Shown: in pieces, positions 1 to 64,000 of the stretch | Numbering within the stretch: the stretch's first letter is position 1 | How the letters are laid out: each line of letters opens with the position of its first letter | From: Sulfitobacter geojensis | GTDB lineage: Bacteria; Pseudomonadota; Alphaproteobacteria; Rhodobacterales; Rhodobacteraceae | NCBI RefSeq assembly: GCF_000622325.1 | Contig: NZ_JASE01000005.1 | Location: 62,001 to 126,000 of the forward strand | Direction: 5' to 3' | DNA length: 64,000 nucleotides | Notes under the pieces: generated by a model | Databases searched by the model: none | The model's input: only the letters and a program-made list of their open reading frames with translations | What the model was told of the DNA's origin: nothing | Made by a program: the position numbers and the translations under genes

Positions 1-1042
1 CCGCTTCGAGATGCACGATATAGACCAGCGCGATATAAGAGATCGTCGCGGGCAAAAAGGCATGGGTAATCACCTCGACATAAGAGATGCCGACATATTC
101 AACCATCAAAAAGGCCGCAGCGCCCATGACCGGCGGCATAATCTGACCGTTGACTGACGAAGCCACTTCGACCGCGCCCGCCTTTTCAGACGAAAAGCCG
201 ACCCGCTTCATCAGCGGAATGGTGAAGGTACCGGTGGTCACGACGTTCGCAATGGATGAACCGGAAATCAGGCCGGTCGCCGCAGAACCAACCACCGCAG
301 CTTTGGCTGGCCCCCCCTTGAGGTGGCCCAAGGCGCCAAAAGCCATTTTGATAAAGTAGTTGCCCGCGCCCGCCTTATCCAGCAGCGCACCGAACAGCAC
401 GAAAAGGAATACGAATTTTGTCGAAACGCCCAGCGCAATGCCAAAGACACCTTCGGAAGTGATCCACATGTGGCTCATCGCCTTCTTCAGCGACGCCCCT
501 TTCCAGCGGATAACATCGGGCACAATTTCGGACGACCCAAAGAACACATAGGCCAGAAAAATCGTGGCGATGATCGCCATTGCCGGGCCTAGCGCGCGGC
601 GCGCCCCTTCAAACAGGATCAGCAGGCCGGCCAGCGCGAACCATTTGTCCATGTCATCGGCCAGACCGCCCGCATCAACGATTTTTTGATAAAAGAAAAA
701 GCCGTAAAGCGCGATGAAAGCCCCCACCAGTCCAAGGAGCCAATCCGCGATGGGGATATAGGTGCGCGGGCTCGACTTGAAGGCAGGGTAGGCCATGAAG
801 GCCAGAAAAACAGCAAAGGCCAGATGGATCTGCCGCGAGTTGTTGATCACATCGCCGGGCAGCACATAATTGGCCAAGGGCGATGCAAGCACCACCTGAA
901 ACAACGACCAGACGACGGCAACAACCATCAGCAGTGTGCCAACTGCCCCCGCTGGATCACGCGCCCCTGCGTCGGAAGAGGCAACAAGATCCTGTAGCTC
1001 CTCTTCGGTCAACGCACGGTTCTCGGATGTCTTGTTCGTCAT
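1..1042 (-). CDS. TRAP transporter permease, 4TM/12TM fusion (TAXI system), 3' end cut off
   Basis: The gene starts at ATG 1042 on the minus strand and runs off the left edge, so about 347 residues are visible. The product begins with a polar segment of about 35 residues, then very hydrophobic helices. This matches the fused small-plus-large membrane subunit of TAXI-type TRAP transporters, which use an ion gradient to import organic acids in the inner membrane. It lies about 100 bp downstream of a TAXI solute-binding protein on the same strand, the usual order in such operons. Family fusions are normally 600 residues or longer, so roughly half is present. The substrate cannot be read from the sequence; the adjacent aminotransferase and beta-keto acid cleavage genes suggest an amino or keto acid (inference). 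Confidence 0.85.
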   Translation of the reverse strand, partial: MTNKTSENRALTEEELQDLVASSDAGARDPAGAVGTLLMVVAVVWSLFQVVLASPLANYVLPGDVINNSRQIHLAFAVFLAFMAYPAFKSSPRTYIPIADWLLGLVGAFIALYGFFFYQKIVDAGGLADDMDKWFALAGLLILFEGARRALGPAMAIIATIFLAYVFFGSSEIVPDVIRWKGASLKKAMSHMWITSEGVFGIALGVSTKFVFLFVLFGALLDKAGAGNYFIKMAFGALGHLKGGPAKAAVVGSAATGLISGSSIANVVTTGTFTIPLMKRVGFSSEKAGAVEVASSVNGQIMPPVMGAAAFLMVEYVGISYVEVITHAFLPATISYIALVYIVHLEA

Positions 1043-1099
1043 GTTTCGTGTCCCCCTGGAGTTGCAGTTCAGACTGCATTTTATTTGTCAGGTCGTGAC

Positions 1100-1122
1100 G
1101 AAGGGGCAGCGCCTGCCCCTTC
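1100..1122 (-). promoter_or_regulatory. Intergenic stem-loop between binding protein and permease genes
   Basis: A perfect 10-bp inverted repeat (GAAGGGGCAG, 3-nt loop, CTGCCCCTTC) sits in the 102-bp gap between the TAXI protein gene and the permease gene. There is no T tract, so it is not a textbook terminator. Hairpins at this place in transporter operons often protect the upstream mRNA or attenuate the permease, giving an excess of binding protein. That role is inferred. Confidence 0.6.
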
Positions 1123-1144
1123 GATTGGTATAGCCGAGTCTAGC

Positions 1145-2113
1145 TTAGTCGATGAGGCCTGCTTCTTTGTAGTACTTCATCGCGCCAGCGTGGAGAGGTG
1201 CCGACAGACCAGCCGTTGCCATTTCTTTCGGATCAAGATTGGCGAACGCCGGGTGCAGCTTTTTGAAGTCGTCCATGTTTTCCATCACGGATTTCACCAC
1301 AGTATAAACCGCTTCTTCCGACACATCAGAAGAGGTGACAAAGGTTGCGCCCACACCGAAGGTTGCGGTTTCATTGTCGTTGCCACGGTACATGCCACCC
1401 GGGATTTTGGCCGAGCGGTAGAACGGGTTGTCATTGATCAGACCGTCAACTTCGGCACCGCTCACGGTCACCAATACGGAATCACACGCGGTCGTTGCTT
1501 CCTGAATGGAACCGGACGGGTGACCCACTGTGTAAACCATCGCGTCGATCTGGTTGTCACACAAGGCCGCAGACTGCTCTGCTGCTTTCAGCTCTGTTGC
1601 GAGGGCGAAATCGTCTGTGGTCCAACCTTTGGCTTCGAGCAGCACTTCCATGGTGCCGCGCTGACCGGAACCGGGGTTGCCGATGTTCACACGCTTGCCT
1701 TTGAGATCGTCAAAGGTGGAAATGCCGGCATCCGCGCGTGCCACAACTGTAAAGGGTTCGGGGTGCACAGAGAACACAGCGCGAAGCCCTTCGAAGGCGC
1801 CTGCATCTTCAAACTTCGATGTGCCGTTGTACGCGTGATACTGCCAGTCGGACTGTGCCACACCGAATTCCAGTTCGCCTTCGCGGATGGTATTGATGTT
1901 ATAGACAGAACCGCCCGTGGATTCGACGGAACAGCGGATGCCGTGGTCCTTGCGGCCCTTGTTGACCAAGCGACAGATCGCGCCGCCGGTCGGGTAATAT
2001 ACTCCGGTCACGCCGCCGGTGCCGATGGTGATGAATTCCTCGGCAAATGCTGCGGGTGCCATCATGGCCCCTACGGCCATGGATGCGAGTGATAGTTTGA
2101 AAGTCTTGGTCAT
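1145..2113 (-). CDS. TAXI family TRAP transporter solute-binding protein
   Basis: This 322-residue periplasmic protein has an N-terminal signal peptide ending near residue 24 ([16 protein letters not shown]). It then shows the TAXI signature: an ITIGTGG strand, [13 protein letters not shown], and later [17 protein letters not shown] with the usual E-L-K-A-A-E-Q binding-lobe segment. TAXI proteins capture a substrate and deliver it to a fused TRAP permease, which is encoded just downstream. The start has a GGAGA ribosome site. Its length is normal for the family. Transcription is away from the RpiR gene, 30 bp upstream on the same strand, so regulator, binding protein and permease probably form one operon. 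Confidence 0.93.
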
Positions 2114-2143
2114 CGGTTTCTCCCTGAGTGATGGTTCGTTTCG

Positions 2144-3007
2144 TCAGCCGGCCCAGACCTCGCTGAGACGGCGGTTTCTAAGTTCGACTTCGGCGATGCG
2201 CGCCATTGCTGGCGCACCGGCGCGTCCGGCAAGCATACCAATCATCCCCTCACACAACACCACTGTTGCGGCATAGGATGAAAAGAAATGCCTGCTTTCT
2301 GTCGGAACAATAAATTGAGCTGAGGCAAAGACCAGTGCGGGACAGGTATGGGTGTCGGTAATAACGATCACAAATGCCCCTGCATCATGGGCTTCGCGCG
2401 CAGCATTGATGGCATTGCTGGCAAAGGGCGGTTTGGTCATCACAATCAGAACATCCTGATCCGACATCCCCACCAGACCACTGGCCAGTGATGCCCCCAT
2501 CCGGCTGGCCATTGACCAGTTATCGGCAAGAAAGCTGGCCATATAGGTCAGGTATTCCGCAATACCGGTCGAGCCGAGTGCGCCGACAACCAGCACGTTG
2601 CGCGCAGCGTGCAGGCGTTCGACGCAGCTTTCCAGCATCGGGCGATCTATCGCGGCCTCGAGGTTCTGCAAGTTGGCAGCGCAATCCAGAATATGATCTG
2701 TCAGAAAACCCTGATCCCCACCGCCATGGCGCTGTTGTAGCGCCTCGACCCGGTGTGAAAACGAATTGCCGCGATGTTCGATCCCCGACCGCAAAACATC
2801 GCGCAGGTCTTCGTAGCTGTCATAGCCCAGCGCCGTCGACATTCGCGAGAACGTCGCAGGCGAAAGGTTCGCCTCTTTGGAAAGAGTCCGCAGGCTTCGG
2901 GTTGCAACGTCAATCGGATTGGCGACAACAAAATCGGCCGCTTCCTTCAGCTTGGCGCTGAGCGAAGCATATTTGCCGGAAAGCTGCTGCTCGAACGACA
3001 ATTGCAA
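2144..3007 (-). CDS. MurR/RpiR family transcriptional regulator
   Basis: The 287-residue protein has an N-terminal RpiR-type helix-turn-helix (about residues 1-80, with ATRSLRTLSKEANLSPATFSRM) and a C-terminal SIS sugar-isomerase-like sensor domain (about 115-260, with NVLVVGALGSTGIAEYL and DVLIVMTKPPFASNAINAA). Members bind operators as oligomers and respond to phosphosugars or small acids. It is first in an apparent operon with the TAXI transporter and divergent from the aminotransferase-BKACE pair, so it likely controls both. The 117-bp divergent region holds a 13-bp direct repeat that is a candidate operator. Confidence 0.9.
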   Translation of the reverse strand: MQLSFEQQLSGKYASLSAKLKEAADFVVANPIDVATRSLRTLSKEANLSPATFSRMSTALGYDSYEDLRDVLRSGIEHRGNSFSHRVEALQQRHGGGDQGFLTDHILDCAANLQNLEAAIDRPMLESCVERLHAARNVLVVGALGSTGIAEYLTYMASFLADNWSMASRMGASLASGLVGMSDQDVLIVMTKPPFASNAINAAREAHDAGAFVIVITDTHTCPALVFASAQFIVPTESRHFFSSYAATVVLCEGMIGMLAGRAGAPAMARIAEVELRNRRLSEVWAG

Positions 3008-3047
3008 GTTTAGACACCCCCCGGAAATCTCTTATTTCGAGAATGTT

Positions 3048-3091
3048 TCATCTGTTTCACACCTTGTCAACACGAGAATCATCTGTTTCAC
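3048..3091. promoter_or_regulatory. Direct repeat, candidate RpiR operator
   Basis: The 13-mer TCATCTGTTTCAC occurs at 3048-3060 and again at 3079-3091, exactly 31 bp (about three helical turns) apart. Each copy is preceded closely by CGAGAAT. The repeat lies between the divergent rpiR-like and aminotransferase genes. Same-face repeats of this kind fit an oligomeric repressor such as the neighbouring RpiR protein. The pairing of site and protein is inferred. Confidence 0.5.
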
Positions 3092-3124
3092 TGCCGCCAT
3101 TCCGGACATCAAAGGATTGGCCAA

Positions 3125-4459
3125 ATGTCCCCTGCACCTCAGTCCCACGTTTTTCCACGACATACGAAATCGGCACTGCCCACCATTGCGCGGGGTGAAG
3201 GCGTGTATCTTTATGACCGCGATGGCAAACAGTACTTTGACGGCTCCGGCGGGGCGGCGGTGTCCTGCCTTGGGCATGGCGACCCGGATGTTATTGCGGC
3301 GATCAAAAGCCAGCTGGATGAAATCGCATACGCACACACCAGTTTTTTCACATCGGACCCCGCCGAAAAGCTGGCCGATAAGCTGATCAGCCATGCGCCC
3401 GACGGCATTGACCGCGCTTATTTCGTGTCCGGCGGATCAGAAGCGATGGAAGCCGCGCTGAAACTGGCGCGTCAGTATTTCGTGGAAACCGGCCAACCAC
3501 AGCGCCGGCACGTAATTGCCCGCAAGCAAAGTTACCATGGCAACACCTTGGGGGCTTTGGCCACCGGCGGCAATGCATGGCGGCGTGCCCCGTTTGCGCC
3601 CCTGATGGTTGAAACCACGCATATCTCGGCCTGTTATGAATACCGTGGCAAGGCCGCCGAAGAAACCACGCATGCCTATGGCCTACGCGTCGCCAACGAG
3701 CTGGAAACCGAAATCCAGCGTCTGGGCGAAGACAAGGTTTTTGCCTTTGTGGCGGAACCTGTTGTCGGCGCAACGGCGGGAGCGGTCCCCGCAGTAAAGG
3801 GGTATTTCAAACGCATCCGCGAAATCTGCGATCAATACGGCGTGCTGCTGATCCTTGACGAGGTGATGTGCGGCATGGGGCGCACGGGCACATTGTTTGC
3901 CAGCGAACAGGAAGGGATTGCCCCCGATATTGTCGCCGTAGCCAAGGGACTGGGCGCTGGCTATCAACCCATCGGCGCGATGCTATGCTCGGCGGAAATC
4001 TATGCCGCGATTGAGAAGGGCAGCGGTTTTTTCCAGCATGGTCATACTTATGTCGGTCATCCCACCGCCTGTGCAGCATCTTTGGCGGTACTGACCAAAC
4101 TGACCGATGGCGGGCTTGTCGAACGCTGCGCGGACATGGGCAAAAAGTTACAAGATGCCCTGCAGCAGGCCTTTGGCCAGCACCCCAACATCGGCGACAT
4201 ACGCGGGCGCGGGTTGTTTCGCGGCATCGAGATTGTCGAGGATCGCGAAACCAAACGCCCTTTCGATCCAGCGCGCGCCATCCATAAAGAGTTGAAAAAG
4301 GAAACATTCGCCGCCGGTCTGGCCTGTTATCCAATGGGCGGCACTGTCGACGGGCGGAACGGGGACCACATCTTGCTGGCACCGCCGTTTATCATGCAAG
4401 ACCACCATATTGACGAGGTGGTGACCAAACTGGGCGTTGCGATTGCCAAAGTGCTATGA
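3125..4459 (+). CDS. Class III (PLP-dependent) aminotransferase
   Basis: The 444-residue protein is a full-length fold-type I, class III aminotransferase. Visible landmarks are the N-terminal GEGVYLYDRDGKQYFDGSGG, the cofactor site FVSGGSEAMEAALKLAR, SYHGNT, the LILDEVMCGMGRTG motif whose aspartate contacts the pyridine nitrogen, and VAVAKGLGAGYQPIGA with the Schiff-base lysine. A ribosome site AAAGGA precedes the ATG. Its stop overlaps the start of the BKACE gene (ATGA), so the two are translationally coupled. Together they suggest that an amino acid is deaminated to a beta-keto acid, which the next enzyme cleaves. Substrate specificity cannot be told from sequence alone; alternatives are gamma- or omega-amino acid transaminases. 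Confidence 0.9.
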   Translation: MSPAPQSHVFPRHTKSALPTIARGEGVYLYDRDGKQYFDGSGGAAVSCLGHGDPDVIAAIKSQLDEIAYAHTSFFTSDPAEKLADKLISHAPDGIDRAYFVSGGSEAMEAALKLARQYFVETGQPQRRHVIARKQSYHGNTLGALATGGNAWRRAPFAPLMVETTHISACYEYRGKAAEETTHAYGLRVANELETEIQRLGEDKVFAFVAEPVVGATAGAVPAVKGYFKRIREICDQYGVLLILDEVMCGMGRTGTLFASEQEGIAPDIVAVAKGLGAGYQPIGAMLCSAEIYAAIEKGSGFFQHGHTYVGHPTACAASLAVLTKLTDGGLVERCADMGKKLQDALQQAFGQHPNIGDIRGRGLFRGIEIVEDRETKRPFDPARAIHKELKKETFAAGLACYPMGGTVDGRNGDHILLAPPFIMQDHHIDEVVTKLGVAIAKVL

Positions 4460-5256
4460 GGGCGCTGCCAAAACTGATGGTCGCCCCGAACGGCGCGCGT
4501 AAGACCAAAGCGGATCACCCCGCCCTGCCGATGACGTTGGACGAGGTGGTTACAACCGCCATTGAGTGCCATGCCGCGGGGGCGGACGGGTTGCACCTGC
4601 ATCTGCGCGATAAACAGGGCGGTCATATTCTGGATGCGGGACTGTACCGCGAAGCGCTTGGCGCGCTGCGTCAGGCGGTGCCCGATATGGCATTGCAAAT
4701 CACATCGGAAGCTGTCGGGATATATGGACCGGCCATACAACGCCAAGTGGTGGAAGACGCAAAGCCACAAGCCGCCTCGGTTTCTTTGGCGGAGATGCTT
4801 GCCGATGGCGACAAGCGGGCGGCGGTCGCATTTTATGACCGCTGTGTACAGGCAGAGATTGCCGTGCAGCACATTCTGTATGGTCCGCAGGATCTGCTGG
4901 CGATGTCGGACTTACTCGACGACGGTAGTTTGGATCGCGAATCCCTCCAGATGATATTTGTACTGGGTCGCTACACCCAAGGGCAGCAAAGCACGCCCGC
5001 GGATCTTGATCCCTTTCTCGAATGGATGGAACAAACCTGCCCAGCGGCGCAATGGGCGGTCTGCGCCTTTGGCAAACAGGAAACCGCTTGTCTGGGGGCC
5101 GCGCTGGCGCGGGGGGGCCATGTACGGGTCGGGTTCGAAAATTCGTTCTGGAATGCGGACGGGTCTATGGCAGCCTCCAATGCCGAAAGGGTGCGCGAGA
5201 TTAAAACCCTGTCAGACACTCTGGCATCGCAGTCCGAAAATACCAACACAGTTTAG
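4456..5256 (+). CDS. BKACE family beta-keto acid cleavage enzyme
   Basis: This 266-residue protein belongs to the former DUF849 family, now called beta-keto acid cleavage enzymes, which condense a beta-keto acid with acetyl-CoA to give acetoacetate and an acyl-CoA. It shows the metal-site segment LHLHLRD near residue 48, the early MVAPNGARK strand, and the late G-G-H-V-R-V-G-F-E-N motif that binds CoA and substrate. Kce of lysine fermentation is the best-known member, but most members act on other keto acids. The 4-bp overlap with the aminotransferase gene supports a two-step pathway. A run of seven G lies in the codons before GGHVRVG. Confidence 0.9.
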   Translation: MRALPKLMVAPNGARKTKADHPALPMTLDEVVTTAIECHAAGADGLHLHLRDKQGGHILDAGLYREALGALRQAVPDMALQITSEAVGIYGPAIQRQVVEDAKPQAASVSLAEMLADGDKRAAVAFYDRCVQAEIAVQHILYGPQDLLAMSDLLDDGSLDRESLQMIFVLGRYTQGQQSTPADLDPFLEWMEQTCPAAQWAVCAFGKQETACLGAALARGGHVRVGFENSFWNADGSMAASNAERVREIKTLSDTLASQSENTNTV

Positions 5257-5342
5257 GCGTCGCCCCCTCGCATCATCGCAAGCTGCGTGCTATCGCGCAG
5301 GGATCATCCCTTGCCTGCCTCGTCAATAAACGGAACGCCCCC

Positions 5343-5792
5343 ATGACCGCCAACAAACGTATCGTCCTGTCCAGCGACCACGCCGCCATCGAACTGCGCC
5401 AGACGGTTGCTGCCCACATCACTGCCCTTGGCTGGGAAGCCGTCGACATCGGCCCAACCACCCCCGAAAGCACTCACTATCCCAAGCACGGTGCCGCTGC
5501 GGCAGAGCGGGTGGCCTCCGGTGATTGTGCGCTTGGCATCATTCTATGTGGCACCGGCCAAGGCATCATGATGGCGGCGAACAAGGTAAAAGGCATTCGT
5601 TGCGGCGTGTGCACAGATACGTTTTCCGCCCGCATGATCCGCCAGCACAATGACGCGAATATGCTGTCCATCGGTGTACGTGTCGTCGGTGAAGGACTGG
5701 CGCTGGATATCGTCGATGCGTTTCTGAACGCCGATTTTGAAGGTGACCGTCACGCCCTGCGCGTTGATATGATCAAAGAACTGGAAAGCTGA
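5343..5792 (+). CDS. rpiB: RpiB/LacAB family sugar-phosphate isomerase
   Basis: The 149-residue protein matches ribose-5-phosphate isomerase B along its full length. It has the IVLSSDHAA N-terminus, the catalytic cysteine at residue 69 in IILCGTGQGI, the following MAANKVKGIR loop, the HNDANML segment and the C-terminal FEGDRH. The enzyme interconverts aldose and ketose phosphates; RpiB acts on ribose 5-phosphate and some relatives on tetrose or allose phosphates. It lies 86 bp after the BKACE gene and may share its transcript, though it does not obviously belong to the same pathway. ATG 5343 has a weak CGGAA ribosome site. Confidence 0.85.
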   Translation: MTANKRIVLSSDHAAIELRQTVAAHITALGWEAVDIGPTTPESTHYPKHGAAAAERVASGDCALGIILCGTGQGIMMAANKVKGIRCGVCTDTFSARMIRQHNDANMLSIGVRVVGEGLALDIVDAFLNADFEGDRHALRVDMIKELES

Positions 5793-5814
5793 TACGACCA
5801 CCAGCGTGATATTG

Positions 5815-5838
5815 GCGCGAGGCCGCAGGGCCTTGCGC
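5815..5838. terminator. Strong hairpin between convergent rpiB and kinase genes
   Basis: A 10-bp stem with one G-T wobble and a GCAG loop lies between the 3' ends of rpiB and the convergent kinase gene. No T tract follows on either strand, so intrinsic termination is only suggested by its position and strength. Confidence 0.4.
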
Positions 5839-5901
5839 GTTGGCATAGCGCCGGTGGTTGCACCCAAGATCGGACTGTCAACGCTAGGAACGGCCAGCAG
5901 A

Positions 5902-8451
5902 TTATTCTTTGGCCGGTGCCATCGCCCTGCTAACTGCCGCAAGAAGTTCACTGCGCCGTACCGGTTTCATCAAACGGGTATCATCGGTACCCAGCTCCTT
6001 TCCGGCGGCAATGGCATCCCCGGCATAGCCTGACAAGAACAGAACCGGCAGGTTTGGCCAACGCTTGCGAAGTGCCGCGGCCAGATCGGGCCCCTGCAAA
6101 CTGCCGGGCATAACGATATCACTCAGCAAAAGATCGAACGTCGGATCCGCCTCGAAAGCTGCAAGTGCCGCATCGCCGGTTGCAACTTCCGTCACCTGAT
6201 AACCGGCCCGCACAAGGGTTGTAACCAAAGTGGCACGCACCGCATCTTCATCTTCGGCAACCAGTATCCGGCGGCCATGGCTCGCCCCGCTGCTTGCGCG
6301 TGACAGCAGTTTTTCAGGCTGCGTGTGTTGGGGCGCGACAGCGGGGAAAAACAGCTTAAAGGTCGTGCCTTTCCCCACCTCGGTTTCTACATGAACAGTG
6401 CCACCGGATTGTCGCATGAAACCAAGGGTCATCGACAGGCCAAGGCCAGAGCCCAAACCCGGTGCCTTTGTCGTGAAAAACGGTTCAAATATTGTGCCGA
6501 CGACATCTGGTGCAATGCCGGTGCCATTGTCCCTGACCGACAGCGTGACATATAGGCCGGCGGTCAGTTTTTCCTGCCCGCTTGCGCATTGGATCTCGTC
6601 CACAATCAGGTTCGCGGTTTCAATTGTCATGGTACCATGCCCCTCCATCGCGTCCCGCGCGTTGAGGGTCAGGTTCAATAGCGCACTTTCCAGCGATGCG
6701 CGATCTGCCTTGATCGGCCAAAGCCCTTTGACCAGATTAGTATCAACAACAACGCTTTCCGGCAGGATCCGTGTGATCCAGTTCTTCGCATCGCCAACCA
6801 CTTTGTTCAGGTCCAGAACCACCGGCGTTAGCGGCGCTTGGCGCGCAAAGGCCAACATGTTTTTGGTCAGGTCGGCACCGCGCAAGGCGGCGGTACTGGC
6901 GGCATCAATCAGGTCTTTCTGGGCTGCATGATCCTGTTCCTCACGCAGCAATTCCAGATTCCCCAAAATCACTGCCAACAGATTGTTAAAATCATGGGCG
7001 ACGCCGCCCGTCAGCTGGCCAATGCTCTCGTTTTTCTGCGCCCTGCGGGATATTTCGCGCTCGTCTTCCATACGCTGTTGCAGCGCGACCTCACGGGTCG
7101 CATCAAGGACGATCGATTTGACAATGAGCCTGCCAAACTCCCGCTTTGGTTTGCCGTGATAATCCAGCCACCGCGTTTGCCCGTTGCGCGCTGTGATCCT
7201 ATAGCGGTGATAAAGCGCGTCGCCCGCTTCGTTGCTTTTGTGAACTGATCTAAGGAAATTACCGACATCTTCGGGGTCGTGCATATGGAAAAGCAACTCT
7301 GGATCAGCATAGAGTTCCTTGTCACTATACCCCCATATTTCTTTACACTTAGGACTGATGTACAGCAGCTTGGGAGCGTCGCGCACCGTTGCATCAAATT
7401 CGACAATTGCGCCCGGCAGTTGTTGTGCAACCGCTGCGACACGTTCCACCGAACTGAGGGTAAGCTGTTCGGCTTCGTGACTATCTGTCAGGTCGATATT
7501 CATTCCCGTGATGCGTTGAAATCCGCCATAGGCGTCCAGTTCCACGCCCCATCTCGTACGAATAAACCGCGTTGTGCCATCCGCTCTCACCACCCTGAAT
7601 TCCGACTTGCCGCGCAGCTTTCCACTTTCGATCGCTTGCCCCATATCCTGCTGCATCTTACCCAGATCGTCAGGATGACAGACGGCTTCCCATTCGGCAC
7701 GTTGAACGATCCGCCCTTCTCCTCCTATTCCCAACATAGCCAGAAATTCGGCATCGAAGTATGCGCCGGTATCACCGGCCTCATAGACATACATTCCGAT
7801 GCCTGATGTCTGCTTGGCCAGCTCAAGATTACGAGCCAGTTCTCTGGATGAATTGGTGTCCTTTGCAAGTCGACACGCGTGACGCAGGATGAGCCAAGTT
7901 ACCAGAATCGACAAAAACCCACTGGCAACAAAGCCCGCCATCACTGGCAGGTAGGATTCATATGGATCGGGGGGCGCGCTGGTGATGTTTAGGTAGTAGA
8001 GCGCAGGCGCTTGCAGCACACCAAAGCCCAAGATGAGGTAGCCAGCGGTTACGCCCTGTGTGAGTTGCAATTTGCGAGGCTGCAAATACCGTGAAACAAC
8101 CACCCCCACCAATGGAATGCAAAGGTTGATCAACACACCAAGCACAGGCACAGGCCCACCGAAGAACAGCCAGTAAATTGCGCCCAAAGTCCCAGCGATC
8201 AGGCCCCCAAGGGGCCCACCTAAATACCCAGCAAAGACCAATGGTCCCGATCGTGCATCAAAAGGGGCCGCATAAGCGTCAACCAATGTGCTGCTTATCC
8301 CGAGGGAGATCACCGCGACCCCAAATACAAGACCAATGAGCGATTGCTGCAGAAGATGTCGGTTATGCAGGTAGCGCCACGTGCAGATCCAATACACGAA
8401 CATGCCCGCAAGAAGTAATGACGTGAGGCTCTGCAAGGCAAACGCGAACAT
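5902..8451 (-). CDS. Membrane-bound hybrid histidine kinase with 5TM sensor, two PAS domains and receiver
   Basis: From ATG 8451, with a GGAGA site 5 bp upstream, the product has 849 residues; a longer in-frame start lacks a ribosome site. Residues 1-200 form hydrophobic helices with the 5TM-5TMR_LYT signature (DARSGPLVFAGYLGGPLGGL). Two PAS domains follow (about 215-325 and 345-460), each ending in the R-I/V-x-G-x-x-x-D-L/A-T type PAC edge. A HisKA domain carries the phospho-accepting H486 in GGVAHDFNNLL. A HATPase domain with DNGTG and GLGSGLGLSM follows. A C-terminal receiver (about 727-845) carries D778 in LLLSDIVMPG and K832. It is divergent from a second kinase of identical domain order. 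The ligand is unknown; the output partner could be the lone receiver at 12217. Confidence 0.92.
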   Translation of the reverse strand: MFAFALQSLTSLLLAGMFVYWICTWRYLHNRHLLQQSLIGLVFGVAVISLGISSTLVDAYAAPFDARSGPLVFAGYLGGPLGGLIAGTLGAIYWLFFGGPVPVLGVLINLCIPLVGVVVSRYLQPRKLQLTQGVTAGYLILGFGVLQAPALYYLNITSAPPDPYESYLPVMAGFVASGFLSILVTWLILRHACRLAKDTNSSRELARNLELAKQTSGIGMYVYEAGDTGAYFDAEFLAMLGIGGEGRIVQRAEWEAVCHPDDLGKMQQDMGQAIESGKLRGKSEFRVVRADGTTRFIRTRWGVELDAYGGFQRITGMNIDLTDSHEAEQLTLSSVERVAAVAQQLPGAIVEFDATVRDAPKLLYISPKCKEIWGYSDKELYADPELLFHMHDPEDVGNFLRSVHKSNEAGDALYHRYRITARNGQTRWLDYHGKPKREFGRLIVKSIVLDATREVALQQRMEDEREISRRAQKNESIGQLTGGVAHDFNNLLAVILGNLELLREEQDHAAQKDLIDAASTAALRGADLTKNMLAFARQAPLTPVVLDLNKVVGDAKNWITRILPESVVVDTNLVKGLWPIKADRASLESALLNLTLNARDAMEGHGTMTIETANLIVDEIQCASGQEKLTAGLYVTLSVRDNGTGIAPDVVGTIFEPFFTTKAPGLGSGLGLSMTLGFMRQSGGTVHVETEVGKGTTFKLFFPAVAPQHTQPEKLLSRASSGASHGRRILVAEDEDAVRATLVTTLVRAGYQVTEVATGDAALAAFEADPTFDLLLSDIVMPGSLQGPDLAAALRKRWPNLPVLFLSGYAGDAIAAGKELGTDDTRLMKPVRRSELLAAVSRAMAPAKE

Positions 8452-8646
8452 ATATTCTCCTGACCTGCCCCGTTTGCCATGCCATATTGGCAATGCCATT
8501 GCATACTTCGGACAAGGTGCGGTCAATCATTTCAAGCGAACATTTTTCAACCCTAACTCGACGCGGCATTTTTCGGAAAAGGAAAGTCGGTTGTTCAAAT
8601 TTTATGAACGCTTGAATACAGAAAAGTATGATACCGAGAGGTTCAA

Positions 8647-8895
8647 TTAGCCTGTGTGAAACCGCCGTTCTCCAAAAAGCGGTTCAAAAAGAGGATCATC
8701 ACCGGCATTTGACCGAAAGTCCGGTCCGGTAATCACGTCAATTTCACTTACAACATTCCCGAGACTCTTCTCGATCTGCCTTAGCTCGGCATTTTCATCC
8801 GATTGGGCAGCCTCCTCCACAGCGAGCAAAAAATGTCTCAATCCATTGAGGACATCATGGGTTTCAGCAAGCGCATCCCGACCAGATTTATTCAT
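8647..8895 (-). CDS. Small hypothetical protein, 82 residues
   Basis: This short acidic reading frame encodes a helical, soluble protein (MNKSGRDALAETHDVLNGLR at the start) with no cysteine motif, signal peptide or membrane segment. It sits in the divergent region between the two hybrid kinases, on the strand of the first one, and ends 196 bp before that gene's start. A weak GAGTGA site precedes the ATG. I do not recognise a family. Its placement suggests co-expression with the kinase, perhaps as a small regulator of the pathway, which is a guess. Confidence 0.5.
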   Translation of the reverse strand: MNKSGRDALAETHDVLNGLRHFLLAVEEAAQSDENAELRQIEKSLGNVVSEIDVITGPDFRSNAGDDPLFEPLFGERRFHTG

Positions 8896-9156
8896 TTCTA
8901 AGTTTCACTCATCAATCATCAAATTATAGTTGCTAATAGCAACTAAACTCAAACCGATCAACTGATTTACAGCAAGATCGTTAGCGGCAACACCCGTAGA
9001 AGTGGTGAAGCTTCACGACAGCTCCACCTAACAACTTGTTTCTGCTTGAGTATTCTGACGAACCGCAACCTTTGCGCGCGTAAAGAAAAGTTATGCAACC
9101 AAAGAGCTATGTTTTATTGGCTAATCAGAATAATCTCTTGTGGCGAAAGGTTATCA

Positions 9157-11700
9157 ATGCTTGTCCCAATCTTACAAAATACAGGGCTTCTGTTTTTATC
9201 GGGCATTGGGGCCTATGCAATTTTCACGCTTGCCAAACTGAAAGAGAATGAAGGTCGCCTGCACCTCTGGGTCGGCGTGATAATGGGGATTTCGGCTTTT
9301 CTCATATCATCCAACAGCTTTACCATTGAGGGCATCCCGATCCAGCTTGATGCCAAAGCCGGGGTACTTGTTTACGCTGGCTATCTCGGAGGGCCCGCGG
9401 GGGGGCTAATAGCGGCAGGACTTAGCGCGGTTTATCATTTTGTCATTGGGGAACAAAATGTCTGGGTCGGCACATTGATGTGCGGGATGCTGGCTCTGTT
9501 CGGCGCTGGCGTGGCCCGCATCTATATCTCTCCTGTTTGGCCACACGTGCCGGGACGTGCGACTTTTTCACTGATCGTCGGTGCCGGGACCATTCAATTC
9601 GCAGCTGCCCTGATCACAGCATGGAAGGGATCAGCCGTTTCAACGCAATCAATTGCTGTTTCGGTTTTCCTATTGGCGCTCACGGCAGTTCTTTCGACGA
9701 TCATCATGAGTGTTACCATATCATATGCCAACACCATCGCTTCCGGGTTGCGCAAGGACGCTGAAACCACCCTCCGGCTTCGGCTGGCGGCATCTGCGGC
9801 AAATCTGGGCGTCTTCGAACGCACCGTGAACAGCGAATTCATCACCTTCGACAAAGGCATCGCCAATATTCTCGGGATCGAAAAGCACGATGGCAGGATG
9901 CATCTAAAGAGATGGCTCAACTTCATATTCAAAGAAGACCTCTCCATCGCACTGCGTTCTTCCGCAAAGGTCTGGCAAGGTGCCCCCCCCCGCGAACCGA
10001 CACTGTTTCGCATCCGTCGGACCGATAACGAAACACGTTACGTACAGGCGCATTGGGCCACAGAACCGAATGACGGATCACCAGCCCAACGGGTCGTCGG
10101 CATATACGAAGACGTTACTGTTTCAGTCGAGGCGCAGCAGAAAAAGGTAAAGGCAGAAACACGACTGAACACCGCAGTGCGCATCGCGGGAATCGGCCTC
10201 TATACCTTCGGGCCCGACGTCGGCAATTGTACGTTCTGCTCCGACCTACATGCCGCACATATGGGTATGACACCTGACGCATTCCAAGAAATGGTGGCGG
10301 ACCACAGCAACAGTTTAAAACACATTCATAAAGACGACCAACCTACGGTCCTCGACGCAATCAGACGTGTTAAACAGGGGCAGTCCCAGACATTCGAATA
10401 CCGCGTGATCCACCCGAATGGCGGCATCCGGTTTATCCGCCAGATCGAAGAGCCCGTGAGTGATGAAAACGGCAACGTCATCGAGATAATCGGCACAAGC
10501 CTTGATCTGACCGATCTGCGTGAAGCGGAAATGCGGTTGCGCCAATCACAACGGATCGAAGCAATCGGAACCCTGACGGGGGGCGTCGCGCATGATTTTA
10601 ATAACCTTTTGGCTGTCATCCTCGGGAATTTGGAGCTTTGGCTAGAAACGGGGAAAGAAGAGCAAGGCAAAAAGAAAATCGAAACCGCCTATAAGGCAGC
10701 CAAGCGCGGGGCGGACCTGACAACCAACTTGCTCAGTTTTTCCAGACAGGCGCCGCTGCAACCTGCTCGTCTAAATCTGAACACCCTGTTCGAAAGTACG
10801 TTGGATTGGACTGCACGTGTCTTGCCCGCGACCATTTCGATCGAAGAAACCTTATTTGCTGATCTTTGGGATATCGAAGCCGATGCAGCGTCTGCCGAAA
10901 ACGCCATTATCAACCTTATTCTCAATGCACGTGACGCCATGTCGGAGGGGGGCCGGATCAAAATTGAAACCGCGAACATCGAACTCTTTGACGACGACAT
11001 TGTATCATCAGGACTGGACATTTCCCCGGGCCCCTATGTTGTCGTGACAATCAGTGACACAGGACATGGCATTGCGCCCGAAAAGATCGATCAGGTTTTT
11101 GAGCCGTTTTACACCGATAAGCCCCGTGGCAAAGGATCGGGTTTGGGGCTTTCCATGGTGCAAGGATTTGTGGAGCAATCGGGCGGGACAATCAGCCTGT
11201 CGTCCGAGGTCGGGACCGGCACCACTTTCAAACTCTATTTCAAGGCCGCTGTCGACGCCGTGTCGCTGCCCGAAGATCCCCCGCCAAAGGAGCACGCATC
11301 AAAGCCGACACAAGGCACCATTCTTGTTGTGGAGGACGAGCCCGAAGTTCTGAAAGTGATCGCAATGTTTTTAGAAAGCGCAGGCTACACCGTCCTTACC
11401 GCAAAAACAGGCAGCGCGGCGCTGGAGACGTTCAAATCATCCCGCAAGGTTGATCTTCTGTTGACCGATGTGGTGATGCCGGGGCGTTTGCAGGGGGGTT
11501 CCCTTATCAAGGCCATCCGCCAAATCGAACCGGATTTACCTTGTATCATCCTGTCCGGGTACGCCGCTGATTTGACATCGGGCGACAACAGCCTGAAATC
11601 CACCGACATCCGTTTGGTGAAACCCGTTAGCCGCACAGCCTTGCTTGATGCTGTGGCTACCGCCTTGGAACTGGAATCCCAAACTGACGGAGCAACTTGA
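9157..11700 (+). CDS. Membrane-bound hybrid histidine kinase, paralogue of the divergent kinase
   Basis: ATG 9157 has a GAAAGG site 6 bp upstream and begins a hydrophobic N-terminus, so it is preferred over the TTG at 9046. The 847-residue product repeats the layout of its divergent neighbour: 5TM-5TMR_LYT sensor (LDAKAGVLVYAGYLGGPAGG) in residues 1-195, two PAS/PAC regions (about 205-325 and 335-455), HisKA with H479 in GGVAHDFNNLL, HATPase with DTGHGI and GKGSGLGLSM, and a receiver with the acceptor aspartate in LLLTDVVMPG. Phosphorelay through the receiver to a downstream protein is expected. Its stop overlaps the ATG of the MarR-like gene by one base. A run of nine C (about 9983-9991) lies inside the first PAS region. 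Confidence 0.92.
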   Translation: MLVPILQNTGLLFLSGIGAYAIFTLAKLKENEGRLHLWVGVIMGISAFLISSNSFTIEGIPIQLDAKAGVLVYAGYLGGPAGGLIAAGLSAVYHFVIGEQNVWVGTLMCGMLALFGAGVARIYISPVWPHVPGRATFSLIVGAGTIQFAAALITAWKGSAVSTQSIAVSVFLLALTAVLSTIIMSVTISYANTIASGLRKDAETTLRLRLAASAANLGVFERTVNSEFITFDKGIANILGIEKHDGRMHLKRWLNFIFKEDLSIALRSSAKVWQGAPPREPTLFRIRRTDNETRYVQAHWATEPNDGSPAQRVVGIYEDVTVSVEAQQKKVKAETRLNTAVRIAGIGLYTFGPDVGNCTFCSDLHAAHMGMTPDAFQEMVADHSNSLKHIHKDDQPTVLDAIRRVKQGQSQTFEYRVIHPNGGIRFIRQIEEPVSDENGNVIEIIGTSLDLTDLREAEMRLRQSQRIEAIGTLTGGVAHDFNNLLAVILGNLELWLETGKEEQGKKKIETAYKAAKRGADLTTNLLSFSRQAPLQPARLNLNTLFESTLDWTARVLPATISIEETLFADLWDIEADAASAENAIINLILNARDAMSEGGRIKIETANIELFDDDIVSSGLDISPGPYVVVTISDTGHGIAPEKIDQVFEPFYTDKPRGKGSGLGLSMVQGFVEQSGGTISLSSEVGTGTTFKLYFKAAVDAVSLPEDPPPKEHASKPTQGTILVVEDEPEVLKVIAMFLESAGYTVLTAKTGSAALETFKSSRKVDLLLTDVVMPGRLQGGSLIKAIRQIEPDLPCIILSGYAADLTSGDNSLKSTDIRLVKPVSRTALLDAVATALELESQTDGAT

Positions 11701-12230
11701 TGAATTCGCCTGCCCTTGGCAATGATCTCGCAACGATTAGGAATTATGTGTATAGAGACCAAGCACAGAAGGGCTGGCCGTGGCGCATGACACAGGACGT
11801 TGACAATAAAAAGCTGATCGCTTCTGTTGTGTTGCTTGAACGGTTTGTCCGCGACATCTACCCGACAAAACACTCTTCCGCCATCCAGCCCCTGCAATGG
11901 TCTATCTTGCGCTATCTGGAACGGATGCCTGTCGAGCGCTGCGAACCTAGATGGATCGCAAAGTTTTTGGGGCTGACCCGTGCTCCCGTGACCCGTGCTA
12001 TCGCAACTCTGGAACGACACGAATACGTGCACCAGATAACCAATGGTGAAGACGCACGCACGAAAACGATCGCCCTTACTCCGCTTGGTTCAAGTACCTT
12101 GGCAAGCGATCCAATCTTGGACGCTGTAAAGCAAATTCGCGCTTTGCCCGAAATCGAACAGACCCACTTTATCAATGCCATCCGATCAATTGCTTTGAAT
12201 TCCGTAGGGTCGAACGATGAGCAAACATAA
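11700..12230 (+). CDS. MarR-like winged-helix transcriptional regulator
   Basis: The 176-residue protein starts at ATG 11700, which overlaps the TGA of the kinase gene by one base and has a GGAG site. The middle (about residues 60-140) reads as a MarR winged helix: LQWSILRYLER, then the recognition helix region FLGLTRAPVTRAIATLERH, then a wing with DARTKTIALTPLG. The last feature is typical of MarR proteins. It is the second gene of a kinase-regulator-receiver operon and overlaps the next gene by 14 bp. Targets are unknown. Such a MarR protein could be the transcriptional output of the kinase pathway, with the receiver acting between them (inference). Confidence 0.8.
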   Translation: MNSPALGNDLATIRNYVYRDQAQKGWPWRMTQDVDNKKLIASVVLLERFVRDIYPTKHSSAIQPLQWSILRYLERMPVERCEPRWIAKFLGLTRAPVTRAIATLERHEYVHQITNGEDARTKTIALTPLGSSTLASDPILDAVKQIRALPEIEQTHFINAIRSIALNSVGSNDEQT

Positions 12231-12600
12231 AAAGATCCTGTTGGTCGATGACGATCCCGATATCCGTGAATTGATCTCGCTATTCCTGGCTTCGGAACCT
12301 TATGACATCGTCGAGTCCAGTGACGTCCCTGCCGCGCTTCAAAGCTTGTCGTCGCATGGGCCATTCGATCTTGTGATCCTTGATTTCTGGCTTGGTCAAG
12401 ATCACGCGGTTTCTGTCATCGACAAGATCCGGTCGAAAGATCAAAGCACGCCGGTCATCATGATTTCGGGGGGCAACCGCAGGATGGATCTTGAATCTAC
12501 CGCTGCGATCTCAGACATCAGCGGCGCGGTTGTATTCCTGCAAAAGCCTTTTCAAAAAGCAACTCTACTGGATGCTGTAAACTCCGCGCTCCGTCCCTAA
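12217..12600 (+). CDS. Single-domain response regulator (receiver only)
   Basis: This 127-residue protein is one receiver domain with no output module. It has the acidic pair in KILLVDDDPD, the acceptor aspartate in LVILDFWLGQ, the conserved serine in VIMISGGN and the lysine in VFLQKPF. Lone receivers act as phosphate shuttles or bind partner proteins. Its start overlaps the MarR-like gene by 14 bp, so the three genes from 9157 form a tightly coupled operon. It is the natural phosphoryl acceptor for one or both neighbouring hybrid kinases, which is inferred from context. Confidence 0.9.
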   Translation: MSKHKKILLVDDDPDIRELISLFLASEPYDIVESSDVPAALQSLSSHGPFDLVILDFWLGQDHAVSVIDKIRSKDQSTPVIMISGGNRRMDLESTAAISDISGAVVFLQKPFQKATLLDAVNSALRP

Positions 12601-12621
12601 GCGTTCAAATTGCTACCCTCA

Positions 12622-12639
12622 CAGGGGCGAACGCCCCTG
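12622..12639. terminator. GC-rich hairpin after the receiver gene
   Basis: The perfect inverted repeat CAGGGGCG-AA-CGCCCCTG lies 22 bp after the receiver stop and before the convergent small gene. It lacks a T tract. It could end transcription from either side; this is judged by position and stem strength only. Confidence 0.45.
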
Positions 12640-12709
12640 CCAGATCGCGGAATAACACAGCGCCGCAATTATGAAGTAATAGATGGAAAGGCCATCGGCC
12701 CCATGTGCC

Positions 12710-13111
12710 TTAATAAATGCGCATCTTCAGGTTGATCCGAATGTCGCCAGCCCCGCGAATTGTATAAGACGTACGATCACGCCCCTTTGTGCGGCCCGCA
12801 ACATAGTAGACCAACAACACGCTTAACTTTTTACCTTTGCAACGGCCCGTCCGCTGGGTGAATTTGCGGCGCTCGGCGCGATAGGTCCCCAATGACGGCG
12901 GGGTATTGATGATTAGGCGCGGGTGGCCGCGATCCTTACAGGTTTTTTCATCGTAATTCAGCCATTGGAATTCCATTTCGCTACCTGCGGCAACACGGCG
13001 GTCCCAATTGCGTGTAGACTGCGCGGCAACGCTTTGAACCGTGACGATGGACAGGAGAGCGGCAAGCCAAATCGCCGCGAAGTTCGCAAAACTGAAACTG
13101 CCTGTCTTCAT
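12710..13111 (-). CDS. Small secreted protein of unknown function
   Basis: Several in-frame starts exist. ATG 13111 has GGGGA about 7 bp upstream and begins directly before a signal peptide (MKTGSFSFANFAAIWLAALL, cleaved near VAAQS), giving 133 residues. The mature part is basic and has only two cysteines (E-K-T-C-K-D and T-G-R-C-K-G), which may form a disulfide. I do not recognise a family. It is divergent from the secreted caspase-like protein with about 110 bp between them, so the two may be co-regulated. Annotation as a periplasmic or exported protein rests on the signal peptide alone. Confidence 0.65.
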   Translation of the reverse strand: MKTGSFSFANFAAIWLAALLSIVTVQSVAAQSTRNWDRRVAAGSEMEFQWLNYDEKTCKDRGHPRLIINTPPSLGTYRAERRKFTQRTGRCKGKKLSVLLVYYVAGRTKGRDRTSYTIRGAGDIRINLKMRIY

Positions 13112-13225
13112 CTTCATTTCCCCGTCAAATCGGTTCCAATTGAATTGTTTGTCGACACCTGCTTGTTGTTGCGGATAGGCTTGCGCCATCTCGATCGAAA
13201 GTCAAATGGCAATTGGGATGGCTTC

Positions 13226-14497
13226 ATGAAGACCCAGAGTGCAATTCCCGTACTGTTTCTCACCATTCTCTGGGTGGCGTTGATGGTAGGCATCAGCACC
13301 GCCGCGCATGCCGGTCGTGTGGCGCTGGTGGTGGGGAATGCGCAGTATCAGAACACGCAAACGCTGGCCAACCCGCGCAATGATGCACAAGCGATTGCCA
13401 GCTCTTTGCGTGCCTTGGGGTTCGAGGTTTTTGATGGTTATGATCTCACTCGCAATGCCTTCGAAGAATTGATCCGCGACTTCGCGCGCGGTGCCGAAGG
13501 TGCCGATGCTGCGGTACTTTATTACGCCGGTCACGGGTTAGAAGTCGGCAGTGTGAATTATCTAGTGCCAGTGGATGCGAACATCCGTGACGAGGCTGAT
13601 TTAAAATTCGAAACCATCAGTCTTGATGACATTATCGGCTTTATGGAGCGCGAACAGCGCACCAATCTGATCTTTCTGGACGCTTGCCGTGACAACCCGA
13701 TGGCGCGCAATCTGTCGTTGAACATGGGCACGCGATCGGTCGCTGTCGGGCGCGGGTTGGCACCTGTGGACACGGGTGTTGGCACCTTGATTGCTTATGC
13801 CACACAACCCGGGAATGTCGCGCTTGACGGTGCGGGGCGCCACTCTCCATTTACCGATGCATTGCTTGACCATATTTCAACGCCTGATCTGGATGTCGAA
13901 ATCATGATGCGCAGCGTCCGGCGGGACGTCATGCAAAAGACCGCGGGCCAGCAGGTTCCGTGGAGCAGTTCGTCGCTCACCGGCAGTTTCATTTTTCAGC
14001 CCAAGCCTGTCCAGACGGCCACACCGACAGCGCCGCCAGCGGCCGCGCCCGAACCTTTAACCCCAGAACGCAAAACTCTACCTGTGCTCCCTCTTGATAA
14101 CCGGAAAGACCAGGAGCTGACACTAAAGGTTCAAACCCAGCTTAACCGTCTGGGCTGTAATGCGGGCACGCCGGATGGAATTTGGGGCCGCAAAAGCCAT
14201 GCCGCACTTATGCGTCTGGTCGAACATGCTCCTTCAATTGAAATAGGGGCACAGGAACCAAGCGCAGTGCTGTTGCGCCAAATTGCGCAACTTGACGGCA
14301 GAATCTGCCCACTGGTCTGCGCCCCGACCCAAAATTTGATTGACGGGGCATGTGTGCGCAAGACCTGCGCCAGCGGACAGCGCCTGTCCTCGCGCGGTCA
14401 ATGTTACACACCGCAAGTCGCGAAACCCCGCAACAGAACAACATCGAAATCCAGCTCCAGCTGTTTCAAATACAACGGTCAGACGTTTTGCGACTGA
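13226..14497 (+). CDS. Secreted caspase-fold (peptidase C14) protein with PG-binding-like and Cys-rich tail
   Basis: ATG 13226 begins a signal peptide (cleavage near AAHAG-R), giving 424 residues; the frame continues far upstream without support. Residues 30-250 form a caspase p20-like domain with RVALVVGNAQYQ, catalytic His103 in YYAGHGLE and catalytic Cys154 in FLDACRDNP. A proline- and alanine-rich linker follows. Residues about 295-330 resemble a peptidoglycan-binding helical repeat (QTQLNRLGCNAGTPDGIWG). The final 65 residues hold about seven cysteines. Bacterial caspase homologues of this type (metacaspase or orthocaspase-like) cleave after basic residues in some cases. The substrate is unknown, and a cell-envelope location is likely. 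Confidence 0.85.
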   Translation: MKTQSAIPVLFLTILWVALMVGISTAAHAGRVALVVGNAQYQNTQTLANPRNDAQAIASSLRALGFEVFDGYDLTRNAFEELIRDFARGAEGADAAVLYYAGHGLEVGSVNYLVPVDANIRDEADLKFETISLDDIIGFMEREQRTNLIFLDACRDNPMARNLSLNMGTRSVAVGRGLAPVDTGVGTLIAYATQPGNVALDGAGRHSPFTDALLDHISTPDLDVEIMMRSVRRDVMQKTAGQQVPWSSSSLTGSFIFQPKPVQTATPTAPPAAAPEPLTPERKTLPVLPLDNRKDQELTLKVQTQLNRLGCNAGTPDGIWGRKSHAALMRLVEHAPSIEIGAQEPSAVLLRQIAQLDGRICPLVCAPTQNLIDGACVRKTCASGQRLSSRGQCYTPQVAKPRNRTTSKSSSSCFKYNGQTFCD

Positions 14498-14590
14498 CCG
14501 GCATCCGGTTTACGCCAGACACAGGTTGCACGCCTTGGGCATCGCCACAGGTTTTTGCGCCTTGCAGCCCTTGACCGCTTTTCGCTATCG

Positions 14591-14604
14591 TCCGCTATTA
14601 TGGA
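14591..14604. promoter_or_regulatory. Candidate XRE-cupin operator overlapping its own start codon
   Basis: TCCGCTATTATGGA matches 12 of 14 positions of the perfect palindrome found before kbl and overlaps the regulator's ATG at 14600. This fits autoregulation by the encoded protein. It is imperfect in its right arm. Confidence 0.45.
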
Positions 14605-15157
14605 AAACACCGACGCAATACTATCGCTTCTCCCGACCCGCCTGAAGGATGCGCGCCGCGCCAAGGGCCTGTCGCTTGATGCTGTGGCAAAACTGTCGGG
14701 CGTTTCGCGGAGCATGGTCAGCCAGATCGAGCGGGGCGAATCCTCGCCTACGATTTCAACGTTATGGAACCTGACCAAGGCGCTTCAGGTCGATTTTGCC
14801 GGACTTCTTGAGGATGATCTGGAAAGCCGTATCGAAGTTTTGCGCAGCGGCAATGTGCCTGCGATTGAAAAACTTAGCGCGGGATATTCAATACGTATCC
14901 TTTCGCCACCGGAAGAAGCCGGACGTCACGAGGTATACGACCTGCGGTTTCAGGAAAACGGCGTTCTGGACAGCCTGCCCCATGCCACCGGCGCACGCGA
15001 ACATCTGACGGTTATCCACGGCCATCTGACAGTGACCAGCGGTGACGCGGTTGAACAACTGGCCGAAGGCGACACCGCGCGATACGCGGCAGACGTTGCC
15101 CACCGGATCACTGCCGATGGACCTGCACGCGCGTTTTTGGTGGTGCACGGCGCCTGA
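14600..15157 (+). CDS. XRE family regulator with C-terminal cupin domain
   Basis: ATG 14600 gives 185 residues; an upstream in-frame start is less likely. Residues 10-65 are a classic XRE helix-turn-helix (LKDARRAKGLSLDAVAKLSG, then SMVSQIERGESSPTISTLWN). Residues 110-183 form a cupin sensor with the usual GDTARYAADVAHRI segment. Such proteins sense small metabolites and regulate adjacent catabolic genes. It lies just upstream of and co-directional with kbl-tdh. The spacer contains two palindromes of TCCG(C/T)(T/G)ATTGCGGA form, and a degenerate copy overlaps its own start, so it probably controls threonine breakdown and itself. The effector could be threonine, glycine or aminoketobutyrate (inference). 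Confidence 0.88.
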   Translation: MENTDAILSLLPTRLKDARRAKGLSLDAVAKLSGVSRSMVSQIERGESSPTISTLWNLTKALQVDFAGLLEDDLESRIEVLRSGNVPAIEKLSAGYSIRILSPPEEAGRHEVYDLRFQENGVLDSLPHATGAREHLTVIHGHLTVTSGDAVEQLAEGDTARYAADVAHRITADGPARAFLVVHGA

Positions 15158-15163
15158 CACATA

Positions 15164-15177
15164 TCCGTGATTGCGGA
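15164..15177. promoter_or_regulatory. Palindromic operator 1 before kbl
   Basis: TCCGTGATTGCGGA lies 7 bp after the XRE-cupin stop codon. Its arms TCCG and CGGA are perfectly complementary. It differs at two positions from the stronger copy at 15200, and the centres of the two are 36 bp apart. Confidence 0.55.
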
Positions 15178-15199
15178 CGTCTTTCCATTTTTGCATAAA

Positions 15200-15213
15200 T
15201 CCGCTATTGCGGA
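15200..15213. promoter_or_regulatory. Palindromic operator 2 before kbl
   Basis: TCCGCTATTGCGGA has perfect 5-bp arms around TATT, 41 bp before the kbl ATG. It is flanked by TTTTGCATA (15189) and TATGCAAAA (15225), which are themselves inverted repeats. The nested palindrome likely covers the kbl-tdh promoter. Assignment to the XRE-cupin protein is inferred from the repeat at that gene's own start. Confidence 0.6.
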
Positions 15214-15254
15214 AATAAATCCACTATGCAAAATCCCACCAAACGGAGGACGCC

Positions 15255-16442
15255 ATGACCACAGCTTTCTTGACCCACATGACCGATACGCTGGCGCAAA
15301 TCGACGCGGAAAAGATGACCAAACACGAACGGCTCATCACCTCGCCGCAGGCGGGTCACGTCACCGCAAACGGCAAATCGGTGATCAACCTTTGCGCCAA
15401 CAACTACCTCGGGCTTGCTGACCACCCCGACCTGATCCAAGCTGCCAAAACGGCGATGGACGACAAGGGTTTCGGCATGGCTTCAGTCCGGTTTATCTGT
15501 GGCACCCAAGACCTGCACCGCACGTTAGAGACGCGGATTGCGCGGTTTCTGGGCAAGGACGACTCCATCCTGTTTGCCGCCTGTTTTGATGCCAATGGCG
15601 GGCTGTTCGAACCGCTTTTGGGGCCGGAAGACGCCATCATTTCCGACGCCCTGAACCATGCTTCGATCATCGACGGCATCCGTTTGTGCAAGGCCAAGCG
15701 CTATCGCTATGCCAATTCCGACATGGACGACCTTGAAACCCAGCTAAAGGCCGCAAAGGCAGACGGTGCGAGGTTCATCATGATCGCGACCGATGGCGTT
15801 TTCAGCATGGACGGCTATCTGGCGAAGCTGCCCGCAATCACCAAACTGGCTGAAACCTATGGCGCGCTGGTCATGGTGGATGATTGCCACTCAACCGGTT
15901 TTATGGGCCCAAAAGGCACGGGCACACCCGCCCATTTTGGTGTTGATGTCGACATTCTGACCGGTACCTTGGGCAAAGCTTTGGGCGGCGCGATTGGCGG
16001 ATACATCGCTGGCCCGCAACCGGTGATCGACCTGCTGCGCCAACGCGCCCGTCCCTATCTGTTTTCCAACTCCCTGCCCCCGTCCATTGTTGCAGCAGGC
16101 CTCGAAGCCATTCGTCTGGTTGAAGAGGGCGATGCCCTGCGCGCGCAATTGTTCAAAAACGCGACCTACTGGCGGGACGGGCTGACCCGTCTGGGATTTG
16201 ACCTGTTGCCGGGCGAGCACCCGATCATTCCAGTGATGCTGGGCGAGGCGCATCTGGCACAAGAGATGGCCGCCCGACTGTTTGACGAAGGCGTCTATGT
16301 CAGCGGCTTCTTTTTCCCCGTTGTGCCACGCGGTCAGGCCCGCATCCGCACCCAGATGAACGCCGCCTTGACGTTTGACGATCTGGACCGCGCACTGGCA
16401 GCATTCGCGGTTGCCGGCAAAGCAGTAGGTGTTTTGAAATGA
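15255..16442 (+). CDS. kbl: Glycine C-acetyltransferase (2-amino-3-ketobutyrate CoA ligase)
   Basis: The 395-residue protein matches Kbl in length and motifs. It is a PLP enzyme of the alpha-oxoamine synthase family that splits 2-amino-3-ketobutyrate with CoA into glycine and acetyl-CoA in the cytoplasm. Landmarks are [16 protein letters not shown], the glycine-rich GTQDLHR loop, [23 protein letters not shown] and the PLP lysine in [12 protein letters not shown] strong GGAGG site precedes the ATG. The stop overlaps the tdh start (ATGA), giving the standard two-gene threonine-to-glycine operon. Palindromic operators lie upstream. Confidence 0.97.
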
Positions 16443-17482
16443 GCAATGAAATGAATGCCCTGGTCAAGGCCCACCCGCGTGAAGGGCTTTGGCTGCAAAC
16501 CGCACCTGTTCCAGAAATCGGGCAGGATGACGTTCTGATCCGCATTAACAAAACCGGCATTTGCGGCACCGACATCCACATTTGGAACTGGGATGAATGG
16601 GCGCAAAAAACCGTGCCTGTGCCTCTGATCACCGGACATGAGTTTGCCGGCGAGATTGTCGAAATCGGGCGCAATGTCCAAGGGCTGCACATGGGGCAGC
16701 GATGCAGCGGCGAAGGACACCTGATTGGCAAACAATCCCGTCAAAGTCGGGGCGGAAAATTCCACCTTGATCCCGAAACCCGCGGTATCGGGGTGAATGA
16801 ACAGGGGGCATTTGCCGAATATCTGCGCCTGCCTGCGTTCAATGTTGTGCCCCTGCCCGACGAGATCAGTGATGACATCGGGGCCATCCTTGATCCTTTG
16901 GGCAACGCTGTTCACACGGCCTTGTCCTTTGATCTGCTGGGCGAAGACGTGCTGATCACCGGCGCGGGGCCGATTGGCATTATGGCCGCGGCAGTTGCCC
17001 GCCACGCAGGCGCGCGCAATGTCGTTATCACGGACATAAATCAGGACCGGTTGGATCTGGCAGCCAAGGTTGCAGATGTTACGCCGGTGAATGTGACAAG
17101 CGAAGATCTGGCAGACGTTCAAGGGCGCTTGAAAATCAAACAAGGGTTTGATGTCGGCCTGGAAATGTCAGGTAATCAGGCGGCACTTGATCAAATGGTC
17201 GAAGCCATGGTGATGGGAGGCCGCATCGCCTTGCTTGGCATCCCCCCCGGCAAAAGCCCTGTCGACTGGAGCCGGATCGTGTTCAAGGCAATCACTCTCA
17301 AGGGCATCTACGGCCGCGAGATTTTCGAAACGTGGTATAAAATGATTGCCATGATTCAAAACGGCTTGGACGTTTTTGGCGTGATCACCCACCGCTTTGC
17401 GATGAAGGACTTTGAAAAGGGGTTTAGCGTGATGAAATCCGGCCTCTCAGGCAAGGTCGTGCTGGACTGGCGCGCCGGTTAA
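16439..17482 (+). CDS. tdh: L-threonine 3-dehydrogenase lacking the structural zinc site
   Basis: This 347-residue medium-chain dehydrogenase oxidises threonine to 2-amino-3-ketobutyrate with NAD, which Kbl then cleaves. It keeps the catalytic zinc ligands C42, H67 and E68 ([16 protein letters not shown]), the Rossmann loop [10 protein letters not shown] and a C-terminus very like the E. coli enzyme. The structural zinc lobe is altered: the four cysteines of the E. coli protein are replaced by G97, S100, S103 and D111 in [19 protein letters not shown]. The frame is intact and flanking sequence aligns without gaps, so this is substitution rather than an error of one base. The enzyme probably folds without the second zinc. 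Confidence 0.95.
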
Positions 17483-17601
17483 GGTTTTGCCTGCCGCAAG
17501 ATCGCGATTGCTGCAGCACGCGGGCCGTTTTCAACGCGTCACGTCGGTTAAGTCGCGTCAAGCTGGGGTGGAACATGGAAATGTTCTCTAATCTCAAGAA
17601 T

Positions 17602-17616
17602 TTAACCATCAGTTAA
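17602..17616. promoter_or_regulatory. CtrA box (TTAA-N7-TTAA) before the sigma-fliK-flgD genes
   Basis: TTAA-CCATCAG-TTAA is an exact match to the full CtrA site. It lies 83 bp before the sigma factor start at the left border of the flagellar locus. Confidence 0.75.
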
Positions 17617-17698
17617 TCACAATAATCTTTGAAAAATCCGTAAAACGTGTTTGTGTCCTTGGAAAACAAAGTACAAAAAACGACCATTGGGCAGTGAC

Positions 17699-18373
17699 AT
17701 GACAATTTCTTATGCGACCGCAAGGAGCGCACCCATTCTTGAATGGGCAGACGAGCGTGTTTTGATCGAAGGCTGGCAACAGCGGAAAGACCGCACAGCG
17801 CTGGAAAAATTGCTTTTGTCTCACGTGCGGATTGTTTTTGCATGGGTGCGGAAACTCAGCACGGACCGCGCAGAACAAGAAGAGATGGTGTCCGAAGGTA
17901 TCCTTGGACTGATCAAGGCGGCTGATATGTTTGATCTTGCGAGAGACGTCAGGTTCTCAACCTACGCCCGGTGGTGGGTCAAGAATAGTGTGCTGACCGC
18001 ATTTGAACGCCTCAGATCTATCGTTGAATTGCCCGCCGGTATGCGTGCGGAAGAAGGGCAGCAGGTCAAACAAAGTACAGACCTGTTTGATATGTTGGTT
18101 TGCGACGATCCCACGCCCGAAGAACGGATGATCGCGATCTCATCGCGCGATCAGCTGCGGGCGCGGCTGGCCGATGCCCTTACGGGGCTGAACGAAATTG
18201 ACCGTGAAATCGTGACCAGCAGAACCTTGAAGCACCCCTCGGAAACGATCAACGATCTGGCGGCAAGGTTAAATATGAACACCACCAAGGTAAGACAGGT
18301 CGAACGCCGCGCAATGTCGCGGTTAAAAAACGAGCTATTGGCCCGCGGCGTCACAACAAGCAGAGCTGATTAG
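17699..18373 (+). CDS. Short RpoH-like sigma-70 family factor
   Basis: The 224-residue protein has sigma region 2 (about residues 35-100, with EEMVSEGILGLIKAADMFD and VRFSTYARWWVKNSV) and region 4 (about 165-215, with NEIDREIVTSRTL and NMNTTKVRQVERRAMSRLKN). The region 2 wording is closer to RpoH/RpoD than to FliA, but it is shorter than the usual 290-residue RpoH and lacks region 1. It is the first gene of the flagellar locus, preceded by an exact CtrA box and followed 2 bp later by fliK, so a flagellar role is likely. No FliA or FlgM is visible in the window. ATG 17699 is chosen although its ribosome site is weak. Confidence 0.8.
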   Translation: MTISYATARSAPILEWADERVLIEGWQQRKDRTALEKLLLSHVRIVFAWVRKLSTDRAEQEEMVSEGILGLIKAADMFDLARDVRFSTYARWWVKNSVLTAFERLRSIVELPAGMRAEEGQQVKQSTDLFDMLVCDDPTPEERMIAISSRDQLRARLADALTGLNEIDREIVTSRTLKHPSETINDLAARLNMNTTKVRQVERRAMSRLKNELLARGVTTSRAD

Positions 18374-18374
18374 C

Positions 18375-20000
18375 GTGATCCAGACAATCAACCTATTAGC
18401 GCCGTCAAAATCATCGGATGCAACCAATCAACAAACTGTGCCGGAAGGTTTTGCCGCGCTGATGCAGGGCAAGTCGGCCGTTGAAACCGCTGTCACCGCC
18501 CCTGAGATTGCCAATGCAGAAAGCGAGTTGGTTGCGGGGGAACTTATTGACGGCGCAGCTGAGCGGGCGACGGAAACACCTGGACCGCCCGCTCAAATGC
18601 CGTCGCCCGCGCCCCTGTTGAAGGACGGTGAAACGGTGGTGCCCGCGGTTTCGGCGAAGGTGGGTCTCCCTGATGCCCAAACTTTTGAACGTCGCGGTTT
18701 CGCTGTGCCAGACCAGTTCGCCGACGCCGGAAAGGTACAACAACCCGACGCTGCGCCGCAGACATTGGTCGGGACAGACAGCAACAAACAATCCCAAAAT
18801 CTAGTGAACAGCACGCCTGTAATCGCCACGGACACCAAACTGACACATCAGACGGTACCGCCTGTCCAAACAGGGCCGCAGCCCGTACCGGTTGCGATCA
18901 CATCCGCTCCGATGGTCCAGTCAGCCCTGCCAGAACCAGCTTTTGCGCAAGCAAGCACCCAGCCCCAAATTGCCGTGGATACGACCGACATCGCCAAACG
19001 TCAGGTTACGGTGGCAGCCGCCGGACAGCCGCAATCTCCCGCGCCCATCACCCCCGTTTCGCAAGTCGGGCAGGACAGCGCGGCGCCCTTATCGTTGCCG
19101 TCGGACAAGCCCACCCCCCCAATCCGAACACCAGAAATGCCCACCGCTCAGGCACCTCAAACCGTCGCAAAGGATGCGTTGCAACTGACGACACCAAACC
19201 CTGCACAAGACATCGCGAAACCGACGGTACAGGTTCAATTGAGCCAAGGGCAGCTTCAGGTTTTGGGACCAGAACAACAGACGATCGCAGCCCAAGGCAT
19301 GCCCGCCATCCAAACCGCGCAGGGCGTTGCGAAACCTTCCTTGATCAAACAGGGTGAGCTGTCCCAGATCGATCACGCTGCGCCAGACGGACGTGCGGCA
19401 GATCGGCCATCGATGATGGGCGCTGTTTTCGCGACCGGCAAAGCGACGCTACCAAACGCCCCTCTCAAACCGGCAAACCAAGGGACGGTCCCGCTTGATC
19501 TTGATCATCCCGAACACCTGCCGCCTGCGCCTGCCCTTTCATCAACAACAGCAAGCACCGAAGCCGGACAGGCCATGAGCGCTGCTGAAACCGTGGCCAA
19601 ACCTGCCGCCAAGCCCTTTTCAGAAGCACTGATGGCACAGGTGAAATCCGTCGAGGTCGCGCAGGGGCGCACCACCGTTAACCTGATCCCGCGTGGGTTA
19701 GGCAGTATCGAAATTGAAGTCCTTTCGGAAAGTGACGTCACACAAAAGGTTGTAGTACGCGTTGAAAATCCGGCTGTTTTGCAAGCGTTGCGGGATGACC
19801 GGCAAGGCCTTGCGCAGGCGATTGGCGTTTCGGACAGCAGCATTTTTGACTTTCAGGAACAGGCCGCGGGGGATCACCCGTCCCAGCGCCAGCACAACAG
19901 CAATCAGGGTGGTATCGCTCTTTCCGACGGCCCCCTGGCGCAGCCGGAACCTAAACATCTCGATGTGGTCCAGGACGGCCAGCTTGATATCTTGACGTAA
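18375..20000 (+). CDS. fliK: Flagellar hook-length control protein FliK
   Basis: A GTG start 2 bp after the sigma stop gives 541 residues. The first 400 are low-complexity and rich in proline, alanine, glutamine and threonine, as expected of the secreted molecular ruler. The conserved C-terminal domain (about 415-490) has the FliK pattern RTTVNLIPRGLGSIEIEVL and RVENPAVLQALRDDRQGLAQ. FliK measures hook length and switches export specificity through FlhB. It lies directly before flgD, the hook cap gene, its usual neighbour. Confidence 0.88.
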   Translation: MIQTINLLAPSKSSDATNQQTVPEGFAALMQGKSAVETAVTAPEIANAESELVAGELIDGAAERATETPGPPAQMPSPAPLLKDGETVVPAVSAKVGLPDAQTFERRGFAVPDQFADAGKVQQPDAAPQTLVGTDSNKQSQNLVNSTPVIATDTKLTHQTVPPVQTGPQPVPVAITSAPMVQSALPEPAFAQASTQPQIAVDTTDIAKRQVTVAAAGQPQSPAPITPVSQVGQDSAAPLSLPSDKPTPPIRTPEMPTAQAPQTVAKDALQLTTPNPAQDIAKPTVQVQLSQGQLQVLGPEQQTIAAQGMPAIQTAQGVAKPSLIKQGELSQIDHAAPDGRAADRPSMMGAVFATGKATLPNAPLKPANQGTVPLDLDHPEHLPPAPALSSTTASTEAGQAMSAAETVAKPAAKPFSEALMAQVKSVEVAQGRTTVNLIPRGLGSIEIEVLSESDVTQKVVVRVENPAVLQALRDDRQGLAQAIGVSDSSIFDFQEQAAGDHPSQRQHNSNQGGIALSDGPLAQPEPKHLDVVQDGQLDILT

Positions 20001-20013
20001 GAAGGATCAGATC

Positions 20014-20685
20014 ATGCTTACCAATCCCAGCCTTATAGATACCATCGGCGCGACGACAACGAATGCCAGCAACACATCGCTGTCCCAGCTTGGGGATGAC
20101 TATAACAAGTTTCTGACCTTGCTGACTGCGCAGATTTCCAACCAAGATCCCCTCGCCCCGGTCGACAGCACACAGTTCGTTGCACAGCTGGCACAGCTGT
20201 CGCAGGTCGAGCAGGCCGTGCAGACCAATTCGCAGTTGGAAACACTGAACACACAGGTGTCCGCCCTGATGAACATGGGTGGTACCGATCTGCTGGGTCG
20301 AGAGGTTTCGATTACGTCAAACGTCATGGATCTGGAAAACGGCAGCGTCGACTCAACCTATGTGTTGGGCGCGGGTGCGGTTGATGTCTCTGCCCGTATC
20401 ACCGATCCGCTGGGCCGCGTTGTGCGCACGCTTGAAGGACTGTCTACGACCGCGGGCCAGCAGATTCCGCTCGACTGGGACGGCACGGATGACGATGGCA
20501 CTCCGATGCTTGAAGGGGCCTATACGGTTGAGATTGTGGCCCTTGATACAGCCGGTGCAAAGGTGGCCAACGTCGTGTCACGCAGCGCCACCGTAGAGGA
20601 TGTCCGGTTCAACGCAGGTGAAATTTTCTTTGGTCTGAGCGGGGGCGAAGTTGTCTCTTCCATCACGATACAGGCTGCGAGCTAA
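20014..20685 (+). CDS. flgD: Flagellar hook capping protein FlgD
   Basis: This 223-residue protein has the FlgD N-terminal domain (DYNKFLTLLTAQISNQDPLA, then DSTQFVAQLAQLSQVEQAV), followed by a Tudor/FnIII-like C-terminal part with PLDWDGTDDDG and EGAYTVEIVA. FlgD caps the growing hook so that FlgE can polymerise. It follows fliK by 13 bp with an AAGGA ribosome site. The stop codon sits inside a perfect 9-bp hairpin shared with the convergent gene. Confidence 0.95.
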   Translation: MLTNPSLIDTIGATTTNASNTSLSQLGDDYNKFLTLLTAQISNQDPLAPVDSTQFVAQLAQLSQVEQAVQTNSQLETLNTQVSALMNMGGTDLLGREVSITSNVMDLENGSVDSTYVLGAGAVDVSARITDPLGRVVRTLEGLSTTAGQQIPLDWDGTDDDGTPMLEGAYTVEIVALDTAGAKVANVVSRSATVEDVRFNAGEIFFGLSGGEVVSSITIQAAS

Positions 20686-20706
20686 GCGCTACCCCTCAGC
20701 GCTTAG
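20682..20706. terminator. Bidirectional hairpin spanning both stop codons
   Basis: CTAAGCGCT and AGCGCTTAG form a perfect 9-bp stem with a 7-nt loop. The left arm carries the TAA of flgD and the junction of the stem carries the TAG of the convergent FliL-like gene. There is no T tract. Its symmetric position suggests that it stops or protects both transcripts. Confidence 0.55.
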
Positions 20707-21153
20707 GTTGGAAATTAGCGTGTTGATCCGCGCAGTACGCACTGTCGGAAAATTCACATATAGTTTACGCACCAGCATTTCCGCCAGCGCAACCTTATTG
20801 CCCTCGCCGGTGATCACATCGTGAAACGAAATATCGGAGCCCGCAAGATCAGCGATCGCCACGACGGTCGCATCCCGTAGACGCGCACGACCGACCGCAC
20901 CGTTAATCTCCTGAAACGCAGTTGCGCCCATTACATAGACATCCAAATCGAATTTGAGGTTCAAGGTCTGAATGCCGCGCGGCAGTTGAACGGTGAATCC
21001 GCCCAGCGGCATCTTGTACAACAGCGCGCTGTCCGCATCCTTCTTTGCCCCCGTGGACGCAGGAGCTTGCGTCACCCGCACGAAACGCTCACCGAAATAG
21101 CCCAGGGCCCCTGCCCCCGCGACCATCGCCAACATGATCAGGATTTTCAGCAT
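20689..21153 (-). CDS. FliL-like single-pass membrane protein
   Basis: The 154-residue protein has one N-terminal transmembrane helix (residues 3-19, ILIMLAMVAGAGALGYF) and a periplasmic domain. The domain reads like a small FliL: GGFTVQLPRGIQTLNLKFDL, then RARLRDATVVAIADLAG, with a C-terminal KLYVNFPTVRT helix. It is the last gene of the flgF-flgG-flgA-flgH run and starts 12 bp after flgH. A separate, larger FliL is encoded at 43533. FliL proteins ring the stator and support torque. I call this one FliL-like by pattern, not by search. Confidence 0.6.
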   Translation of the reverse strand: MLKILIMLAMVAGAGALGYFGERFVRVTQAPASTGAKKDADSALLYKMPLGGFTVQLPRGIQTLNLKFDLDVYVMGATAFQEINGAVGRARLRDATVVAIADLAGSDISFHDVITGEGNKVALAEMLVRKLYVNFPTVRTARINTLISNLSAEG

Positions 21154-21165
21154 CAGACAGTTGGG

Positions 21166-21903
21166 TTAGTAAGGCAGGATAACTTCAAGGACGTCCTCCC
21201 CGATGCGCGGGCTTTGGACCGCAGAAATCTGGCCCCGCCCCCCGTAAGATATCCGGGCTTCAGCGACTTTATCGTAATCAATGGTATTGTTCACATTGAT
21301 GTCGGCCCCGCGAATGATCCCGGCAATGCGCAACTCTCGCAACTCCGAGTTCACCTTGACCTCTTGGCGCCCAGCGATCACGTAATTTTCGTTCGGCAAC
21401 TTTTCGATGATCAAGGCAGCAACCCGCAAACTGATCGCCTCGTTGCGCCGGATCGACCCCTCGCCGCTGGACTCAGAACTGCTTTCCAGATCAAGAATAT
21501 TGCCACTGTCCGTGGACAAATCAAAGTTCAGGAAATCGGGATCGCCGACTTCCTGTTTCGATCCACGGCTGCGGCCCGATCTGTTTTGCAACTGCGCGCG
21601 GTCGTCAATTTCGATCAATACCGTCACCAGATCGCCCACATCCGTGGCACGCCGGTCAGTGAAATAGCTGGTCGTTGTATTGGACCACAGGCTGGCCCCT
21701 TCGGCGCGCTTTGGCGGCAACTTGATCGCCGCAGGTGCCATTGGCACGCTGATCCGGTTCACCTCGTTCATGTTTGACGGGTCAAGAACCAGATTGCTCA
21801 CCTCGGGGTTTCGGTTTTCTTCAAATTGTGCGCACCCCGCCAGACCGATCAATGACAGCGCCAGAGCGAAGGGAATGCGGGGGGAAAGGGCGGCTAAGTT
21901 CAC
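21166..21903 (-). CDS. flgH: Flagellar L-ring lipoprotein FlgH
   Basis: A GTG start with a GAGGTAA site gives 245 residues. The N-terminus is a lipoprotein signal peptide with lipobox LAGC near residue 24. The body has the FlgH pattern ASLWSNTTTSYFTDRRATDVGD, TVLIEIDDRAQ, NYVIAGRQEVKVNSELRELR and GIIRGADI. FlgH forms the outer-membrane L ring around the rod. It overlaps flgA by 4 bp. The last residues, EVILPY, are usual for the family. Confidence 0.95.
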   Translation of the reverse strand: MNLAALSPRIPFALALSLIGLAGCAQFEENRNPEVSNLVLDPSNMNEVNRISVPMAPAAIKLPPKRAEGASLWSNTTTSYFTDRRATDVGDLVTVLIEIDDRAQLQNRSGRSRGSKQEVGDPDFLNFDLSTDSGNILDLESSSESSGEGSIRRNEAISLRVAALIIEKLPNENYVIAGRQEVKVNSELRELRIAGIIRGADINVNNTIDYDKVAEARISYGGRGQISAVQSPRIGEDVLEVILPY

Positions 21904-22601
21904 TGGGTTACCTCGACGGTGCCGGGGGTGGTTGCGATTGCGGAAATCGCCTTGTTGCTCGACAGGTTTACCACCCGAATTTCTTGGCCAGCGTGCGCAT
22001 CCGCCATCGCACGCCCCGCCGCGGTAAGCTGAAGGCCACCGTAGCTTAGCAATATCTTTACCTTTTCACCGCGGTTTACGATGACAGGCGGGATAACGGA
22101 TTGACGTGGTACGGGGCGTCCCGCAACCAACATCCGGCGCACCTGTTGGCCGACCAGCTTTTCGGCCGACGCAATCGCGAAAGTGCCGACCCGTTGCAGG
22201 GGCATTTCCACAAGGGTCACATCATCGGCAGTGACGATTTCCTCGGGCATGATCCGGCGTGCGGGCACAGGCACCTTAACGGTCATCACCGCAAGGCCCC
22301 AAACGCGGTGGGTTTCACCATATGCGGTGACGACATTCGCGATGAACTGACCGCTGTCGGGATCAATCCAGAATTCCTTGATAAACTCGCCTTCGTGAAT
22401 GGCCCCTTCGGCCATGCGAATGTCGATGCGCCCGTTTGCAGGGATCTGTTGTTCCAGTGCCGACAATGCCCGTTCTTCGATCAGGTCTGCAACTTTCATC
22501 GTATTCGCAGACGCCGGCAACGTCAGCAGGCACAGGCTGGCAAGCACCATCATCGACGAAAAAGCGCGCATCATCAAAACAAAGGTAAAAGAAGGTTTCA
22601 T
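21900..22601 (-). CDS. flgA: Flagellar P-ring assembly chaperone FlgA
   Basis: ATG 22601 overlaps the flgG stop (TGATG); a GTG one codon earlier is also possible. The 233-residue product has a signal peptide (cleavage near LPASANT) and a C-terminal SAF domain with RRIMPEEIVTADDVTLVEMP and VAGRPVPRQSVIPP. FlgA is a periplasmic chaperone for FlgI. It sits between flgG and flgH, the normal order in alphaproteobacteria. Confidence 0.93.
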   Translation of the reverse strand: MKPSFTFVLMMRAFSSMMVLASLCLLTLPASANTMKVADLIEERALSALEQQIPANGRIDIRMAEGAIHEGEFIKEFWIDPDSGQFIANVVTAYGETHRVWGLAVMTVKVPVPARRIMPEEIVTADDVTLVEMPLQRVGTFAIASAEKLVGQQVRRMLVAGRPVPRQSVIPPVIVNRGEKVKILLSYGGLQLTAAGRAMADAHAGQEIRVVNLSSNKAISAIATTPGTVEVTQ

Positions 22602-23386
22602 CACTTGATCTGGTTGGTTGTGGTCATGATCTGATCAGCGGTTTCAATCGCCTTTGAGTTCATCTCATACGCCCGCTGGGCCGAAATAAGGTCGGTGATC
22701 TGCTGGATGATGTTCACGTTGGAATTTTCCAGATACCCCTGCCGCGTCACACCAACACCGGGATCGCCAGGGGTGGCCTCGACCGGCTCGCCAGATGCTG
22801 GAGTGGCCGCCAAAAGGTTGTCTCCCATCGGCTTTAGCCCAGCCTGATTCAGGAATGTCGCCAAGGTCACCTGCCCCAGCTCAACCGGCTCCGCTTCGTT
22901 TTCGATATAGGCCATGACAACGCCGTTCTGGTTGATCTCAACCTGACGGGTCAGTTCCGGCACCACAATCGCCGGCTCGACTTCGTACCCGTTCAACGTC
23001 ACCAACTGCCCTTCGCCGCTCAGCTGGAAATTCCCGTCGCGGGTATAGGCCTGCGTGCCGTCGGGCCGGTTGACGATGAAATACCCGTTGCCGTCGATGG
23101 CCATATCAAGCTGGTTTTCGGTCTGAACCAACCCGCCTTGGGTGTTGTGGCGGATCACACCGGCGGCCTGAACGCCCAGCCCGATATCCGTGCCGACAGG
23201 ACGCGCAGTGCCTTCCTCCGACGTCAGCGCCCCCGCGCTGTTGACGCTTTGATAGATCAAATCTTGAAACGCAGCGCGCCCGCTTTTGAAGCCCGTCGTG
23301 TTTGCGTTGGCGATGTTGTTGGCAATGACATCCACGTTGGTCTGCTGTGCCAACATGCCCGTCGCGGCAATTCCCAGTGCTTTCAT
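22601..23386 (-). CDS. flgG: Distal rod protein FlgG
   Basis: The 261-residue protein shows MKALGIAATGMLAQQTNVDV at its start, the N-terminal rod signature NIANANTTGFKSGRA, the central DMAIDGNGYFIVNRPDG and the C-terminal helix DLISAQRAYEMNSKAIETAD. These define the axial family, and its length and sequence match FlgG. It follows flgF by 23 bp on the minus strand and overlaps flgA. Confidence 0.97.
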   Translation of the reverse strand: MKALGIAATGMLAQQTNVDVIANNIANANTTGFKSGRAAFQDLIYQSVNSAGALTSEEGTARPVGTDIGLGVQAAGVIRHNTQGGLVQTENQLDMAIDGNGYFIVNRPDGTQAYTRDGNFQLSGEGQLVTLNGYEVEPAIVVPELTRQVEINQNGVVMAYIENEAEPVELGQVTLATFLNQAGLKPMGDNLLAATPASGEPVEATPGDPGVGVTRQGYLENSNVNIIQQITDLISAQRAYEMNSKAIETADQIMTTTNQIK

Positions 23387-23409
23387 GTGTCGCTCCTATG
23401 CGCCCGCGG

Positions 23410-24141
23410 TCAAACGCGCCCTAATCGTTGGATGGATGTTTTGGTGAGGCTGTCATCTTCGGTCATCAGCTTGACCGAATTTTCGTACGCCCGCTGAATG
23501 TCGATCAGACGCGTCATTTCCAAAATCGCCTGAACATTGCTGCCTTCGACAAAGCCCTGTTTAACCTTTGGGTCTTCTACCTGTTGTGGGGCCGCGGCGT
23601 CCGGGGGGAGCTGATACATGCCGCGACCCAAAGGCGTCATACGCGCCTCTTGCTCGATTTTAAAAACGCCGATGGTGCCTAAAACAGCGCCTTCGGGATC
23701 GGTAATTGTGCCGCCCGTGGTGATGACGACGTCCTGCCCCACATCATCGGGCAAGGTGACAGGCCCGCCGCCTGCATCAAGCAAGGGCAAGCCGGTGGAT
23801 GTTTTGAGCTGGCCATCAACATCAACGACAAATTGCCCGTGACGGCTGTAACCGGTTTCGCCACCATCAAGCTGGAAAGAGAACCAACCCTCGCTGGCGA
23901 CCGCTATATCAAGCGGGTTTCCCGTTGGCGTCAGAGGGCCATTGGACAGATCCAGATACGTACCCTTGTCCACCACATAGCTGATGCCATCCGACGACGC
24001 TGCACTGTCAACAGATTCAAGCAGCGGGTTGATCGCCTTGTACCCAGAGGTCGACGCGTTCGCCAGATTATGAGCGGTCATATTCATGCTACGCTCAAGC
24101 GCTGTCGCCTGAGACAGCGACACATAACCGATATTGCTCAT
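23410..24141 (-). CDS. flgF: Proximal rod protein FlgF
   Basis: ATG 24141 with a GGAGGAGA site is chosen over an upstream in-frame start, giving 243 residues. It has the axial N-terminus NMTAHNLANASTSGYKAINP, the central LDIAVASEGWFSFQLDGGET and the C-terminal MTRLIDIQRAYENSVKLM. FlgF builds the proximal rod. It is the first gene of the minus-strand flgF-G-A-H-FliL-like operon. The promoter lies in the short region shared with the divergent 599-residue gene. Confidence 0.95.
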   Translation of the reverse strand: MSNIGYVSLSQATALERSMNMTAHNLANASTSGYKAINPLLESVDSAASSDGISYVVDKGTYLDLSNGPLTPTGNPLDIAVASEGWFSFQLDGGETGYSRHGQFVVDVDGQLKTSTGLPLLDAGGGPVTLPDDVGQDVVITTGGTITDPEGAVLGTIGVFKIEQEARMTPLGRGMYQLPPDAAAPQQVEDPKVKQGFVEGSNVQAILEMTRLIDIQRAYENSVKLMTEDDSLTKTSIQRLGRV

Positions 24142-24225
24142 GACAGTCTCCTCCGGTGGGCAGGCACCGAATTTATTCATTCAGATGGCAGTCTGTTGCA
24201 AAAACAAAATTTCACAAATACAAGG

Positions 24226-24240
24226 TTAAGGCAAGATTTA
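24226..24240. promoter_or_regulatory. Near-consensus CtrA box in the flgF divergent region
   Basis: TTAA-GGCAAGA-TTTA matches the CtrA box with one mismatch in the right half. It lies 85 bp before flgF and 20 bp before the divergent start at 24260, so flgF is the more likely target. Confidence 0.45.
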
Positions 24241-24259
24241 ATGTATTGAGCAAGAACAA

Positions 24260-26059
24260 ATGCGCCCAACAAGAGCACGCACTGTATTTGCAAGCTTAAT
24301 CCTTGCCTCTCTGACCGGATATGCGGGTGCGAAAACCGCTGCGAGCCCCCCGGCGATCGCAGCAACACGGGCAGAGGGCTGGCGCAGCGATCTTGACCTT
24401 CAGCATTGGGGAACCGCGAGTTTTCACAATGATCTATCGGGGGCTATCCGCGCGTTAAGTGCAGCACATGGCGCAACCAAAGACGCGGTCATGCTCGATA
24501 TCGCAGAGATATTCCTGACCCATATGCTTCTTTTCGAGGCCGAAACAGCACTGCATGGTGTCACCCCGACAACACCCGCGCAAACACGCCGTTTGCTTGC
24601 CGTGCAACATGCAACAGCTCTGCTATCGGGCCAGCCTGTTGAGGAGTTCCAAACCTCTGCACTCAATCAGCCGGAACGGCCGGACCGTGCATTCTGGGCA
24701 GCCCTTCAAGCCATCGCAACCGCTGACGCAGGATTGCTTGGCACCAACATCCGCGACAGTTTTACGGGGCTGGGGCTTCAATCACGCGCGGCATTACGTC
24801 AAATGTTGCCGGTTTTTATCGAAGCAGCCACAGAGTTGGGCGAGCACGCCCATGCCGCCGCCGGACTTCAATTGCTGGAAGAATTGCCAGACCTCGCGGC
24901 TGCACCCACAGGTCACTTCCTGCGAGGCCGGGTCGAAGAACGGCGCGGCAATGAGTCATCAGCGCTAAAGGCATATTTCAAAGCCGCAGAAGGCTGGGAC
25001 CAATATGCAGCGCGGGCGCGACTTGCGGTGGCCGATATGTCCTTGCGGGATGGCGGGGACGGTGCCTTGCTGGCCGCGCAGAGTGTCCTGCAAGATGGCG
25101 CAGAAGCATGGCGGGGGGACCGGTTTGAGCTGGAAATCATCAAACGACTGGCACGCCTTTATGCGGCAACCGAAAATGATCTCGAACAGCTTTTGACGCT
25201 CGGCAAACTACTGACCCGCTTTTCCGATTCCCCCGAGGCCACAAGCGCCACGGAACAGGCCCAAGACCTGCTGAAGCGCCTTTATGCCAAAGGGACCAGC
25301 GGCCAATATTTGCTGTCAGACTGGATGACTGCGCATCTGGGATTGGTGCCGCTCTATGGCTCCTTTCCCGACTTTCCGGCACACACCGAGGCCTTGGCAG
25401 ATTATATTCTTGGACTCGGCGCAACTGATCTTGCCGCCAAAGAATATCGACGCGCCATGCAAGAGATCGAAAGACGCGATGCGCCGCAGTACACACCGGA
25501 CCTGACCCGCCTGACGCTCAAGTTGGCAGATGCACAACGACAGGCCGGTCTGTTCGCCCAAGCCCGCGAGACCCTAACCAAAGCGGGCTTGCCAATGACG
25601 GAAGCGGACAAGGACGCGCACAGCGCCTTGTTGGCGCGGGTCTTATCCGGCCTGAACGACAGTCCGGCGCTATTGCAGACGCCCGTTAAAACACCAACGC
25701 CAACCCATTTGCGCGATTTGGGAATGGCTTTTTCTGACGCCGAACAATGGGATGATGCTGTTGTTCAATATCTACAACTCTGGGACAATCACCCACGGGC
25801 GTTTGCCTTTGAGGATGCCACAAGACTGCTTATCGCCGCCAACCGGTCGGGTGACGGGGCGACAATTGGAAGAGTCGCGCGGGCGTTTCCGCAGCTGACC
25901 AGCACCGCATCCCTTGTTGAATTGGCCCAAAGCCTGAACGCTGATCCGGCGGAATTGCTTCCGTTAAGTGCGGAGAAAGCGGCGGATAGGCTTCAAAGTC
26001 TCGAAGATGCGTTCCAATCCATCAAGAATACAAGTGCTTCACCAAGGACATCAGATTAA
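24260..26059 (+). CDS. Large exported protein of unknown function with helical repeats
   Basis: The 599-residue protein has a signal-like N-terminus (hydrophobic residues 10-24, FASLILASLTGYAGA). The remainder is almost entirely alpha-helical and alanine-rich, with alternating helix pairs that resemble degenerate TPR or Sel1-like repeats (for example GHFLRGRVEERRGNESSALK and LGATDLAAKEYRRAMQEIER). It is divergent from flgF and precedes flgE, so it is embedded in the flagellar locus. Rhizobial MotC is a periplasmic motility protein without enzyme motifs and could be an analogue, but I cannot show homology. A periplasmic scaffold or stator-support role is a guess. Confidence 0.75.
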   Translation: MRPTRARTVFASLILASLTGYAGAKTAASPPAIAATRAEGWRSDLDLQHWGTASFHNDLSGAIRALSAAHGATKDAVMLDIAEIFLTHMLLFEAETALHGVTPTTPAQTRRLLAVQHATALLSGQPVEEFQTSALNQPERPDRAFWAALQAIATADAGLLGTNIRDSFTGLGLQSRAALRQMLPVFIEAATELGEHAHAAAGLQLLEELPDLAAAPTGHFLRGRVEERRGNESSALKAYFKAAEGWDQYAARARLAVADMSLRDGGDGALLAAQSVLQDGAEAWRGDRFELEIIKRLARLYAATENDLEQLLTLGKLLTRFSDSPEATSATEQAQDLLKRLYAKGTSGQYLLSDWMTAHLGLVPLYGSFPDFPAHTEALADYILGLGATDLAAKEYRRAMQEIERRDAPQYTPDLTRLTLKLADAQRQAGLFAQARETLTKAGLPMTEADKDAHSALLARVLSGLNDSPALLQTPVKTPTPTHLRDLGMAFSDAEQWDDAVVQYLQLWDNHPRAFAFEDATRLLIAANRSGDGATIGRVARAFPQLTSTASLVELAQSLNADPAELLPLSAEKAADRLQSLEDAFQSIKNTSASPRTSD

Positions 26060-26103
26060 TACCTCACTTCAACAAGTTCTAAATGTTCAATATTTTGCAT
26101 TTC

Positions 26104-26143
26104 TTTAACTCTCCTTAAACTTCACTTCTTTAAGTGTGGTTAA
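26104..26143. promoter_or_regulatory. Paired near-consensus CtrA boxes before flgE
   Basis: TTTA-ACTCTCC-TTAA (26104-26118) and TTTA-AGTGTGG-TTAA (26129-26143) each have one mismatch to TTAA-N7-TTAA, and their starts are 25 bp apart. They lie 36-75 bp before the flgE ATG. Confidence 0.5.
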
Positions 26144-26178
26144 GAGGCAAGAATAAAAAAGTTAAAAAAGGCGGGATA

Positions 26179-27480
26179 ATGAGTATTTCAAGCGCACTCC
26201 AGACGGGCGTGAGTGGCCTTCAGGCTAACTCCAAGGCAGTCGGCAGCATCTCTGAAAACATCGCAAATGCCAACACGATCGGATACCGGCGCGGCTTTGT
26301 ACATATGGTTACGACGACCGCCTCCGGTGGCAACAAAGAGGGTGTTTTATCCGTCGCCGCTGTTGACGAAGTTGATATTTCCTCTGCTGGTGGCTTGATC
26401 TCAACCCAGTCAACAACCGATCTCGCCATTGGTGGCAACGGTTTTTTTGCCGTATCGATCAACCCGAACGATCCCATCGCGACGAATTATCTGCTGACGC
26501 GGGCCGGATCGTTTCTGCCGGACGAAAATGGCGATTTGCGTAATGCCGCAGGGTATTACCTTGCCGGATACCCTTTTGGATTGGACGGGACCATCGGGTC
26601 GGTCGACCGCAGTTCATTTGACCAGATGGAAACCGTAAACATCGGCAACATCGACATATCAGCGGGGGTTACAACCTCCGTCACCGCATCCGGCAACTTG
26701 CCATCACAAGACACTGGCGTTGCCACACCGGGTGCCCCTTTCCTTACTTCTTCCGAAATATTCTCCTCCTTGGGGGCAAGCCAGCGCATCGGCCAGTCCT
26801 GGTCACCGACATCTGTGGCAAATATTTGGGATCTCGAGCTTTCGGACCAAAACGGTGATCCGCTTGGCACAGTAACGGTCGAGTTTAACGATTCCGGCCC
26901 CGAAGCCGGGTCACCGCTGTCCTACAGCGCCATCACATCCACCGCGACAGCACCTGCCGATTTTGCCTTTGACGCAGCCACAGGTATCGCAACGCTGACG
27001 CTCGATAACGGAACGACGCCGCAAGTGCTGGAACTGGAACTTGGCGCGCCGGGGACGTTTGATGGCATCACCCAATTTGCCGGCGATTTCAGCCTGTCTT
27101 TCGACCGTGACGGGTCCAGCGCGGGCGAATTGGTGCGCAGCGAAATATCGGCGGACGGTGTTCTATTCGGGATTTTCGACAACGGCATGCGCCGTGCGCT
27201 TTATGAAATTCCGGTCGCTATCGTTGAGAATCCGAACGGCTTGATCGCCGCAAAAGGCAACGCTTACAATCTTTCAGGCGAAACCGGATCATTCAATGCG
27301 CTGAAAGCCAATTCATCAACCGTCGGTGCCCTGAACGCAGGCGCGCTTGAAGGATCAAACGTGGACATCGCGCAAGAGATGACCGACCTCATCAAAGCAC
27401 AACGCGCGTTTTCGACAAATGCCAAAGTGATCACAACGGTAGATGAATTGATGGACGAAACAGCGCGGCTCAAGCGCTAA
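26179..27480 (+). CDS. flgE: Flagellar hook protein FlgE
   Basis: ATG 26179 with an AAAGGCGGGA site gives 433 residues; an in-frame start at 26134 lies in the promoter. The N-terminal MSISSALQTGVSGLQANSKA and NIANANTIGYRRG, the central TTDLAIGGNGFFAVS, and the C-terminal EMTDLIKAQRAFSTNAKVIT identify the hook subunit. It is followed by flgK and flgL in the same direction, forming the hook-filament operon under paired CtrA-like boxes. Confidence 0.95.
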   Translation: MSISSALQTGVSGLQANSKAVGSISENIANANTIGYRRGFVHMVTTTASGGNKEGVLSVAAVDEVDISSAGGLISTQSTTDLAIGGNGFFAVSINPNDPIATNYLLTRAGSFLPDENGDLRNAAGYYLAGYPFGLDGTIGSVDRSSFDQMETVNIGNIDISAGVTTSVTASGNLPSQDTGVATPGAPFLTSSEIFSSLGASQRIGQSWSPTSVANIWDLELSDQNGDPLGTVTVEFNDSGPEAGSPLSYSAITSTATAPADFAFDAATGIATLTLDNGTTPQVLELELGAPGTFDGITQFAGDFSLSFDRDGSSAGELVRSEISADGVLFGIFDNGMRRALYEIPVAIVENPNGLIAAKGNAYNLSGETGSFNALKANSSTVGALNAGALEGSNVDIAQEMTDLIKAQRAFSTNAKVITTVDELMDETARLKR

Positions 27481-27502
27481 TTCTCTAATGCCGGAGTAAG
27501 AC

Positions 27503-28921
27503 ATGAGTCTAACAGGGGCACTTAATTCCGCATCATCAGGGCTGCGCACAACGCAGACCCTGTCGAGCGTTGCAGCAGACAACGTGGCCAATGCGTTAAC
27601 GCCCGGATACACGCGCCGCACGGCGTCGGTGATTTCCACGGCCAGCGGGGCAGATGGCGTTACAATTGCAGACATCCGCCGGGACGTAGATGCGTCATTG
27701 CAGCGGATGTCACAGTTGGAAACCGGTAAGATGGCCCGCTACCAAGCCCTTGATGAAGGGTTAAGCCGTTACACATCCTATCTGGGGCAGCCCGGTGACG
27801 GCACATCGCCTGCGGATAAATTCAGCGCTTTTCAGAACAGTTTTACCACATTGGTGAACATGCCGTCCTCTCACGGGGCGCAGGCCGGCGTCGCCTTTGC
27901 CGCAGAAGATCTGGCACAAGTGGTGCGGGGGGCAGCCACAAGCCTTGGTACGACGTTAAGCGAGGTCGATATGGAAATGCGCTATGAGGTCGCCGACCTC
28001 AATCAAGCGCTGTACCAATTGCAGGACCTTAATGCCAAACAGCTTTCCACCGTTCCAGGGTCGGCCAATTCCGCCGATGTAAGTGAACAGATTGACGGGT
28101 TGCTCGATCAGATTTCGGGTATCGTCGACACGCGGGTTTCCTTTTCTTCTTCGGGCACGGTCAGCGTTTATACAATCGGCGGCACGGCGTTAATCGAAGG
28201 GCAATCCGTACAGGACGTCACTTTTAACGCGGGCGATGGCACCTTGATGGCCGGTCAACAGGACATCACCCCCTTCAAGGACGGCGTGCGCGGGTTGCAG
28301 CACGGCAGCTTGGTGGGTCTGTCGGAGCTAAAGGGCACGATCATTCCGCAATTCAACTCCCAGCTTGACGAATATGCCCGTGGCTTGATCCAGACTTTTG
28401 AGGCCGCAGATGCGTCTTTGGCACCGGGCGATGCCGGGCTGTTCACGGACAATGGCATACCTTTCGATCCGGCCAATCTGCAAGGTTTGGCAAGCCGGTT
28501 ACAGGTGAACGAAAAAGTATCCATGTCAGGCGACGCCGAAGTTTGGCGCCTGCGCGACGGGATGAGCGCCACCACGCAGGGTCCCGCCGCTGAAACCACC
28601 CAAATCGCCAGCTTTATCGACGGGTTCGCGACGACGATGGGTGCTTCCGCAAATACAGGCATCCCATCGACCGTCACCTTGCAGGATTTCGCCGCCGAGA
28701 TGGTAACCAACCAAGCCACCGAACGTGTTCGCGCCGAAAACAGTTACTTTGCCGCCCGAACATCGGCTGAAATGGCCAATGGCACGCGGGCCAACGCCGA
28801 AGGCGTGAACATAGATGACGAGATGCAGCGCTTACTGTTGATCGAGCAGAGCTATGCGGCAAACTCAAGAGTGCTGACCACGGTATCGAATATGATTGAT
28901 ACCTTAATCGCAGCGGTATGA
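27503..28921 (+). CDS. flgK: Hook-filament junction protein FlgK
   Basis: The 472-residue protein starts 22 bp after flgE. It has the N-terminal LNSASSGLRTTQTLSSVAAD with VANALTPGYTRR and the C-terminal NIDDEMQRLLLIEQSYAANS axial helix. The length is normal for FlgK (HAP1), which joins hook and filament. FlgL follows by 9 bp. Confidence 0.94.
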   Translation: MSLTGALNSASSGLRTTQTLSSVAADNVANALTPGYTRRTASVISTASGADGVTIADIRRDVDASLQRMSQLETGKMARYQALDEGLSRYTSYLGQPGDGTSPADKFSAFQNSFTTLVNMPSSHGAQAGVAFAAEDLAQVVRGAATSLGTTLSEVDMEMRYEVADLNQALYQLQDLNAKQLSTVPGSANSADVSEQIDGLLDQISGIVDTRVSFSSSGTVSVYTIGGTALIEGQSVQDVTFNAGDGTLMAGQQDITPFKDGVRGLQHGSLVGLSELKGTIIPQFNSQLDEYARGLIQTFEAADASLAPGDAGLFTDNGIPFDPANLQGLASRLQVNEKVSMSGDAEVWRLRDGMSATTQGPAAETTQIASFIDGFATTMGASANTGIPSTVTLQDFAAEMVTNQATERVRAENSYFAARTSAEMANGTRANAEGVNIDDEMQRLLLIEQSYAANSRVLTTVSNMIDTLIAAV

Positions 28922-28930
28922 GGCACTAGC

Positions 28931-30013
28931 ATGACATTCGGCATCACCAATATTTCAAGCCTGCAATTCAGCATGTTCAACCGACAGAATGTGCAAAGCA
29001 CGACCTTGGCCTTGCAGCGGGCCGGACAGGAACTGGCGACCGGGCGCAAAGCGGACATTTTTGCCGATCTGGGGTCAAACGCCGTTTCCACCATTAAACT
29101 GCGCGCCCGCGAGGCTGATACGCAGACTTACATGAAATCCAACGATGTTCTGGGCAACAAGCTGGAAACCATGCTGCTGTCGGTCGATACCGCGCGCAAC
29201 AGTGTGAATTCGGTGCTGGAACGCGCTGTTACCAATGCGTCACGCCCCCACATCAACGCCGAAGCATTGCAGCGCGATGCGATTGTTGCACTCGACAAAC
29301 TTGTCGCGGTGATGAACACAAAATACAACGGCGACCACCTGTTTTCTGGGGTGAATTCCGAAGCGGCCCCGCTGGTGCAATGGTCGCAAACCAATGCCAC
29401 GACCGGACTGTCCCCTGAGGATGCGATCGCGTCAATCTTTGCGGGCGGGCCGACTGACGCCGCAAGTGCTGCAGCGCTTGCAGGACAGATCGACCTTGCT
29501 TTTGCATCAAATGATGCCGGCAATCCCAACAGAAACTTCGAAGCCACAATGTATCAGGGCACACCGGCGCTAGACGGGGGCGGGCAGCCTAATGACCAGC
29601 TTAAGGCGTGGGTAAACGTCGGCCATCAAGTGTCCTATGGGGTGCGAGCCAACGACGACGCCTTTGTCGAGGCATACAAAGGGCTTTCAATGCTGGCGGT
29701 CACAGATGTCAGCACCATGGATGAAGACGCCTATGCAACATATATGGACAGCGTCATAACGGCACTAGGCAATGCGCAGGACGGCATGATCACGATATCG
29801 TCGCAGATCGGTTTCACCCAGCAAATCATCGAGACGGCACAGACCCAGTTGACCGATGTATCCCTGATCCAGCGCACCCAAATTGGCACCTACGAAAACG
29901 TCGATCCTTATGAGGCGGCCACGCGGGTACAAAGTCTGGAAATCCAGCTTCAGGCGAGTTACGAGGTGACATCCCGCCTTTCCGGCCTGTCGATCCTGAA
30001 CTTCCTGAGATAG
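28931..30013 (+). CDS. flgL: Hook-filament junction protein FlgL
   Basis: The 360-residue protein is flagellin-like at both ends: ISSLQFSMFNRQNVQSTTLA with ELATGRKADIFADLGS near the start, and a C-terminal LEIQLQASYEVTSRLSGLSI helix. The order flgE-flgK-flgL supports FlgL (HAP3) rather than flagellin. It ends 3 bp before the convergent FtcR-like gene. Confidence 0.92.
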   Translation: MTFGITNISSLQFSMFNRQNVQSTTLALQRAGQELATGRKADIFADLGSNAVSTIKLRAREADTQTYMKSNDVLGNKLETMLLSVDTARNSVNSVLERAVTNASRPHINAEALQRDAIVALDKLVAVMNTKYNGDHLFSGVNSEAAPLVQWSQTNATTGLSPEDAIASIFAGGPTDAASAAALAGQIDLAFASNDAGNPNRNFEATMYQGTPALDGGGQPNDQLKAWVNVGHQVSYGVRANDDAFVEAYKGLSMLAVTDVSTMDEDAYATYMDSVITALGNAQDGMITISSQIGFTQQIIETAQTQLTDVSLIQRTQIGTYENVDPYEAATRVQSLEIQLQASYEVTSRLSGLSILNFLR

Positions 30014-30016
30014 CGG

Positions 30017-30721
30017 TTAACCGGCTTTCGAAATGGTCTCGGGCAACATAAGCCGGTAGCCGCGCCCTTGTACGGTTTCGATATATTGCCAACCGCTTTC
30101 GGATGCTGCGGCGATTTTCTTGCGCAGCTTGCAAATATAAACGTCGATGATCTTGTCAAAGGGCTGATCAATGCTTGACCCGTAGACCGCGTCATAGATC
30201 GCGTCCTTCGAGATCACCTTGTTCGAATTCAACGCGAGATGCTGGAAAACTGAATGCTCCCGCTTGGACAGCTTGATCCGGCTGCCGGAGATAATCGGAT
30301 CGCGCCCGTCGAAATAGGCCGTCAGTTCGCCCATAACGATGCTGTCCGCTGCATGGCCATACAGCCGCCGGATAACCGAGTTCATCCGCGACACAACTTC
30401 GGCACCCCTGATCGGGCTGACCATCACGTCGTCCGCCCCGAGATCAAGCAAGCTGGCGGTATCTTGCGAATTGCGAAAGTTCCGGAAAACGATGATCGGG
30501 CTGACGCATTTCGCCATCCTGAGCGCGCGAATATGTTCGCGCAGTTCATCGCATTCACTCAGTAAAATGGCACGGTTCTTTTGGCCTTGCTGCGTCAAAA
30601 TACCAAGACCGGAGGCAAAAAAGTCGCTTCCTACAAACTGCGGATCAATCCCCGCATTGCGCAATTCCGACGCCAAACCGACGCGACGCTCTTCTTGCTG
30701 TTCGTAAACATACGCTTTCAT
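30017..30721 (-). CDS. FtcR-like flagellar regulator with degenerate receiver
   Basis: The 234-residue protein has an OmpR layout. The C-terminal winged helix (about 130-228) is intact, with FDGRDPIISGSRIKLSKREH, KIIDVYICKLRKKIA and TVQGRGYRL. The FDGRDP segment resembles Brucella FtcR, the flagellar master regulator, and the C-terminal part resembles CtrA. The N-terminal domain lacks the phosphorylation triad: the acceptor position in RAILLSECDE is not aspartate and the lysine position reads VMVSPIRG. It probably works without phosphorylation. It is divergent from flgI; that region contains an inverted repeat and a CtrA box. Confidence 0.85.
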   Translation of the reverse strand: MKAYVYEQQEERRVGLASELRNAGIDPQFVGSDFFASGLGILTQQGQKNRAILLSECDELREHIRALRMAKCVSPIIVFRNFRNSQDTASLLDLGADDVMVSPIRGAEVVSRMNSVIRRLYGHAADSIVMGELTAYFDGRDPIISGSRIKLSKREHSVFQHLALNSNKVISKDAIYDAVYGSSIDQPFDKIIDVYICKLRKKIAAASESGWQYIETVQGRGYRLMLPETISKAG

Positions 30722-30745
30722 ATGTTTGCCAACCCCTGTGCTTTC

Positions 30746-30769
30746 TATCCTTGCTGAATATCAAGTATA
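30746..30769. promoter_or_regulatory. Inverted repeat TATCCTTG-N8-CAAGTATA before the ftcR-like gene
   Basis: TATCCTTG and CAAGTATA are separated by exactly 8 bp, as in the perfect copy at 35330, with one mismatch. The element lies 25 bp upstream of the FtcR-like start and 108 bp before flgI. It could serve autoregulation. Confidence 0.55.
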
Positions 30770-30798
30770 GATTTTCTTTACAATGATTAAATAGTGGA

Positions 30799-30813
30799 TT
30801 AATTCTAGGTTAA
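30799..30813. promoter_or_regulatory. CtrA box (TTAA-N7-TTAA) before flgI
   Basis: TTAA-TTCTAGG-TTAA is an exact match, 63 bp before the flgI start and 77 bp before the divergent FtcR-like start. CtrA could drive either or both genes. Confidence 0.75.
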
Positions 30814-30876
30814 ACACTAGCAGGCAAACATAGAATTACTATCAACGCCTGTTCTTGCGGGTACGGGGTTAAGTGG

Positions 30877-32034
30877 ATGCGGGATTTTAGCAGAACATTC
30901 TGGCAGGCGGTTGTGATCGGTGCGCTTTCGTTCGCGCCCCATCTTGCCAGCGCGGAAGTACGGATCAAGGATATCGCGAACTTTGAAGGCGTGCGTGAAA
31001 ACCACCTGATCGGCTACGGTTTGGTGGTGGGGCTTTTGGGGTCAGGCGACAAGCTGAACTCAAGCCCCTTCACCCGTGAATCCATTCGCGGCATGCTTGA
31101 ACGTCTGGGTGTGGCCAACCTTGAGGGATCGGACCTCAAGACCAAGAACACGGCAGCGGTCATGGTAACCGCCAAACTACCACCATTTGCGCGGCGCGGG
31201 TCGCCAATTGATATCACGGTTTCCTCATTGGGCGATGCCACCAGCCTGCGCGGCGGTACCTTGCTGGTGACACCACTCACCGGTGCCGACGGCGCAGTTT
31301 ACGCTGTGGCGCAGGGTGCTGTCGCGACCTCGGGTTACCGGGTCGACGGCAATGCCGCCAGCGTTGTCGAAGGCGTGCCAACCATCGCAAAAATCGAAAA
31401 CGGGGCGATTGTAGAGCAGGAGATTGATTTTAACCTGTTCCAACTGGACAGCATCCGCATCGCCCTGCGCGACCCCGATTTCACCACAGCAGACCGGATG
31501 CGCGAAGCCATCGTTGCCAAGCTGGGCCCCCAATCCGCCGAAGTGCTGGATTCTGGTACCGTTGAGGTGTGGGTAAACGGCAAAAGCAATGTGGCCGACA
31601 CCATCATGGCAGTCGAGAACCTGACGCTTACACCTGATGCGGTTGCGCGGGTTGTCGTTGACGAAAAGTCCGGCACCATTGTGATGGGGGCCGATGTCCG
31701 CATTGCGCAGGTCGCGATCAGTCAGGGCGGTTTGACTGTGCGCGTGCAAGAGAACTTTCAGGTCAGCCAGCCGGGTCCGGTCAGTTTTGGTGGCAACACG
31801 GCTGTGGTCACCGGTGCCCCGATCCAGATTGGCGGATCAACCGTTGTCGTGCCAGAAACCGAAATCGACATCGAAGAAAGGGACGGCAGCTTTACCATCT
31901 TGCAGGGCGATGTCAGCCTGCAAGAACTGGTGAACGGGTTGAACGCGATTGGGGTCAGTGCGCGGCAAACCATTGCGATCCTACAAGCGATCAAGGCCGC
32001 CGGTGCCCTGCATGCAGATCTGGAGATCATCTGA
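30877..32034 (+). CDS. flgI: Flagellar P-ring protein FlgI
   Basis: The 385-residue protein has a signal peptide (cleaved near HLASAEV), then the FlgI opening VRIKDIANFEGVRENHLIGY with GLVVGLLGSGDKL. Later motifs are MVTAKLPPFARRGSPIDITV and the C-terminal GVSARQTIAILQAIKAAGAL. It forms the P ring in the peptidoglycan layer. Its stop overlaps the ATG of the flgJ-like gene (TGATG). Confidence 0.97.
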   Translation: MRDFSRTFWQAVVIGALSFAPHLASAEVRIKDIANFEGVRENHLIGYGLVVGLLGSGDKLNSSPFTRESIRGMLERLGVANLEGSDLKTKNTAAVMVTAKLPPFARRGSPIDITVSSLGDATSLRGGTLLVTPLTGADGAVYAVAQGAVATSGYRVDGNAASVVEGVPTIAKIENGAIVEQEIDFNLFQLDSIRIALRDPDFTTADRMREAIVAKLGPQSAEVLDSGTVEVWVNGKSNVADTIMAVENLTLTPDAVARVVVDEKSGTIVMGADVRIAQVAISQGGLTVRVQENFQVSQPGPVSFGGNTAVVTGAPIQIGGSTVVVPETEIDIEERDGSFTILQGDVSLQELVNGLNAIGVSARQTIAILQAIKAAGALHADLEII

Positions 32035-32363
32035 TGAGCGATCTCACATCCCTCTTGGCACAAGGGCCACAGCCCGCATTGACCAAAGCCGCGATTGAGC
32101 AGGCACGCTCCACCGAAACCGCCAAGAATTTCGAAGCCGTGTTCCTCACGCAGTTTGTAGATGAAATGATGAAGACCGCAGGCGAGACCGCGTTTGGCGG
32201 CAAGGATCAAGCCGAAATGTGGCGGTCTTTCATGTCCGAAGCGGTTGCCAAACATCTGGTTGAACAGGGCGGTCTGGGACTGGCCGGCAGTGTCGAGCAA
32301 ATGATGGATGCCTACACCAGCGCAGCGAAACCACAAACACCTGTCGAGAGGTCCGGCACATGA
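32034..32363 (+). CDS. flgJ: Short FlgJ-type rod-binding protein
   Basis: The 109-residue protein corresponds only to the N-terminal rod-binding half of FlgJ: TAKNFEAVFLTQFVDEMMKT, FGGKDQAEMWRSFMSEAVAK and GGLGLAGSVEQMM. The muramidase half is absent, as in other alphaproteobacteria; a separate lytic transglycosylase is encoded at 36767. It overlaps both flgI and the following gene, so the three form a coupled operon. Confidence 0.9.
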   Translation: MSDLTSLLAQGPQPALTKAAIEQARSTETAKNFEAVFLTQFVDEMMKTAGETAFGGKDQAEMWRSFMSEAVAKHLVEQGGLGLAGSVEQMMDAYTSAAKPQTPVERSGT

Positions 32364-32851
32364 CCCCCAGAAAGAAATTCCGTTTTGGCGAGAGACCGGC
32401 AATCGACGGCCAATCAGAGACGCCGATGACGCTGACCGCAGAAGACGAGGCAAATCTTGACGCATATGTTGGCAAGATTCAGGAAACGGTTGCGATCCTG
32501 CGCAAGGAAATTACCGCGATCAACAATGGTGAATTGGAAGTCATCAGCAACGTCTTTGAGGAAAAGTCAAAAGTGCTGAAATGGCTTGAGCTTCGGACCC
32601 CTTTGGTTGAACCGTTCCTTCACCACGAATTTGCCCGAAAACTTAAAATCAAAGAGCACCTTGGCGATCTCAAGAAATATATCGAGGAAGATGGCGCAAT
32701 GTTGTCACGCATGGCGGTCGCCGCCCGAACGATCCTGCGTGAAGTCGATAAGGTAAGCAATCGCAACAGCTTGGGCGGGCTGTACGGCAAGTCGGGCCGA
32801 AAGATGGGGGCGAACGCCAGCGGAAAACAAGAGATAAATCGGGAGTTTTGA
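32360..32851 (+). CDS. FlgN-like export chaperone
   Basis: The 163-residue protein overlaps flgJ by 4 bp. Residues 25-75 are a coiled coil of the FlgN pattern (ANLDAYVGKIQETVAILRKE, then EVISNVFEEKSKVLKWLELR), and the tail is basic and glycine-rich. FlgN-type chaperones guard FlgK and FlgL before export. The position after flgI-flgJ and before flagellin is common for this protein. The call rests on helix pattern and location. Confidence 0.65.
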   Translation: MTPRKKFRFGERPAIDGQSETPMTLTAEDEANLDAYVGKIQETVAILRKEITAINNGELEVISNVFEEKSKVLKWLELRTPLVEPFLHHEFARKLKIKEHLGDLKKYIEEDGAMLSRMAVAARTILREVDKVSNRNSLGGLYGKSGRKMGANASGKQEINREF

Positions 32852-32879
32852 AGGGCCACGCGTCAAAAAGCGCCATTCT

Positions 32880-32894
32880 TTAACCCTCCGTTAA
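32880..32894. promoter_or_regulatory. CtrA box (TTAA-N7-TTAA) before flagellin
   Basis: TTAA-CCCTCCG-TTAA is an exact CtrA match, 87 bp before the flagellin ATG. It suggests that the filament gene is directly under CtrA. No FliA-type promoter was seen nearby. Confidence 0.78.
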
Positions 32895-32980
32895 CCTCAG
32901 CTCCTAAATGTTCCTTGCTGGCCTAAAGCCCGCCTCAGTCAGAAGACTGAAAAAGACTAGAGAACCAAGGAGAACATTAA

Positions 32981-33802
32981 ATGTCGTCCATTCTCACCAA
33001 TAACTCCGCCATGATCGCACTCGCGTCCCTTACAGACGTGAACCGCAATCTGAACGAAACCCAAACCCGTATCTCTACCGGCCTGTCGATCCGTTCCGGT
33101 AAAGAAAACGCCGCTTATTTCTCGGTTTCCGAGACAATGAAGGGCGATAGCGCAATGTTCAAAGCGCTGAATGACGGCATGACTGCAACGAAAAACTCCG
33201 TTGCGACTGCCCGCCTTGGCGCCGAAACAGTCAAGGAACTGTCCCAGCAAATCGTCGAACGCGTTGCATTCGCACAAAGTGGCGGTATTGATCCGGCTGA
33301 CGTTCAGCTGGAAATTGACGCAATGGTTCTGAACATGCAGTCCGCCATCGACCAGTCTACTTTTAACGGTGACGATCTGGTTACAGGCGTTGCAGCGGTT
33401 ACTGTTGTAACGGGTGTTTCACGTGCCTCCGGCTCGTTCGCCACAACATCGATCGACTTTAACTCGGTCGACTTGCAGGCGATCCAGACTGCAATGGACG
33501 GCATCGACCTGGCGACCTCTACCGACCTTGAGGCCGATCTGGCAACTGTCGAAACCCAGCTCGCGGCATCAATCGACGCTGCAACATCTTTGGGCATCAC
33601 AGAGAACACGCTTGAAGGCCAGATGGTATTCCTTGAAAGCCTGACCGATACATTCGATTCCGGTGTGGGTTCGATGGTTGACGCGAACATGGAAGAAGAA
33701 GCAGCGCGTCTGCAGGCCTATCAGGTTCAGCAGCAGCTCGCGACACAATCGCTTTCGATTGCGAACCAATCGCCACAGAACATCCTGAGCCTGTTCCGTT
33801 AA
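32981..33802 (+). CDS. fliC: Flagellin
   Basis: The 273-residue protein has a flagellin D0/D1 N-terminus (ILTNNSAMIALASLTDVNRN, then RISTGLSIRSGKENAAYFSV) and a C-terminus ending ATQSLSIANQSPQNILSLFR. The short middle lacks D2/D3 domains, typical of small alphaproteobacterial flagellins. It has a strong AAGGAGA site and its own CtrA box, and a bidirectional terminator follows. It is the only flagellin in the window. FlaF and FlbT, encoded at about 50 kb, are expected to control its synthesis. Confidence 0.96.
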   Translation: MSSILTNNSAMIALASLTDVNRNLNETQTRISTGLSIRSGKENAAYFSVSETMKGDSAMFKALNDGMTATKNSVATARLGAETVKELSQQIVERVAFAQSGGIDPADVQLEIDAMVLNMQSAIDQSTFNGDDLVTGVAAVTVVTGVSRASGSFATTSIDFNSVDLQAIQTAMDGIDLATSTDLEADLATVETQLAASIDAATSLGITENTLEGQMVFLESLTDTFDSGVGSMVDANMEEEAARLQAYQVQQQLATQSLSIANQSPQNILSLFR

Positions 33803-33871
33803 TTCGGGCTGACTTGAGTTAAAGCAAAAGCCTCGCCCGAGATCAGGGCGCGGCACCTATCCTAGCCTATG

Positions 33872-33910
33872 AAACACCGGTCTTCCATTATGGCAGGCCG
33901 GTGTTTTATT
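33872..33910. terminator. Intrinsic terminator after flagellin
   Basis: AAACACCGG and CCGGTGTTT form a perfect 9-bp stem followed by TTTTATT on the plus strand. The convergent fliI ends inside the right arm, so the hairpin can serve both genes. Confidence 0.85.
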
Positions 33911-35303
33911 GCGCATGCGCCGGGACAGCGCCGGCTTGCGCGTCTTGCTGTTCAAAAAACGCAGCAAGCGGGTCGTCGATGCCCGCTTCCAGGATCATCC
34001 GGTAAATCTCGGCAAAGCTTTGTCCGGCAGCGCTACACTCACTGCGCTGTTGTGACAAAAACGGGCTGACCTTTTGAAACAGCAGAACCGCCTGATCGGT
34101 ATCCACGTCCGAGCCAGGCTTGTAGGCCCCCAATCGAATAAGGTCTTCCATGTCGGCATAACGCCCCAATGCCTTACGGGCCGTTCTTGTGATCTCGAAC
34201 TCTTCTGGTGAATGACACCCCGGCAACATCCGCGACAGTGATTTCTGCAAATCAATCGCCGGAAAACGCCCCTGTTCCGCGATCCGCCGATCCAGCACCA
34301 GATGGCCATCCACAATACCGCGCACGGCGTCCGCAATGGGTTCGTTCATGTCATCACCATCCACCAGAACTGTGTAAAGCGCGGTGATATCCCCCTCCCC
34401 TTCGCGTCCGGGGCCCGTACGTTCCAACAGATGTGGTAACTCGCTGAACACTGACGGGGGGTAGCCGCGCAGCGTTGGCGGCTCGCCACGGGCAAGGCCG
34501 ATTTCACGTTGCGCCATGGCAAATCGGGTCACACTGTCGAGCAGCAGCAACACTTGCTTGCCTTGCGATTTAAAGTACTCGGCGATGGCAGTTGTCGTCA
34601 GGGCCGCCTGCTTGCGCAGCAACGGTGCCTCGTCGCCGGTGGACACAACGACAACTGCACGGGCCATGCCTTCGGGGCCCAGATCCTCGCGGATGAACTG
34701 TTGAACTTCGCGGCCACGTTCCCCGATCAGACCGATCACGATGACATCCGCATCCGTGTTGCGCGCCAACATCGCCATCAGCGTCGACTTTCCCACACCC
34801 GAACCGGCAAAAACTCCCATCCGCTGGCCACGGCACAGCGGTGTGAACACATCCACACATTTGATCTGCGTCTCAAGCTTTTCGCCAACCTGTTTGCGCT
34901 CGAACGCTTTGGGCGGCTGCGCTGCGCCGGTGGTTTTCTTGCGCGGCCGCGGCGCGCGGTCATAATCGGACAAGGGCCGCCCCAAGGCATCCACAACCGT
35001 GCCGATCCAGCTTTCATCGGGATAAACCATGTCGTCCAGCTCGATCAATTCGACCGGGTCACCAACGGCAACGCCATCCCACGCCCCGAAAGGCAGCACG
35101 CACAAATCACCCTCCTGCGCGCCGACAACCTGTCCGTCGACGATACCCTTCCGACCAAACACACGACAGCGACTGCCAATGCCGGCAACTGCCTCAAGCC
35201 CGCCAACCGTCAAGGTCAGGCCGACAATGGCTTTGGTGCTGCCAATGGTCCGCGCGCTAGAAGATGAATAGATAGCATCTTGCATTTTGGCGAAGGTTTT
35301 CAT
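33906..35303 (-). CDS. fliI: Flagellar export ATPase FliI
   Basis: ATG 35303 gives 465 residues; a longer frame would cross the promoter and inverted repeat. It has a Walker A loop at residues 166-174 (AGSGVGKST), RGREVQQFIREDLGPEGMAR, Walker B in VLLLLDSVTRFAMAQREIG and the conserved GEPPTLRGYPPSVFSELPHL. FliI is a hexameric ATPase that energises the export gate with FliH and FliJ. It is divergent from flgB and convergent with flagellin. Confidence 0.96.
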   Translation of the reverse strand: MKTFAKMQDAIYSSSSARTIGSTKAIVGLTLTVGGLEAVAGIGSRCRVFGRKGIVDGQVVGAQEGDLCVLPFGAWDGVAVGDPVELIELDDMVYPDESWIGTVVDALGRPLSDYDRAPRPRKKTTGAAQPPKAFERKQVGEKLETQIKCVDVFTPLCRGQRMGVFAGSGVGKSTLMAMLARNTDADVIVIGLIGERGREVQQFIREDLGPEGMARAVVVVSTGDEAPLLRKQAALTTTAIAEYFKSQGKQVLLLLDSVTRFAMAQREIGLARGEPPTLRGYPPSVFSELPHLLERTGPGREGEGDITALYTVLVDGDDMNEPIADAVRGIVDGHLVLDRRIAEQGRFPAIDLQKSLSRMLPGCHSPEEFEITRTARKALGRYADMEDLIRLGAYKPGSDVDTDQAVLLFQKVSPFLSQQRSECSAAGQSFAEIYRMILEAGIDDPLAAFFEQQDAQAGAVPAHAQ

Positions 35304-35308
35304 GGGAT

Positions 35309-35323
35309 TTAAAACTTTCCTAA
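35309..35323. promoter_or_regulatory. Near-consensus CtrA box between fliI and flgB
   Basis: TTAA-AACTTTC-CTAA has a single mismatch to the CtrA box. It lies immediately upstream of fliI and 46 bp before flgB. Confidence 0.45.
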
Positions 35324-35329
35324 TCTTTC

Positions 35330-35353
35330 TATCCTTGTTATAGATCAAGGATA
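35330..35353. promoter_or_regulatory. Perfect inverted repeat TATCCTTG-N8-CAAGGATA between fliI and flgB
   Basis: Eight-base arms are perfectly complementary across an 8-bp spacer (TTATAGAT). It is 15 bp before the flgB ATG and 26 bp before fliI. The same spacing recurs at 30746 and, with swapped arms, at 47930. It is a candidate operator for a flagellar regulator. Confidence 0.6.
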
Positions 35354-35368
35354 AATAGCGAGTCCACA

Positions 35369-35722
35369 ATGAATACCGAACCGACATCTCTCTTTGATCT
35401 GGCACCCCAGCGCCTGCAATGGCTGGCGAACCGTCAAAAGGTGGTTTCAGAGAATATCGCCAACGCAGACGTCAGCGGCGCACGCGCGCAGGATGTCGAA
35501 AGTTTCGCCAGCTACCTCAACGGCATTCGCGCGGGCGAGGTTCTGCCCGACGCCCAAGTCAAAGACGCCGATGTCAGCTGGGGTGAGGATATGTCGGGCA
35601 ACAACATCATCCTCGAAGAACAGATGATCGAAGCAAACTCGACCGCCTCGCAGTTCAAAATTGCAGCGAACCTGTACCGCAAAGCACATGAGATGCTCTA
35701 TACGGTCGCCGGTCGCCGGTAA
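35369..35722 (+). CDS. flgB: Proximal rod protein FlgB
   Basis: The 117-residue protein has LFDLAPQRLQWLANRQKVVS, NIANADVSGARAQDVESF and a C-terminal EANSTASQFKIAANLYRKAH. These are FlgB features. It opens a run of co-directional genes through flhB (flgB-flgC-fliE-fliQ-slt-flhA-fliR-flhB). Confidence 0.94.
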   Translation: MNTEPTSLFDLAPQRLQWLANRQKVVSENIANADVSGARAQDVESFASYLNGIRAGEVLPDAQVKDADVSWGEDMSGNNIILEEQMIEANSTASQFKIAANLYRKAHEMLYTVAGRR

Positions 35723-35740
35723 GCTTAAGGAGAACGCAAG

Positions 35741-36151
35741 ATGGATCCTCTCAGCAGTATCGGAACAACCGCCGCCAGCGGCATGCGCGCCCAGGCAGAC
35801 CGGTTGCGCGTGGTGTCCGAAAACGTGGCCAACGCCAGTTCGACCGCGCAACAACCGGGGGGCGATCCCTATCAGCGCAAAACCATGTCGTTTGAGTCCT
35901 CCACCGACAGTCGCACAGGTGCCGCGATTGTCGAATCCGGCGACATTGGACGGGATGAAAGCGCCTTCGAGCTGCGTTTTGACCCCTCCCATCCGGCAGC
36001 AGACGAAAACGGATACATCAAGCTTCCAAACGTTAACCCGTTGATTGAAATGAGCAACATGCGCGAAGCCTCCCGTAGTTACGAGGCGAACCTGTCGATG
36101 ATGGAAAATGCCCGCGACATGCGCAGCCAGCTTGTCGATATGTTGAAGTAA
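35741..36151 (+). CDS. flgC: Proximal rod protein FlgC
   Basis: The 136-residue protein has an AAGGAGAA ribosome site, the N-terminal SGMRAQADRLRVVSENVANA, the GYIKLPNVNPLIEMSNMREA motif characteristic of FlgC and a C-terminal helix with EANLSMMENARDM. It is placed between flgB and fliE as usual. Confidence 0.96.
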   Translation: MDPLSSIGTTAASGMRAQADRLRVVSENVANASSTAQQPGGDPYQRKTMSFESSTDSRTGAAIVESGDIGRDESAFELRFDPSHPAADENGYIKLPNVNPLIEMSNMREASRSYEANLSMMENARDMRSQLVDMLK

Positions 36152-36161
36152 GGGATAACAG

Positions 36162-36476
36162 ATGTCAGATTTCGCGGCCATCCGGTCCTCCTATGTCCAA
36201 GCGGCCTATTCCAAGGCAGCAGAAACCAAACCGAAACCGGCTGATGCAAATCCGGCCACGGCTGATTTTTCCACAATGGTTTCGAATGCCGCAGCGCAAG
36301 CGGTAGAGACCGTGCGCACCGGCGACCAGATGGCCATTGCCGGCCTGAACGGTCAGGCTGGTTTGCAGCAGGTGGTCGAAGCAACGATGGCCATGGAAAG
36401 TACTGTTCAGGTTTCCGTGGCACTGCGTGACAAGCTGGTCGAAGCCTATCAAGACATCATGCGCATGCCGATCTGA
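36162..36476 (+). CDS. fliE: Rod-MS ring junction protein FliE
   Basis: The 104-residue protein ends with the FliE domain: GLNGQAGLQQVVEATMAMES and VALRDKLVEAYQDIMRMPI. FliE joins the MS ring to the rod. An AAGGGA site precedes the ATG. It starts 10 bp after flgC. Confidence 0.94.
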   Translation: MSDFAAIRSSYVQAAYSKAAETKPKPADANPATADFSTMVSNAAAQAVETVRTGDQMAIAGLNGQAGLQQVVEATMAMESTVQVSVALRDKLVEAYQDIMRMPI

Positions 36477-36510
36477 CGACCTCCCGTCGCATAAACACAA
36501 GGGCCAGTCC

Positions 36511-36780
36511 GTGGAACCTGTCGCAGCTTACGAAATCATCCGCCAGACGCTTACTGCAACGTTATTGTCGTCCGCCCCTGTCTTGGCGGTTGCGCTTATC
36601 GTCGGTCTGGTGATCGCGTTCTTTCAGGCGCTGACGCAGATTCAGGAAATGACCCTTACCTTCGTGCCAAAGATCGCTGCTATCTTTGTGACCATCGCAC
36701 TATCCTTGCCGTTCGTTTTCGGCACGCTAACACAACTGACGGACCGCGTTTTCGATCTTATCGTAAATGGTGGCGTGTAA
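36511..36780 (+). CDS. fliQ: Export gate protein FliQ
   Basis: GTG 36511 with AAGGGCC upstream gives 89 residues, the family length; the frame extends upstream but without support. Two transmembrane helices are visible (about residues 17-38 and 52-72), with FFQALTQIQEMTLTFVPKI between them. FliQ is part of the inner-membrane export gate with FliP and FliR. Confidence 0.95.
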   Translation: MEPVAAYEIIRQTLTATLLSSAPVLAVALIVGLVIAFFQALTQIQEMTLTFVPKIAAIFVTIALSLPFVFGTLTQLTDRVFDLIVNGGV

Positions 36781-37570
36781 GGTGCGGCGGACACGCGCAA
36801 CATATGTGGTTATCGCCTTCGCCCTCACGGCGGGCGCGGCGCAGGCCGAGGGATCCGGCGGCTGGCTCGGATTTTACCGTCCGTCTGTCACGCAAGCGCC
36901 CGCCGCTGCCGCGCCGGTGAATGCCAGCGTCTGCATGACCGAGATTCTGCAAGCACAGGCCCGATATAACATTCCCGACAACCTGCTGCTGGCCATTGGC
37001 ATTCAGGAAGCAGGCCGGCGCGTGGATGGAAAGATCGCCATTTGGCCATGGACTGCGAACGCCCGCGGCAAAGGCGTCTTTTTCGACTCCAAGCAAGATT
37101 TGGAAGCATGGGTGCGCCAAACCCAAGCGTCGGGGACGCGTTCGGTTGATGTCGGCTGTATGCAAATCAACCAGAAATGGCATGCCCGCCAGTTCGCCTC
37201 CCTTGAGGAAGCGACAGATCCCAAATCGAACGTCGATTATGCGGCGCGTTTTTTGTTGAGCCTTTACCGCGAAACCCGCGACTGGTGGCAGGCGGCTGGC
37301 CGCTATCATTCGTCCACCGAAAGCTACAAATCTGTTTACCTGCGCAAGCTTGGCAAAAACCAGAAACTCGCGAACAGGCACCAGGTCCATTTTGCAAAAC
37401 AAAACGCCCCCACCCAAGCAACAGCCGTAACGGCCGCGCCGTGGTATGCGCCGGCCGTCAATTGGACCTCTGATATGACAGGGTCGCAGGGCGTTTCGCG
37501 CAATGTCATGTCGATCTATTCAGCCTCGCCCTTACAGGCCGTGTTGCCCGACTATGAACAGGCCGATTGA
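36767..37570 (+). CDS. Flagellar-cluster lytic transglycosylase (SltF-like)
   Basis: The 267-residue protein has a signal peptide (cleaved near GAAQAEG) and an SLT domain with catalytic glutamate in LLAIGIQEAGRR, followed by IAIWPWTANARGKG, SVDVGCMQINQKWH and AGRYHSSTE. Muramidases of this subtype open peptidoglycan for rod passage. Rhodobacter sphaeroides uses SltF for this because its FlgJ lacks a muramidase domain, as here. The start overlaps fliQ by 14 bp if ATG 36767 is used; GTG 36782 is an alternative. Confidence 0.85.
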   Translation: MVACKVRRTRATYVVIAFALTAGAAQAEGSGGWLGFYRPSVTQAPAAAAPVNASVCMTEILQAQARYNIPDNLLLAIGIQEAGRRVDGKIAIWPWTANARGKGVFFDSKQDLEAWVRQTQASGTRSVDVGCMQINQKWHARQFASLEEATDPKSNVDYAARFLLSLYRETRDWWQAAGRYHSSTESYKSVYLRKLGKNQKLANRHQVHFAKQNAPTQATAVTAAPWYAPAVNWTSDMTGSQGVSRNVMSIYSASPLQAVLPDYEQAD

Positions 37571-37571
37571 G

Positions 37572-39674
37572 ATGGCTGTGAACGACACCAACACAGGCGG
37601 GTTTCAACTAAGCGGCCTGTTGAAGTTAGGGCATAACAACCGCGACATCGGGTTTGCCATTGGCGTTGTGCTTATTCTGGGCATGCTATTTGTCCCCCTG
37701 CCCCCGTTCTTTCTGGATCTGGGTCTGGCGATATCCTTGTCGCTTTCTGTCTTGATCCTCATGGTGGCGCTGTGGATCGGTACGCCGCTTGAATTCAACT
37801 CTTTCCCGACGCTTTTGCTCGTGGTGACCATGCTGCGGCTGGCGTTGAACGTGTCATCGACACGGCTGATCCTGAGCGAAGGGCACAATGGGCCCGGGGC
37901 CGCCGGGAATGTGATCGAAGGGTTTGCGCGGTTCATTGTCGGTGGTGATTTTGTCATCGGGATCATTGTGTTCACCATCCTTGTGATCATCAACTTTATC
38001 GTCATCACCAAGGGGTCGACCCGCATCGCCGAAGTCGCTGCACGGTTTTCGCTTGATGCGATGCCCGGCAAACAGATGGCGATTGACGCCGATCTGGCGG
38101 CAGGTGCCATCACGGAACAAGACGCCAAGCTGCGCCGTAAAACCGTCGAGGAAGAAAGCTCGTTCTTCGGCGCGATGGACGGTGCCTCCAAGTTCGTGCG
38201 CGGGGATGCGGTTGCGGGTCTGATCATCACGCTGATCAATGTGTTCGGCGGCATTCTGATCGGCATGATGAGCCACGATCTGAGCGTCGGCCAAGCGATG
38301 AGCAATTACACCGTCCTGACCATCGGCGATGGTCTGGTCACCCAAATTCCTGCGCTGATCGTCTCACTTGCCGCGGGTCTTCTGGTCACCAAAAGCGGTA
38401 CACATGGTGCTGCGAACGTGGCGGTTCTGGGCCAACTCAGCAACTTTCCCAAAGCGCTTTATATGGCGGCGGTCCTGACATTCTGCATTGGCTGGCTGCC
38501 CGGTTTCCCGCTGTTCATCTTTCTGCCCATGTCTGTTGGACTGGCCGCTTTCGGATATAGCATGCAAGGACAGGCGGCCGAGAATGAGGCAAAGGCAAAA
38601 CAGGTCGAAAAAGACAGCGAGGCCGCGCAAGCGCCGCAGGAAGACAGCATGTCAGAGATGTTGCGCGTCGATGATGTGCGCCTTGACCTTGGAACGGCAC
38701 TGGTGCCGATGATCACATCAAACAACGCCGCCCTACCCGGCAAGGTCAAAAGCCTGCGGTCGTTGTTTATCAAGGATTTCGGTTTCGTCCTACCCATGGT
38801 GCGCATCAAGGACGATACCGATCTGCCACAGATGACCTATTCGATCTCCCTGCAAGGCGTCGAGGCCGCACGCGGCGAGGTGGACCCGAACATGATGATG
38901 GTCATCAACCCCACCGGCGAAGAAATCGACCTGCCCGGCAAACGCACCCGTGAACCAACGTTCGGATTGGAAGCGATTTGGGTGGATGAGGCCCGCGCAT
39001 CGGAAGCCGAGTTGCAAGGCCTGACCGTTGTGGACCCAGAAAGCGTGATCACCACCCACCTGACCGAGGTGATCAAGGAACACATGCCCGAAATCCTGAC
39101 CTATGCGGCCACGCAGGAACTGATTGAAGGGCAGGAAAAAGATTATCAAAAACTGTTGGCGGACAGCTCCAACAACAACCCTGCGGTGACATTGCAACAT
39201 GTGTTGCAAGCGCTGTTGGCCGAACGGGTTTCCATTCGCAACCTTCCAAAGATCATCGAAGCCGTGGCCGAAGCAACCGCCAACACCAAGAACATACGCA
39301 CCGTTATCGAACACGCACGGGGCAAGCTGGCGAAGCAGATTTGTCACGCGCTTGTCGATGCGCAGGGCTATGTGCCTGTGATCAATCTGGGCGGTTCTTG
39401 GGAAAGCGAATTGATCAATGCCATCTCAACCACCAACGGCGAAGAAACCTTTTTGATGTCACCCACACGGGTACAGGAATTTGTTCTTGAGATGCGCAAG
39501 GAAATCCAGAAATTTTCTTCCGCTGACGAATGGCCAGCCATTCTGGTCACGCCGCGCGCGCGCCCTTATGTGCGCTCGATTCTGGAACGTGTCAGCCCGA
39601 TGACCCAAGTGATTTCCCACAACGAAGTCCACCGCAAAGCGTCGTTGCGCACGGTTGGTACAGTCGGGCAATGA
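37572..39674 (+). CDS. flhA: Flagellar export apparatus protein FlhA
   Basis: ATG 37572 gives 700 residues; earlier in-frame starts overlap the preceding gene. The N-terminal half has about eight helices and the FHIPEP signature region: NSFPTLLLVVTMLRLALNVS, then TKGSTRIAEVAARFSLDAMP and GKQMAIDADLAAGAI. The cytosolic half follows, with a C-terminal LVTPRARPYVRSILERV. FlhA is the main export-gate channel and docking platform. Confidence 0.97.
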   Translation: MAVNDTNTGGFQLSGLLKLGHNNRDIGFAIGVVLILGMLFVPLPPFFLDLGLAISLSLSVLILMVALWIGTPLEFNSFPTLLLVVTMLRLALNVSSTRLILSEGHNGPGAAGNVIEGFARFIVGGDFVIGIIVFTILVIINFIVITKGSTRIAEVAARFSLDAMPGKQMAIDADLAAGAITEQDAKLRRKTVEEESSFFGAMDGASKFVRGDAVAGLIITLINVFGGILIGMMSHDLSVGQAMSNYTVLTIGDGLVTQIPALIVSLAAGLLVTKSGTHGAANVAVLGQLSNFPKALYMAAVLTFCIGWLPGFPLFIFLPMSVGLAAFGYSMQGQAAENEAKAKQVEKDSEAAQAPQEDSMSEMLRVDDVRLDLGTALVPMITSNNAALPGKVKSLRSLFIKDFGFVLPMVRIKDDTDLPQMTYSISLQGVEAARGEVDPNMMMVINPTGEEIDLPGKRTREPTFGLEAIWVDEARASEAELQGLTVVDPESVITTHLTEVIKEHMPEILTYAATQELIEGQEKDYQKLLADSSNNNPAVTLQHVLQALLAERVSIRNLPKIIEAVAEATANTKNIRTVIEHARGKLAKQICHALVDAQGYVPVINLGGSWESELINAISTTNGEETFLMSPTRVQEFVLEMRKEIQKFSSADEWPAILVTPRARPYVRSILERVSPMTQVISHNEVHRKASLRTVGTVGQ

Positions 39675-39677
39675 CCG

Positions 39678-40433
39678 ATGCCCCTTGATACCTTCATCAG
39701 CTCGCTGTTCTTTTCCTACCTCGTTGTGTTTGCCCGTCTCGGATCCGCGTTGATTTTTATGCCCGCCTTTGGCGAGGTGCAGATTCCTGTCCGTGCGCGC
39801 CTGTCTTTTGCCGTGGTACTCTGTGCCGCGCTTTTGCCAATGACGCCTGTGCAGGCTGTGATGCCCACCGCCCCCGTTGCTGTTCTGCTTTTGCTAGCTG
39901 TCGAAATCACCATCGGTTTGTGGATCGGGCTGAGCGCCCGCATCATTCTGTCCGCGCTGCAATTTGCGGGGTTTCAGGCGGGGCAGGTTTCCGGTTTGGC
40001 CAATGCTTTCGGGCCGTCCTTCGGATCGTTCGAGGGCGCAACGATGGTGGCAACCTTGATGCTGATCTCGGCTGTTGCCATGATCTTTGTCACCGACACG
40101 CACCACATCATTTTGCGCGCTTTGCTGTCCAGCTATGTGATTTTCCCACCCGGTCAGATTATGATCATTGATATGACCGACCAGATTCTCAGGGCCGCGG
40201 GCCAAAGCCTGTATATCGGAACCGCCATCGCCGCCCCGTTCTTTATCATGGGGGTGGTATTGAACCTTGGCATGGGTCTGGCCAACCGCGTGATGCCACA
40301 GCTTCCGGTGTTTTTTGTCGCAGCACCCTTGTTGATCGGCGCGGGCCTGTTGATCCTTGCGGTCTCCATGCCGACAATTCTTGATTTCTACATATCGGAG
40401 TTCCGCGCGTGGCTCGGCGGGTTTAAGTTCTGA
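39678..40433 (+). CDS. fliR: Export gate protein FliR
   Basis: The 251-residue membrane protein has about six helices. It shows FARLGSALIFMPAFGEVQIP near the start, then LQFAGFQAGQVSGLANAFGP and FFIMGVVLNLGMGLANRVMP. It starts 3 bp after flhA and ends 2 bp before flhB. Confidence 0.96.
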   Translation: MPLDTFISSLFFSYLVVFARLGSALIFMPAFGEVQIPVRARLSFAVVLCAALLPMTPVQAVMPTAPVAVLLLLAVEITIGLWIGLSARIILSALQFAGFQAGQVSGLANAFGPSFGSFEGATMVATLMLISAVAMIFVTDTHHIILRALLSSYVIFPPGQIMIIDMTDQILRAAGQSLYIGTAIAAPFFIMGVVLNLGMGLANRVMPQLPVFFVAAPLLIGAGLLILAVSMPTILDFYISEFRAWLGGFKF

Positions 40434-40435
40434 GC

Positions 40436-41563
40436 ATGGCAGAGAACAACGACAGCACAGAAAAGACCCTAGAACCCACCGAAAAGAAGCTTCAGGACGC
40501 CCGCAAGAAAGGCGATGTGCCTTCCTCGAAAGAGACCGGGAACATGGTCGTGGTTCTGGCGCTGTTGGGTATCATTGCGTTTGTGTTGCCAGTCCAGACA
40601 CCCAAGGTGATGGATGCCTTGTTTGCGTTGATCGAACAATCCACCACTTTGACGGTGGATACAGGAACAACCGGCGTCACCCGTCTGGGTGAAATCATGA
40701 GCGACTTTTCTCTGAGTATCGTCATCGCCATTGCACCGATGTTCGCCGTCTTGCTCGCAGGGGCCGCCATAGGTGCGGCCATTCAGGGCGAGACCGTGAT
40801 CTCCTTTGAACGCATCCGCCCCAAGCTATCAAAGCTTTCCCCCGCGCAGGGGCTCAAACGCCTGTTTTCGGCCAACTCGCTGGTGGAGTTTGTCAAAAGC
40901 ATCGTCAAGGTATTTGCCGTGGGCGGGTTTGCAATCTGGGTCACACTTGAAGCGGTGCAACGGGTCTGGATGATGTCCGGATTCTTACCCGAATACCTGC
41001 CCGGATACCTTGTTGCGGCCTCACAGAAACTGCTGCTGGCCGCCGCATTATTTCTGGTGCCTGTCGCGATTGCCGACATCCTGTGGCGCCGTTTCGACTG
41101 GCGCAAAAAGCAACGCATGAGCCAGAAAGACCTGCGTGACGAGATGAAGGAAAGCGAAGGATCCCCCGAGATTCGCAATCAGCGGGCACGCCGTCGGCGT
41201 GAGCTGTCGCGTCAGCGGACCCTAGCTGTAGTGCCGATTGCCAATGTGATCCTGACCAACCCCACGCATTATTCCGTGGCGCTGAAATATGATCCCGACA
41301 CCGACATGGCACCCGTGTGTATCGCGAAAGGCGCTGATCTAGTCGCCCTGCGTATCCGCGAAGTTGCGTTTGAACACGACATTCCGATTGTGGAAAACAA
41401 ACCACTTGCCCGACTGCTTTTTGACACGGTCGAGATTGATCAGGCGGTGCCCGTCGAACATTGGGAAATCGTGGCCGAGATCATCAGCTTTGTCTTTGCG
41501 CTGAAGGAAAACAAACCCCATGTCGCACCGGAAGGATCGGTTTTACGGACCCGTCCGGTTTAG
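40436..41563 (+). CDS. flhB: Export switch protein FlhB
   Basis: The 375-residue protein has the N-terminal TEKTLEPTEKKLQDARKKGD, four membrane helices and a cytosolic tail. The tail carries the autocleavage site NPTH in NVILTNPTHYSVALKYD, then KGADLVALRIREVAFEHDIP and NKPLARLLFDTVEID. It sets export specificity with FliK. It is the last gene of the flgB run and converges on motE with a 2-bp gap. Confidence 0.97.
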   Translation: MAENNDSTEKTLEPTEKKLQDARKKGDVPSSKETGNMVVVLALLGIIAFVLPVQTPKVMDALFALIEQSTTLTVDTGTTGVTRLGEIMSDFSLSIVIAIAPMFAVLLAGAAIGAAIQGETVISFERIRPKLSKLSPAQGLKRLFSANSLVEFVKSIVKVFAVGGFAIWVTLEAVQRVWMMSGFLPEYLPGYLVAASQKLLLAAALFLVPVAIADILWRRFDWRKKQRMSQKDLRDEMKESEGSPEIRNQRARRRRELSRQRTLAVVPIANVILTNPTHYSVALKYDPDTDMAPVCIAKGADLVALRIREVAFEHDIPIVENKPLARLLFDTVEIDQAVPVEHWEIVAEIISFVFALKENKPHVAPEGSVLRTRPV

Positions 41564-41565
41564 GT

Positions 41566-42219
41566 TTAGTTCAGCTTGATACCTGTCAGGTCCTGATCTC
41601 CGGGCAGTTGCGACCGTTCCAGAATAATCTTGGACACAGCCCGCGCCCGAACAGGCGATACCTTGGCCATAATCGGCGCGGCAATACGCGGATTCATCGT
41701 GCCAAGGATCATGATGGTTGTCTCGATGTCCAGATCGTCAATGATCCGTGCGGCATCAGCAGGTTTCATGTTTTTGTAGAACGCAATCAACCGCTCCAGA
41801 TCATCGGTCTGTGACGCTTCGACCTGCGCCAGTAGCGTTTCGATAGAGGTCTTCAACTCTGTCAGCGATGCGCGTTCAACCCGCAACCGCTCCTCGGCCA
41901 AAGCAATTTCAGCCTGCCGTTTATCGATCTCTGCCTTTTGCAACGCGACCAATTCACGTTCCCGCGTCAACGAACGTAAAATCGCCTCGGGCGTATCAAG
42001 GTTTCCTGTCGGCTCGATAAGTCCTTCAACCAAGGGCGGTGAATCCGTTGCCGACTCCGCCGGGGCCTCGGTCTTGCCTGCGGCTGTGACAACACCGATA
42101 TCCCTAACCGGTGCCACGTCTTTCAATGACGGGAGTTCAGGAAAGGACATCGCGGCCTTGGCAAACAACATGACGCCCAAACCGCCAAGGATCATCTTAC
42201 CGCTCAACAGGTTTCGCAT
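41566..42219 (-). CDS. MotE-like flagellar protein (MgtE-N-like domain)
   Basis: The 217-residue protein has an N-terminal membrane anchor or signal (residues 6-25), a long coiled coil (about 85-140, ERELVALQKAEIDKRQAEIA) and an MgtE N-terminal-like domain (about 150-205, MKPADAARIIDDLDIETTIM, then MNPRIAAPIMAKVSPVRARA). This pattern matches alphaproteobacterial MotE, a periplasmic chaperone for MotC in rhizobia. It is the last gene of the fliL-fliM-DUF6468-motE run. Confidence 0.8.
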   Translation of the reverse strand: MRNLLSGKMILGGLGVMLFAKAAMSFPELPSLKDVAPVRDIGVVTAAGKTEAPAESATDSPPLVEGLIEPTGNLDTPEAILRSLTRERELVALQKAEIDKRQAEIALAEERLRVERASLTELKTSIETLLAQVEASQTDDLERLIAFYKNMKPADAARIIDDLDIETTIMILGTMNPRIAAPIMAKVSPVRARAVSKIILERSQLPGDQDLTGIKLN

Positions 42220-42222
42220 GAC

Positions 42223-42585
42223 TTATACCTTCGCAGTGCTTTGGGTGTCGAAAAACGCGCGCACCAGTTCTTTCTTGTCACGCATCACGCGCAGGCCGGG
42301 TGTTTCAACCGGGGCGGCACGGCGGCTGGAAAAGGCCGTTTGCTGCGCCAGCTCCGGCTCCATTTCGGGCTCTGCATGCTGAACCTGTTCTGCAACTTCG
42401 ATGTTATCGCGCATCTGGCTGACTGAATCCTGCGACTTATCTACCGCCGACGAAAACTCCTCGACCAAGGGTTCAAGGTCTTTCAGGATCGCCATCAACA
42501 TGCGCACCTTGCGCGACACGATATAGCCGTATGTGATGCTGCCGATGAGAAGCAGGATGATTACGCTGTCAATTATCATCGCCAT
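42223..42585 (-). CDS. DUF6468 flagellar membrane protein
   Basis: The 120-residue protein has one N-terminal membrane helix (residues 3-22, MIIDSVIILLLIGSITYGYI) and a charged helical tail with EEFSSAVDKSQDSVSQMRDN. It overlaps the fliM end by 17 bp and has an AGGAG site. This small protein is regularly found between fliM and motE in alphaproteobacteria and corresponds to DUF6468. Its biochemical role is not known to me. Confidence 0.75.
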   Translation of the reverse strand: MAMIIDSVIILLLIGSITYGYIVSRKVRMLMAILKDLEPLVEEFSSAVDKSQDSVSQMRDNIEVAEQVQHAEPEMEPELAQQTAFSSRRAAPVETPGLRVMRDKKELVRAFFDTQSTAKV

Positions 42586-43522
42586 CTGTTTCTAGCTCCT
42601 TTTTGAGTTTCAGTTCTTCGGTGATTTGAACGGCGACAAAGCCGTTGTTGCGTTTGCCAATGGACACTTTGAACATCGGCGTGTCGGCGCAGATCATGGT
42701 CGCGTCCTGACCTTCTTCGATGCCAAAGTTAATCGTATCGCCGGGTTTCCACGCCATGATCTGCTGAATCGGGATTGCCTCTTCAGCCAGCAGCACTTCC
42801 AACGTCATATGGGCGCGCTCTATCTGGCTGCCGATCATGTCATGCCAACTGCTTTGCCCGTCGCCGCGGTCCCCGAAATACACCTTGCCCAGATCAGGCC
42901 GGATTGGCTCAAGCGCGTCGTAAGGGATGATGACATCCACCGCACCCTGATGGCCGGCGATTGCAACGGAAACCTTGATGCGCGCGCATAGGCTATTGTG
43001 TTTCGCCACTGCCGCGGCTTCGGGGTCGGTTTCGACACGCTCCAGCTCCAGCGCAGAGCCGCTCACCACCGTCAACGCCCGCTGGAGCTCCGCCAGCACC
43101 GCTGCGGCCACCCGCTCACCAAACCCCAACTCGATTGCTGTGAAGCTTTCGACCCCGTCAACATCCAGATTTTTCGCACTGCCCCCCAGCATCAACTCAC
43201 TGGTCGCCAACAAGGTTACCTTGTCGATCGCAATAAGGATTTCACCATCGAACGGTTTGCCAATGCCAACCGCCATCAGAACGGGTGTTGGTACGTCTGC
43301 GGCGACCTGATCCATCGTGATGTAATCCAGCGACACCATGCTGGCTTCGCAACTGGTTCGGGTCAGGTCGGAAAATGCTTCGGCAAGGTTTTCGACCAGA
43401 CGCGCACCGATAATGTCGAGCATCGGCAGCCGGTCAAACGTAAAGTCGGATTGCCGGATGATCTCGTCAACCAGACTGACGTTCCCGTCCTCGACTTCGT
43501 TTTGTGAAAGTACCTCGTTCAC
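42569..43522 (-). CDS. fliM: Flagellar motor switch protein FliM
   Basis: GTG 43522 lies 7 bp after GAGGA; a GTG at 43528 is too close to that site. The 317-residue product has an N-terminal EVLSQNEVEDGNVS segment, where CheY binds in this family. It then has DFTFDRLPMLDIIGARLVEN, TSCEASMVSLDYI, and a C-terminal SpoA domain with EEAIPIQQIMAWKPGDTINF. FliM forms the C-ring with FliG and FliN. Confidence 0.95.
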   Translation of the reverse strand: MNEVLSQNEVEDGNVSLVDEIIRQSDFTFDRLPMLDIIGARLVENLAEAFSDLTRTSCEASMVSLDYITMDQVAADVPTPVLMAVGIGKPFDGEILIAIDKVTLLATSELMLGGSAKNLDVDGVESFTAIELGFGERVAAAVLAELQRALTVVSGSALELERVETDPEAAAVAKHNSLCARIKVSVAIAGHQGAVDVIIPYDALEPIRPDLGKVYFGDRGDGQSSWHDMIGSQIERAHMTLEVLLAEEAIPIQQIMAWKPGDTINFGIEEGQDATMICADTPMFKVSIGKRNNGFVAVQITEELKLKKELETDGDDN

Positions 43523-43532
43523 CCGCACATCC

Positions 43533-44231
43533 TCATTGAACTATCAGGTCTTTGATCAGGATTTCCTGAGGCAGGTCATTTCCCACCGCGGCCCGCGCCC
43601 GTTTCAACAGCTCTGCCTTGACGTACATGATCCCTCCCATGCCACGCAGATCTGCCTCCGACAGGCCGCGCAGATAGCTGTTAAAAAGATCGCGGATGAA
43701 CGGTTGACGCTCTTCCATAAGCGCACCCGCTTCTGCGTCCGGCCGGTAAGCGATAACAAGGTTGATCTTTAGAAACGCCGTGTCTGGCGTGCCTTGCGGG
43801 CTTACGCTTTGAATATTCGTCAGCATGTCACCAAGATCAAGAAGACCACTATCCACAGCCGCGCCTGAGTGCCCGTCGCCGTCGTCCTTAGGCTGCAGCG
43901 CCATCGCCTTTTCGGCATCGTGCCCATCCTTGGCCAGCGGATCCGTTAAATCCTCGCGCAACTTGGCACCACCCTTTTTCGCATCACCCCCATGCGCATC
44001 CGCCTGTTCGTCATGCGCATCCGCGGCTTCCGCATCCTTATACTCCGGCGCATATTCCTCGGCATCCTGAAGATAAGCCGCGCGCGCCAGAAAGAAGCCG
44101 CCCCCAAGCGAAACAAGACACATCAGAGCGGCCGCAAGCAGGGTTTTGCGTGACCCGCGCGACTTTTGCGCCTCCGCATCCTCTGCGCCGGCTTCTGGAG
44201 ACTTCTTTTTTGGGTCGGGCTTGGCAGCCAT
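43533..44231 (-). CDS. fliL: Flagellar basal body protein FliL
   Basis: The 232-residue protein has a charged cytoplasmic N-terminus, one membrane helix (about 30-50, LLAAALMCLVSLGGGFFLAR), an acidic histidine- and alanine-rich linker, and the FliL domain. In the domain, TAFLKINLVIAYRPDAEAGA, PFIRDLFNSYLRGLSEADLR and RARAAVGNDLPQEILIKDLI are clear. It precedes fliM by a few bases. The linker is longer than in most FliL. The promoter region is shared with the divergent fliF. Confidence 0.92.
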   Translation of the reverse strand: MAAKPDPKKKSPEAGAEDAEAQKSRGSRKTLLAAALMCLVSLGGGFFLARAAYLQDAEEYAPEYKDAEAADAHDEQADAHGGDAKKGGAKLREDLTDPLAKDGHDAEKAMALQPKDDGDGHSGAAVDSGLLDLGDMLTNIQSVSPQGTPDTAFLKINLVIAYRPDAEAGALMEERQPFIRDLFNSYLRGLSEADLRGMGGIMYVKAELLKRARAAVGNDLPQEILIKDLIVQ

Positions 44232-44251
44232 GATTTACCGTCTTTCCTTTC

Positions 44252-44259
44252 CAAGGATA
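44252..44259. promoter_or_regulatory. Single CAAGGATA half-site before fliL
   Basis: CAAGGATA (TATCCTTG on the fliL strand) is 21 bp before the fliL start. No second arm occurs at the 8-bp spacing. It is weak evidence alone, since the 8-mer also occurs by chance in coding DNA. Confidence 0.25.
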
Positions 44260-44299
44260 ATTGCCACTTTCCGCATGAAATACAAGTTTACTTTTGAAC

Positions 44300-44325
44300 T
44301 TAAACTTGCATTAACTCTGCTTTAA
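44300..44325. promoter_or_regulatory. Tandem CtrA boxes sharing a half-site between fliL and fliF
   Basis: TTAA occurs at 44300, 44311 and 44322, an exact 11-bp register. It forms two overlapping perfect TTAA-N7-TTAA boxes (spacers ACTTGCA and CTCTGCT). They lie 38-63 bp before the fliF start and about 70 bp before fliL. Confidence 0.8.
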
Positions 44326-44362
44326 TGATGTATAGTCAACACAACGTCCAGTGGAGTTTGCC

Positions 44363-46063
44363 GTGCAAGGATTAATTGATAACCTGCTATCTTTGGGGCG
44401 GCAAAGATTGATGATCTTGGCAGGCACCGCCGTCACCGTTGTTGTCGCGCTGCTGTTGGGGCTGAACACGATCTCGCGGCCGGATTACGCACCGATCTAC
44501 TCCAATCTCTCTGTGACCTCCGCCAGCGCAATCGAAGCGACCCTGACCAATGCAGGGTTTCGCGTGATGGTGTCCGAAGACGGCTCTTCGGTTTCCGTGC
44601 CGCGGTCCGATGGTGCGCGTGCACGTATGGCGCTGGCCGAAACCGGTGTTCAGGTTGATGGCGACCCCGGTTGGGAGCTGTTTGACGAAAAAAGCGGCTT
44701 GGCGATGAACTCCTTCCTGCAAAAAATCAACCGCGTCCGCGCGATGGAGGGGGAGCTGGCGCGCTCTATCCAGACGCTCGATGGCATTTCATCTGCGCGT
44801 GTGCATCTGGTTTTACCTGACCGCGAACCGTTTTCCCGCGAAGCGCCTTCGCCGCGCGGCTCTGTTATTCTGCGCTCCGGTGCCGGCCGCGCGATCACCC
44901 GCAAACAAGCGATTGCGGTGCGCACCCTTGTTGCCTCCTCCGTTCCCGAACTGGAAATTTCACGCGTTGCGGTGTTGTCTGCAAGCGGCGAAACCATTTT
45001 GGCCGAGGGCGCTGGCGGCGAAGGGCCTACCGGCATTCAGTCCACCAAAACCTCCATCGAGGACCGGCTGTCGCAAGAAATCCAGAACATCCTGACCGCC
45101 CGCGTCGGGGCCGGAAATGCCCGCGTTCGCGTCAATGTCGATCTGACCACGCAGCGTGAAGTGATCGTCGAGCAAAGCTTTGATCCCGATCAGCAAGTTG
45201 TGCGTTCAACAGAGAGCAGTACAGAGAGTCAGACCGGTTCGGAAGACGGTGGCAATGTCGGCGTTGAAAACAACATACCCGCAGCTTTGGTCGAGGGCGG
45301 CGGTGCCACGTCCAACCGCAGTGAAGCAGGCGAGCAGGTGCAATACGAGATCGGCAACACACGCCGCGAAATCGTACGCGAAGCGGGCGAAGTCCGCCGT
45401 ATGACCGTCGCCGTTCTGGTGAACGGTATCTACAACCTAGAAGGCTCCGACGTGGCCTATGCCGAACGGACGCCGGAAGAACTGAACCGCTTGACCGAAC
45501 TGGTGAAATCCGCCGTCGGTTTCGAAGAAGGCCGCGGCGATAGCGTGTCAGTCGATAGCATGCGGTTCATGGATTACTCGATGGATCTGGGCGATCCGAT
45601 TGTCCAGACTTTGGGGGATCGCCTTTCAGAAAGCATGGTGCCAATCATTCGCGGCGTGCTTGCCCTATTGATCGTCGCGCTGGTAATGATCCTCGGGGTG
45701 CGCCCGATGTTGCGCCGCCTGAACCAGCCGGACCCGCTTAACCTTGTCGAAGACCCTGCGCTTTCATCAGACCGAACCGAACGCGAGGCCCTGAATGCGC
45801 CGGACAAACCGGCAGGGACGCCCGAGGCAAAGCTGCTGTCCTCCACAGCTGGCACCGGTGACGCCACCGAACCGCGCAAGCTGGCACCGGCCGTCGTCGA
45901 GGACGACATTGCGGTGGGTGATCAGCAATATGTCACGACACAGGGCATCCGCGGCAGCATCCAGAAGGGCAATATCGATAGAATTCAACGCCTTGCGGAT
46001 GAAAAACCCGAAGATGTGCTGCGTGTGATGCGGTCGTGGTTGACCACCGAGGCTGAAGCGTGA
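44363..46063 (+). CDS. fliF: Flagellar MS-ring protein FliF
   Basis: GTG 44363 has GTGGAG 6 bp upstream, giving 566 residues. There are two membrane helices (about residues 16-36 and 427-450). The ring domain opens with PDYAPIYSNLSVTSASAIEA, then GWELFDEKSGLAMNSFLQKI, EGELARSIQTLDGISSARVH and VHLVLPDREPFSREAPSPRG. Behind the second helix is the FliG-binding tail. It starts the fliF-fliH-fliN-fliP run under tandem CtrA boxes. Confidence 0.96.
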   Translation: MQGLIDNLLSLGRQRLMILAGTAVTVVVALLLGLNTISRPDYAPIYSNLSVTSASAIEATLTNAGFRVMVSEDGSSVSVPRSDGARARMALAETGVQVDGDPGWELFDEKSGLAMNSFLQKINRVRAMEGELARSIQTLDGISSARVHLVLPDREPFSREAPSPRGSVILRSGAGRAITRKQAIAVRTLVASSVPELEISRVAVLSASGETILAEGAGGEGPTGIQSTKTSIEDRLSQEIQNILTARVGAGNARVRVNVDLTTQREVIVEQSFDPDQQVVRSTESSTESQTGSEDGGNVGVENNIPAALVEGGGATSNRSEAGEQVQYEIGNTRREIVREAGEVRRMTVAVLVNGIYNLEGSDVAYAERTPEELNRLTELVKSAVGFEEGRGDSVSVDSMRFMDYSMDLGDPIVQTLGDRLSESMVPIIRGVLALLIVALVMILGVRPMLRRLNQPDPLNLVEDPALSSDRTEREALNAPDKPAGTPEAKLLSSTAGTGDATEPRKLAPAVVEDDIAVGDQQYVTTQGIRGSIQKGNIDRIQRLADEKPEDVLRVMRSWLTTEAEA

Positions 46064-46701
46064 TCACCCTGTTCGATCATAACTTCGACGCCGAAACCGA
46101 GCAATCGACCCACCGTGATGCTGCCGCTACAGTCACGGCCATTGCCGATTTGAAGGAACAACTCGAAACCGCCCGCAAAGAGGGTTTTGAGGCGGGGCGT
46201 GACCTTGGCCGTAAGGAAGCGAAAGCGGAATTCGACGCCGGCGCTGCCGAGCGGTTCGAACAAGAACGCCAGCTCATTCAGGAAAGCCTGGCCCAGCTGG
46301 TTGCACAGGACACCCGCGACCGGTCGGATACCGAGCGTGACATCATCGAACTGTTCTTGGGCATCACGGAACGCTTGGTGCCGGAATTGATCGGTCACTA
46401 TGGCCCGCAACTGGCCGCCGACCGGATCAAACAGGCCGTCCAACAAAGCCGCACCTCACCGGAACTCACCATCACCGCCTGTCCTGACGTTGTCGCGGTT
46501 CTGGAAGATGAAGCGACCTCTTGGTTAACGATCGCGTCTCATACAGCGGAAATCGATATTTTTGCGGACCCTGACATGCCGCGTGGCTCAGCGCAGGTGC
46601 GTTGGAAGGGCGGTCGCCTTGAATATGACCTCGAAACCGCCTGCACGCAGATGCTTCAGGCACTGACGCAAGCTGCAAACGACTATAACGAAGCGACGTA
46701 G
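46060..46701 (+). CDS. fliH: Export apparatus regulator FliH
   Basis: A GTG start overlapping fliF by 4 bp gives 213 residues. The N-terminal half is coiled coil (DLKEQLETARKEGFEAGRDL), followed by the FliH/SctL domain with RDIIELFLGITERLVPELIG-like helices and a C-terminal DPDMPRGSAQVRWKGGRLEY, the GxxRVEW-like end of the family. FliH holds FliI and docks it to the C-ring. The position between fliF and fliN supports the call. Confidence 0.82.
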   Translation: MITLFDHNFDAETEQSTHRDAAATVTAIADLKEQLETARKEGFEAGRDLGRKEAKAEFDAGAAERFEQERQLIQESLAQLVAQDTRDRSDTERDIIELFLGITERLVPELIGHYGPQLAADRIKQAVQQSRTSPELTITACPDVVAVLEDEATSWLTIASHTAEIDIFADPDMPRGSAQVRWKGGRLEYDLETACTQMLQALTQAANDYNEAT

Positions 46702-46713
46702 GAAGCCAGATAG

Positions 46714-47076
46714 ATGTTGGAAAACAACGACGAAGCAGAAACCACCGCTGACGCCGCCAAGGCAGAACCGGTCAAGGATAACGCAACCGACCCCAAAGCC
46801 GGCGCCGATGCGCAGGCCACTGGTAAAAATCTGGATGCAATTTTCGGTGTCAAACTGGACGTGCGCGCCGTGTTGGGCCGTAGCAGAATACCGATTTCCG
46901 AATTGCTGAACCTTACCAAAGGATCAGTGATCGAACTGGACCGTCGCGTCGGCGAACCCGTTGATCTGATGATCAATGACCGGCTTGTCGCCCGCGGTGA
47001 TCTGGTGCGGGTAAAAGGCGACATGCTGGGTGTTGCGCTGCGCGAAATCGTCAAAGATTTTGTTACAGACAGCTAA
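46714..47076 (+). CDS. fliN: Motor switch protein FliN
   Basis: The 120-residue protein has an acidic N-terminal extension and the SpoA domain: FGVKLDVRAVLGRSRIPISE, LLNLTKGSVIELDRRVGEPV and MINDRLVARGDLVRVKGDML. FliN forms the base of the C-ring and binds FliH. It lies directly before fliP with a 1-bp gap. Confidence 0.95.
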   Translation: MLENNDEAETTADAAKAEPVKDNATDPKAGADAQATGKNLDAIFGVKLDVRAVLGRSRIPISELLNLTKGSVIELDRRVGEPVDLMINDRLVARGDLVRVKGDMLGVALREIVKDFVTDS

Positions 47077-47077
47077 A

Positions 47078-47899
47078 ATGCACCCCTCTGCCCTGCCCAT
47101 CCGTCGCCCTGTGGTGAATGCCATCATGGCCTTGCCGCTGGTGTTGCTTGTCACAATGGCCCCCGCCCTTGCGCAGGAAACAGAGGTGGGTGGGTTGATC
47201 CGCGAACTGTCTTCGCAACTGGGCGGCGTGCAACCGGGCAGCGATGCGGGGGCCAGTTTGTCGGGACGTCTGATCCAGCTTTTCGTGCTGATCACGACGC
47301 TCAGCGTCGCCCCCGGTTTGCTGGTTGTCATGACCAGCTTTACCCGCTTTGTGATCGTGTTTTCCATGCTGCGTCTGGCCTTGGGTCTGAACCAGACACC
47401 GCCCAATATTGTGCTGAACGCAATGGCGTTGTTCATGACCTTTTTCGTCATGCAACCCGTGTTCGAAGACGCCTGGGAGGGCGGGATCAGACCCCTGATG
47501 AACAATGCCATCACCGAAGAACAAGCGATCCGCAACATCTCGGAACCGTTTTATGATTTCATGCTGGTAAACACCCGTGACAAGGACATCCAGCTTTTCA
47601 CGGACATCGCCAATGACACCGCCGAAGCGGTCGAGGATGACGACGACGGCCCCAGCTGGCGCGTATTGGTCCCGTCCTTCATGATCTCAGAGTTGCGCCG
47701 CGCCTTTACCATCGGGTTCCTGATCTATCTGCCTTTCGTCGCTATTGATCTGATCGTCGCTTCGGTTCTGATGAGCGCAGGTATGATGATGTTGCCGCCG
47801 GTTCTGGTGTCCTTACCTTTCAAGGTGATCTTCTTTGTTTTGATCGACGGCTGGTACATGCTGGCAGGGTCGTTGATCCAGTCATATCTCTCCGGTTAA
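47078..47899 (+). CDS. fliP: Export gate protein FliP
   Basis: ATG 47078 gives 273 residues. An N-terminal signal sequence (cleavage near APALAQE) is followed by the FliP domain: LFVLITTLSVAPGLLVVMTS, SFTRFVIVFSMLRLALGLNQ, TPPNIVLNAMALFMTFFVM and VPSFMISELRRAFTIGFLIY. FliP, FliQ and FliR form the export gate. Confidence 0.97.
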   Translation: MHPSALPIRRPVVNAIMALPLVLLVTMAPALAQETEVGGLIRELSSQLGGVQPGSDAGASLSGRLIQLFVLITTLSVAPGLLVVMTSFTRFVIVFSMLRLALGLNQTPPNIVLNAMALFMTFFVMQPVFEDAWEGGIRPLMNNAITEEQAIRNISEPFYDFMLVNTRDKDIQLFTDIANDTAEAVEDDDDGPSWRVLVPSFMISELRRAFTIGFLIYLPFVAIDLIVASVLMSAGMMMLPPVLVSLPFKVIFFVLIDGWYMLAGSLIQSYLSG

Positions 47900-47929
47900 T
47901 CGTCGCGCCTTCAAGAAAGCCATTTGATT

Positions 47930-47953
47930 CAAGGATAGTTTGCTTTATCCTTA
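47930..47953. promoter_or_regulatory. Arm-swapped repeat CAAGGATA-N8-TATCCTTA before fliG
   Basis: The two 8-base words of the 35330 element occur here with the same 8-bp spacer but in opposite order and with one mismatch, 35 bp before the fliG start. It could be the fliG promoter operator. Confidence 0.45.
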
Positions 47954-47987
47954 CCTAACGCCCGCCTTCATTCGGATCACGCCTGTC

Positions 47988-49019
47988 ATGAGCCAATTTG
48001 TCCCCCTTCGTAAGCACCGCCGCATGACGGGCGCGCAGAAATCTGCGGTTCTGTTCCTGTGCCTTGGCGAGGGGCGCGGCGGCGCATTGATGCAGCAACT
48101 GGACGTGGCTGAAATTCGTCAAATCACAACCGCGATCTCGAATATGGGTGAAATCGACGCCGGTATTGTCGAAAGTATTCTTGAGGAATTCGATGAGAAG
48201 ATTAACCACGAGGGTGGTGTTGTCGGTTCCATTGATGCCGCGCGCAACCTGCTAAGTGAATTCCTGCCGGAAGATCGCGTTGCCGACATCTTGCAAGAGA
48301 TTAACAGCAACACCACCGGCAACGTCTGGAAAGATCTGTCCGATCTGGACGAAAAACAACTGGTCGAATTTCTGCGTAAGGAACACAATCAAACGGTTGC
48401 TGTTATTCTCACCCGCATCCGCCCCGACGCCGCAGCCAAGGTGTTGCCGCTGCTTGGCCCCGAACGGGCACCCGATTTGATCGAACGCATTATGGCGATG
48501 GAAAACCTGCCGTCAGACACGATCCAGAACATCGAAAATACCCTGCGCGAAGATGTGTTGGCCAAGGCCAACAACAGCCCCGAAGCGCGGATTGAGGGGC
48601 ACCTGGTTTCGATCCTTAACAAGCTCGACGGGGATTTGTTCAACCAGATTTCATCCGAGCTTGAGCAGCGCCGCCCCGAACAGTTTGGCGGTATCAAACA
48701 AAAGATGTTTGTTTTCGACGATTTGGTTAAGTTCAACGAAATGCATCTGGGTAAGATTATGCGCGAAGTGACAGCAACCGCTTTGCCGCTGGCTCTGCGG
48801 GGTGCCAAAAAAGAAATCCGCGAACATTTCCTCTCAGCTCTGCCCGCCCGTTCACGGGGTATGCTGCAAGATGAAATGTCATCCATGGGCCCGATCAAGT
48901 TGCGCGACGTAAAAGAAGCGCAGGGCCAACTGGTTGAAGGGGCGCTACGCCTGTTGGCGGATGGTTCGGTGGCATTGGCAGATACAACCGAAGAGATGAT
49001 GGAAGATATGGCGGACTAA
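47988..49019 (+). CDS. fliG: Flagellar motor switch protein FliG
   Basis: ATG 47988 gives 343 residues; a TTG upstream lies inside the repeat. It has the N-terminal MTGAQKSAVLFLCLGEGRG, the middle domain with HNQTVAVILTRIRPDAAAKV and the C-terminal torque domain with MFVFDDLVKFNEMHLGKIMR and LPLALRGAKKEIREHFLSAL. FliG links the MS ring to the C-ring and contacts MotA. Unlike in enteric bacteria, it is separated from fliF by fliH, fliN and fliP. Confidence 0.95.
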   Translation: MSQFVPLRKHRRMTGAQKSAVLFLCLGEGRGGALMQQLDVAEIRQITTAISNMGEIDAGIVESILEEFDEKINHEGGVVGSIDAARNLLSEFLPEDRVADILQEINSNTTGNVWKDLSDLDEKQLVEFLRKEHNQTVAVILTRIRPDAAAKVLPLLGPERAPDLIERIMAMENLPSDTIQNIENTLREDVLAKANNSPEARIEGHLVSILNKLDGDLFNQISSELEQRRPEQFGGIKQKMFVFDDLVKFNEMHLGKIMREVTATALPLALRGAKKEIREHFLSALPARSRGMLQDEMSSMGPIKLRDVKEAQGQLVEGALRLLADGSVALADTTEEMMEDMAD

Positions 49020-49038
49020 ACCGCCGATCCAGCTGCCA

Positions 49039-49863
49039 TCAACGGTATAGCTGCGACGCGCTGTAATTCACTGTCGCAATGTCCAACGTAATGGATACAA
49101 ATTGTGCACCAATCTGTGAATTTTGCAAAATATTGACCGCAGCACTGTTGGACGCAAAGGACTGTGGATTGATCACGTCAGAGATCGCAACGTAGCGCGA
49201 GATCAACCGCTCACGTTCTGCCGGATCAGCCAAATCAGCGAGATCAAATTTATCTTCGAACAGCTGTTTTTGCTTGTCCAGATCTAGCCCTGAAATCTGT
49301 TCGGGCAGGCCAAGCGCCACCTGAAAGAAGTTGGTCAATTTCTCATTGGCCAACACATCGAACCAACTGCCAATACTTTCGCCTTCTTCACGGAATTCCA
49401 GCACGGTGCCGACGGTCGAATTCTGCGCGTCGTTCGCATTGATGAATTGCTGGTTGTAAAAGCGACCCGTGATGTCATCAAGGAACGCCGCATCCGTAAA
49501 ATCAGGTACCTGCGGCCCGTTTTCCGTAGTGAATCCTAACGCCAAATGCAGTTCGCGAAACCGTTCGTCTGTCAGCCGGTTCAACAGGGATTCCGGCGCA
49601 ACCGGATCACTTTCCAGTACCTTGCGAAGCATACCTTTCCCGAAAATCTGGTCTTCCAGATCAAAGGCTTTCATCACGAAACTATAGACCTCGAAATCAG
49701 CGACCAGCTCTTGGGGCGTTGTGATGCTTCCGATACGGTCGCGAAACGCTTCTTCGCCGCGCTTGTTTGCGGCATCGTTGCGCATCGAAACCAATTGCTG
49801 GTCTCGTGTGGAATCGATCAACCGAAGCGCCGCCCCGCTGGAAAGACCCGAGATGCCGATCAT
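49039..49863 (-). CDS. DUF1217 flagellar protein
   Basis: The 274-residue protein matches the DUF1217 family, found in alphaproteobacterial flagellar loci. Typical segments are SITTPQELVADFEVYSFVMK, AFDLEDQIFGKGMLRKVLES and a C-terminal YVAISDVINPQSFASNSAAV. It has no signal peptide or membrane helix; the helical N-terminus resembles axial proteins and may carry an export signal. It is the last gene of the flaF-flbT-DUF1217 run. The function is unknown. Confidence 0.8.
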   Translation of the reverse strand: MIGISGLSSGAALRLIDSTRDQQLVSMRNDAANKRGEEAFRDRIGSITTPQELVADFEVYSFVMKAFDLEDQIFGKGMLRKVLESDPVAPESLLNRLTDERFRELHLALGFTTENGPQVPDFTDAAFLDDITGRFYNQQFINANDAQNSTVGTVLEFREEGESIGSWFDVLANEKLTNFFQVALGLPEQISGLDLDKQKQLFEDKFDLADLADPAERERLISRYVAISDVINPQSFASNSAAVNILQNSQIGAQFVSITLDIATVNYSASQLYR

Positions 49864-49870
49864 CTGATCC

Positions 49871-50290
49871 CTACTCCGCCGCGGTTGCGGCGGCCTTTGC
49901 GTGGATCATTTCAAACAACCGGTCTTCGTATTCCATCAAGGGGCGCAGGGCGCGCATTGCTTTGTAAAAATCAGCCTGTGACACATGACCGGCCGCTTCA
50001 AAGATATGTTCGCCCACCTCATCATGAAAAACCGGCACCAACTGCGCGAGCTTTTTCTGGATGATCGGAACCAGCTTTTTGCGCTTTGAGGGATCCAAAA
50101 GTGCGGCCTGGATAAAGAAATAGACTTCCTTTACCGGCGTGCGCGCCTCGCTTTCGCCCAGCAGATCCGCCTCGCGTACGATATCAGCGTGATTTTCGAT
50201 CACCAACAATTGTCGCCGGTCCGTGTTGCGGACCACACAGCCGTTAATCAAGATACGTTCGTTCGGTTTCAACGTCAGTCGGAGTGCCAT
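49871..50290 (-). CDS. flbT: Flagellin synthesis regulator FlbT
   Basis: The 139-residue protein has the FlbT pattern: LRLTLKPNERILINGCVVRN, VREADLLGESEARTPVKEVY, then YFFIQAALLDPSKRKKLVPI. In Caulobacter, FlbT limits flagellin translation by promoting mRNA decay through the 5' leader. It follows flaF by 5 bp. Confidence 0.94.
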   Translation of the reverse strand: MALRLTLKPNERILINGCVVRNTDRRQLLVIENHADIVREADLLGESEARTPVKEVYFFIQAALLDPSKRKKLVPIIQKKLAQLVPVFHDEVGEHIFEAAGHVSQADFYKAMRALRPLMEYEDRLFEMIHAKAAATAAE

Positions 50291-50295
50291 GTCAC

Positions 50296-50697
50296 TTACT
50301 CCGCTGCTGTTTCAAAACTGCGACCGCTCAACCCATCTATGATGCTGCGGTTGATATCAATCAGCGGCCGGACCAGTTTGCCGCCGGCAAGGACGCCTTG
50401 CGTATGGGATTCCACCCAAATCGCGATCGAGATCAGCGTTGCCTTCAACTCGGGCGTCAGTCCGTTTTCAGCTTCGGTTAGATCCATCTTGAACGTCGAC
50501 CAAACCATCTGGTTTTTCACCAACGTATGCCGAAGACCGTCCGCCAGAATCTGCAGACGATCCAGACGTCTTTCAGCGCTATCGAACGCTTGATATTGCG
50601 ATTCCAACTCTGAAGTCACCTGCGCAAGGATGCGACGCTCAATCTGGCGTGGCGCTTCCGTGTGCGAGATGGTCCGCTTGTACGCGGTTACACTCAT
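50296..50697 (-). CDS. flaF: Flagellin synthesis regulator FlaF
   Basis: ATG 50697 with AGGTGACGAGA upstream gives 133 residues. MSVTAYKRTISHTEAPRQIE and RRILAQVTSELESQYQAFDS, with LISIAIWVESHTQGVLAGGK, match FlaF. FlaF promotes flagellin production and opposes FlbT in Caulobacter. An exact CtrA box lies 54 bp upstream. Confidence 0.92.
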   Translation of the reverse strand: MSVTAYKRTISHTEAPRQIERRILAQVTSELESQYQAFDSAERRLDRLQILADGLRHTLVKNQMVWSTFKMDLTEAENGLTPELKATLISIAIWVESHTQGVLAGGKLVRPLIDINRSIIDGLSGRSFETAAE

Positions 50698-50750
50698 TCT
50701 CGTCACCTATGTTTTTATTCTGCCTCACATTAATCTTTAACGAGTCGCGG

Positions 50751-50765
50751 TTAAGGGAAATTTAA
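50751..50765. promoter_or_regulatory. CtrA box (TTAA-N7-TTAA) before flaF
   Basis: TTAA-GGGAAAT-TTAA is an exact match in the flaF promoter. Two more TTAA words (50730 and 50737) lie closer to the gene but out of the 11-bp register. Confidence 0.75.
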
Positions 50766-50931
50766 CGTTCTTGTTATTTTCACCGCGGCATCAATTTTCA
50801 CCCTTATTGGTCAAAATAGTGTCGGTTTGAACACACCTTGTTAAAAACATTTAGAATCTATGACTTACACATGAAAAACCCGCCTCAACATCAGTTGCGA
50901 CGGGCAATCTATTGCGCAGTGGTCGTTGGGT

Positions 50932-51378
50932 TTACTGAACCAAACTCATCAGTTCCGGGTGTTTTTCAGATTGCTGGGCCTTGGCAGAAACTTCCGTGAC
51001 AACCTGTCCATTGCCTGTTGCGGCGCGGCCCATGCTGAGCTTTGAAAGATCGACAAGAACCTGGCCCAAAGCCTGCCCAAGATCCTGGCTCGACAGAACA
51101 AACGCCTTCCCGGTTTCGGCAGGTTCGATCAAGACGATGGTGCGGTCACAAATTTCGATGCCGAACTCTTCGAACAGCACATCGGCCAAGCTTGCCCCCG
51201 GCAAAACCTCGTCAGCCGCATAGCTGACGACGGGCTGGACGTTAGGACCACCCTGTTTTGTCGTGAAACAGATCATCGGTGCGGCAAGCAGAGAATTCAG
51301 AATTTTGCCAAGAGGCGGCAGGTTCGCCTCATCACGAAGCTCCAGTGTGCCACTCCAGATATGCTCGACAATATTCAT
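50932..51378 (-). CDS. Unknown protein of the flagellar locus, 148 residues
   Basis: ATG 51378 with a GAACGGA site is chosen over a TTG five codons upstream. The product is soluble, acidic to neutral, without signal peptide or membrane helix. It has an alpha/beta-looking centre (PMICFTTKQGGPNVQPVVSY, FGIEICDRTIVLIEP) and an alanine- and glutamine-rich end. I do not recognise a family. It is flanked by flaF and an OmpR-like regulator on the same strand, so a regulatory or assembly role in motility is plausible but unproven. Confidence 0.65.
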   Translation of the reverse strand: MNIVEHIWSGTLELRDEANLPPLGKILNSLLAAPMICFTTKQGGPNVQPVVSYAADEVLPGASLADVLFEEFGIEICDRTIVLIEPAETGKAFVLSSQDLGQALGQVLVDLSKLSMGRAATGNGQVVTEVSAKAQQSEKHPELMSLVQ

Positions 51379-51751
51379 TAATCCGTTCCCCAAAACTCTC
51401 TCTGCACCACCAGATTATTCCCGCTTAAGGTGAGATTGAATGGCCAAAGTGTTAATTTTTTCAGGGGTTCCGACCTCGGCGGACTTGCCGGTTTAGTGCC
51501 TCTCCGAACGGCAAAATCTCAACCTCCGGATGAATTATTGCAAATTTCCATTAAATTTCAGCCGTCTAAATGTAGTATCCCGAAAATCCGCTGCGCCTAG
51601 CTGTTGTGCACTCGTCAACTTGATCAGTGGGCAACGGATTGAACGATTTACAAAACTCCAGTTGCGAAATTCGCAAACCTCCCAACCTGAAGTAGCGGGT
51701 CGAAAATCGACGGCTTTCAAGTCCGATCAGAGAATTCTGATGAGGGGTGTT
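51379..51751. other. 373-bp non-coding stretch before the 148-residue gene
   Basis: No credible gene is seen. It holds TTAA-GGTGAGA-TTGA (51425-51439), a CtrA box with one mismatch that fits the promoter of the 148-residue gene. It also holds TTGCGAA-A-TTCGCAA at 51662-51676, an odd-centred 7-bp palindrome that could be an operator. AT-rich segments around 51535-51580 look promoter-like. Confidence 0.5.
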
Positions 51752-52450
51752 TCAGGCCGGATCAAAAATGTTGGCACCCTTGGTGACCAACCGATATCCC
51801 AACGAACGGATCGTCGACACAGAAACCTTGTCGCCGAAAGTGTCCGACAATTTCTTGCGAAGCTTGGCCACATGAACATCGAACTTGCGATCCCCATAGC
51901 GCCAGGGCCGCGCATCAACCGCAAGGCTCAACGCGTCACGGCTGACAGTTTCCCCGTCATGCGTGTACAAAACGTGCATCACTTGAGCTTCCGATACGGT
52001 CAGCCCCGCCCGATCAGCGATATAAGCGCGCGCATTCCAACTGCCTTCGTCCGTTTGCAAAATCGCGTCATCCAACGGCAAACCGAGACGCACAAACAAT
52101 CGGACGGCCAGTTCACGCAAACTGCACGGCCAGACAACAACATCATCCGCACCGGCAAAGAATGCATCGACCCCAAGATTATCCTGCTCAGCCGCAAGCA
52201 TGATGACGATATTAGGCCCACCCGTGGATTTCACAGTTCGGGTAATCTCCAGCGCCTCACTTTCGCGGCCTGGCATGTGCACAACCACGGATTTGACCGG
52301 CTGATCAGCCCTCATAACTCCGCGTGCCGCGTCGGCATCTTCGACCACTTCCAGGTCATGCTTAAGGACGACAGAAAACAGGTAGTTGAGCGGATTCCTT
52401 AACCGGCTATCGCTGGTAATCAAAAGGGAGGTTGGCTTGTTTTGACTCAC
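51752..52450 (-). CDS. OmpR-like regulator with degenerate receiver
   Basis: GTG 52450 has GACGGA 7 bp upstream; a TTG 15 bp earlier follows a stop directly. The product has about 232 residues. The C-terminal winged helix is intact (LTVSEAQVMHVLYTHDGETV, KFDVHVAKLRKKLSDTFG, TIRSLGYRLV). In the N-terminal domain the acceptor position reads SVVVHMPGRE and the lysine position DVVVWPCS, so neither the phosphorylated aspartate nor the conserved lysine is present. It is the second such protein in the locus, the other being the FtcR-like one at 30017. It probably binds flagellar promoters without phosphorylation. Confidence 0.82.
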   Translation of the reverse strand: MSQNKPTSLLITSDSRLRNPLNYLFSVVLKHDLEVVEDADAARGVMRADQPVKSVVVHMPGRESEALEITRTVKSTGGPNIVIMLAAEQDNLGVDAFFAGADDVVVWPCSLRELAVRLFVRLGLPLDDAILQTDEGSWNARAYIADRAGLTVSEAQVMHVLYTHDGETVSRDALSLAVDARPWRYGDRKFDVHVAKLRKKLSDTFGDKVSVSTIRSLGYRLVTKGANIFDPA

Positions 52451-52704
52451 TGATACATCCGTCAACTATCGGCAAAAACACAAAAACAATGCAACTCGAG
52501 AATCGGAACAGACCCCCATACAGCGCCAAAATTGCGCTGAACTCAATTCATTTTGATCTTTTTTATCCCTTCGCTGTTCTTAGGCATCATAGCTCTAATT
52601 CTTGCAAATCTCTAAAACTGAAACCTTTTGTTAACTTTCGCCGTTACATACATGGTGTCACGGTCGCAGAAGCGCCTGATCGAACCTGGAAGCTAGGTAG
52701 AACT

Positions 52705-52917
52705 ATGACAAGCATTACGGACCACCCGCACAAGGTCGCCATAGCGGCGGCACAGCGACTTAAGCATTTAATTTCTATAGAAAAAAATGATATTTTCCTT
52801 CAACAAGCCATGCGCAGCGCCCATCTGGTTGTGATGCAATCAGGTATTTTAACGGATGATGTCACGCGCAAATCAGACAACCCATTGGGTTTTGGCACCA
52901 GATTATCCATTCATTGA
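52705..52917 (+). CDS. Small hypothetical protein, 70 residues
   Basis: ATG 52705 with an AGGTAG site begins a 70-residue frame (MTSITDHPHKVAIAAAQRLK). It is helical and soluble with no known motif. It lies in the divergent region between the OmpR-like gene and the MucR gene. The frame is open further upstream without a ribosome site. It may be a real small gene, but evidence is limited. Confidence 0.4.
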   Translation: MTSITDHPHKVAIAAAQRLKHLISIEKNDIFLQQAMRSAHLVVMQSGILTDDVTRKSDNPLGFGTRLSIH

Positions 52918-53193
52918 GCCAAACGAAGGACGCACAGCTGAGGCTGCCGAAAAATTCTTTCGCCCACTCTTCTTAGGATCGGCTCTTTGCAGGCGTTACT
53001 TTGACGCCATCGAAGGAGAAAAATCGCCTATAGATTGAAATTCAAGGCCCAAAAGCGCTTAAACTTAGACTGTTCTTGACATGTTCGTTTTTTGTGCAAA
53101 AACATTCGCGGGACGCAAAAACAGCCTCTCACCTGAAACGGATTATCGCGCCCTGGGTTCGCAGGGCAAAACGTCAGAGGAGAGAGTGCGCAA

Positions 53194-53655
53194 ATGGAAG
53201 ATAGAAGCAACATGTTGATATCTGAAGCAGTGCGAAGCGTTCTTACCAGCTTTGCCGCGCGCGAAAACGCAACCGTTGAGGATGTGCTCGCCTTGGCGCG
53301 CAGCCTGCCGGCCGCACTTGGCGACAACGCCAGCTCGATCACGCCCGAACAGAAAACCGCAGCAATTAACAGCCTGCAAACCGCACGGCCTGCGGTGGCG
53401 ATTGATCAGTCGGTATCTGATGACACCGTGACCTGTCTGTGTTGCGGCAAATCCTTTACGATGCTCAAACGACACCTCAAGGCCGAGCACGGGCTTTCCG
53501 AGCAGCAGTATCGTGCACAATTCGGCCTGCCCGAAGAACATCTTCTCGTCGCCCCGAATTACTCCATCCGCAAGGCAGAGTACGCCAAACGGATCGGACT
53601 GGGTAAATACGCACGCGAAGATTCCCCCGCGCAGGATGCTGCACCGACGCTGTAA
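53194..53655 (+). CDS. MucR/Ros family zinc-finger regulator
   Basis: The 153-residue protein has the Ros/MucR domain with a bacterial C2H2 finger: CLCCGKSFTMLKRHLKAEHG, whose Cys-x2-Cys-x9-His-x4-His pattern is complete. HGLSEQQYRAQFGLPEEHLL and NYSIRKAEYAKRIGLGKY follow. MucR proteins are nucleoid-associated, H-NS-like repressors that bind AT-rich DNA and control motility, exopolysaccharide and cell-cycle genes. A GAGGAGAG site precedes the ATG. It lies just upstream of motB. Confidence 0.93.
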   Translation: MEDRSNMLISEAVRSVLTSFAARENATVEDVLALARSLPAALGDNASSITPEQKTAAINSLQTARPAVAIDQSVSDDTVTCLCCGKSFTMLKRHLKAEHGLSEQQYRAQFGLPEEHLLVAPNYSIRKAEYAKRIGLGKYAREDSPAQDAAPTL

Positions 53656-53792
53656 TCGGGCCCGCTGCCCCAAAATTGCCACAATTCAGCCCTGCTAACC
53701 CCTTGTTTACCGCTATTATCATGCCTTAACGCGTGGCAGCAGAAGCAGCTTCGCAAAACGACCGATAAATTCGGCGTTATGAGGCAGAGCAA

Positions 53793-54914
53793 ATGGCAGC
53801 GAACACGCAGCCCAAAATCTTTAAGAAGTACGAGATCATCGAAGGTGGCGGCCACCATGGTGGCGGTTGGAAAGTGGCTTATGCCGACTTTATGACTGCG
53901 ATGATGGCCTTTTTCCTGTTGATGTGGATCCTTGCCAGTTCGGACGAACAGAAACTCCGTGGTATTGCTGAATATTTCACCAATGCATCCATGCCAGGCG
54001 GCATCGGTGTTCTGGATGGATCAACACTTGGCCCTCCCGGTACACTTACCGCATCAAACGGCAGCGTCGTTGCGCGCGGATCCGAGTTGGGAAAAATTGA
54101 TGATCCGGCCCCTTCAAAATGGGAAGTGCGCGACACCACCTCAACCTCTGATCCCAAAGAGAAGGTCCAGGGCAGCCAAGAAGGCGTACATGAGAACCCG
54201 GCAGCCGCTGATGTAAGCGAAACACATCAGCTTGCAGAAGCGTCCAACGGTAAATCCGGTGCCGAGCACCCGCTTGACGATATGAAGTTCGAGCAGTTGC
54301 AGAACGAAATCCGGCAAGCCATGCAGGACAGTCCCGATCTCGACCCGCTTATGCAAAATGTGATCTTTGAACAAACGCCCGAAGGGCTGCACATTCAAAT
54401 CATTGATCAGGAAGGCAAACCCATGTTCCAAAGCGGGCGTGCCGAAATGACCGGTGCAACTGACACCTTGTTGCGCAACCTCGGTACCTCGCTGGCTGCG
54501 CTATCGAACCCTATTGTGCTTTCCGGCCACACCGATGCCATCCGCTTTGCCAACAGCGCGAAATACGACAATTGGGACCTTTCATCAGATCGCGCCAACG
54601 CCACGCGCCGCGTATTCGAAGCATCCGGCGTCTCGCGGGACCGCATCATTCGCGTCTCGGGCATGGCAGACACCCAGTTACTGGTGCCTGAAACTCCCAC
54701 AGATCCGTCGAACCGCCGGATTTCGATCATGGTCCGCTATCAGGATAAGGTGCCGCTTTCGGCTAAACCGGTTCAGGATGCTGCGATGACATCCCCCGAT
54801 ACGCCCGCGAAACGTGAAGACGACCCTATGGTGAAACAGGCAAATCTTGCGCCGCCAACCGTTGCACCAATCGGCGATCAGGTATTTCAGAACTTGCGGA
54901 ATGCGCTGCGCTAG
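53793..54914 (+). CDS. motB: Flagellar stator protein MotB
   Basis: The 373-residue protein has the motif KVAYADFMTAMMAFFLLMWI near residues 28-48, a single membrane helix with the proton-carrying aspartate. A long periplasmic linker follows, then an OmpA-like peptidoglycan-binding domain (about 225-330, with IVLSGHTDAIRFANS, NWDLSSDRANATRRVFEASG and NRRISIMV). The C-terminal tail is polar. It is separated from motA by a convergent gene. Its stop overlaps that gene's end by 4 bp. Confidence 0.95.
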   Translation: MAANTQPKIFKKYEIIEGGGHHGGGWKVAYADFMTAMMAFFLLMWILASSDEQKLRGIAEYFTNASMPGGIGVLDGSTLGPPGTLTASNGSVVARGSELGKIDDPAPSKWEVRDTTSTSDPKEKVQGSQEGVHENPAAADVSETHQLAEASNGKSGAEHPLDDMKFEQLQNEIRQAMQDSPDLDPLMQNVIFEQTPEGLHIQIIDQEGKPMFQSGRAEMTGATDTLLRNLGTSLAALSNPIVLSGHTDAIRFANSAKYDNWDLSSDRANATRRVFEASGVSRDRIIRVSGMADTQLLVPETPTDPSNRRISIMVRYQDKVPLSAKPVQDAAMTSPDTPAKREDDPMVKQANLAPPTVAPIGDQVFQNLRNALR

Positions 54915-55507
54915 GACAGCGCGGCAAGCATCCCCTCTTTGGCTTTGCGCACACTTGCGAACGTTGGCCGGCGCGTTCCTTCGGCGGATTTGCGCAAGAA
55001 TTCCGGCAATAGCGGGCTAAGCTCTGTTTTCGCTTTCGGGGCTTCGGGCTGGGGGACAGACGGGGCGCGTTTGGCCACAACCGGTGCTACAGGTTTATAT
55101 GGCACCGCCGGTTCTGCGGGGCGGCGCAACCCAAGCACAACAGCAGGGTCCAACCCTTCCTCCAACGCGTAGGTATAATTTATCGAATAATCAATCGCTT
55201 CGTCCAACAGGTCAGGATCAGAAGCCACCAAAGCCATCAAGCGACGTTCATCAGAATACAGGAAATGTCTGGTTTCAAATCCGCGCACCTTTGGAACGAA
55301 ACACACCTCGTCGCTGCGGGCGGCCAAAATTCCCAACAACCGCTGCGGAACCGCATGCCTTTCGTCCCTGCGAAATACGACCATGCTGCAATCGCCGTCC
55401 CGCGTTAGGCACGCCGCCAAACAGATATGATCCGGCCACGCTGCAAAGACATGTTTCACGTCATCTGCATCTATCAAGACAACCAGAATGCTTGATGTGT
55501 CAGTCAT
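54911..55507 (-). CDS. Unknown protein between motB and motA, 198 residues
   Basis: The ATG at 55507 has a GGAGG site. The 198-residue protein is soluble: an alpha/beta first half (SILVVLIDADDVKHVFAAWP, then CSMVVFRRDERHAVPQRLLG), a helical middle and a proline-, alanine- and lysine-rich linker before a conserved-looking end (LLPEFLRKSAEGTRRPTFAS). I do not recognise a family. It runs opposite to the stator genes and sits between them. A role in motor function or regulation is possible. Confidence 0.65.
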   Translation of the reverse strand: MTDTSSILVVLIDADDVKHVFAAWPDHICLAACLTRDGDCSMVVFRRDERHAVPQRLLGILAARSDEVCFVPKVRGFETRHFLYSDERRLMALVASDPDLLDEAIDYSINYTYALEEGLDPAVVLGLRRPAEPAVPYKPVAPVVAKRAPSVPQPEAPKAKTELSPLLPEFLRKSAEGTRRPTFASVRKAKEGMLAALS

Positions 55508-55615
55508 AAAGCGGGGCCTCCGGTTTCAGGTAAGATACCACTAAACATGTATCTCGTCGCACTGTGGTGTCAACTGTATTTGCTATTCTAAACTTTATAC
55601 TTAACATCTATCAAC

Positions 55616-55623
55616 TATCCTTG
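55616..55623. promoter_or_regulatory. Single TATCCTTG half-site before motA
   Basis: TATCCTTG occurs 54 bp before the motA ATG, without a clear second arm at the 8-bp spacing. It is noted because the same word marks other flagellar promoters. Confidence 0.25.
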
Positions 55624-55676
55624 AAATTTGGCGAAATATTAAGCATGGTCACTAAAAATGAACGGGCGGGCATGAT

Positions 55677-56546
55677 ATGACTATTCTTCTGGGATTTATC
55701 CTTATTCTGGGCATGGTTTTCGGCGGCTACATGCTTTCCGGTGGGGAAATGGGCATCATCATGCACGCCCTTCCTTTTGAGGGCATGATGATCGGCGGGG
55801 CAGCGTTGGGATCGTTCATTGCCGCAAATTCCTTTGCGAACCTCAAAGGGGCGGGCAAGGGTCTTCTCAAGACGATGAAGGGCCCGAAGTGGAAGCCAGC
55901 CGATTACATTGACCTGCTGAACCTGATGTATACTTTGGCCCGGATGTATCAGCAGAACGGCATCTTGTCGCTGGACGAACACATTGAAAAACCAATGGAA
56001 AGTTCGATCTTTTCGCAATACCCCAAACTGCAGAACGACCATTTTGCGATTGATTTGATCACCGACAGCTTCCGCATGCTCGCCTTGCAGTTCGACGACC
56101 CCTATCAGGCCGAAGATGTGATCAACCGGAAGCTCAAAAAACACCACCACGAGGCGCTGGTGGCACCACATGGATTGACAACCGTCTCGGATGCGCTGCC
56201 TGCCATCGGCATCGTTGCGGCGGTTCTGGGTGTTATCAAGACCATGTCATCCATTGACAAACCGCCAGCTGTTCTTGGGGCCATGATTGGTGGCGCGCTT
56301 GTGGGAACCTTCCTTGGCGTTTTTCTGGCTTACTGTTTCGTTTCACCAATTGCGAACCGGCTTCAGGCCATCGAAGATCAGGATGGCATCTATTACGGCG
56401 TGATCCGCGATATTTTCATCGCGATCCTGCACAATCATTCGCCTGCCATCTGCACTGAAATCGGGCGCGGTAACATTCCGACCTCGCTACAGCCCACCTT
56501 TTACGAGATGGAAGAAGCCCGCCAGAACATGCAAGCGGCGGCATAA
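55677..56546 (+). CDS. motA: Flagellar stator protein MotA
   Basis: The 289-residue protein has four membrane helices (about 3-20, 34-52, 170-192 and 203-222). Motifs are MIIGGAALGSFIAAN, the cytosolic loop with YQQNGILSLDEHIEKP, and DALPAIGIVAAVLGVIKTMS with GALVGTFLGVFLAYCFVSPI, typical of MotA. It forms the stator channel with MotB and pushes on FliG. Confidence 0.96.
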   Translation: MTILLGFILILGMVFGGYMLSGGEMGIIMHALPFEGMMIGGAALGSFIAANSFANLKGAGKGLLKTMKGPKWKPADYIDLLNLMYTLARMYQQNGILSLDEHIEKPMESSIFSQYPKLQNDHFAIDLITDSFRMLALQFDDPYQAEDVINRKLKKHHHEALVAPHGLTTVSDALPAIGIVAAVLGVIKTMSSIDKPPAVLGAMIGGALVGTFLGVFLAYCFVSPIANRLQAIEDQDGIYYGVIRDIFIAILHNHSPAICTEIGRGNIPTSLQPTFYEMEEARQNMQAAA

Positions 56547-56550
56547 AAAC

Positions 56551-56994
56551 ATGGCGCTGCGCGACCGTATGGCGGCGTTGAAGCTGATTGACCGGATCAA
56601 GCAGCACGAGATGGAAACGATCGGCGCTGATCTCACCGAACGTCGCGCGACCGAGAAAGATCTATCGGACCAAAGCGTCAAACTGCACGAGGACGCAGTG
56701 CGCGAAGCGGCCGACAGCACAGAAGATACCCGCATCTTCCTTCCCGCCTATTTGAACTCCGTGAAACTGCGCCAAGAAGACCTTGCAGAACGACAAGCTG
56801 CGGCGGCCGAAAAAACCGCAGCCATTGAGGAAGAGCTGTTTAAAGCCTTTCGCGAGGCCAAGACCACTGAACAGGTTTTACAACGCGTGAAAACGGAAGT
56901 TGCAATAGAAGAGGCCCGTGCCACCGCCTCGCAAATGGATGATGCGGGGCGGGCCCTGTTCATGCTTGCCCGTAGTGGCAAACTTTCACAGTGA
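56551..56994 (+). CDS. Coiled-coil protein, probable FliJ analogue
   Basis: The 147-residue protein is almost wholly charged coiled coil (ALKLIDRIKQHEMETIGADL, LNSVKLRQEDLAERQAAAAE, LQRVKTEVAIEEARATASQM), as in FliJ, the stalk of the export ATPase. No other fliJ candidate appears in the locus. It follows motA by 4 bp, an unusual place for fliJ, so a stator-associated role is the alternative. Confidence 0.6.
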   Translation: MALRDRMAALKLIDRIKQHEMETIGADLTERRATEKDLSDQSVKLHEDAVREAADSTEDTRIFLPAYLNSVKLRQEDLAERQAAAAEKTAAIEEELFKAFREAKTTEQVLQRVKTEVAIEEARATASQMDDAGRALFMLARSGKLSQ

Positions 56995-56995
56995 G

Positions 56996-59788
56996 TTAGC
57001 TTCGCCGCCGACCGCCTGCGCTTGAGAACTTCGATACGATGCCCTCGCCACTGTGGCTTTTGACAACATCGCTGTCCTGTCCCGACATGCGGCCCTGTTC
57101 CAACACCGCAACCGGCGCCCGATCCGCGCGGGCCTGATTTCGATCAATCTCGCCTGCAATCGCATCCGTTGAAAATTGCTGCGGGTTTTGAATATTCTCT
57201 TCCGCTTCCGGTATTGGCATCACGGTTTCGCCAACCACCACCGGCAGATCGATAAAGAACTCTGTGCCCACCCCTTCCTCACTGACAAAGGAAATGCGCC
57301 CCTGATGTTGCTCGACAATCATTTTGACGATCGACAAGCCCAATCCGGTCCCCCCCTTGGACCGTGTGTCGGAACTGTCCGCTTGTGTGAATTTGTCGAA
57401 CATCGTGGGCTGGGCGTGTTTCGGAATGCCCTCACCATAATCGCGAATAGAGATGCGCCAGCGACCGGCAACTTCTTTCAACGAAACCTGAATTTCTGAT
57501 CCCGCATCAGAGAACTTGGCCGCATTCGACATCAGGTTATCGACAACCTGCGTCAGGCGCGTGGGGTCGCCATAAGTCAGCGCGGGGCCGTCATGTTCAT
57601 CTGCAAACCTGCGCACAGCCACGCCAAACTTGTCGGCAAAGAATTTGTTGGTGTCCAAAGCGGTGGTCAGCATCTTGCCGAGATCAAAGGTCTCCAGCTT
57701 GTAGTCCATTTTTCCGGCCTCGATCTTTTCAAGATCCAGAATGTCATTGATCAATGTGATCAGGCGCTCGCAGTTTGTCGCGGCCATGCTGACCAAGTTA
57801 TTCATCTTGGGCGGCATTTCACCGGTCGCCCCCGACAGGGTCAATCCGAGCGCGCCCTTGATCGAGGTAAGCGGTGTACGCAATTCGTGGCTGATCGTTG
57901 CGATAAAGGCGGTCTTTGCCTTCTCGATCTCTTTGCGCTCTGAAATGTCGCGGTAGATCGCGATCAGACGCGGTTCTTCCTGATCTGGTTGCGCGTATTC
58001 AAGACTGATTTCATACGTGATGTCGCCTTTTGCGGTCACTTCCCATGTCATCCGACGTTCCGGCCCATTCGCCAAAGCGGCGGCTTTTTTCTTCAGGGCC
58101 TCCAAATCTTCGTTGCTGATAAAGTTGGCGGCTGTCTTGCCTTTCCAACCACCACCCATACGGCCCTTGATCAGCCGGTTTTCCGCTGCGGCATTGACGA
58201 ACAGCACGTCCATCGTCCCGGGGCGCAGCACCACAACCTGATCCTGGATCAGTTCAAGCGTATTGTTAAACCGTTTCTCGGAAACGCCCGCCCGCGTCTG
58301 TGTGACATCCGACGCGACAATGGCAATTTCACCCAACGCCTTTGACGCACCCGCCACCGGAATGACGGTGCATTGCAACCACGCCGCTTTGCCATTGCTC
58401 TTCAACAACTGCAGCGCCCCTTCCCATGTGGCACCTGCCTGCATCGCCCGCATGACCTGGGACTTCAGCACGTCCTGATTGCTTTCGTCCAATATGTCCG
58501 CGAACGGGTTCTGAACCAGACTGCCGCGACTGCGGTCCAACACTGCGACAAAGTGGTCATTCACATGGGAAATCACACCGTCCTTTGTCAGCATGCAAAA
58601 GACCGTGTGGTCCTCGATGGCGTTGCGATAAAACTGCTTCGAGCGGACTTCGGAGTGCAATACATCTTTCCGGTTTTCGGCCAAACGCTTTGTCCGGCTG
58701 AGTTCAAACAGCAAGAGCAAGATCGAAAAGCCGATCAGAGCCGCCAGCCCCAGTGTCGGCCATTTATAGGCCCGATAAATACGCGCCCCTGCTTGCTTGA
58801 TGTAATTCTGGTATGGTCGCGCATGAAGCGAGATCAACAGATCATGAACCGGCAGATAATTCTGCGGGGCCTGCCAGACAATGCCACCTGCGGCGCGCGC
58901 TTGCGGACTTTGCGCATCCACGGCAAGCAACGTCCCGATCAACAGCCCAAGCGCCTGATCCGGCACGTTGGGCATTGATCCCATCACCCAGTCAGGGAAC
59001 AAGGGTGTGCTGACCCAGAACGGGAAACCGGCATGTGCCATCGGTGCAACCGGACGGAAATCATCTAGCTTGATAATGCCCTGTTTGGCGAGGTTTTCCA
59101 GCACACCGGCACGGATCACCCCGACATCAACCAAACCGTTCTGCACGGCATAAACCACTTCGCGCTGGTTCCCGCCTGAAAACAGCAAATCCGCGCCGAT
59201 GCTTTCGGGATCCAGCCGGTATTTGCGCGCTTCCTGCACCGCAAGCTTCCAACCTGTCAGCTCGTTCGGGGCCATAGCCATCACACGGCGACCCGCCAAA
59301 CCTTCAAACCCGCGCAGCAGGCTGTCATTGCGGGTAAAGACCAAGGCACCGGTCTGGTTATACGTCTTGTTTTGCCACATCTGGGCCACTGACAATATCG
59401 CCCGCGCGCCCTCTTCAACTTCGGCGGTCACAAAGGCAGCAGGGTCGCTTAAAAAGACGTCAATCGCGCCGCGGCCCAACCCCTCCAGCAGCGAGGCTTC
59501 GTTGTGGGGTTCAAGCCGGAAGCGGTAAGGCAGGTCTTGGTCCCGTGCTGTATCGTTCAACAGCGAAACCGTCGGGGCCCATGCCTCAAGCGTTCTGGTC
59601 GCCCCCTCAGAGGCGAGCACACCAAAAGTAATTTCCGTTTCCTCGTTGTGAACATCCTGCGCCGTCGCCGGTCCGAGACAGGCCAGTGTCACCGCCACCA
59701 AAAGCACCCGGAACAGGAAAAATTTGCGCAGCTGGAACAGCTTGTCCAAGGAGGAGATGAGAGCGGTCATCCCGTTCAGCTTTCGCAT
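56996..59788 (-). CDS. Sensor histidine kinase with PhnD-like periplasmic domain
   Basis: From ATG 59788 the protein has 930 residues (59770 is an alternative). A signal or anchor (about 22-44) is followed by a periplasmic binding-protein-like domain of the PhnD/SsuA type (about 50-310, ITFGVLASEGATRTLEAWAP with IDVFLSDPAAFVTAEVEEGA and VDVGVIRAGVLENLAKQGI). A second membrane helix (about 345-365), two PAS domains and HisKA with H in FIATISHELRTPLTSIKGAL follow. HATPase with DNLMSNAAKFSDAG and GGTGLGLSIVKMIVEQHQG ends the catalytic part. There is no receiver. It converges on the fliJ-like gene with a 1-bp gap. The ligand is unknown. Confidence 0.9.
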   Translation of the reverse strand: MRKLNGMTALISSLDKLFQLRKFFLFRVLLVAVTLACLGPATAQDVHNEETEITFGVLASEGATRTLEAWAPTVSLLNDTARDQDLPYRFRLEPHNEASLLEGLGRGAIDVFLSDPAAFVTAEVEEGARAILSVAQMWQNKTYNQTGALVFTRNDSLLRGFEGLAGRRVMAMAPNELTGWKLAVQEARKYRLDPESIGADLLFSGGNQREVVYAVQNGLVDVGVIRAGVLENLAKQGIIKLDDFRPVAPMAHAGFPFWVSTPLFPDWVMGSMPNVPDQALGLLIGTLLAVDAQSPQARAAGGIVWQAPQNYLPVHDLLISLHARPYQNYIKQAGARIYRAYKWPTLGLAALIGFSILLLLFELSRTKRLAENRKDVLHSEVRSKQFYRNAIEDHTVFCMLTKDGVISHVNDHFVAVLDRSRGSLVQNPFADILDESNQDVLKSQVMRAMQAGATWEGALQLLKSNGKAAWLQCTVIPVAGASKALGEIAIVASDVTQTRAGVSEKRFNNTLELIQDQVVVLRPGTMDVLFVNAAAENRLIKGRMGGGWKGKTAANFISNEDLEALKKKAAALANGPERRMTWEVTAKGDITYEISLEYAQPDQEEPRLIAIYRDISERKEIEKAKTAFIATISHELRTPLTSIKGALGLTLSGATGEMPPKMNNLVSMAATNCERLITLINDILDLEKIEAGKMDYKLETFDLGKMLTTALDTNKFFADKFGVAVRRFADEHDGPALTYGDPTRLTQVVDNLMSNAAKFSDAGSEIQVSLKEVAGRWRISIRDYGEGIPKHAQPTMFDKFTQADSSDTRSKGGTGLGLSIVKMIVEQHQGRISFVSEEGVGTEFFIDLPVVVGETVMPIPEAEENIQNPQQFSTDAIAGEIDRNQARADRAPVAVLEQGRMSGQDSDVVKSHSGEGIVSKFSSAGGRRRS

Positions 59789-60191
59789 GGTTCTGTGTTG
59801 GCGCAGGTTCCATAACAACCACCCAACCGGATGTGCATCTGACACAACCGCACCTGCATCCTGTGCATTTGCCGTTTTTGATCTGTGCAAAATCCTGAAT
59901 ACATGAAACGCCAACAGCCACTTGGGCTGCGCCACCTATTGTCCTTTGTGGGGGATCACCCCGCAAGGAATCTGGGTCGCCTTCTGGCAAAGGCCCCTAA
60001 GGAAAGCGCAAAATCATCCGCTCTTGGGGCATGGTAACAGGTGCCAGCTAAATGTGGCGAAACTAGGGCTTTGGCGACAAAATTCCGTTTTTTGGCGAAA
60101 TGCGCGCGAAATGGAAACAGTCAAACGTGCCACATCGATGAGGCCTGCGGCCCTCACAGGCCAGTCGTTTTGCATTAAGGGGAAGGGTCAT

Positions 60192-60230
60192 CGGCCAGCA
60201 AGCTCGGGAGGAGGATGAGCGTGCTGGCCG
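60192..60230 (-). ncRNA. CcsR/cuckoo-type hairpin 3
   Basis: CGGCCAGCA and TGCTGGCCG form a perfect 9-bp stem with an inner GCTC/GAGC stem. On the minus strand the apical loop reads ATCCTCCTCCC. This is the conserved CCUCCUCCC loop of CcsR RNAs. It is the last of three tandem hairpins after the DUF1127 genes. Confidence 0.72.
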
Positions 60231-60235
60231 AGAAA

Positions 60236-60263
60236 TAACGGGTTTCGGGAGGAAAGACCGTTA
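60236..60263 (-). ncRNA. CcsR/cuckoo-type hairpin 2
   Basis: TAACG pairs with CGTTA, extended by GGTTT with AGACC. The minus-strand loop carries TCCTCCCG. It lies 5 bp from hairpin 3 and 5 bp from hairpin 1. Confidence 0.65.
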
Positions 60264-60268
60264 AGGGC

Positions 60269-60307
60269 GGTTTCAGATTGACTCTGGGAGGAGCGAGGTC
60301 CGAAACC
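60269..60307 (-). ncRNA. CcsR/cuckoo-type hairpin 1
   Basis: GGTTTC and GAAACC form the outer stem, with GAC/GTC or CTC/GAG pairing inside. The minus-strand loop carries GCTCCTCCCA. It is the hairpin nearest to the DUF1127 genes, about 54 bp after the stop at 60361. Confidence 0.68.
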
Positions 60308-60316
60308 TGACAACGT

Positions 60317-60332
60317 CGCCTTTTACAAGGCG
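60317..60332 (-). ncRNA. Short hairpin between DUF1127 gene and sRNA cluster
   Basis: CGCCTT-TTAC-AAGGCG is a perfect 6-bp stem 29 bp after the DUF1127 stop. It has no CCUCC loop. It may be a processing signal that separates mRNA from the sRNAs. Confidence 0.45.
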
Positions 60333-60360
60333 GGCGGTTGATGTCGTAAATTCTATGCGT

Positions 60361-60627
60361 TCAAAGGCCGTCATACTTGTAGGTAATCAGGTACTCGGCG
60401 TGGCTTTTGACCTGGCTGCGGTCGATCCCGACCTGAGCCAGCTGGGCATCGCTCATCGAGTTCAACACAGACTGCATCCGGTTGATCTGGATCTTGGTAA
60501 GCCCCTTTGAAAGGCCCTTGCCCAATGTGGTCAACAGCTGCTTCGGAGCAGCTTGAATCGCCGCGAAGGAAAGTTTGGAGGCAGGTGCAAAGATCGGTGC
60601 CTGCATTGTGTTTCCAGTCGGTTTCAT
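60361..60627 (-). CDS. DUF1127 family small protein, second copy
   Basis: The 88-residue protein ends in a DUF1127-like segment (RMQSVLNSMSDAQLAQVGID, then a positively charged tail). The N-terminal half is a linker of about 40 residues. It overlaps the upstream DUF1127 gene by 4 bp. In Rhodobacter sphaeroides a DUF1127 protein encoded before the CcsR RNAs binds RNA and helps their maturation; the same arrangement here supports that role. Confidence 0.8.
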   Translation of the reverse strand: MKPTGNTMQAPIFAPASKLSFAAIQAAPKQLLTTLGKGLSKGLTKIQINRMQSVLNSMSDAQLAQVGIDRSQVKSHAEYLITYKYDGL

Positions 60628-60863
60628 TCGTTTTCTCCTATCAGAAGTTCCTGTTTCGCAATCTTGCGGATGTTTGCGCGGGCGATCCCGAGATCTTTCA
60701 GATCCCGATCCGACAAGGCGACCAACTCGGAAAGAGTGGCGCGATATCGGGCGCGGCGCAGTCTGGCCTGATGCACAGCTTCGCGTGCCTGAAAATAGTG
60801 CTCACGGGCGCTATCCAGAAAGCTGGCCAGCTTAATATTTGTGCGTGAAAGTGTCATTGCCAT
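60624..60863 (-). CDS. DUF1127 family small protein, first copy
   Basis: The 79-residue basic protein has the classic DUF1127 end: RARYRATLSELVALSDRDLK with DLGIARANIRKIAKQ. An AAAGGAG site precedes the ATG. It is the first gene of a transcript that continues through the second copy and probably into the sRNA hairpins. The upstream region shares a repeat with the divergent LysR gene. Confidence 0.88.
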   Translation of the reverse strand: MAMTLSRTNIKLASFLDSAREHYFQAREAVHQARLRRARYRATLSELVALSDRDLKDLGIARANIRKIAKQELLIGENE

Positions 60864-60883
60864 CTGCGGGCTCCTTTCGACAT

Positions 60884-60915
60884 TGCTGCACTGCAGTATC
60901 TATGCTGCAATGCAG
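60884..60915. promoter_or_regulatory. Direct repeat between DUF1127 and lysR genes
   Basis: TGCTGCACTGCAG (60884-60896) and TGCTGCAATGCAG (60903-60915) differ at one base and are 19 bp apart. The repeated TGCTGCA/TGCAG words form overlapping inverted repeats. They lie in the 132-bp divergent region, where a LysR protein would be expected to bind. Confidence 0.4.
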
Positions 60916-60995
60916 AGATAGGACGTACAGGCCACTTATCCAACCCGCTGATTGCGCATAGGTGCCTTGCCATTTTGGAAAGGGTGTTTTGAGAA

Positions 60996-61877
60996 ATGGA
61001 CGTTTCATCGCAAATGCTTGCTTTTGTGAAAGTGGTTGAGATGGGCAGCATCTCGGCCGCCTCACGATCAAGCGGACAGACCCCGTCTGCCGTCAGCAAA
61101 CAAATTGGACACCTTGAGGACCATGTCGGCCACCGGTTGTTGCACCGCAAACGCGCAGGCGTCACCCTGACCGAAGAAGGTGCAGCCTATTACGAAAAAT
61201 GCAGGGCCGTCGCCGACAAATATCTGGAAGCCGAAGCGCATATCACCAATGCCAGCGGCCAACCCAAAGGCAACCTGCGGATCGCTTCAAGTGTCGCCTT
61301 TGGCAAATCCAATCTCATTTCGGTGCTGCCCGAATTTCTTGATCTCTACCCAGATATTTCTGTTTCGCTTGAATTGACGGACCGGCCGATTGATCTGGAT
61401 GAAGACAGTTTTGACGTGGCCCTGAATTTTGCCGAGCAAAACAGAAAACAGAACCTAATCACCAAAAAAGTCATGACCAACGAACGCATCCTGTGCGCCG
61501 CGCCCAAGTTTCTTGAACGTCACGGCACCCCGGCGACCTTTAGCGATCTCGCGCGGTTCAATTGCCTGCGCACATCGAATGCGGTTGGCAGAAACGCGTG
61601 GCAGGCCGAGCTGGACGGCAAAACATATACTGTCGATGCGATGGGGAATTTCGAAGGGAACAGCGCCCATGCCGTCTATTTGGCAACCCTCGCTGGACTG
61701 GGGATTGCGCGGCTGTCGACCTATCTGGTGAGCCGGAAAATCGCCGAAGGAAAACTGATCCGGTTGTTCCCCGAGTACGCGCAGAAGCATGCTGACGTCG
61801 CGGTATTGTTCACCGACAAACGAAATCTCGCGCCAAAGATTCGGGTCTTTGTCGACTTTATCTCAAACCGATTTTGA
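60996..61877 (+). CDS. LysR family transcriptional regulator
   Basis: The 293-residue protein has the LysR helix-turn-helix (FVKVVEMGSISAASRSSGQT, then PSAVSKQIGHLEDHVGHRLL) and an effector domain starting GNLRIASSVAFGKSNLISVL. Its length is standard. It is divergent from the DUF1127 pair. The effector domain resembles the CrgA/AaeR-like branch often annotated as general LysR regulators. No metabolic gene is adjacent to suggest a ligand, and the small-protein/sRNA operon might be its target (inference). Confidence 0.93.
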   Translation: MDVSSQMLAFVKVVEMGSISAASRSSGQTPSAVSKQIGHLEDHVGHRLLHRKRAGVTLTEEGAAYYEKCRAVADKYLEAEAHITNASGQPKGNLRIASSVAFGKSNLISVLPEFLDLYPDISVSLELTDRPIDLDEDSFDVALNFAEQNRKQNLITKKVMTNERILCAAPKFLERHGTPATFSDLARFNCLRTSNAVGRNAWQAELDGKTYTVDAMGNFEGNSAHAVYLATLAGLGIARLSTYLVSRKIAEGKLIRLFPEYAQKHADVAVLFTDKRNLAPKIRVFVDFISNRF

Positions 61878-61956
61878 GGGGGTAGATTGGGGGTCATCGT
61901 ATCACCCGCCACTTTCACACCATTTACCTAAGTCCCTGACCAGGTTTGGATAAAAG

Positions 61957-62032
61957 TGGTGAGCCCGTCCGGGTTCGAACCGGAGACCTACTGATTAAAA
62001 GTCAGTTGCTCTACCAACTGAGCTACAGGCCC
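61957..62032 (-). tRNA. tRNA-Lys (anticodon UUU)
   Basis: The 76-nt minus-strand sequence folds as a tRNA: acceptor GGGCCTG with CGGGCTC (two wobbles), D-arm GCTC...GAGC, anticodon stem CTGA/TCAG around loop CTTTTAA, and T-arm CCGGTTCGAACCCGG. The anticodon TTT gives lysine. CCA is encoded. Confidence 0.97.
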
Positions 62033-62129
62033 ACTAGGCGCTGTACTTAGAAAGGAGCGGCGGGGGGGTCAAGCCCATAAAGCGTTAAATTTTGGACGCC
62101 TGCTGGATAAGTTGCAAAGGCGGCGTTAT

Positions 62130-62972
62130 ATGCGCCCAATGAATAGCGAATTTTCCAACGGATTGCCCTTTATGAAGATGCACGGGCTGGGAAACGACTT
62201 TGTTGTCGTGGACTTGCGGGGACGTGCGCCGTTTATGACGGCAGATTTGGCAAAACGAATCGGACATCGCCATTTTGGTGTCGGGTTCGACCAATTGGCG
62301 ATGATTTCAGACGGGACCGGCGATGCGCATCTGACGTTTTACAACGCGGATGGCTCGCAGGCTGCGGCTTGCGGCAACGCGACTCGCTGCATCGCACGAT
62401 TTCTGATGGACGAAACTGGCAAACAGACGCTGGAACTGACCACCGAACGCGGAACGCTGGCTGCGCGCGACATGGGCGAGGGCATGACCTCGGTGAACAT
62501 GGGGCATCCCCTGCTTGACTGGCAGGACATTCCACTGGCCCGTGAAATGGACACGCTTGAACTGCCGATTGACGGCGCCCCGACAGCAACCGGGATGGGC
62601 AATCCGCATTGCACCTTTTTCGTCGACGACGTGCACGCCGTTGATCTTGCGCAGATCGGGCCGAAATTTGAACATCACCCGCTGTTCCCTGAACGTACGA
62701 ATGTCCAGGTCGCACAGATCATTGCCCCCGACCACATCCGCATGCGCGTCTGGGAGCGGGGCGTGGGCGTCACATGGGCCTCTGGCTCCTCCTCTTGCGC
62801 GACAGCCGTCGCAGCGGCACGCCGTGGCCTTACAGGGCGCGCTGTGCGCATTGATCTGGACGGCGGAACCCTGCACATCGACTGGCGCGAAGATGGCGTG
62901 TGGATGACCGGCCCTTCGGCACATGTATTTAGCGCGACCCTGACGCCCGAGTTTTTGAAAGGCACCCTGTGA
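62130..62972 (+). CDS. dapF: Diaminopimelate epimerase DapF
   Basis: ATG 62130 has AAAGG 9 bp upstream and gives 280 residues. The enzyme converts LL- to meso-diaminopimelate for peptidoglycan and lysine. It has FMKMHGLGNDFVVVDLRG, the first catalytic cysteine in AACGNATRC (near residue 81) and the second in ASGSSSCATAVAAA, with HFGVGFDQL between them. The second site reads SSSC rather than the usual SGACA or TGACA. Its stop overlaps the mtaB start. Confidence 0.96.
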   Translation: MRPMNSEFSNGLPFMKMHGLGNDFVVVDLRGRAPFMTADLAKRIGHRHFGVGFDQLAMISDGTGDAHLTFYNADGSQAAACGNATRCIARFLMDETGKQTLELTTERGTLAARDMGEGMTSVNMGHPLLDWQDIPLAREMDTLELPIDGAPTATGMGNPHCTFFVDDVHAVDLAQIGPKFEHHPLFPERTNVQVAQIIAPDHIRMRVWERGVGVTWASGSSSCATAVAAARRGLTGRAVRIDLDGGTLHIDWREDGVWMTGPSAHVFSATLTPEFLKGTL

Positions 62973-64000
62973 GCGCCCCCGTTTTTTCAAATCACGGTTG
63001 CCGGCTGAACGCCTATGAAGTCGAGGCAATGAAAGATCTTGCCGGTCAGGCGGGGCTGGAAAATGCCGTGATCGTCAATACCTGCGCCGTAACCGCCGAG
63101 GCCGTGCGCAAAGCCCGTCAGGATATCCGCAAGCTGCGCAAGGCGCACCCCGAGGCACGTCTGATCGTCACCGGATGCGCGGCCCAAACTGAACCCGACA
63201 CTTTCGCCAACATGGGCGAAGTCGATGCTGTCATCGGCAATACCGAAAAGATGCAGGGGGCGACCTGGCAAGGCCTTGCCGCTGATTTCATTGGCGAAAC
63301 AGAGACCGTTCAGGTCGACGACATCATGTCAGTGACAGAAACAGCCGGCCATCTGATCGACGGCTTCGGCACCCGCAGCAGGGCATACGTACAGGTTCAA
63401 AACGGCTGTGACCACCGCTGTACCTTCTGCATCATTCCCTTCGGGCGCGGCAATTCGAGGTCTGTCCCTGCGGGGGTCGTAGTGGACCAAATCAAGCGTT
63501 TGGTGGACAAGGGTTTAAACGAAGTTGTGCTCACCGGCGTTGACCTGACCTCTTGGGGTGCGGACCTGCCCGCGACGCCGCGTTTGGGTGATCTGGTGAT
63601 GCGTATTCTGCGGTTGGTGCCCGATTTGCCGCGCCTGAGGATCAGTTCGATCGACAGTATCGAAGTCGACGAAAACCTGATGGAAGCGATCGCCACGGAA
63701 CCGCGCCTGATGCCGCACCTTCATCTGTCGTTGCAACACGGCGATGACATGATTCTCAAGCGCATGAAACGTCGGCATCTGCGCGGTGACGCCATCGCAT
63801 TTTGCCAAGAGGCCCGCAAATTACGGCCCGATATGACATTCGGCGCAGATATCATCGCCGGTTTCCCGACCGAAACCGAAGCCATGTTTGAAAATGCGCT
63901 AGCGCTTGTTCAGGAATGCGACCTGACATGGCTGCATGTCTTTCCTTATTCGGCCCGTCCGGGCACGCCTGCCGCACGGATGCCTGCCGTGAACGGCAAA
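62969..64000 (+). CDS. mtaB: tRNA methylthiotransferase MtaB, 3' end cut off
   Basis: A GTG start overlapping the dapF stop begins a frame of 344 codons that runs off the right edge. It has the UPF0004 domain with cysteines in NHGCRLN, VNTCAVT and VTGCAAQ. The radical-SAM motif Cys-x3-Cys-x2-Cys is in QNGCDHRCTFCIIPFGRGN. GADIIAGFPTETEAMF follows. The enzyme adds a methylthio group to t6A37 of tRNA. This coincides with a lysine tRNA (UUU) gene 0.9 kb away; such tRNAs carry t6A37. The family is well known in this position after dapF. Confidence 0.92.
   Translation, partial: MSAPVFSNHGCRLNAYEVEAMKDLAGQAGLENAVIVNTCAVTAEAVRKARQDIRKLRKAHPEARLIVTGCAAQTEPDTFANMGEVDAVIGNTEKMQGATWQGLAADFIGETETVQVDDIMSVTETAGHLIDGFGTRSRAYVQVQNGCDHRCTFCIIPFGRGNSRSVPAGVVVDQIKRLVDKGLNEVVLTGVDLTSWGADLPATPRLGDLVMRILRLVPDLPRLRISSIDSIEVDENLMEAIATEPRLMPHLHLSLQHGDDMILKRMKRRHLRGDAIAFCQEARKLRPDMTFGADIIAGFPTETEAMFENALALVQECDLTWLHVFPYSARPGTPAARMPAVNGK

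Follow-up and report, generated by a model that had tools for sequence, protein, structure and literature searches.

A DUF1127 operon with anti-Shine-Dalgarno hairpins in Sulfitobacter geojensis carries a double PhaR-type box and may link carbon storage to solute uptake

The window, a 64,000-nucleotide stretch of the Sulfitobacter geojensis genome, carries on its minus strand (60142-60863) a compact series of features that follow one another in the direction of transcription: the genes DUFa and DUFb, which overlap by 4 bases, then a 6-bp separator hairpin and, after it, three hairpins that carry TCCTCCC in their loops (Table 1). A preliminary description of this DNA had placed three adjacent minus-strand hairpins downstream of, and co-directional with, an overlapping gene pair, and both the sequence and the fold bear this out. 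The separator hairpin that it named is present at 60317-60332, and the divergent gene that it called a LysR regulator has the corresponding domain match. A promoter and terminator scan of 60000-61100 listed nothing on the minus strand.

Table 1. Features of the DUFa-DUFb locus (positions in the window)
Feature	Position	Strand	Description or basis
DUFa	60624..60863	-	DUF1127 protein, 79 aa, 13.9% arginine
DUFb	60361..60627	-	diverged DUF1127 relative, 88 aa, 2.3% arginine
Separator hairpin, 6 bp, CGCCTT-TTAC-AAGGCG	60317..60332	-	sequence and fold
Hairpin A, loop GCTCCTCCC	60269..60307	-	fold and covariation
Hairpin B, loop TTCCTCCC	60236..60263	-	fold and covariation (two-sided change in 2 of 6 pairs)
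Hairpin C, last motif hairpin, loop ATCCTCCTCCC	60191..60231	-	fold and covariation
Trailing hairpin GGCCTG/CAGGCC, without motif or T run	60142..60162	-	sequence and fold
First PhaR-type box CTGCATTGCAG, promoter-proximal, at putative transcription start	60905..60915	-	sequence, genome-wide pair search, conservation
Second PhaR-type box CTGCAGTGCAG	60886..60896	-	ends 22 bases before DUFa ATG; 8 bases from first box
Putative promoter TTGGAT-17-TATCTC	60915..60943	-	by eye; TA(C/T) and CT beside first box kept in place in relatives
Candidate LysR operator GCAAGGCACCTATGC	60956..60970		alignment, inference; GCATAGCCCCTATGC or GCATAGCGCCTATGC in several relatives
Divergent LysR-type regulator, 293 aa	60996..61877	+	ORF and domain match; at some related loci a copy 46-74% identical is divergent

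DUFa, which lies in the same direction as the hairpins, belongs to the DUF1127 family by Pfam (PF06568, 36.4 bits, cut-off 23.3). DUFb scores 12.2 bits against the same model (E 0.16), under the gathering value of 23.3. When profiles of 33 DUFa relatives and 38 DUFb relatives were compared with hhalign, they aligned over 35 columns with a probability of 95% (E 3e-8); judged by this comparison, DUFb is a diverged DUF1127 relative. The earlier claim of two DUF1127 genes is thus upheld for DUFa and amended for DUFb, a relative under the family cut-off. Relatives of DUFa average 14.1% arginine and those of DUFb 6.7%; about 14% has been noted for DUF1127 proteins, which have also been reported to bind the kinase PhoR (PMC12501420). 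The arginine-poor DUFb of the S. geojensis genome may be a partner of DUFa, or a protein binder by analogy with the PhoR-binding DUF1127 proteins.

Read on the minus strand, the three loops are CTCCTCCC (TCCTCCC at 60292-60286), TCCTCCC (60253-60247) and CCTCCTCCC (60212-60206), with the core UCCUCCC in all three and the full nonamer in one. The segment 60130-60360 (231 nt) folds at -82.9 kcal/mol, compared to a mean of -59.2 for its shuffles (z -5.2), and none of 200 shuffles folded as well. TCCTCCC is not enriched over the whole window (4 copies found, 6.3 expected). Three of these four copies lie within 87 bases on one strand, and they are the same three that a scripted search placed in hairpin loops.

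Ten orthologous loci have all three hairpins, with stems that covary, and 23 have the last one. The ten-locus set holds all but one (L050) of the 11 loci with three clustered hairpins, and the last-hairpin set holds 23 of 30, with single-hairpin loci, near-duplicates or an outlier omitted (L025, L029, L034, L041, L049, L059 and L061). In the ten loci, 95.3% of the cells of a 30-pair consensus were paired, compared to 24-40% in slid versions; 12 of the 30 pairs were changed on both sides (7.5 in shuffles), and the covariation score of 0.353 (0.158 in shuffles) was reached by 0 of 500 shuffles. Among the 23 last hairpins, 96.7% of cells were paired and 48 were changed on both sides (17 in shuffles), with a nearly invariant loop. 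The number of pairs with two-sided change in this second set showed no excess (6, compared to 5.2 in shuffles; 173 of 500 shuffles as high), nor did further pair types in either set, so that two of five covariation measures failed to exceed shuffles on the 23 last hairpins and one of five on the ten full loci. The hairpin stems evolve, and the loop hardly changes.

A T-rich stretch follows the last hairpin in some relatives (for example L044 and L050), as would be expected if the hairpins were nothing other than mRNA 3' ends that stabilise or terminate the transcript and have no action in trans. We regard this explanation as very improbable: the loop is nearly invariant while the stems covary, the hairpin is present in three copies, the complementary ribosome sites described below form a non-random set, and in NfeR1 this motif works in trans (PMC10746234).

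Arrays of this kind have been described in other Alphaproteobacteria. In Rhodobacter sphaeroides, CcsR1-4 lie behind the DUF1127 gene ccaF1 and are reported to be matured by RNase E with CcaF1 (PMC10253847, PMC8307010, PMC8625941). These CIN1-type cuckoo RNAs (RF02791) share with the window a DUF1127 gene followed by co-directional hairpins with CCUCCUCCC-type loops, and hairpins with a CCUCCUCCC-type loop on the DUF1127 strand, the mark of cuckoo/CcsR (CIN1-type) RNAs, are what we find here. The window differs in its second, diverged DUF1127 gene, its divergent LysR gene, and its three hairpins instead of four. The number three had been taken as a departure from the known kind, a point that no longer holds, since the ar14 RNAs (RF02344) of Sinorhizobium also have three hairpins, each with an anti-Shine-Dalgarno motif through which mRNAs are silenced (PMC10746234). 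NfeR1, of the ar14 family, is unlike the window in being a trans-acting sRNA transcribed from its own sigma-70 promoter, which LsrB and NtrC control, and the passages that describe it mention no DUF1127 gene (PMC10746234).

At gathering score, Rfam models matched only a tRNA in the whole window. On the locus itself, CcsR1 (RF02791) reached 14.3 bits (gathering 65.3) and ar14 (RF02344), the best Rfam match of the hairpins and one whose three-hairpin architecture is present here, reached 33.1 bits (E 3.5e-4 in 1 kb; gathering 58.8). Across the genome at E up to 1, ar14 listed seven places, with a canonical locus (described below) first and the window locus second (E 3.3e-4); CcsR1 listed two places, the window locus not among them. 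The ar14 model also gave matches in 3 of its 14 control genomes, and CcsR1 in 8 controls. A search for related loci yielded four (L063-L066, from two Roseovarius, one Rhodobacteraceae MAG and one Rubellimicrobium MAG). At each of them one DUF1127 gene is followed by between 4 and 9 motif hairpins, and all four miss the CcsR1 threshold too (best 47.7 bits); a covariance match is therefore too strict a test. The cuckoo/CcsR-type reading of the preliminary description survives as to kind, by anatomy, covariation and context, but the covariance check formally goes against it, CcsR1 and ar14 both scoring under gathering. We place the locus in the same kind as cuckoo, CcsR and ar14, and we do not claim it as a CcsR1 member. 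The pairing of DUF1127 with anti-Shine-Dalgarno hairpins is already known; what is new is its likely control and likely output.

DUFb has a match in 25 of the 62 genomes searched within the genus and, in a sample of the family, in 10 of 149 (the S. geojensis genome is included in both). Loci with a DUFb relative number 38; some share a genome, and L027, L036 and L037 overlap on a single contig. At 34 of the 38, DUFb lies behind a DUFa-like gene, and within 1.1 kb downstream there are at least two copies of TCCTCCC at 28 loci, one at 2, and none at 8.

Upstream of DUFa, CTGCATTGCAG-8-CTGCAGTGCAG (60915-60886) comprises two copies of CTGCNNNGCAG, which is the sequence that PhaR of R. sphaeroides is reported to bind (PMC12542648). 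Tandem copies of CTGCNNNGCAG with 4-30 bases between boxes occur at only two places in the 4.23-Mb genome, the DUFa promoter and the phaP promoter, and the reversed-pattern control gave 0 places in the whole genome. The two promoters are alike in these tandem boxes and unlike in spacing (16 bases at phaP, 8 before DUFa). Boxes also occur singly often enough (3 in the window, 1.5 expected) that the tandem is the informative feature. The genome encodes PhaR (PF07879, E 4.9e-27, with a PF05233 match), and phaR, phaP (Phasin_2) and phaC are grouped together at the second tandem-box region. Phasin genes are classic PhaR targets. The phaR gene itself has one box, which ends 22 bases before its presumed GTG start.

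The double box is the best conserved block upstream of DUFa in the alignment. Most rows have a TATCT-like block directly before the first box, preceded in the window by TTGGAT-17, an arrangement that by eye looks like a promoter; a box at this putative start site would suit a repressor. Using the S. meliloti PhaR core YGCRNYGCR (PMC12542648, Table 3), we found that 31 of the 38 related loci have a double box no more than 170 bases upstream of the first gene, compared to 0.01 expected from shuffles of single bases, and mostly 20-27 bases before the ATG. The automatic scan gave no double box at the remaining seven, near two of which (L050 and L059) a wider search lists one. Four double-box loci (L028, L031, L048 and L055) have no TCCTCCC downstream.

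Other proteins may read such boxes, to judge from the similar make-up of the Brucella VtlR box, CAATGCAGCCATGCA (PMC12595884). An improbable alternative is that the divergent LysR protein, whose matches to solved structures are general LysR matches, is the main switch, in the manner of VtlR and LsrB in Rhizobiales, with the GCATAG...CTATGC palindrome or else the double boxes as its binding site. VtlR is reported to activate AbcR2 and three DUF1127 genes (PMC12595884) and LsrB to activate NfeR1 (PMC10746234); a LysR gene whose product is 46-74% identical to that of the window diverges at 15 of the 30 other double-box loci, giving 16 of 31 with the window, and the palindrome between LysR and DUFa is conserved at many loci. 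Conversely, the other 15 of the 31 double-box loci have no such LysR gene within the stretch examined. Nine of the genomes with these LysR-less loci were searched: seven had no copy at E up to 1e-80, and two had only a 54% copy elsewhere. The palindrome persists at loci without LysR (L038, L039, L045 and L047), and LsrB/VtlR are reported to be confined to Rhizobiales (PMC11975290). An early reading that made the double inverted repeat before DUFa the operator of the divergent LysR was set aside as the main one, because the repeat persists where LysR is absent.

A second locus, in the same genome (C5:2735520-2736300), has the canonical form: a two-hairpin unit ending in a T run is followed by a DUF1127 gene and then by three more motif hairpins, of which the last also has a T run. 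The wider box search of 62 genomes returned 134 rows, compared to 10 in the reversed control. We typed 84 of the 134, taking near-palindromic places in one orientation only and setting aside rows that by eye looked like chance or could not be classified, and obtained a phaP type, a short type (that of the window operon), and a fixed-length type. These are types of sequence, and the place confirmed to lie upstream of phaP is that of the window genome. Of the 28 short-type places, 24 adjoin a DUFb match; the remaining four are in genomes G149, G177, G193 and G198. The fixed-length type is present in 43 genomes, where 44 of its 45 places span 43 bases, usually CTGCATRGCAGCATTG...TTGTGCANNNGCAGC. 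In the seven such loci that were fetched and the canonical locus of S. geojensis, all nine fixed-type places are followed by motif hairpins within 900 bases. The hairpins start 68-71 bases downstream at six of these places (two hairpins in five, four in one) and at about 345-350 bases at the other three.

The S. meliloti core YGCRNYGCR fits both boxes at all 10 phaP-type places. At all 28 short-type places box 1 fits it; the second box does so too at 18 and departs from it at the other 10. At the 45 fixed-type (canonical cuckoo) places neither box fits. Box 1 of the fixed type is one base off this core, yet it fits the looser R. sphaeroides sequence CTGCNNNGCAG, which was part of the search pattern; the separation of promoter types thus rests on the S. 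meliloti core. The idea of a PhaR operator common to all cuckoo loci was given up, since none of the 45 canonical places fits that core. Read on the other strand, the fixed type is similar to the Brucella VtlR box (PMC12595884; one mismatch by eye, in the TGCATGG form). By these motifs the window operon looks PhaR-controlled and the canonical cuckoo loci look to be controlled otherwise.

Another possibility is that the window holds a conventional CcsR-type stress operon, which RpoHI/RpoHII would transcribe during oxidative or heat stress, with DUFa maturing the hairpins and the boxes incidental or secondary. The anatomy of the operon matches this account, ccaF1-CcsR1-4 of R. sphaeroides being reported with the same architecture and an RpoHI/RpoHII promoter (PMC10253847, PMC8307010). 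Where ccaF1 is reported to have this promoter, the window shows a double PhaR-type operator. We think the stress-operon account unlikely: the double box is the block best conserved before DUFa, and the genome already has a canonical locus with a different upstream motif. The open-licence literature yielded no link between PhaR and DUF1127 or CcsR; tandem DUF1127 cuckoo loci may already be described.

To identify candidate targets of the loops, the genome was searched for their complement, GGGAGGA, 2-9 bases before an ATG. There are 68 such places (3 in the reversed control), three of which are the hairpins themselves read on the opposite strand. Our script accepted 39 genes from all replicons, each with an ORF of 100 codons or more; genes running off the fetched stretch (for example L128 and L135) and some others were dropped. 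By Pfam, 22 of the 39 (14 of the 27 on the chromosome) encode solute-binding proteins: 10 DctP, three Peripla_BP_6, three NMT1-type, two Peripla_BP_4, two SBP_bac_1, one TctC and one phosphonate-binding protein. In a control of chromosomal genes with AGGAG and without GGGAGG, drawn from 400 kb of the chromosome only, 1 of 24 was solute-binding, and a further gene with a periplasmic-binding-like domain encodes a LacI-type regulator. Against this control, Fisher's test gave p = 2.6e-5 for 22 of 39, a set taken from all replicons, and p = 1.7e-4 for 14 of 27, on the chromosome only.

Relatives of any of the 39 genes numbered five among 357 background ORFs, two of them solute-binding (phmmer); one comparison used a background of 12/357, an assumed and generous value beside the observed 2/357. 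A random set of 110 ORFs contained at least three SBP_bac_5 proteins, among the best 25 of 184 table rows. The non-transport members of the 39 include acyl-CoA dehydrogenases, AMP-binding enzymes, an enoyl-CoA hydratase, a rhamnose isomerase and an E1 dehydrogenase; CcsR RNAs have been reported to affect the pyruvate dehydrogenase complex (PMC8307010). We predict from base complementarity that the GGGAGGA genes are targets common to both loci of the genome, and the set would suit any RNA with such a loop, that of the canonical locus included. Solute-binding genes might also favour GGGAGGA for other reasons. NfeR1, whose reported targets are mostly transporter mRNAs, silences them through the same motif (PMC10746234), a likeness to the targets predicted here.

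Together, the anatomy, the covariation, the conserved boxes and the kinds of gene that have complementary ribosome sites suggest, with a probability that we put at about one half, that the window holds a cuckoo/CcsR-type operon under the PHB-storage repressor PhaR, whose RNAs would silence carbon-uptake mRNAs once stores are full. Binding by PhaR, the position of the start site, transcription of the operon, processing and silencing by its RNAs, and the sign of the response are all inferred. PhaR bound to the two CTGCNNNGCAG boxes at the transcription start would block the operon until PHB granules form and pull PhaR away from the DNA, a mechanism that has been described for phasin genes in other systems. 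Its release would allow one transcript, comprising DUFa, DUFb and the three hairpins, to be made. DUFa, acting like CcaF1, would aid RNase E in freeing the hairpins, and their loops (core UCCUCCC) would pair with GGGAGGA ribosome sites and block translation. The proteins silenced would be TRAP and ABC solute-binding proteins and some carbon-degrading enzymes; with their translation blocked in a cell whose stores are full, carbon uptake would be lowered.

A precedent for the control step is MmgR (ar8) of Sinorhizobium meliloti, an sRNA of PHB control that is reported to be repressed directly by PhaR/AniA (PMC12542648, PMC8401924). MmgR is like the proposed operon in being tied to PHB storage, and unlike it in being a single Hfq-dependent 77-nt RNA that acts on phasins; the passages that describe MmgR mention neither an operon with DUF1127 genes nor a hairpin array.

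More tentatively, we suggest that such a PHB-gated switch could be shared by many species of the genus and some other genera of the family. A cuckoo operon held by PhaR would, as granules grow, free anti-Shine-Dalgarno RNAs that shut down translation of TRAP and ABC solute-binding proteins, whose GGGAGGA sites would be matched to the loops rather than to 16S rRNA alone. The canonical loci would respond through another factor at the 43-base motif, giving two inputs and one output.

If true, the PhaR-controlled reading would join a carbon-storage sensor with the widespread anti-Shine-Dalgarno RNA arrays of Alphaproteobacteria, two subjects that have been studied apart. It would offer a testable reason for these arrays, the matching of uptake to stored carbon, along with a predicted target list, and two distinct promoter motifs would tell the two kinds of locus apart. 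Rhodobacterales rely on TRAP and ABC uptake, and a global switch on such uptake would therefore be of general interest.

Lastly, two genes of the PHB cluster were considered with respect to the hairpins. A role for phaP as their target is not supported, there being no GGGAGG site at phaP. The phaR mRNA has TCTGGGAG before its GTG, where, by eye, an 8-base pairing with the loop region of hairpin A is possible.

Among 62 genomes of the genus, 43 carry a motif of nearly constant length, CTGCATRGCAGCATTG-N-TTGTGCANNNGCAGC, which spans 43 bases in 44 of the 45 places typed. Hairpins with a TCCTCCC loop (motif hairpins) lie downstream of it in all nine places inspected. The motif resembles the Brucella VtlR box (PMC12595884), although reports of VtlR/LsrB come from Rhizobiales only (PMC11975290).

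The genome that contains the window has a canonical cuckoo locus of its own, with the 43-base double motif, a two-hairpin unit that ends in TTTTTTT and then a DUF1127 gene encoding 73 aa. Three additional motif hairpins come after this gene, and the final one runs into a T run. A T-rich stretch also follows the last motif hairpin in some relatives of the window operon (for example, L044 and L050). The corresponding window segment has no T run, and an extra hairpin lies downstream. The longest array in this analysis, from an uncultured Rubellimicrobium, has nine consecutive TCCTCCC hairpins after one DUF1127 gene.

Four related loci (L028, L031, L048 and L055) encode relatives of DUFb, the diverged DUF1127 relative of the window operon, and have the double box of tandem PhaR-type sites, but TCCTCCC is absent downstream. 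At three of the four, a partner gene of the DUFa kind (DUFa being the operon's DUF1127 gene) is likewise not recognised. Because the double box occurs there without the loop sequence, PhaR-type control and hairpin RNAs appear, from sequence, to be separable. A different block, TTGTGAGCGCTACCAA, lies upstream of both DUFa and the double box at eight loci (L026, L030, L034, L035, L056, L058, L060 and L062), at which the LysR protein is ~53–55% identical to that of the window. This block resembles a LacI-family operator.

GGGAGGA, the loop complement and proposed target ribosome site, is found at a PdhA-like gene for a dehydrogenase E1 component. In R. sphaeroides, the pyruvate dehydrogenase complex is reportedly affected by CcsR RNAs (PMC8307010).

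Coordinates of features and example places of the motif
Feature	Stretch	Position	Strand	Remarks
After last motif hairpin	Window	60142-60190		
Sensor histidine kinase ORF	Window	56996-59935	minus	979 aa; by Pfam, PAS domains plus a phosphonate-type solute-binding domain at the N-terminus
Canonical cuckoo locus	L015	721-1500		G000:C5:2735520-2736300
Nine-hairpin array	L065	2332-2667		
E1 component gene	L153	739-1749		
Cobalamin riboswitch	L063	5079-5263	minus	Roseovarius gahaiensis; RF00174, 114.7 bits; ~2 kb from cuckoo/DUF1127 locus
CTGCATRGCAGCATTG-N-TTGTGCANNNGCAGC	L084, L090, L092, L094, L095, L098, L106			Examples
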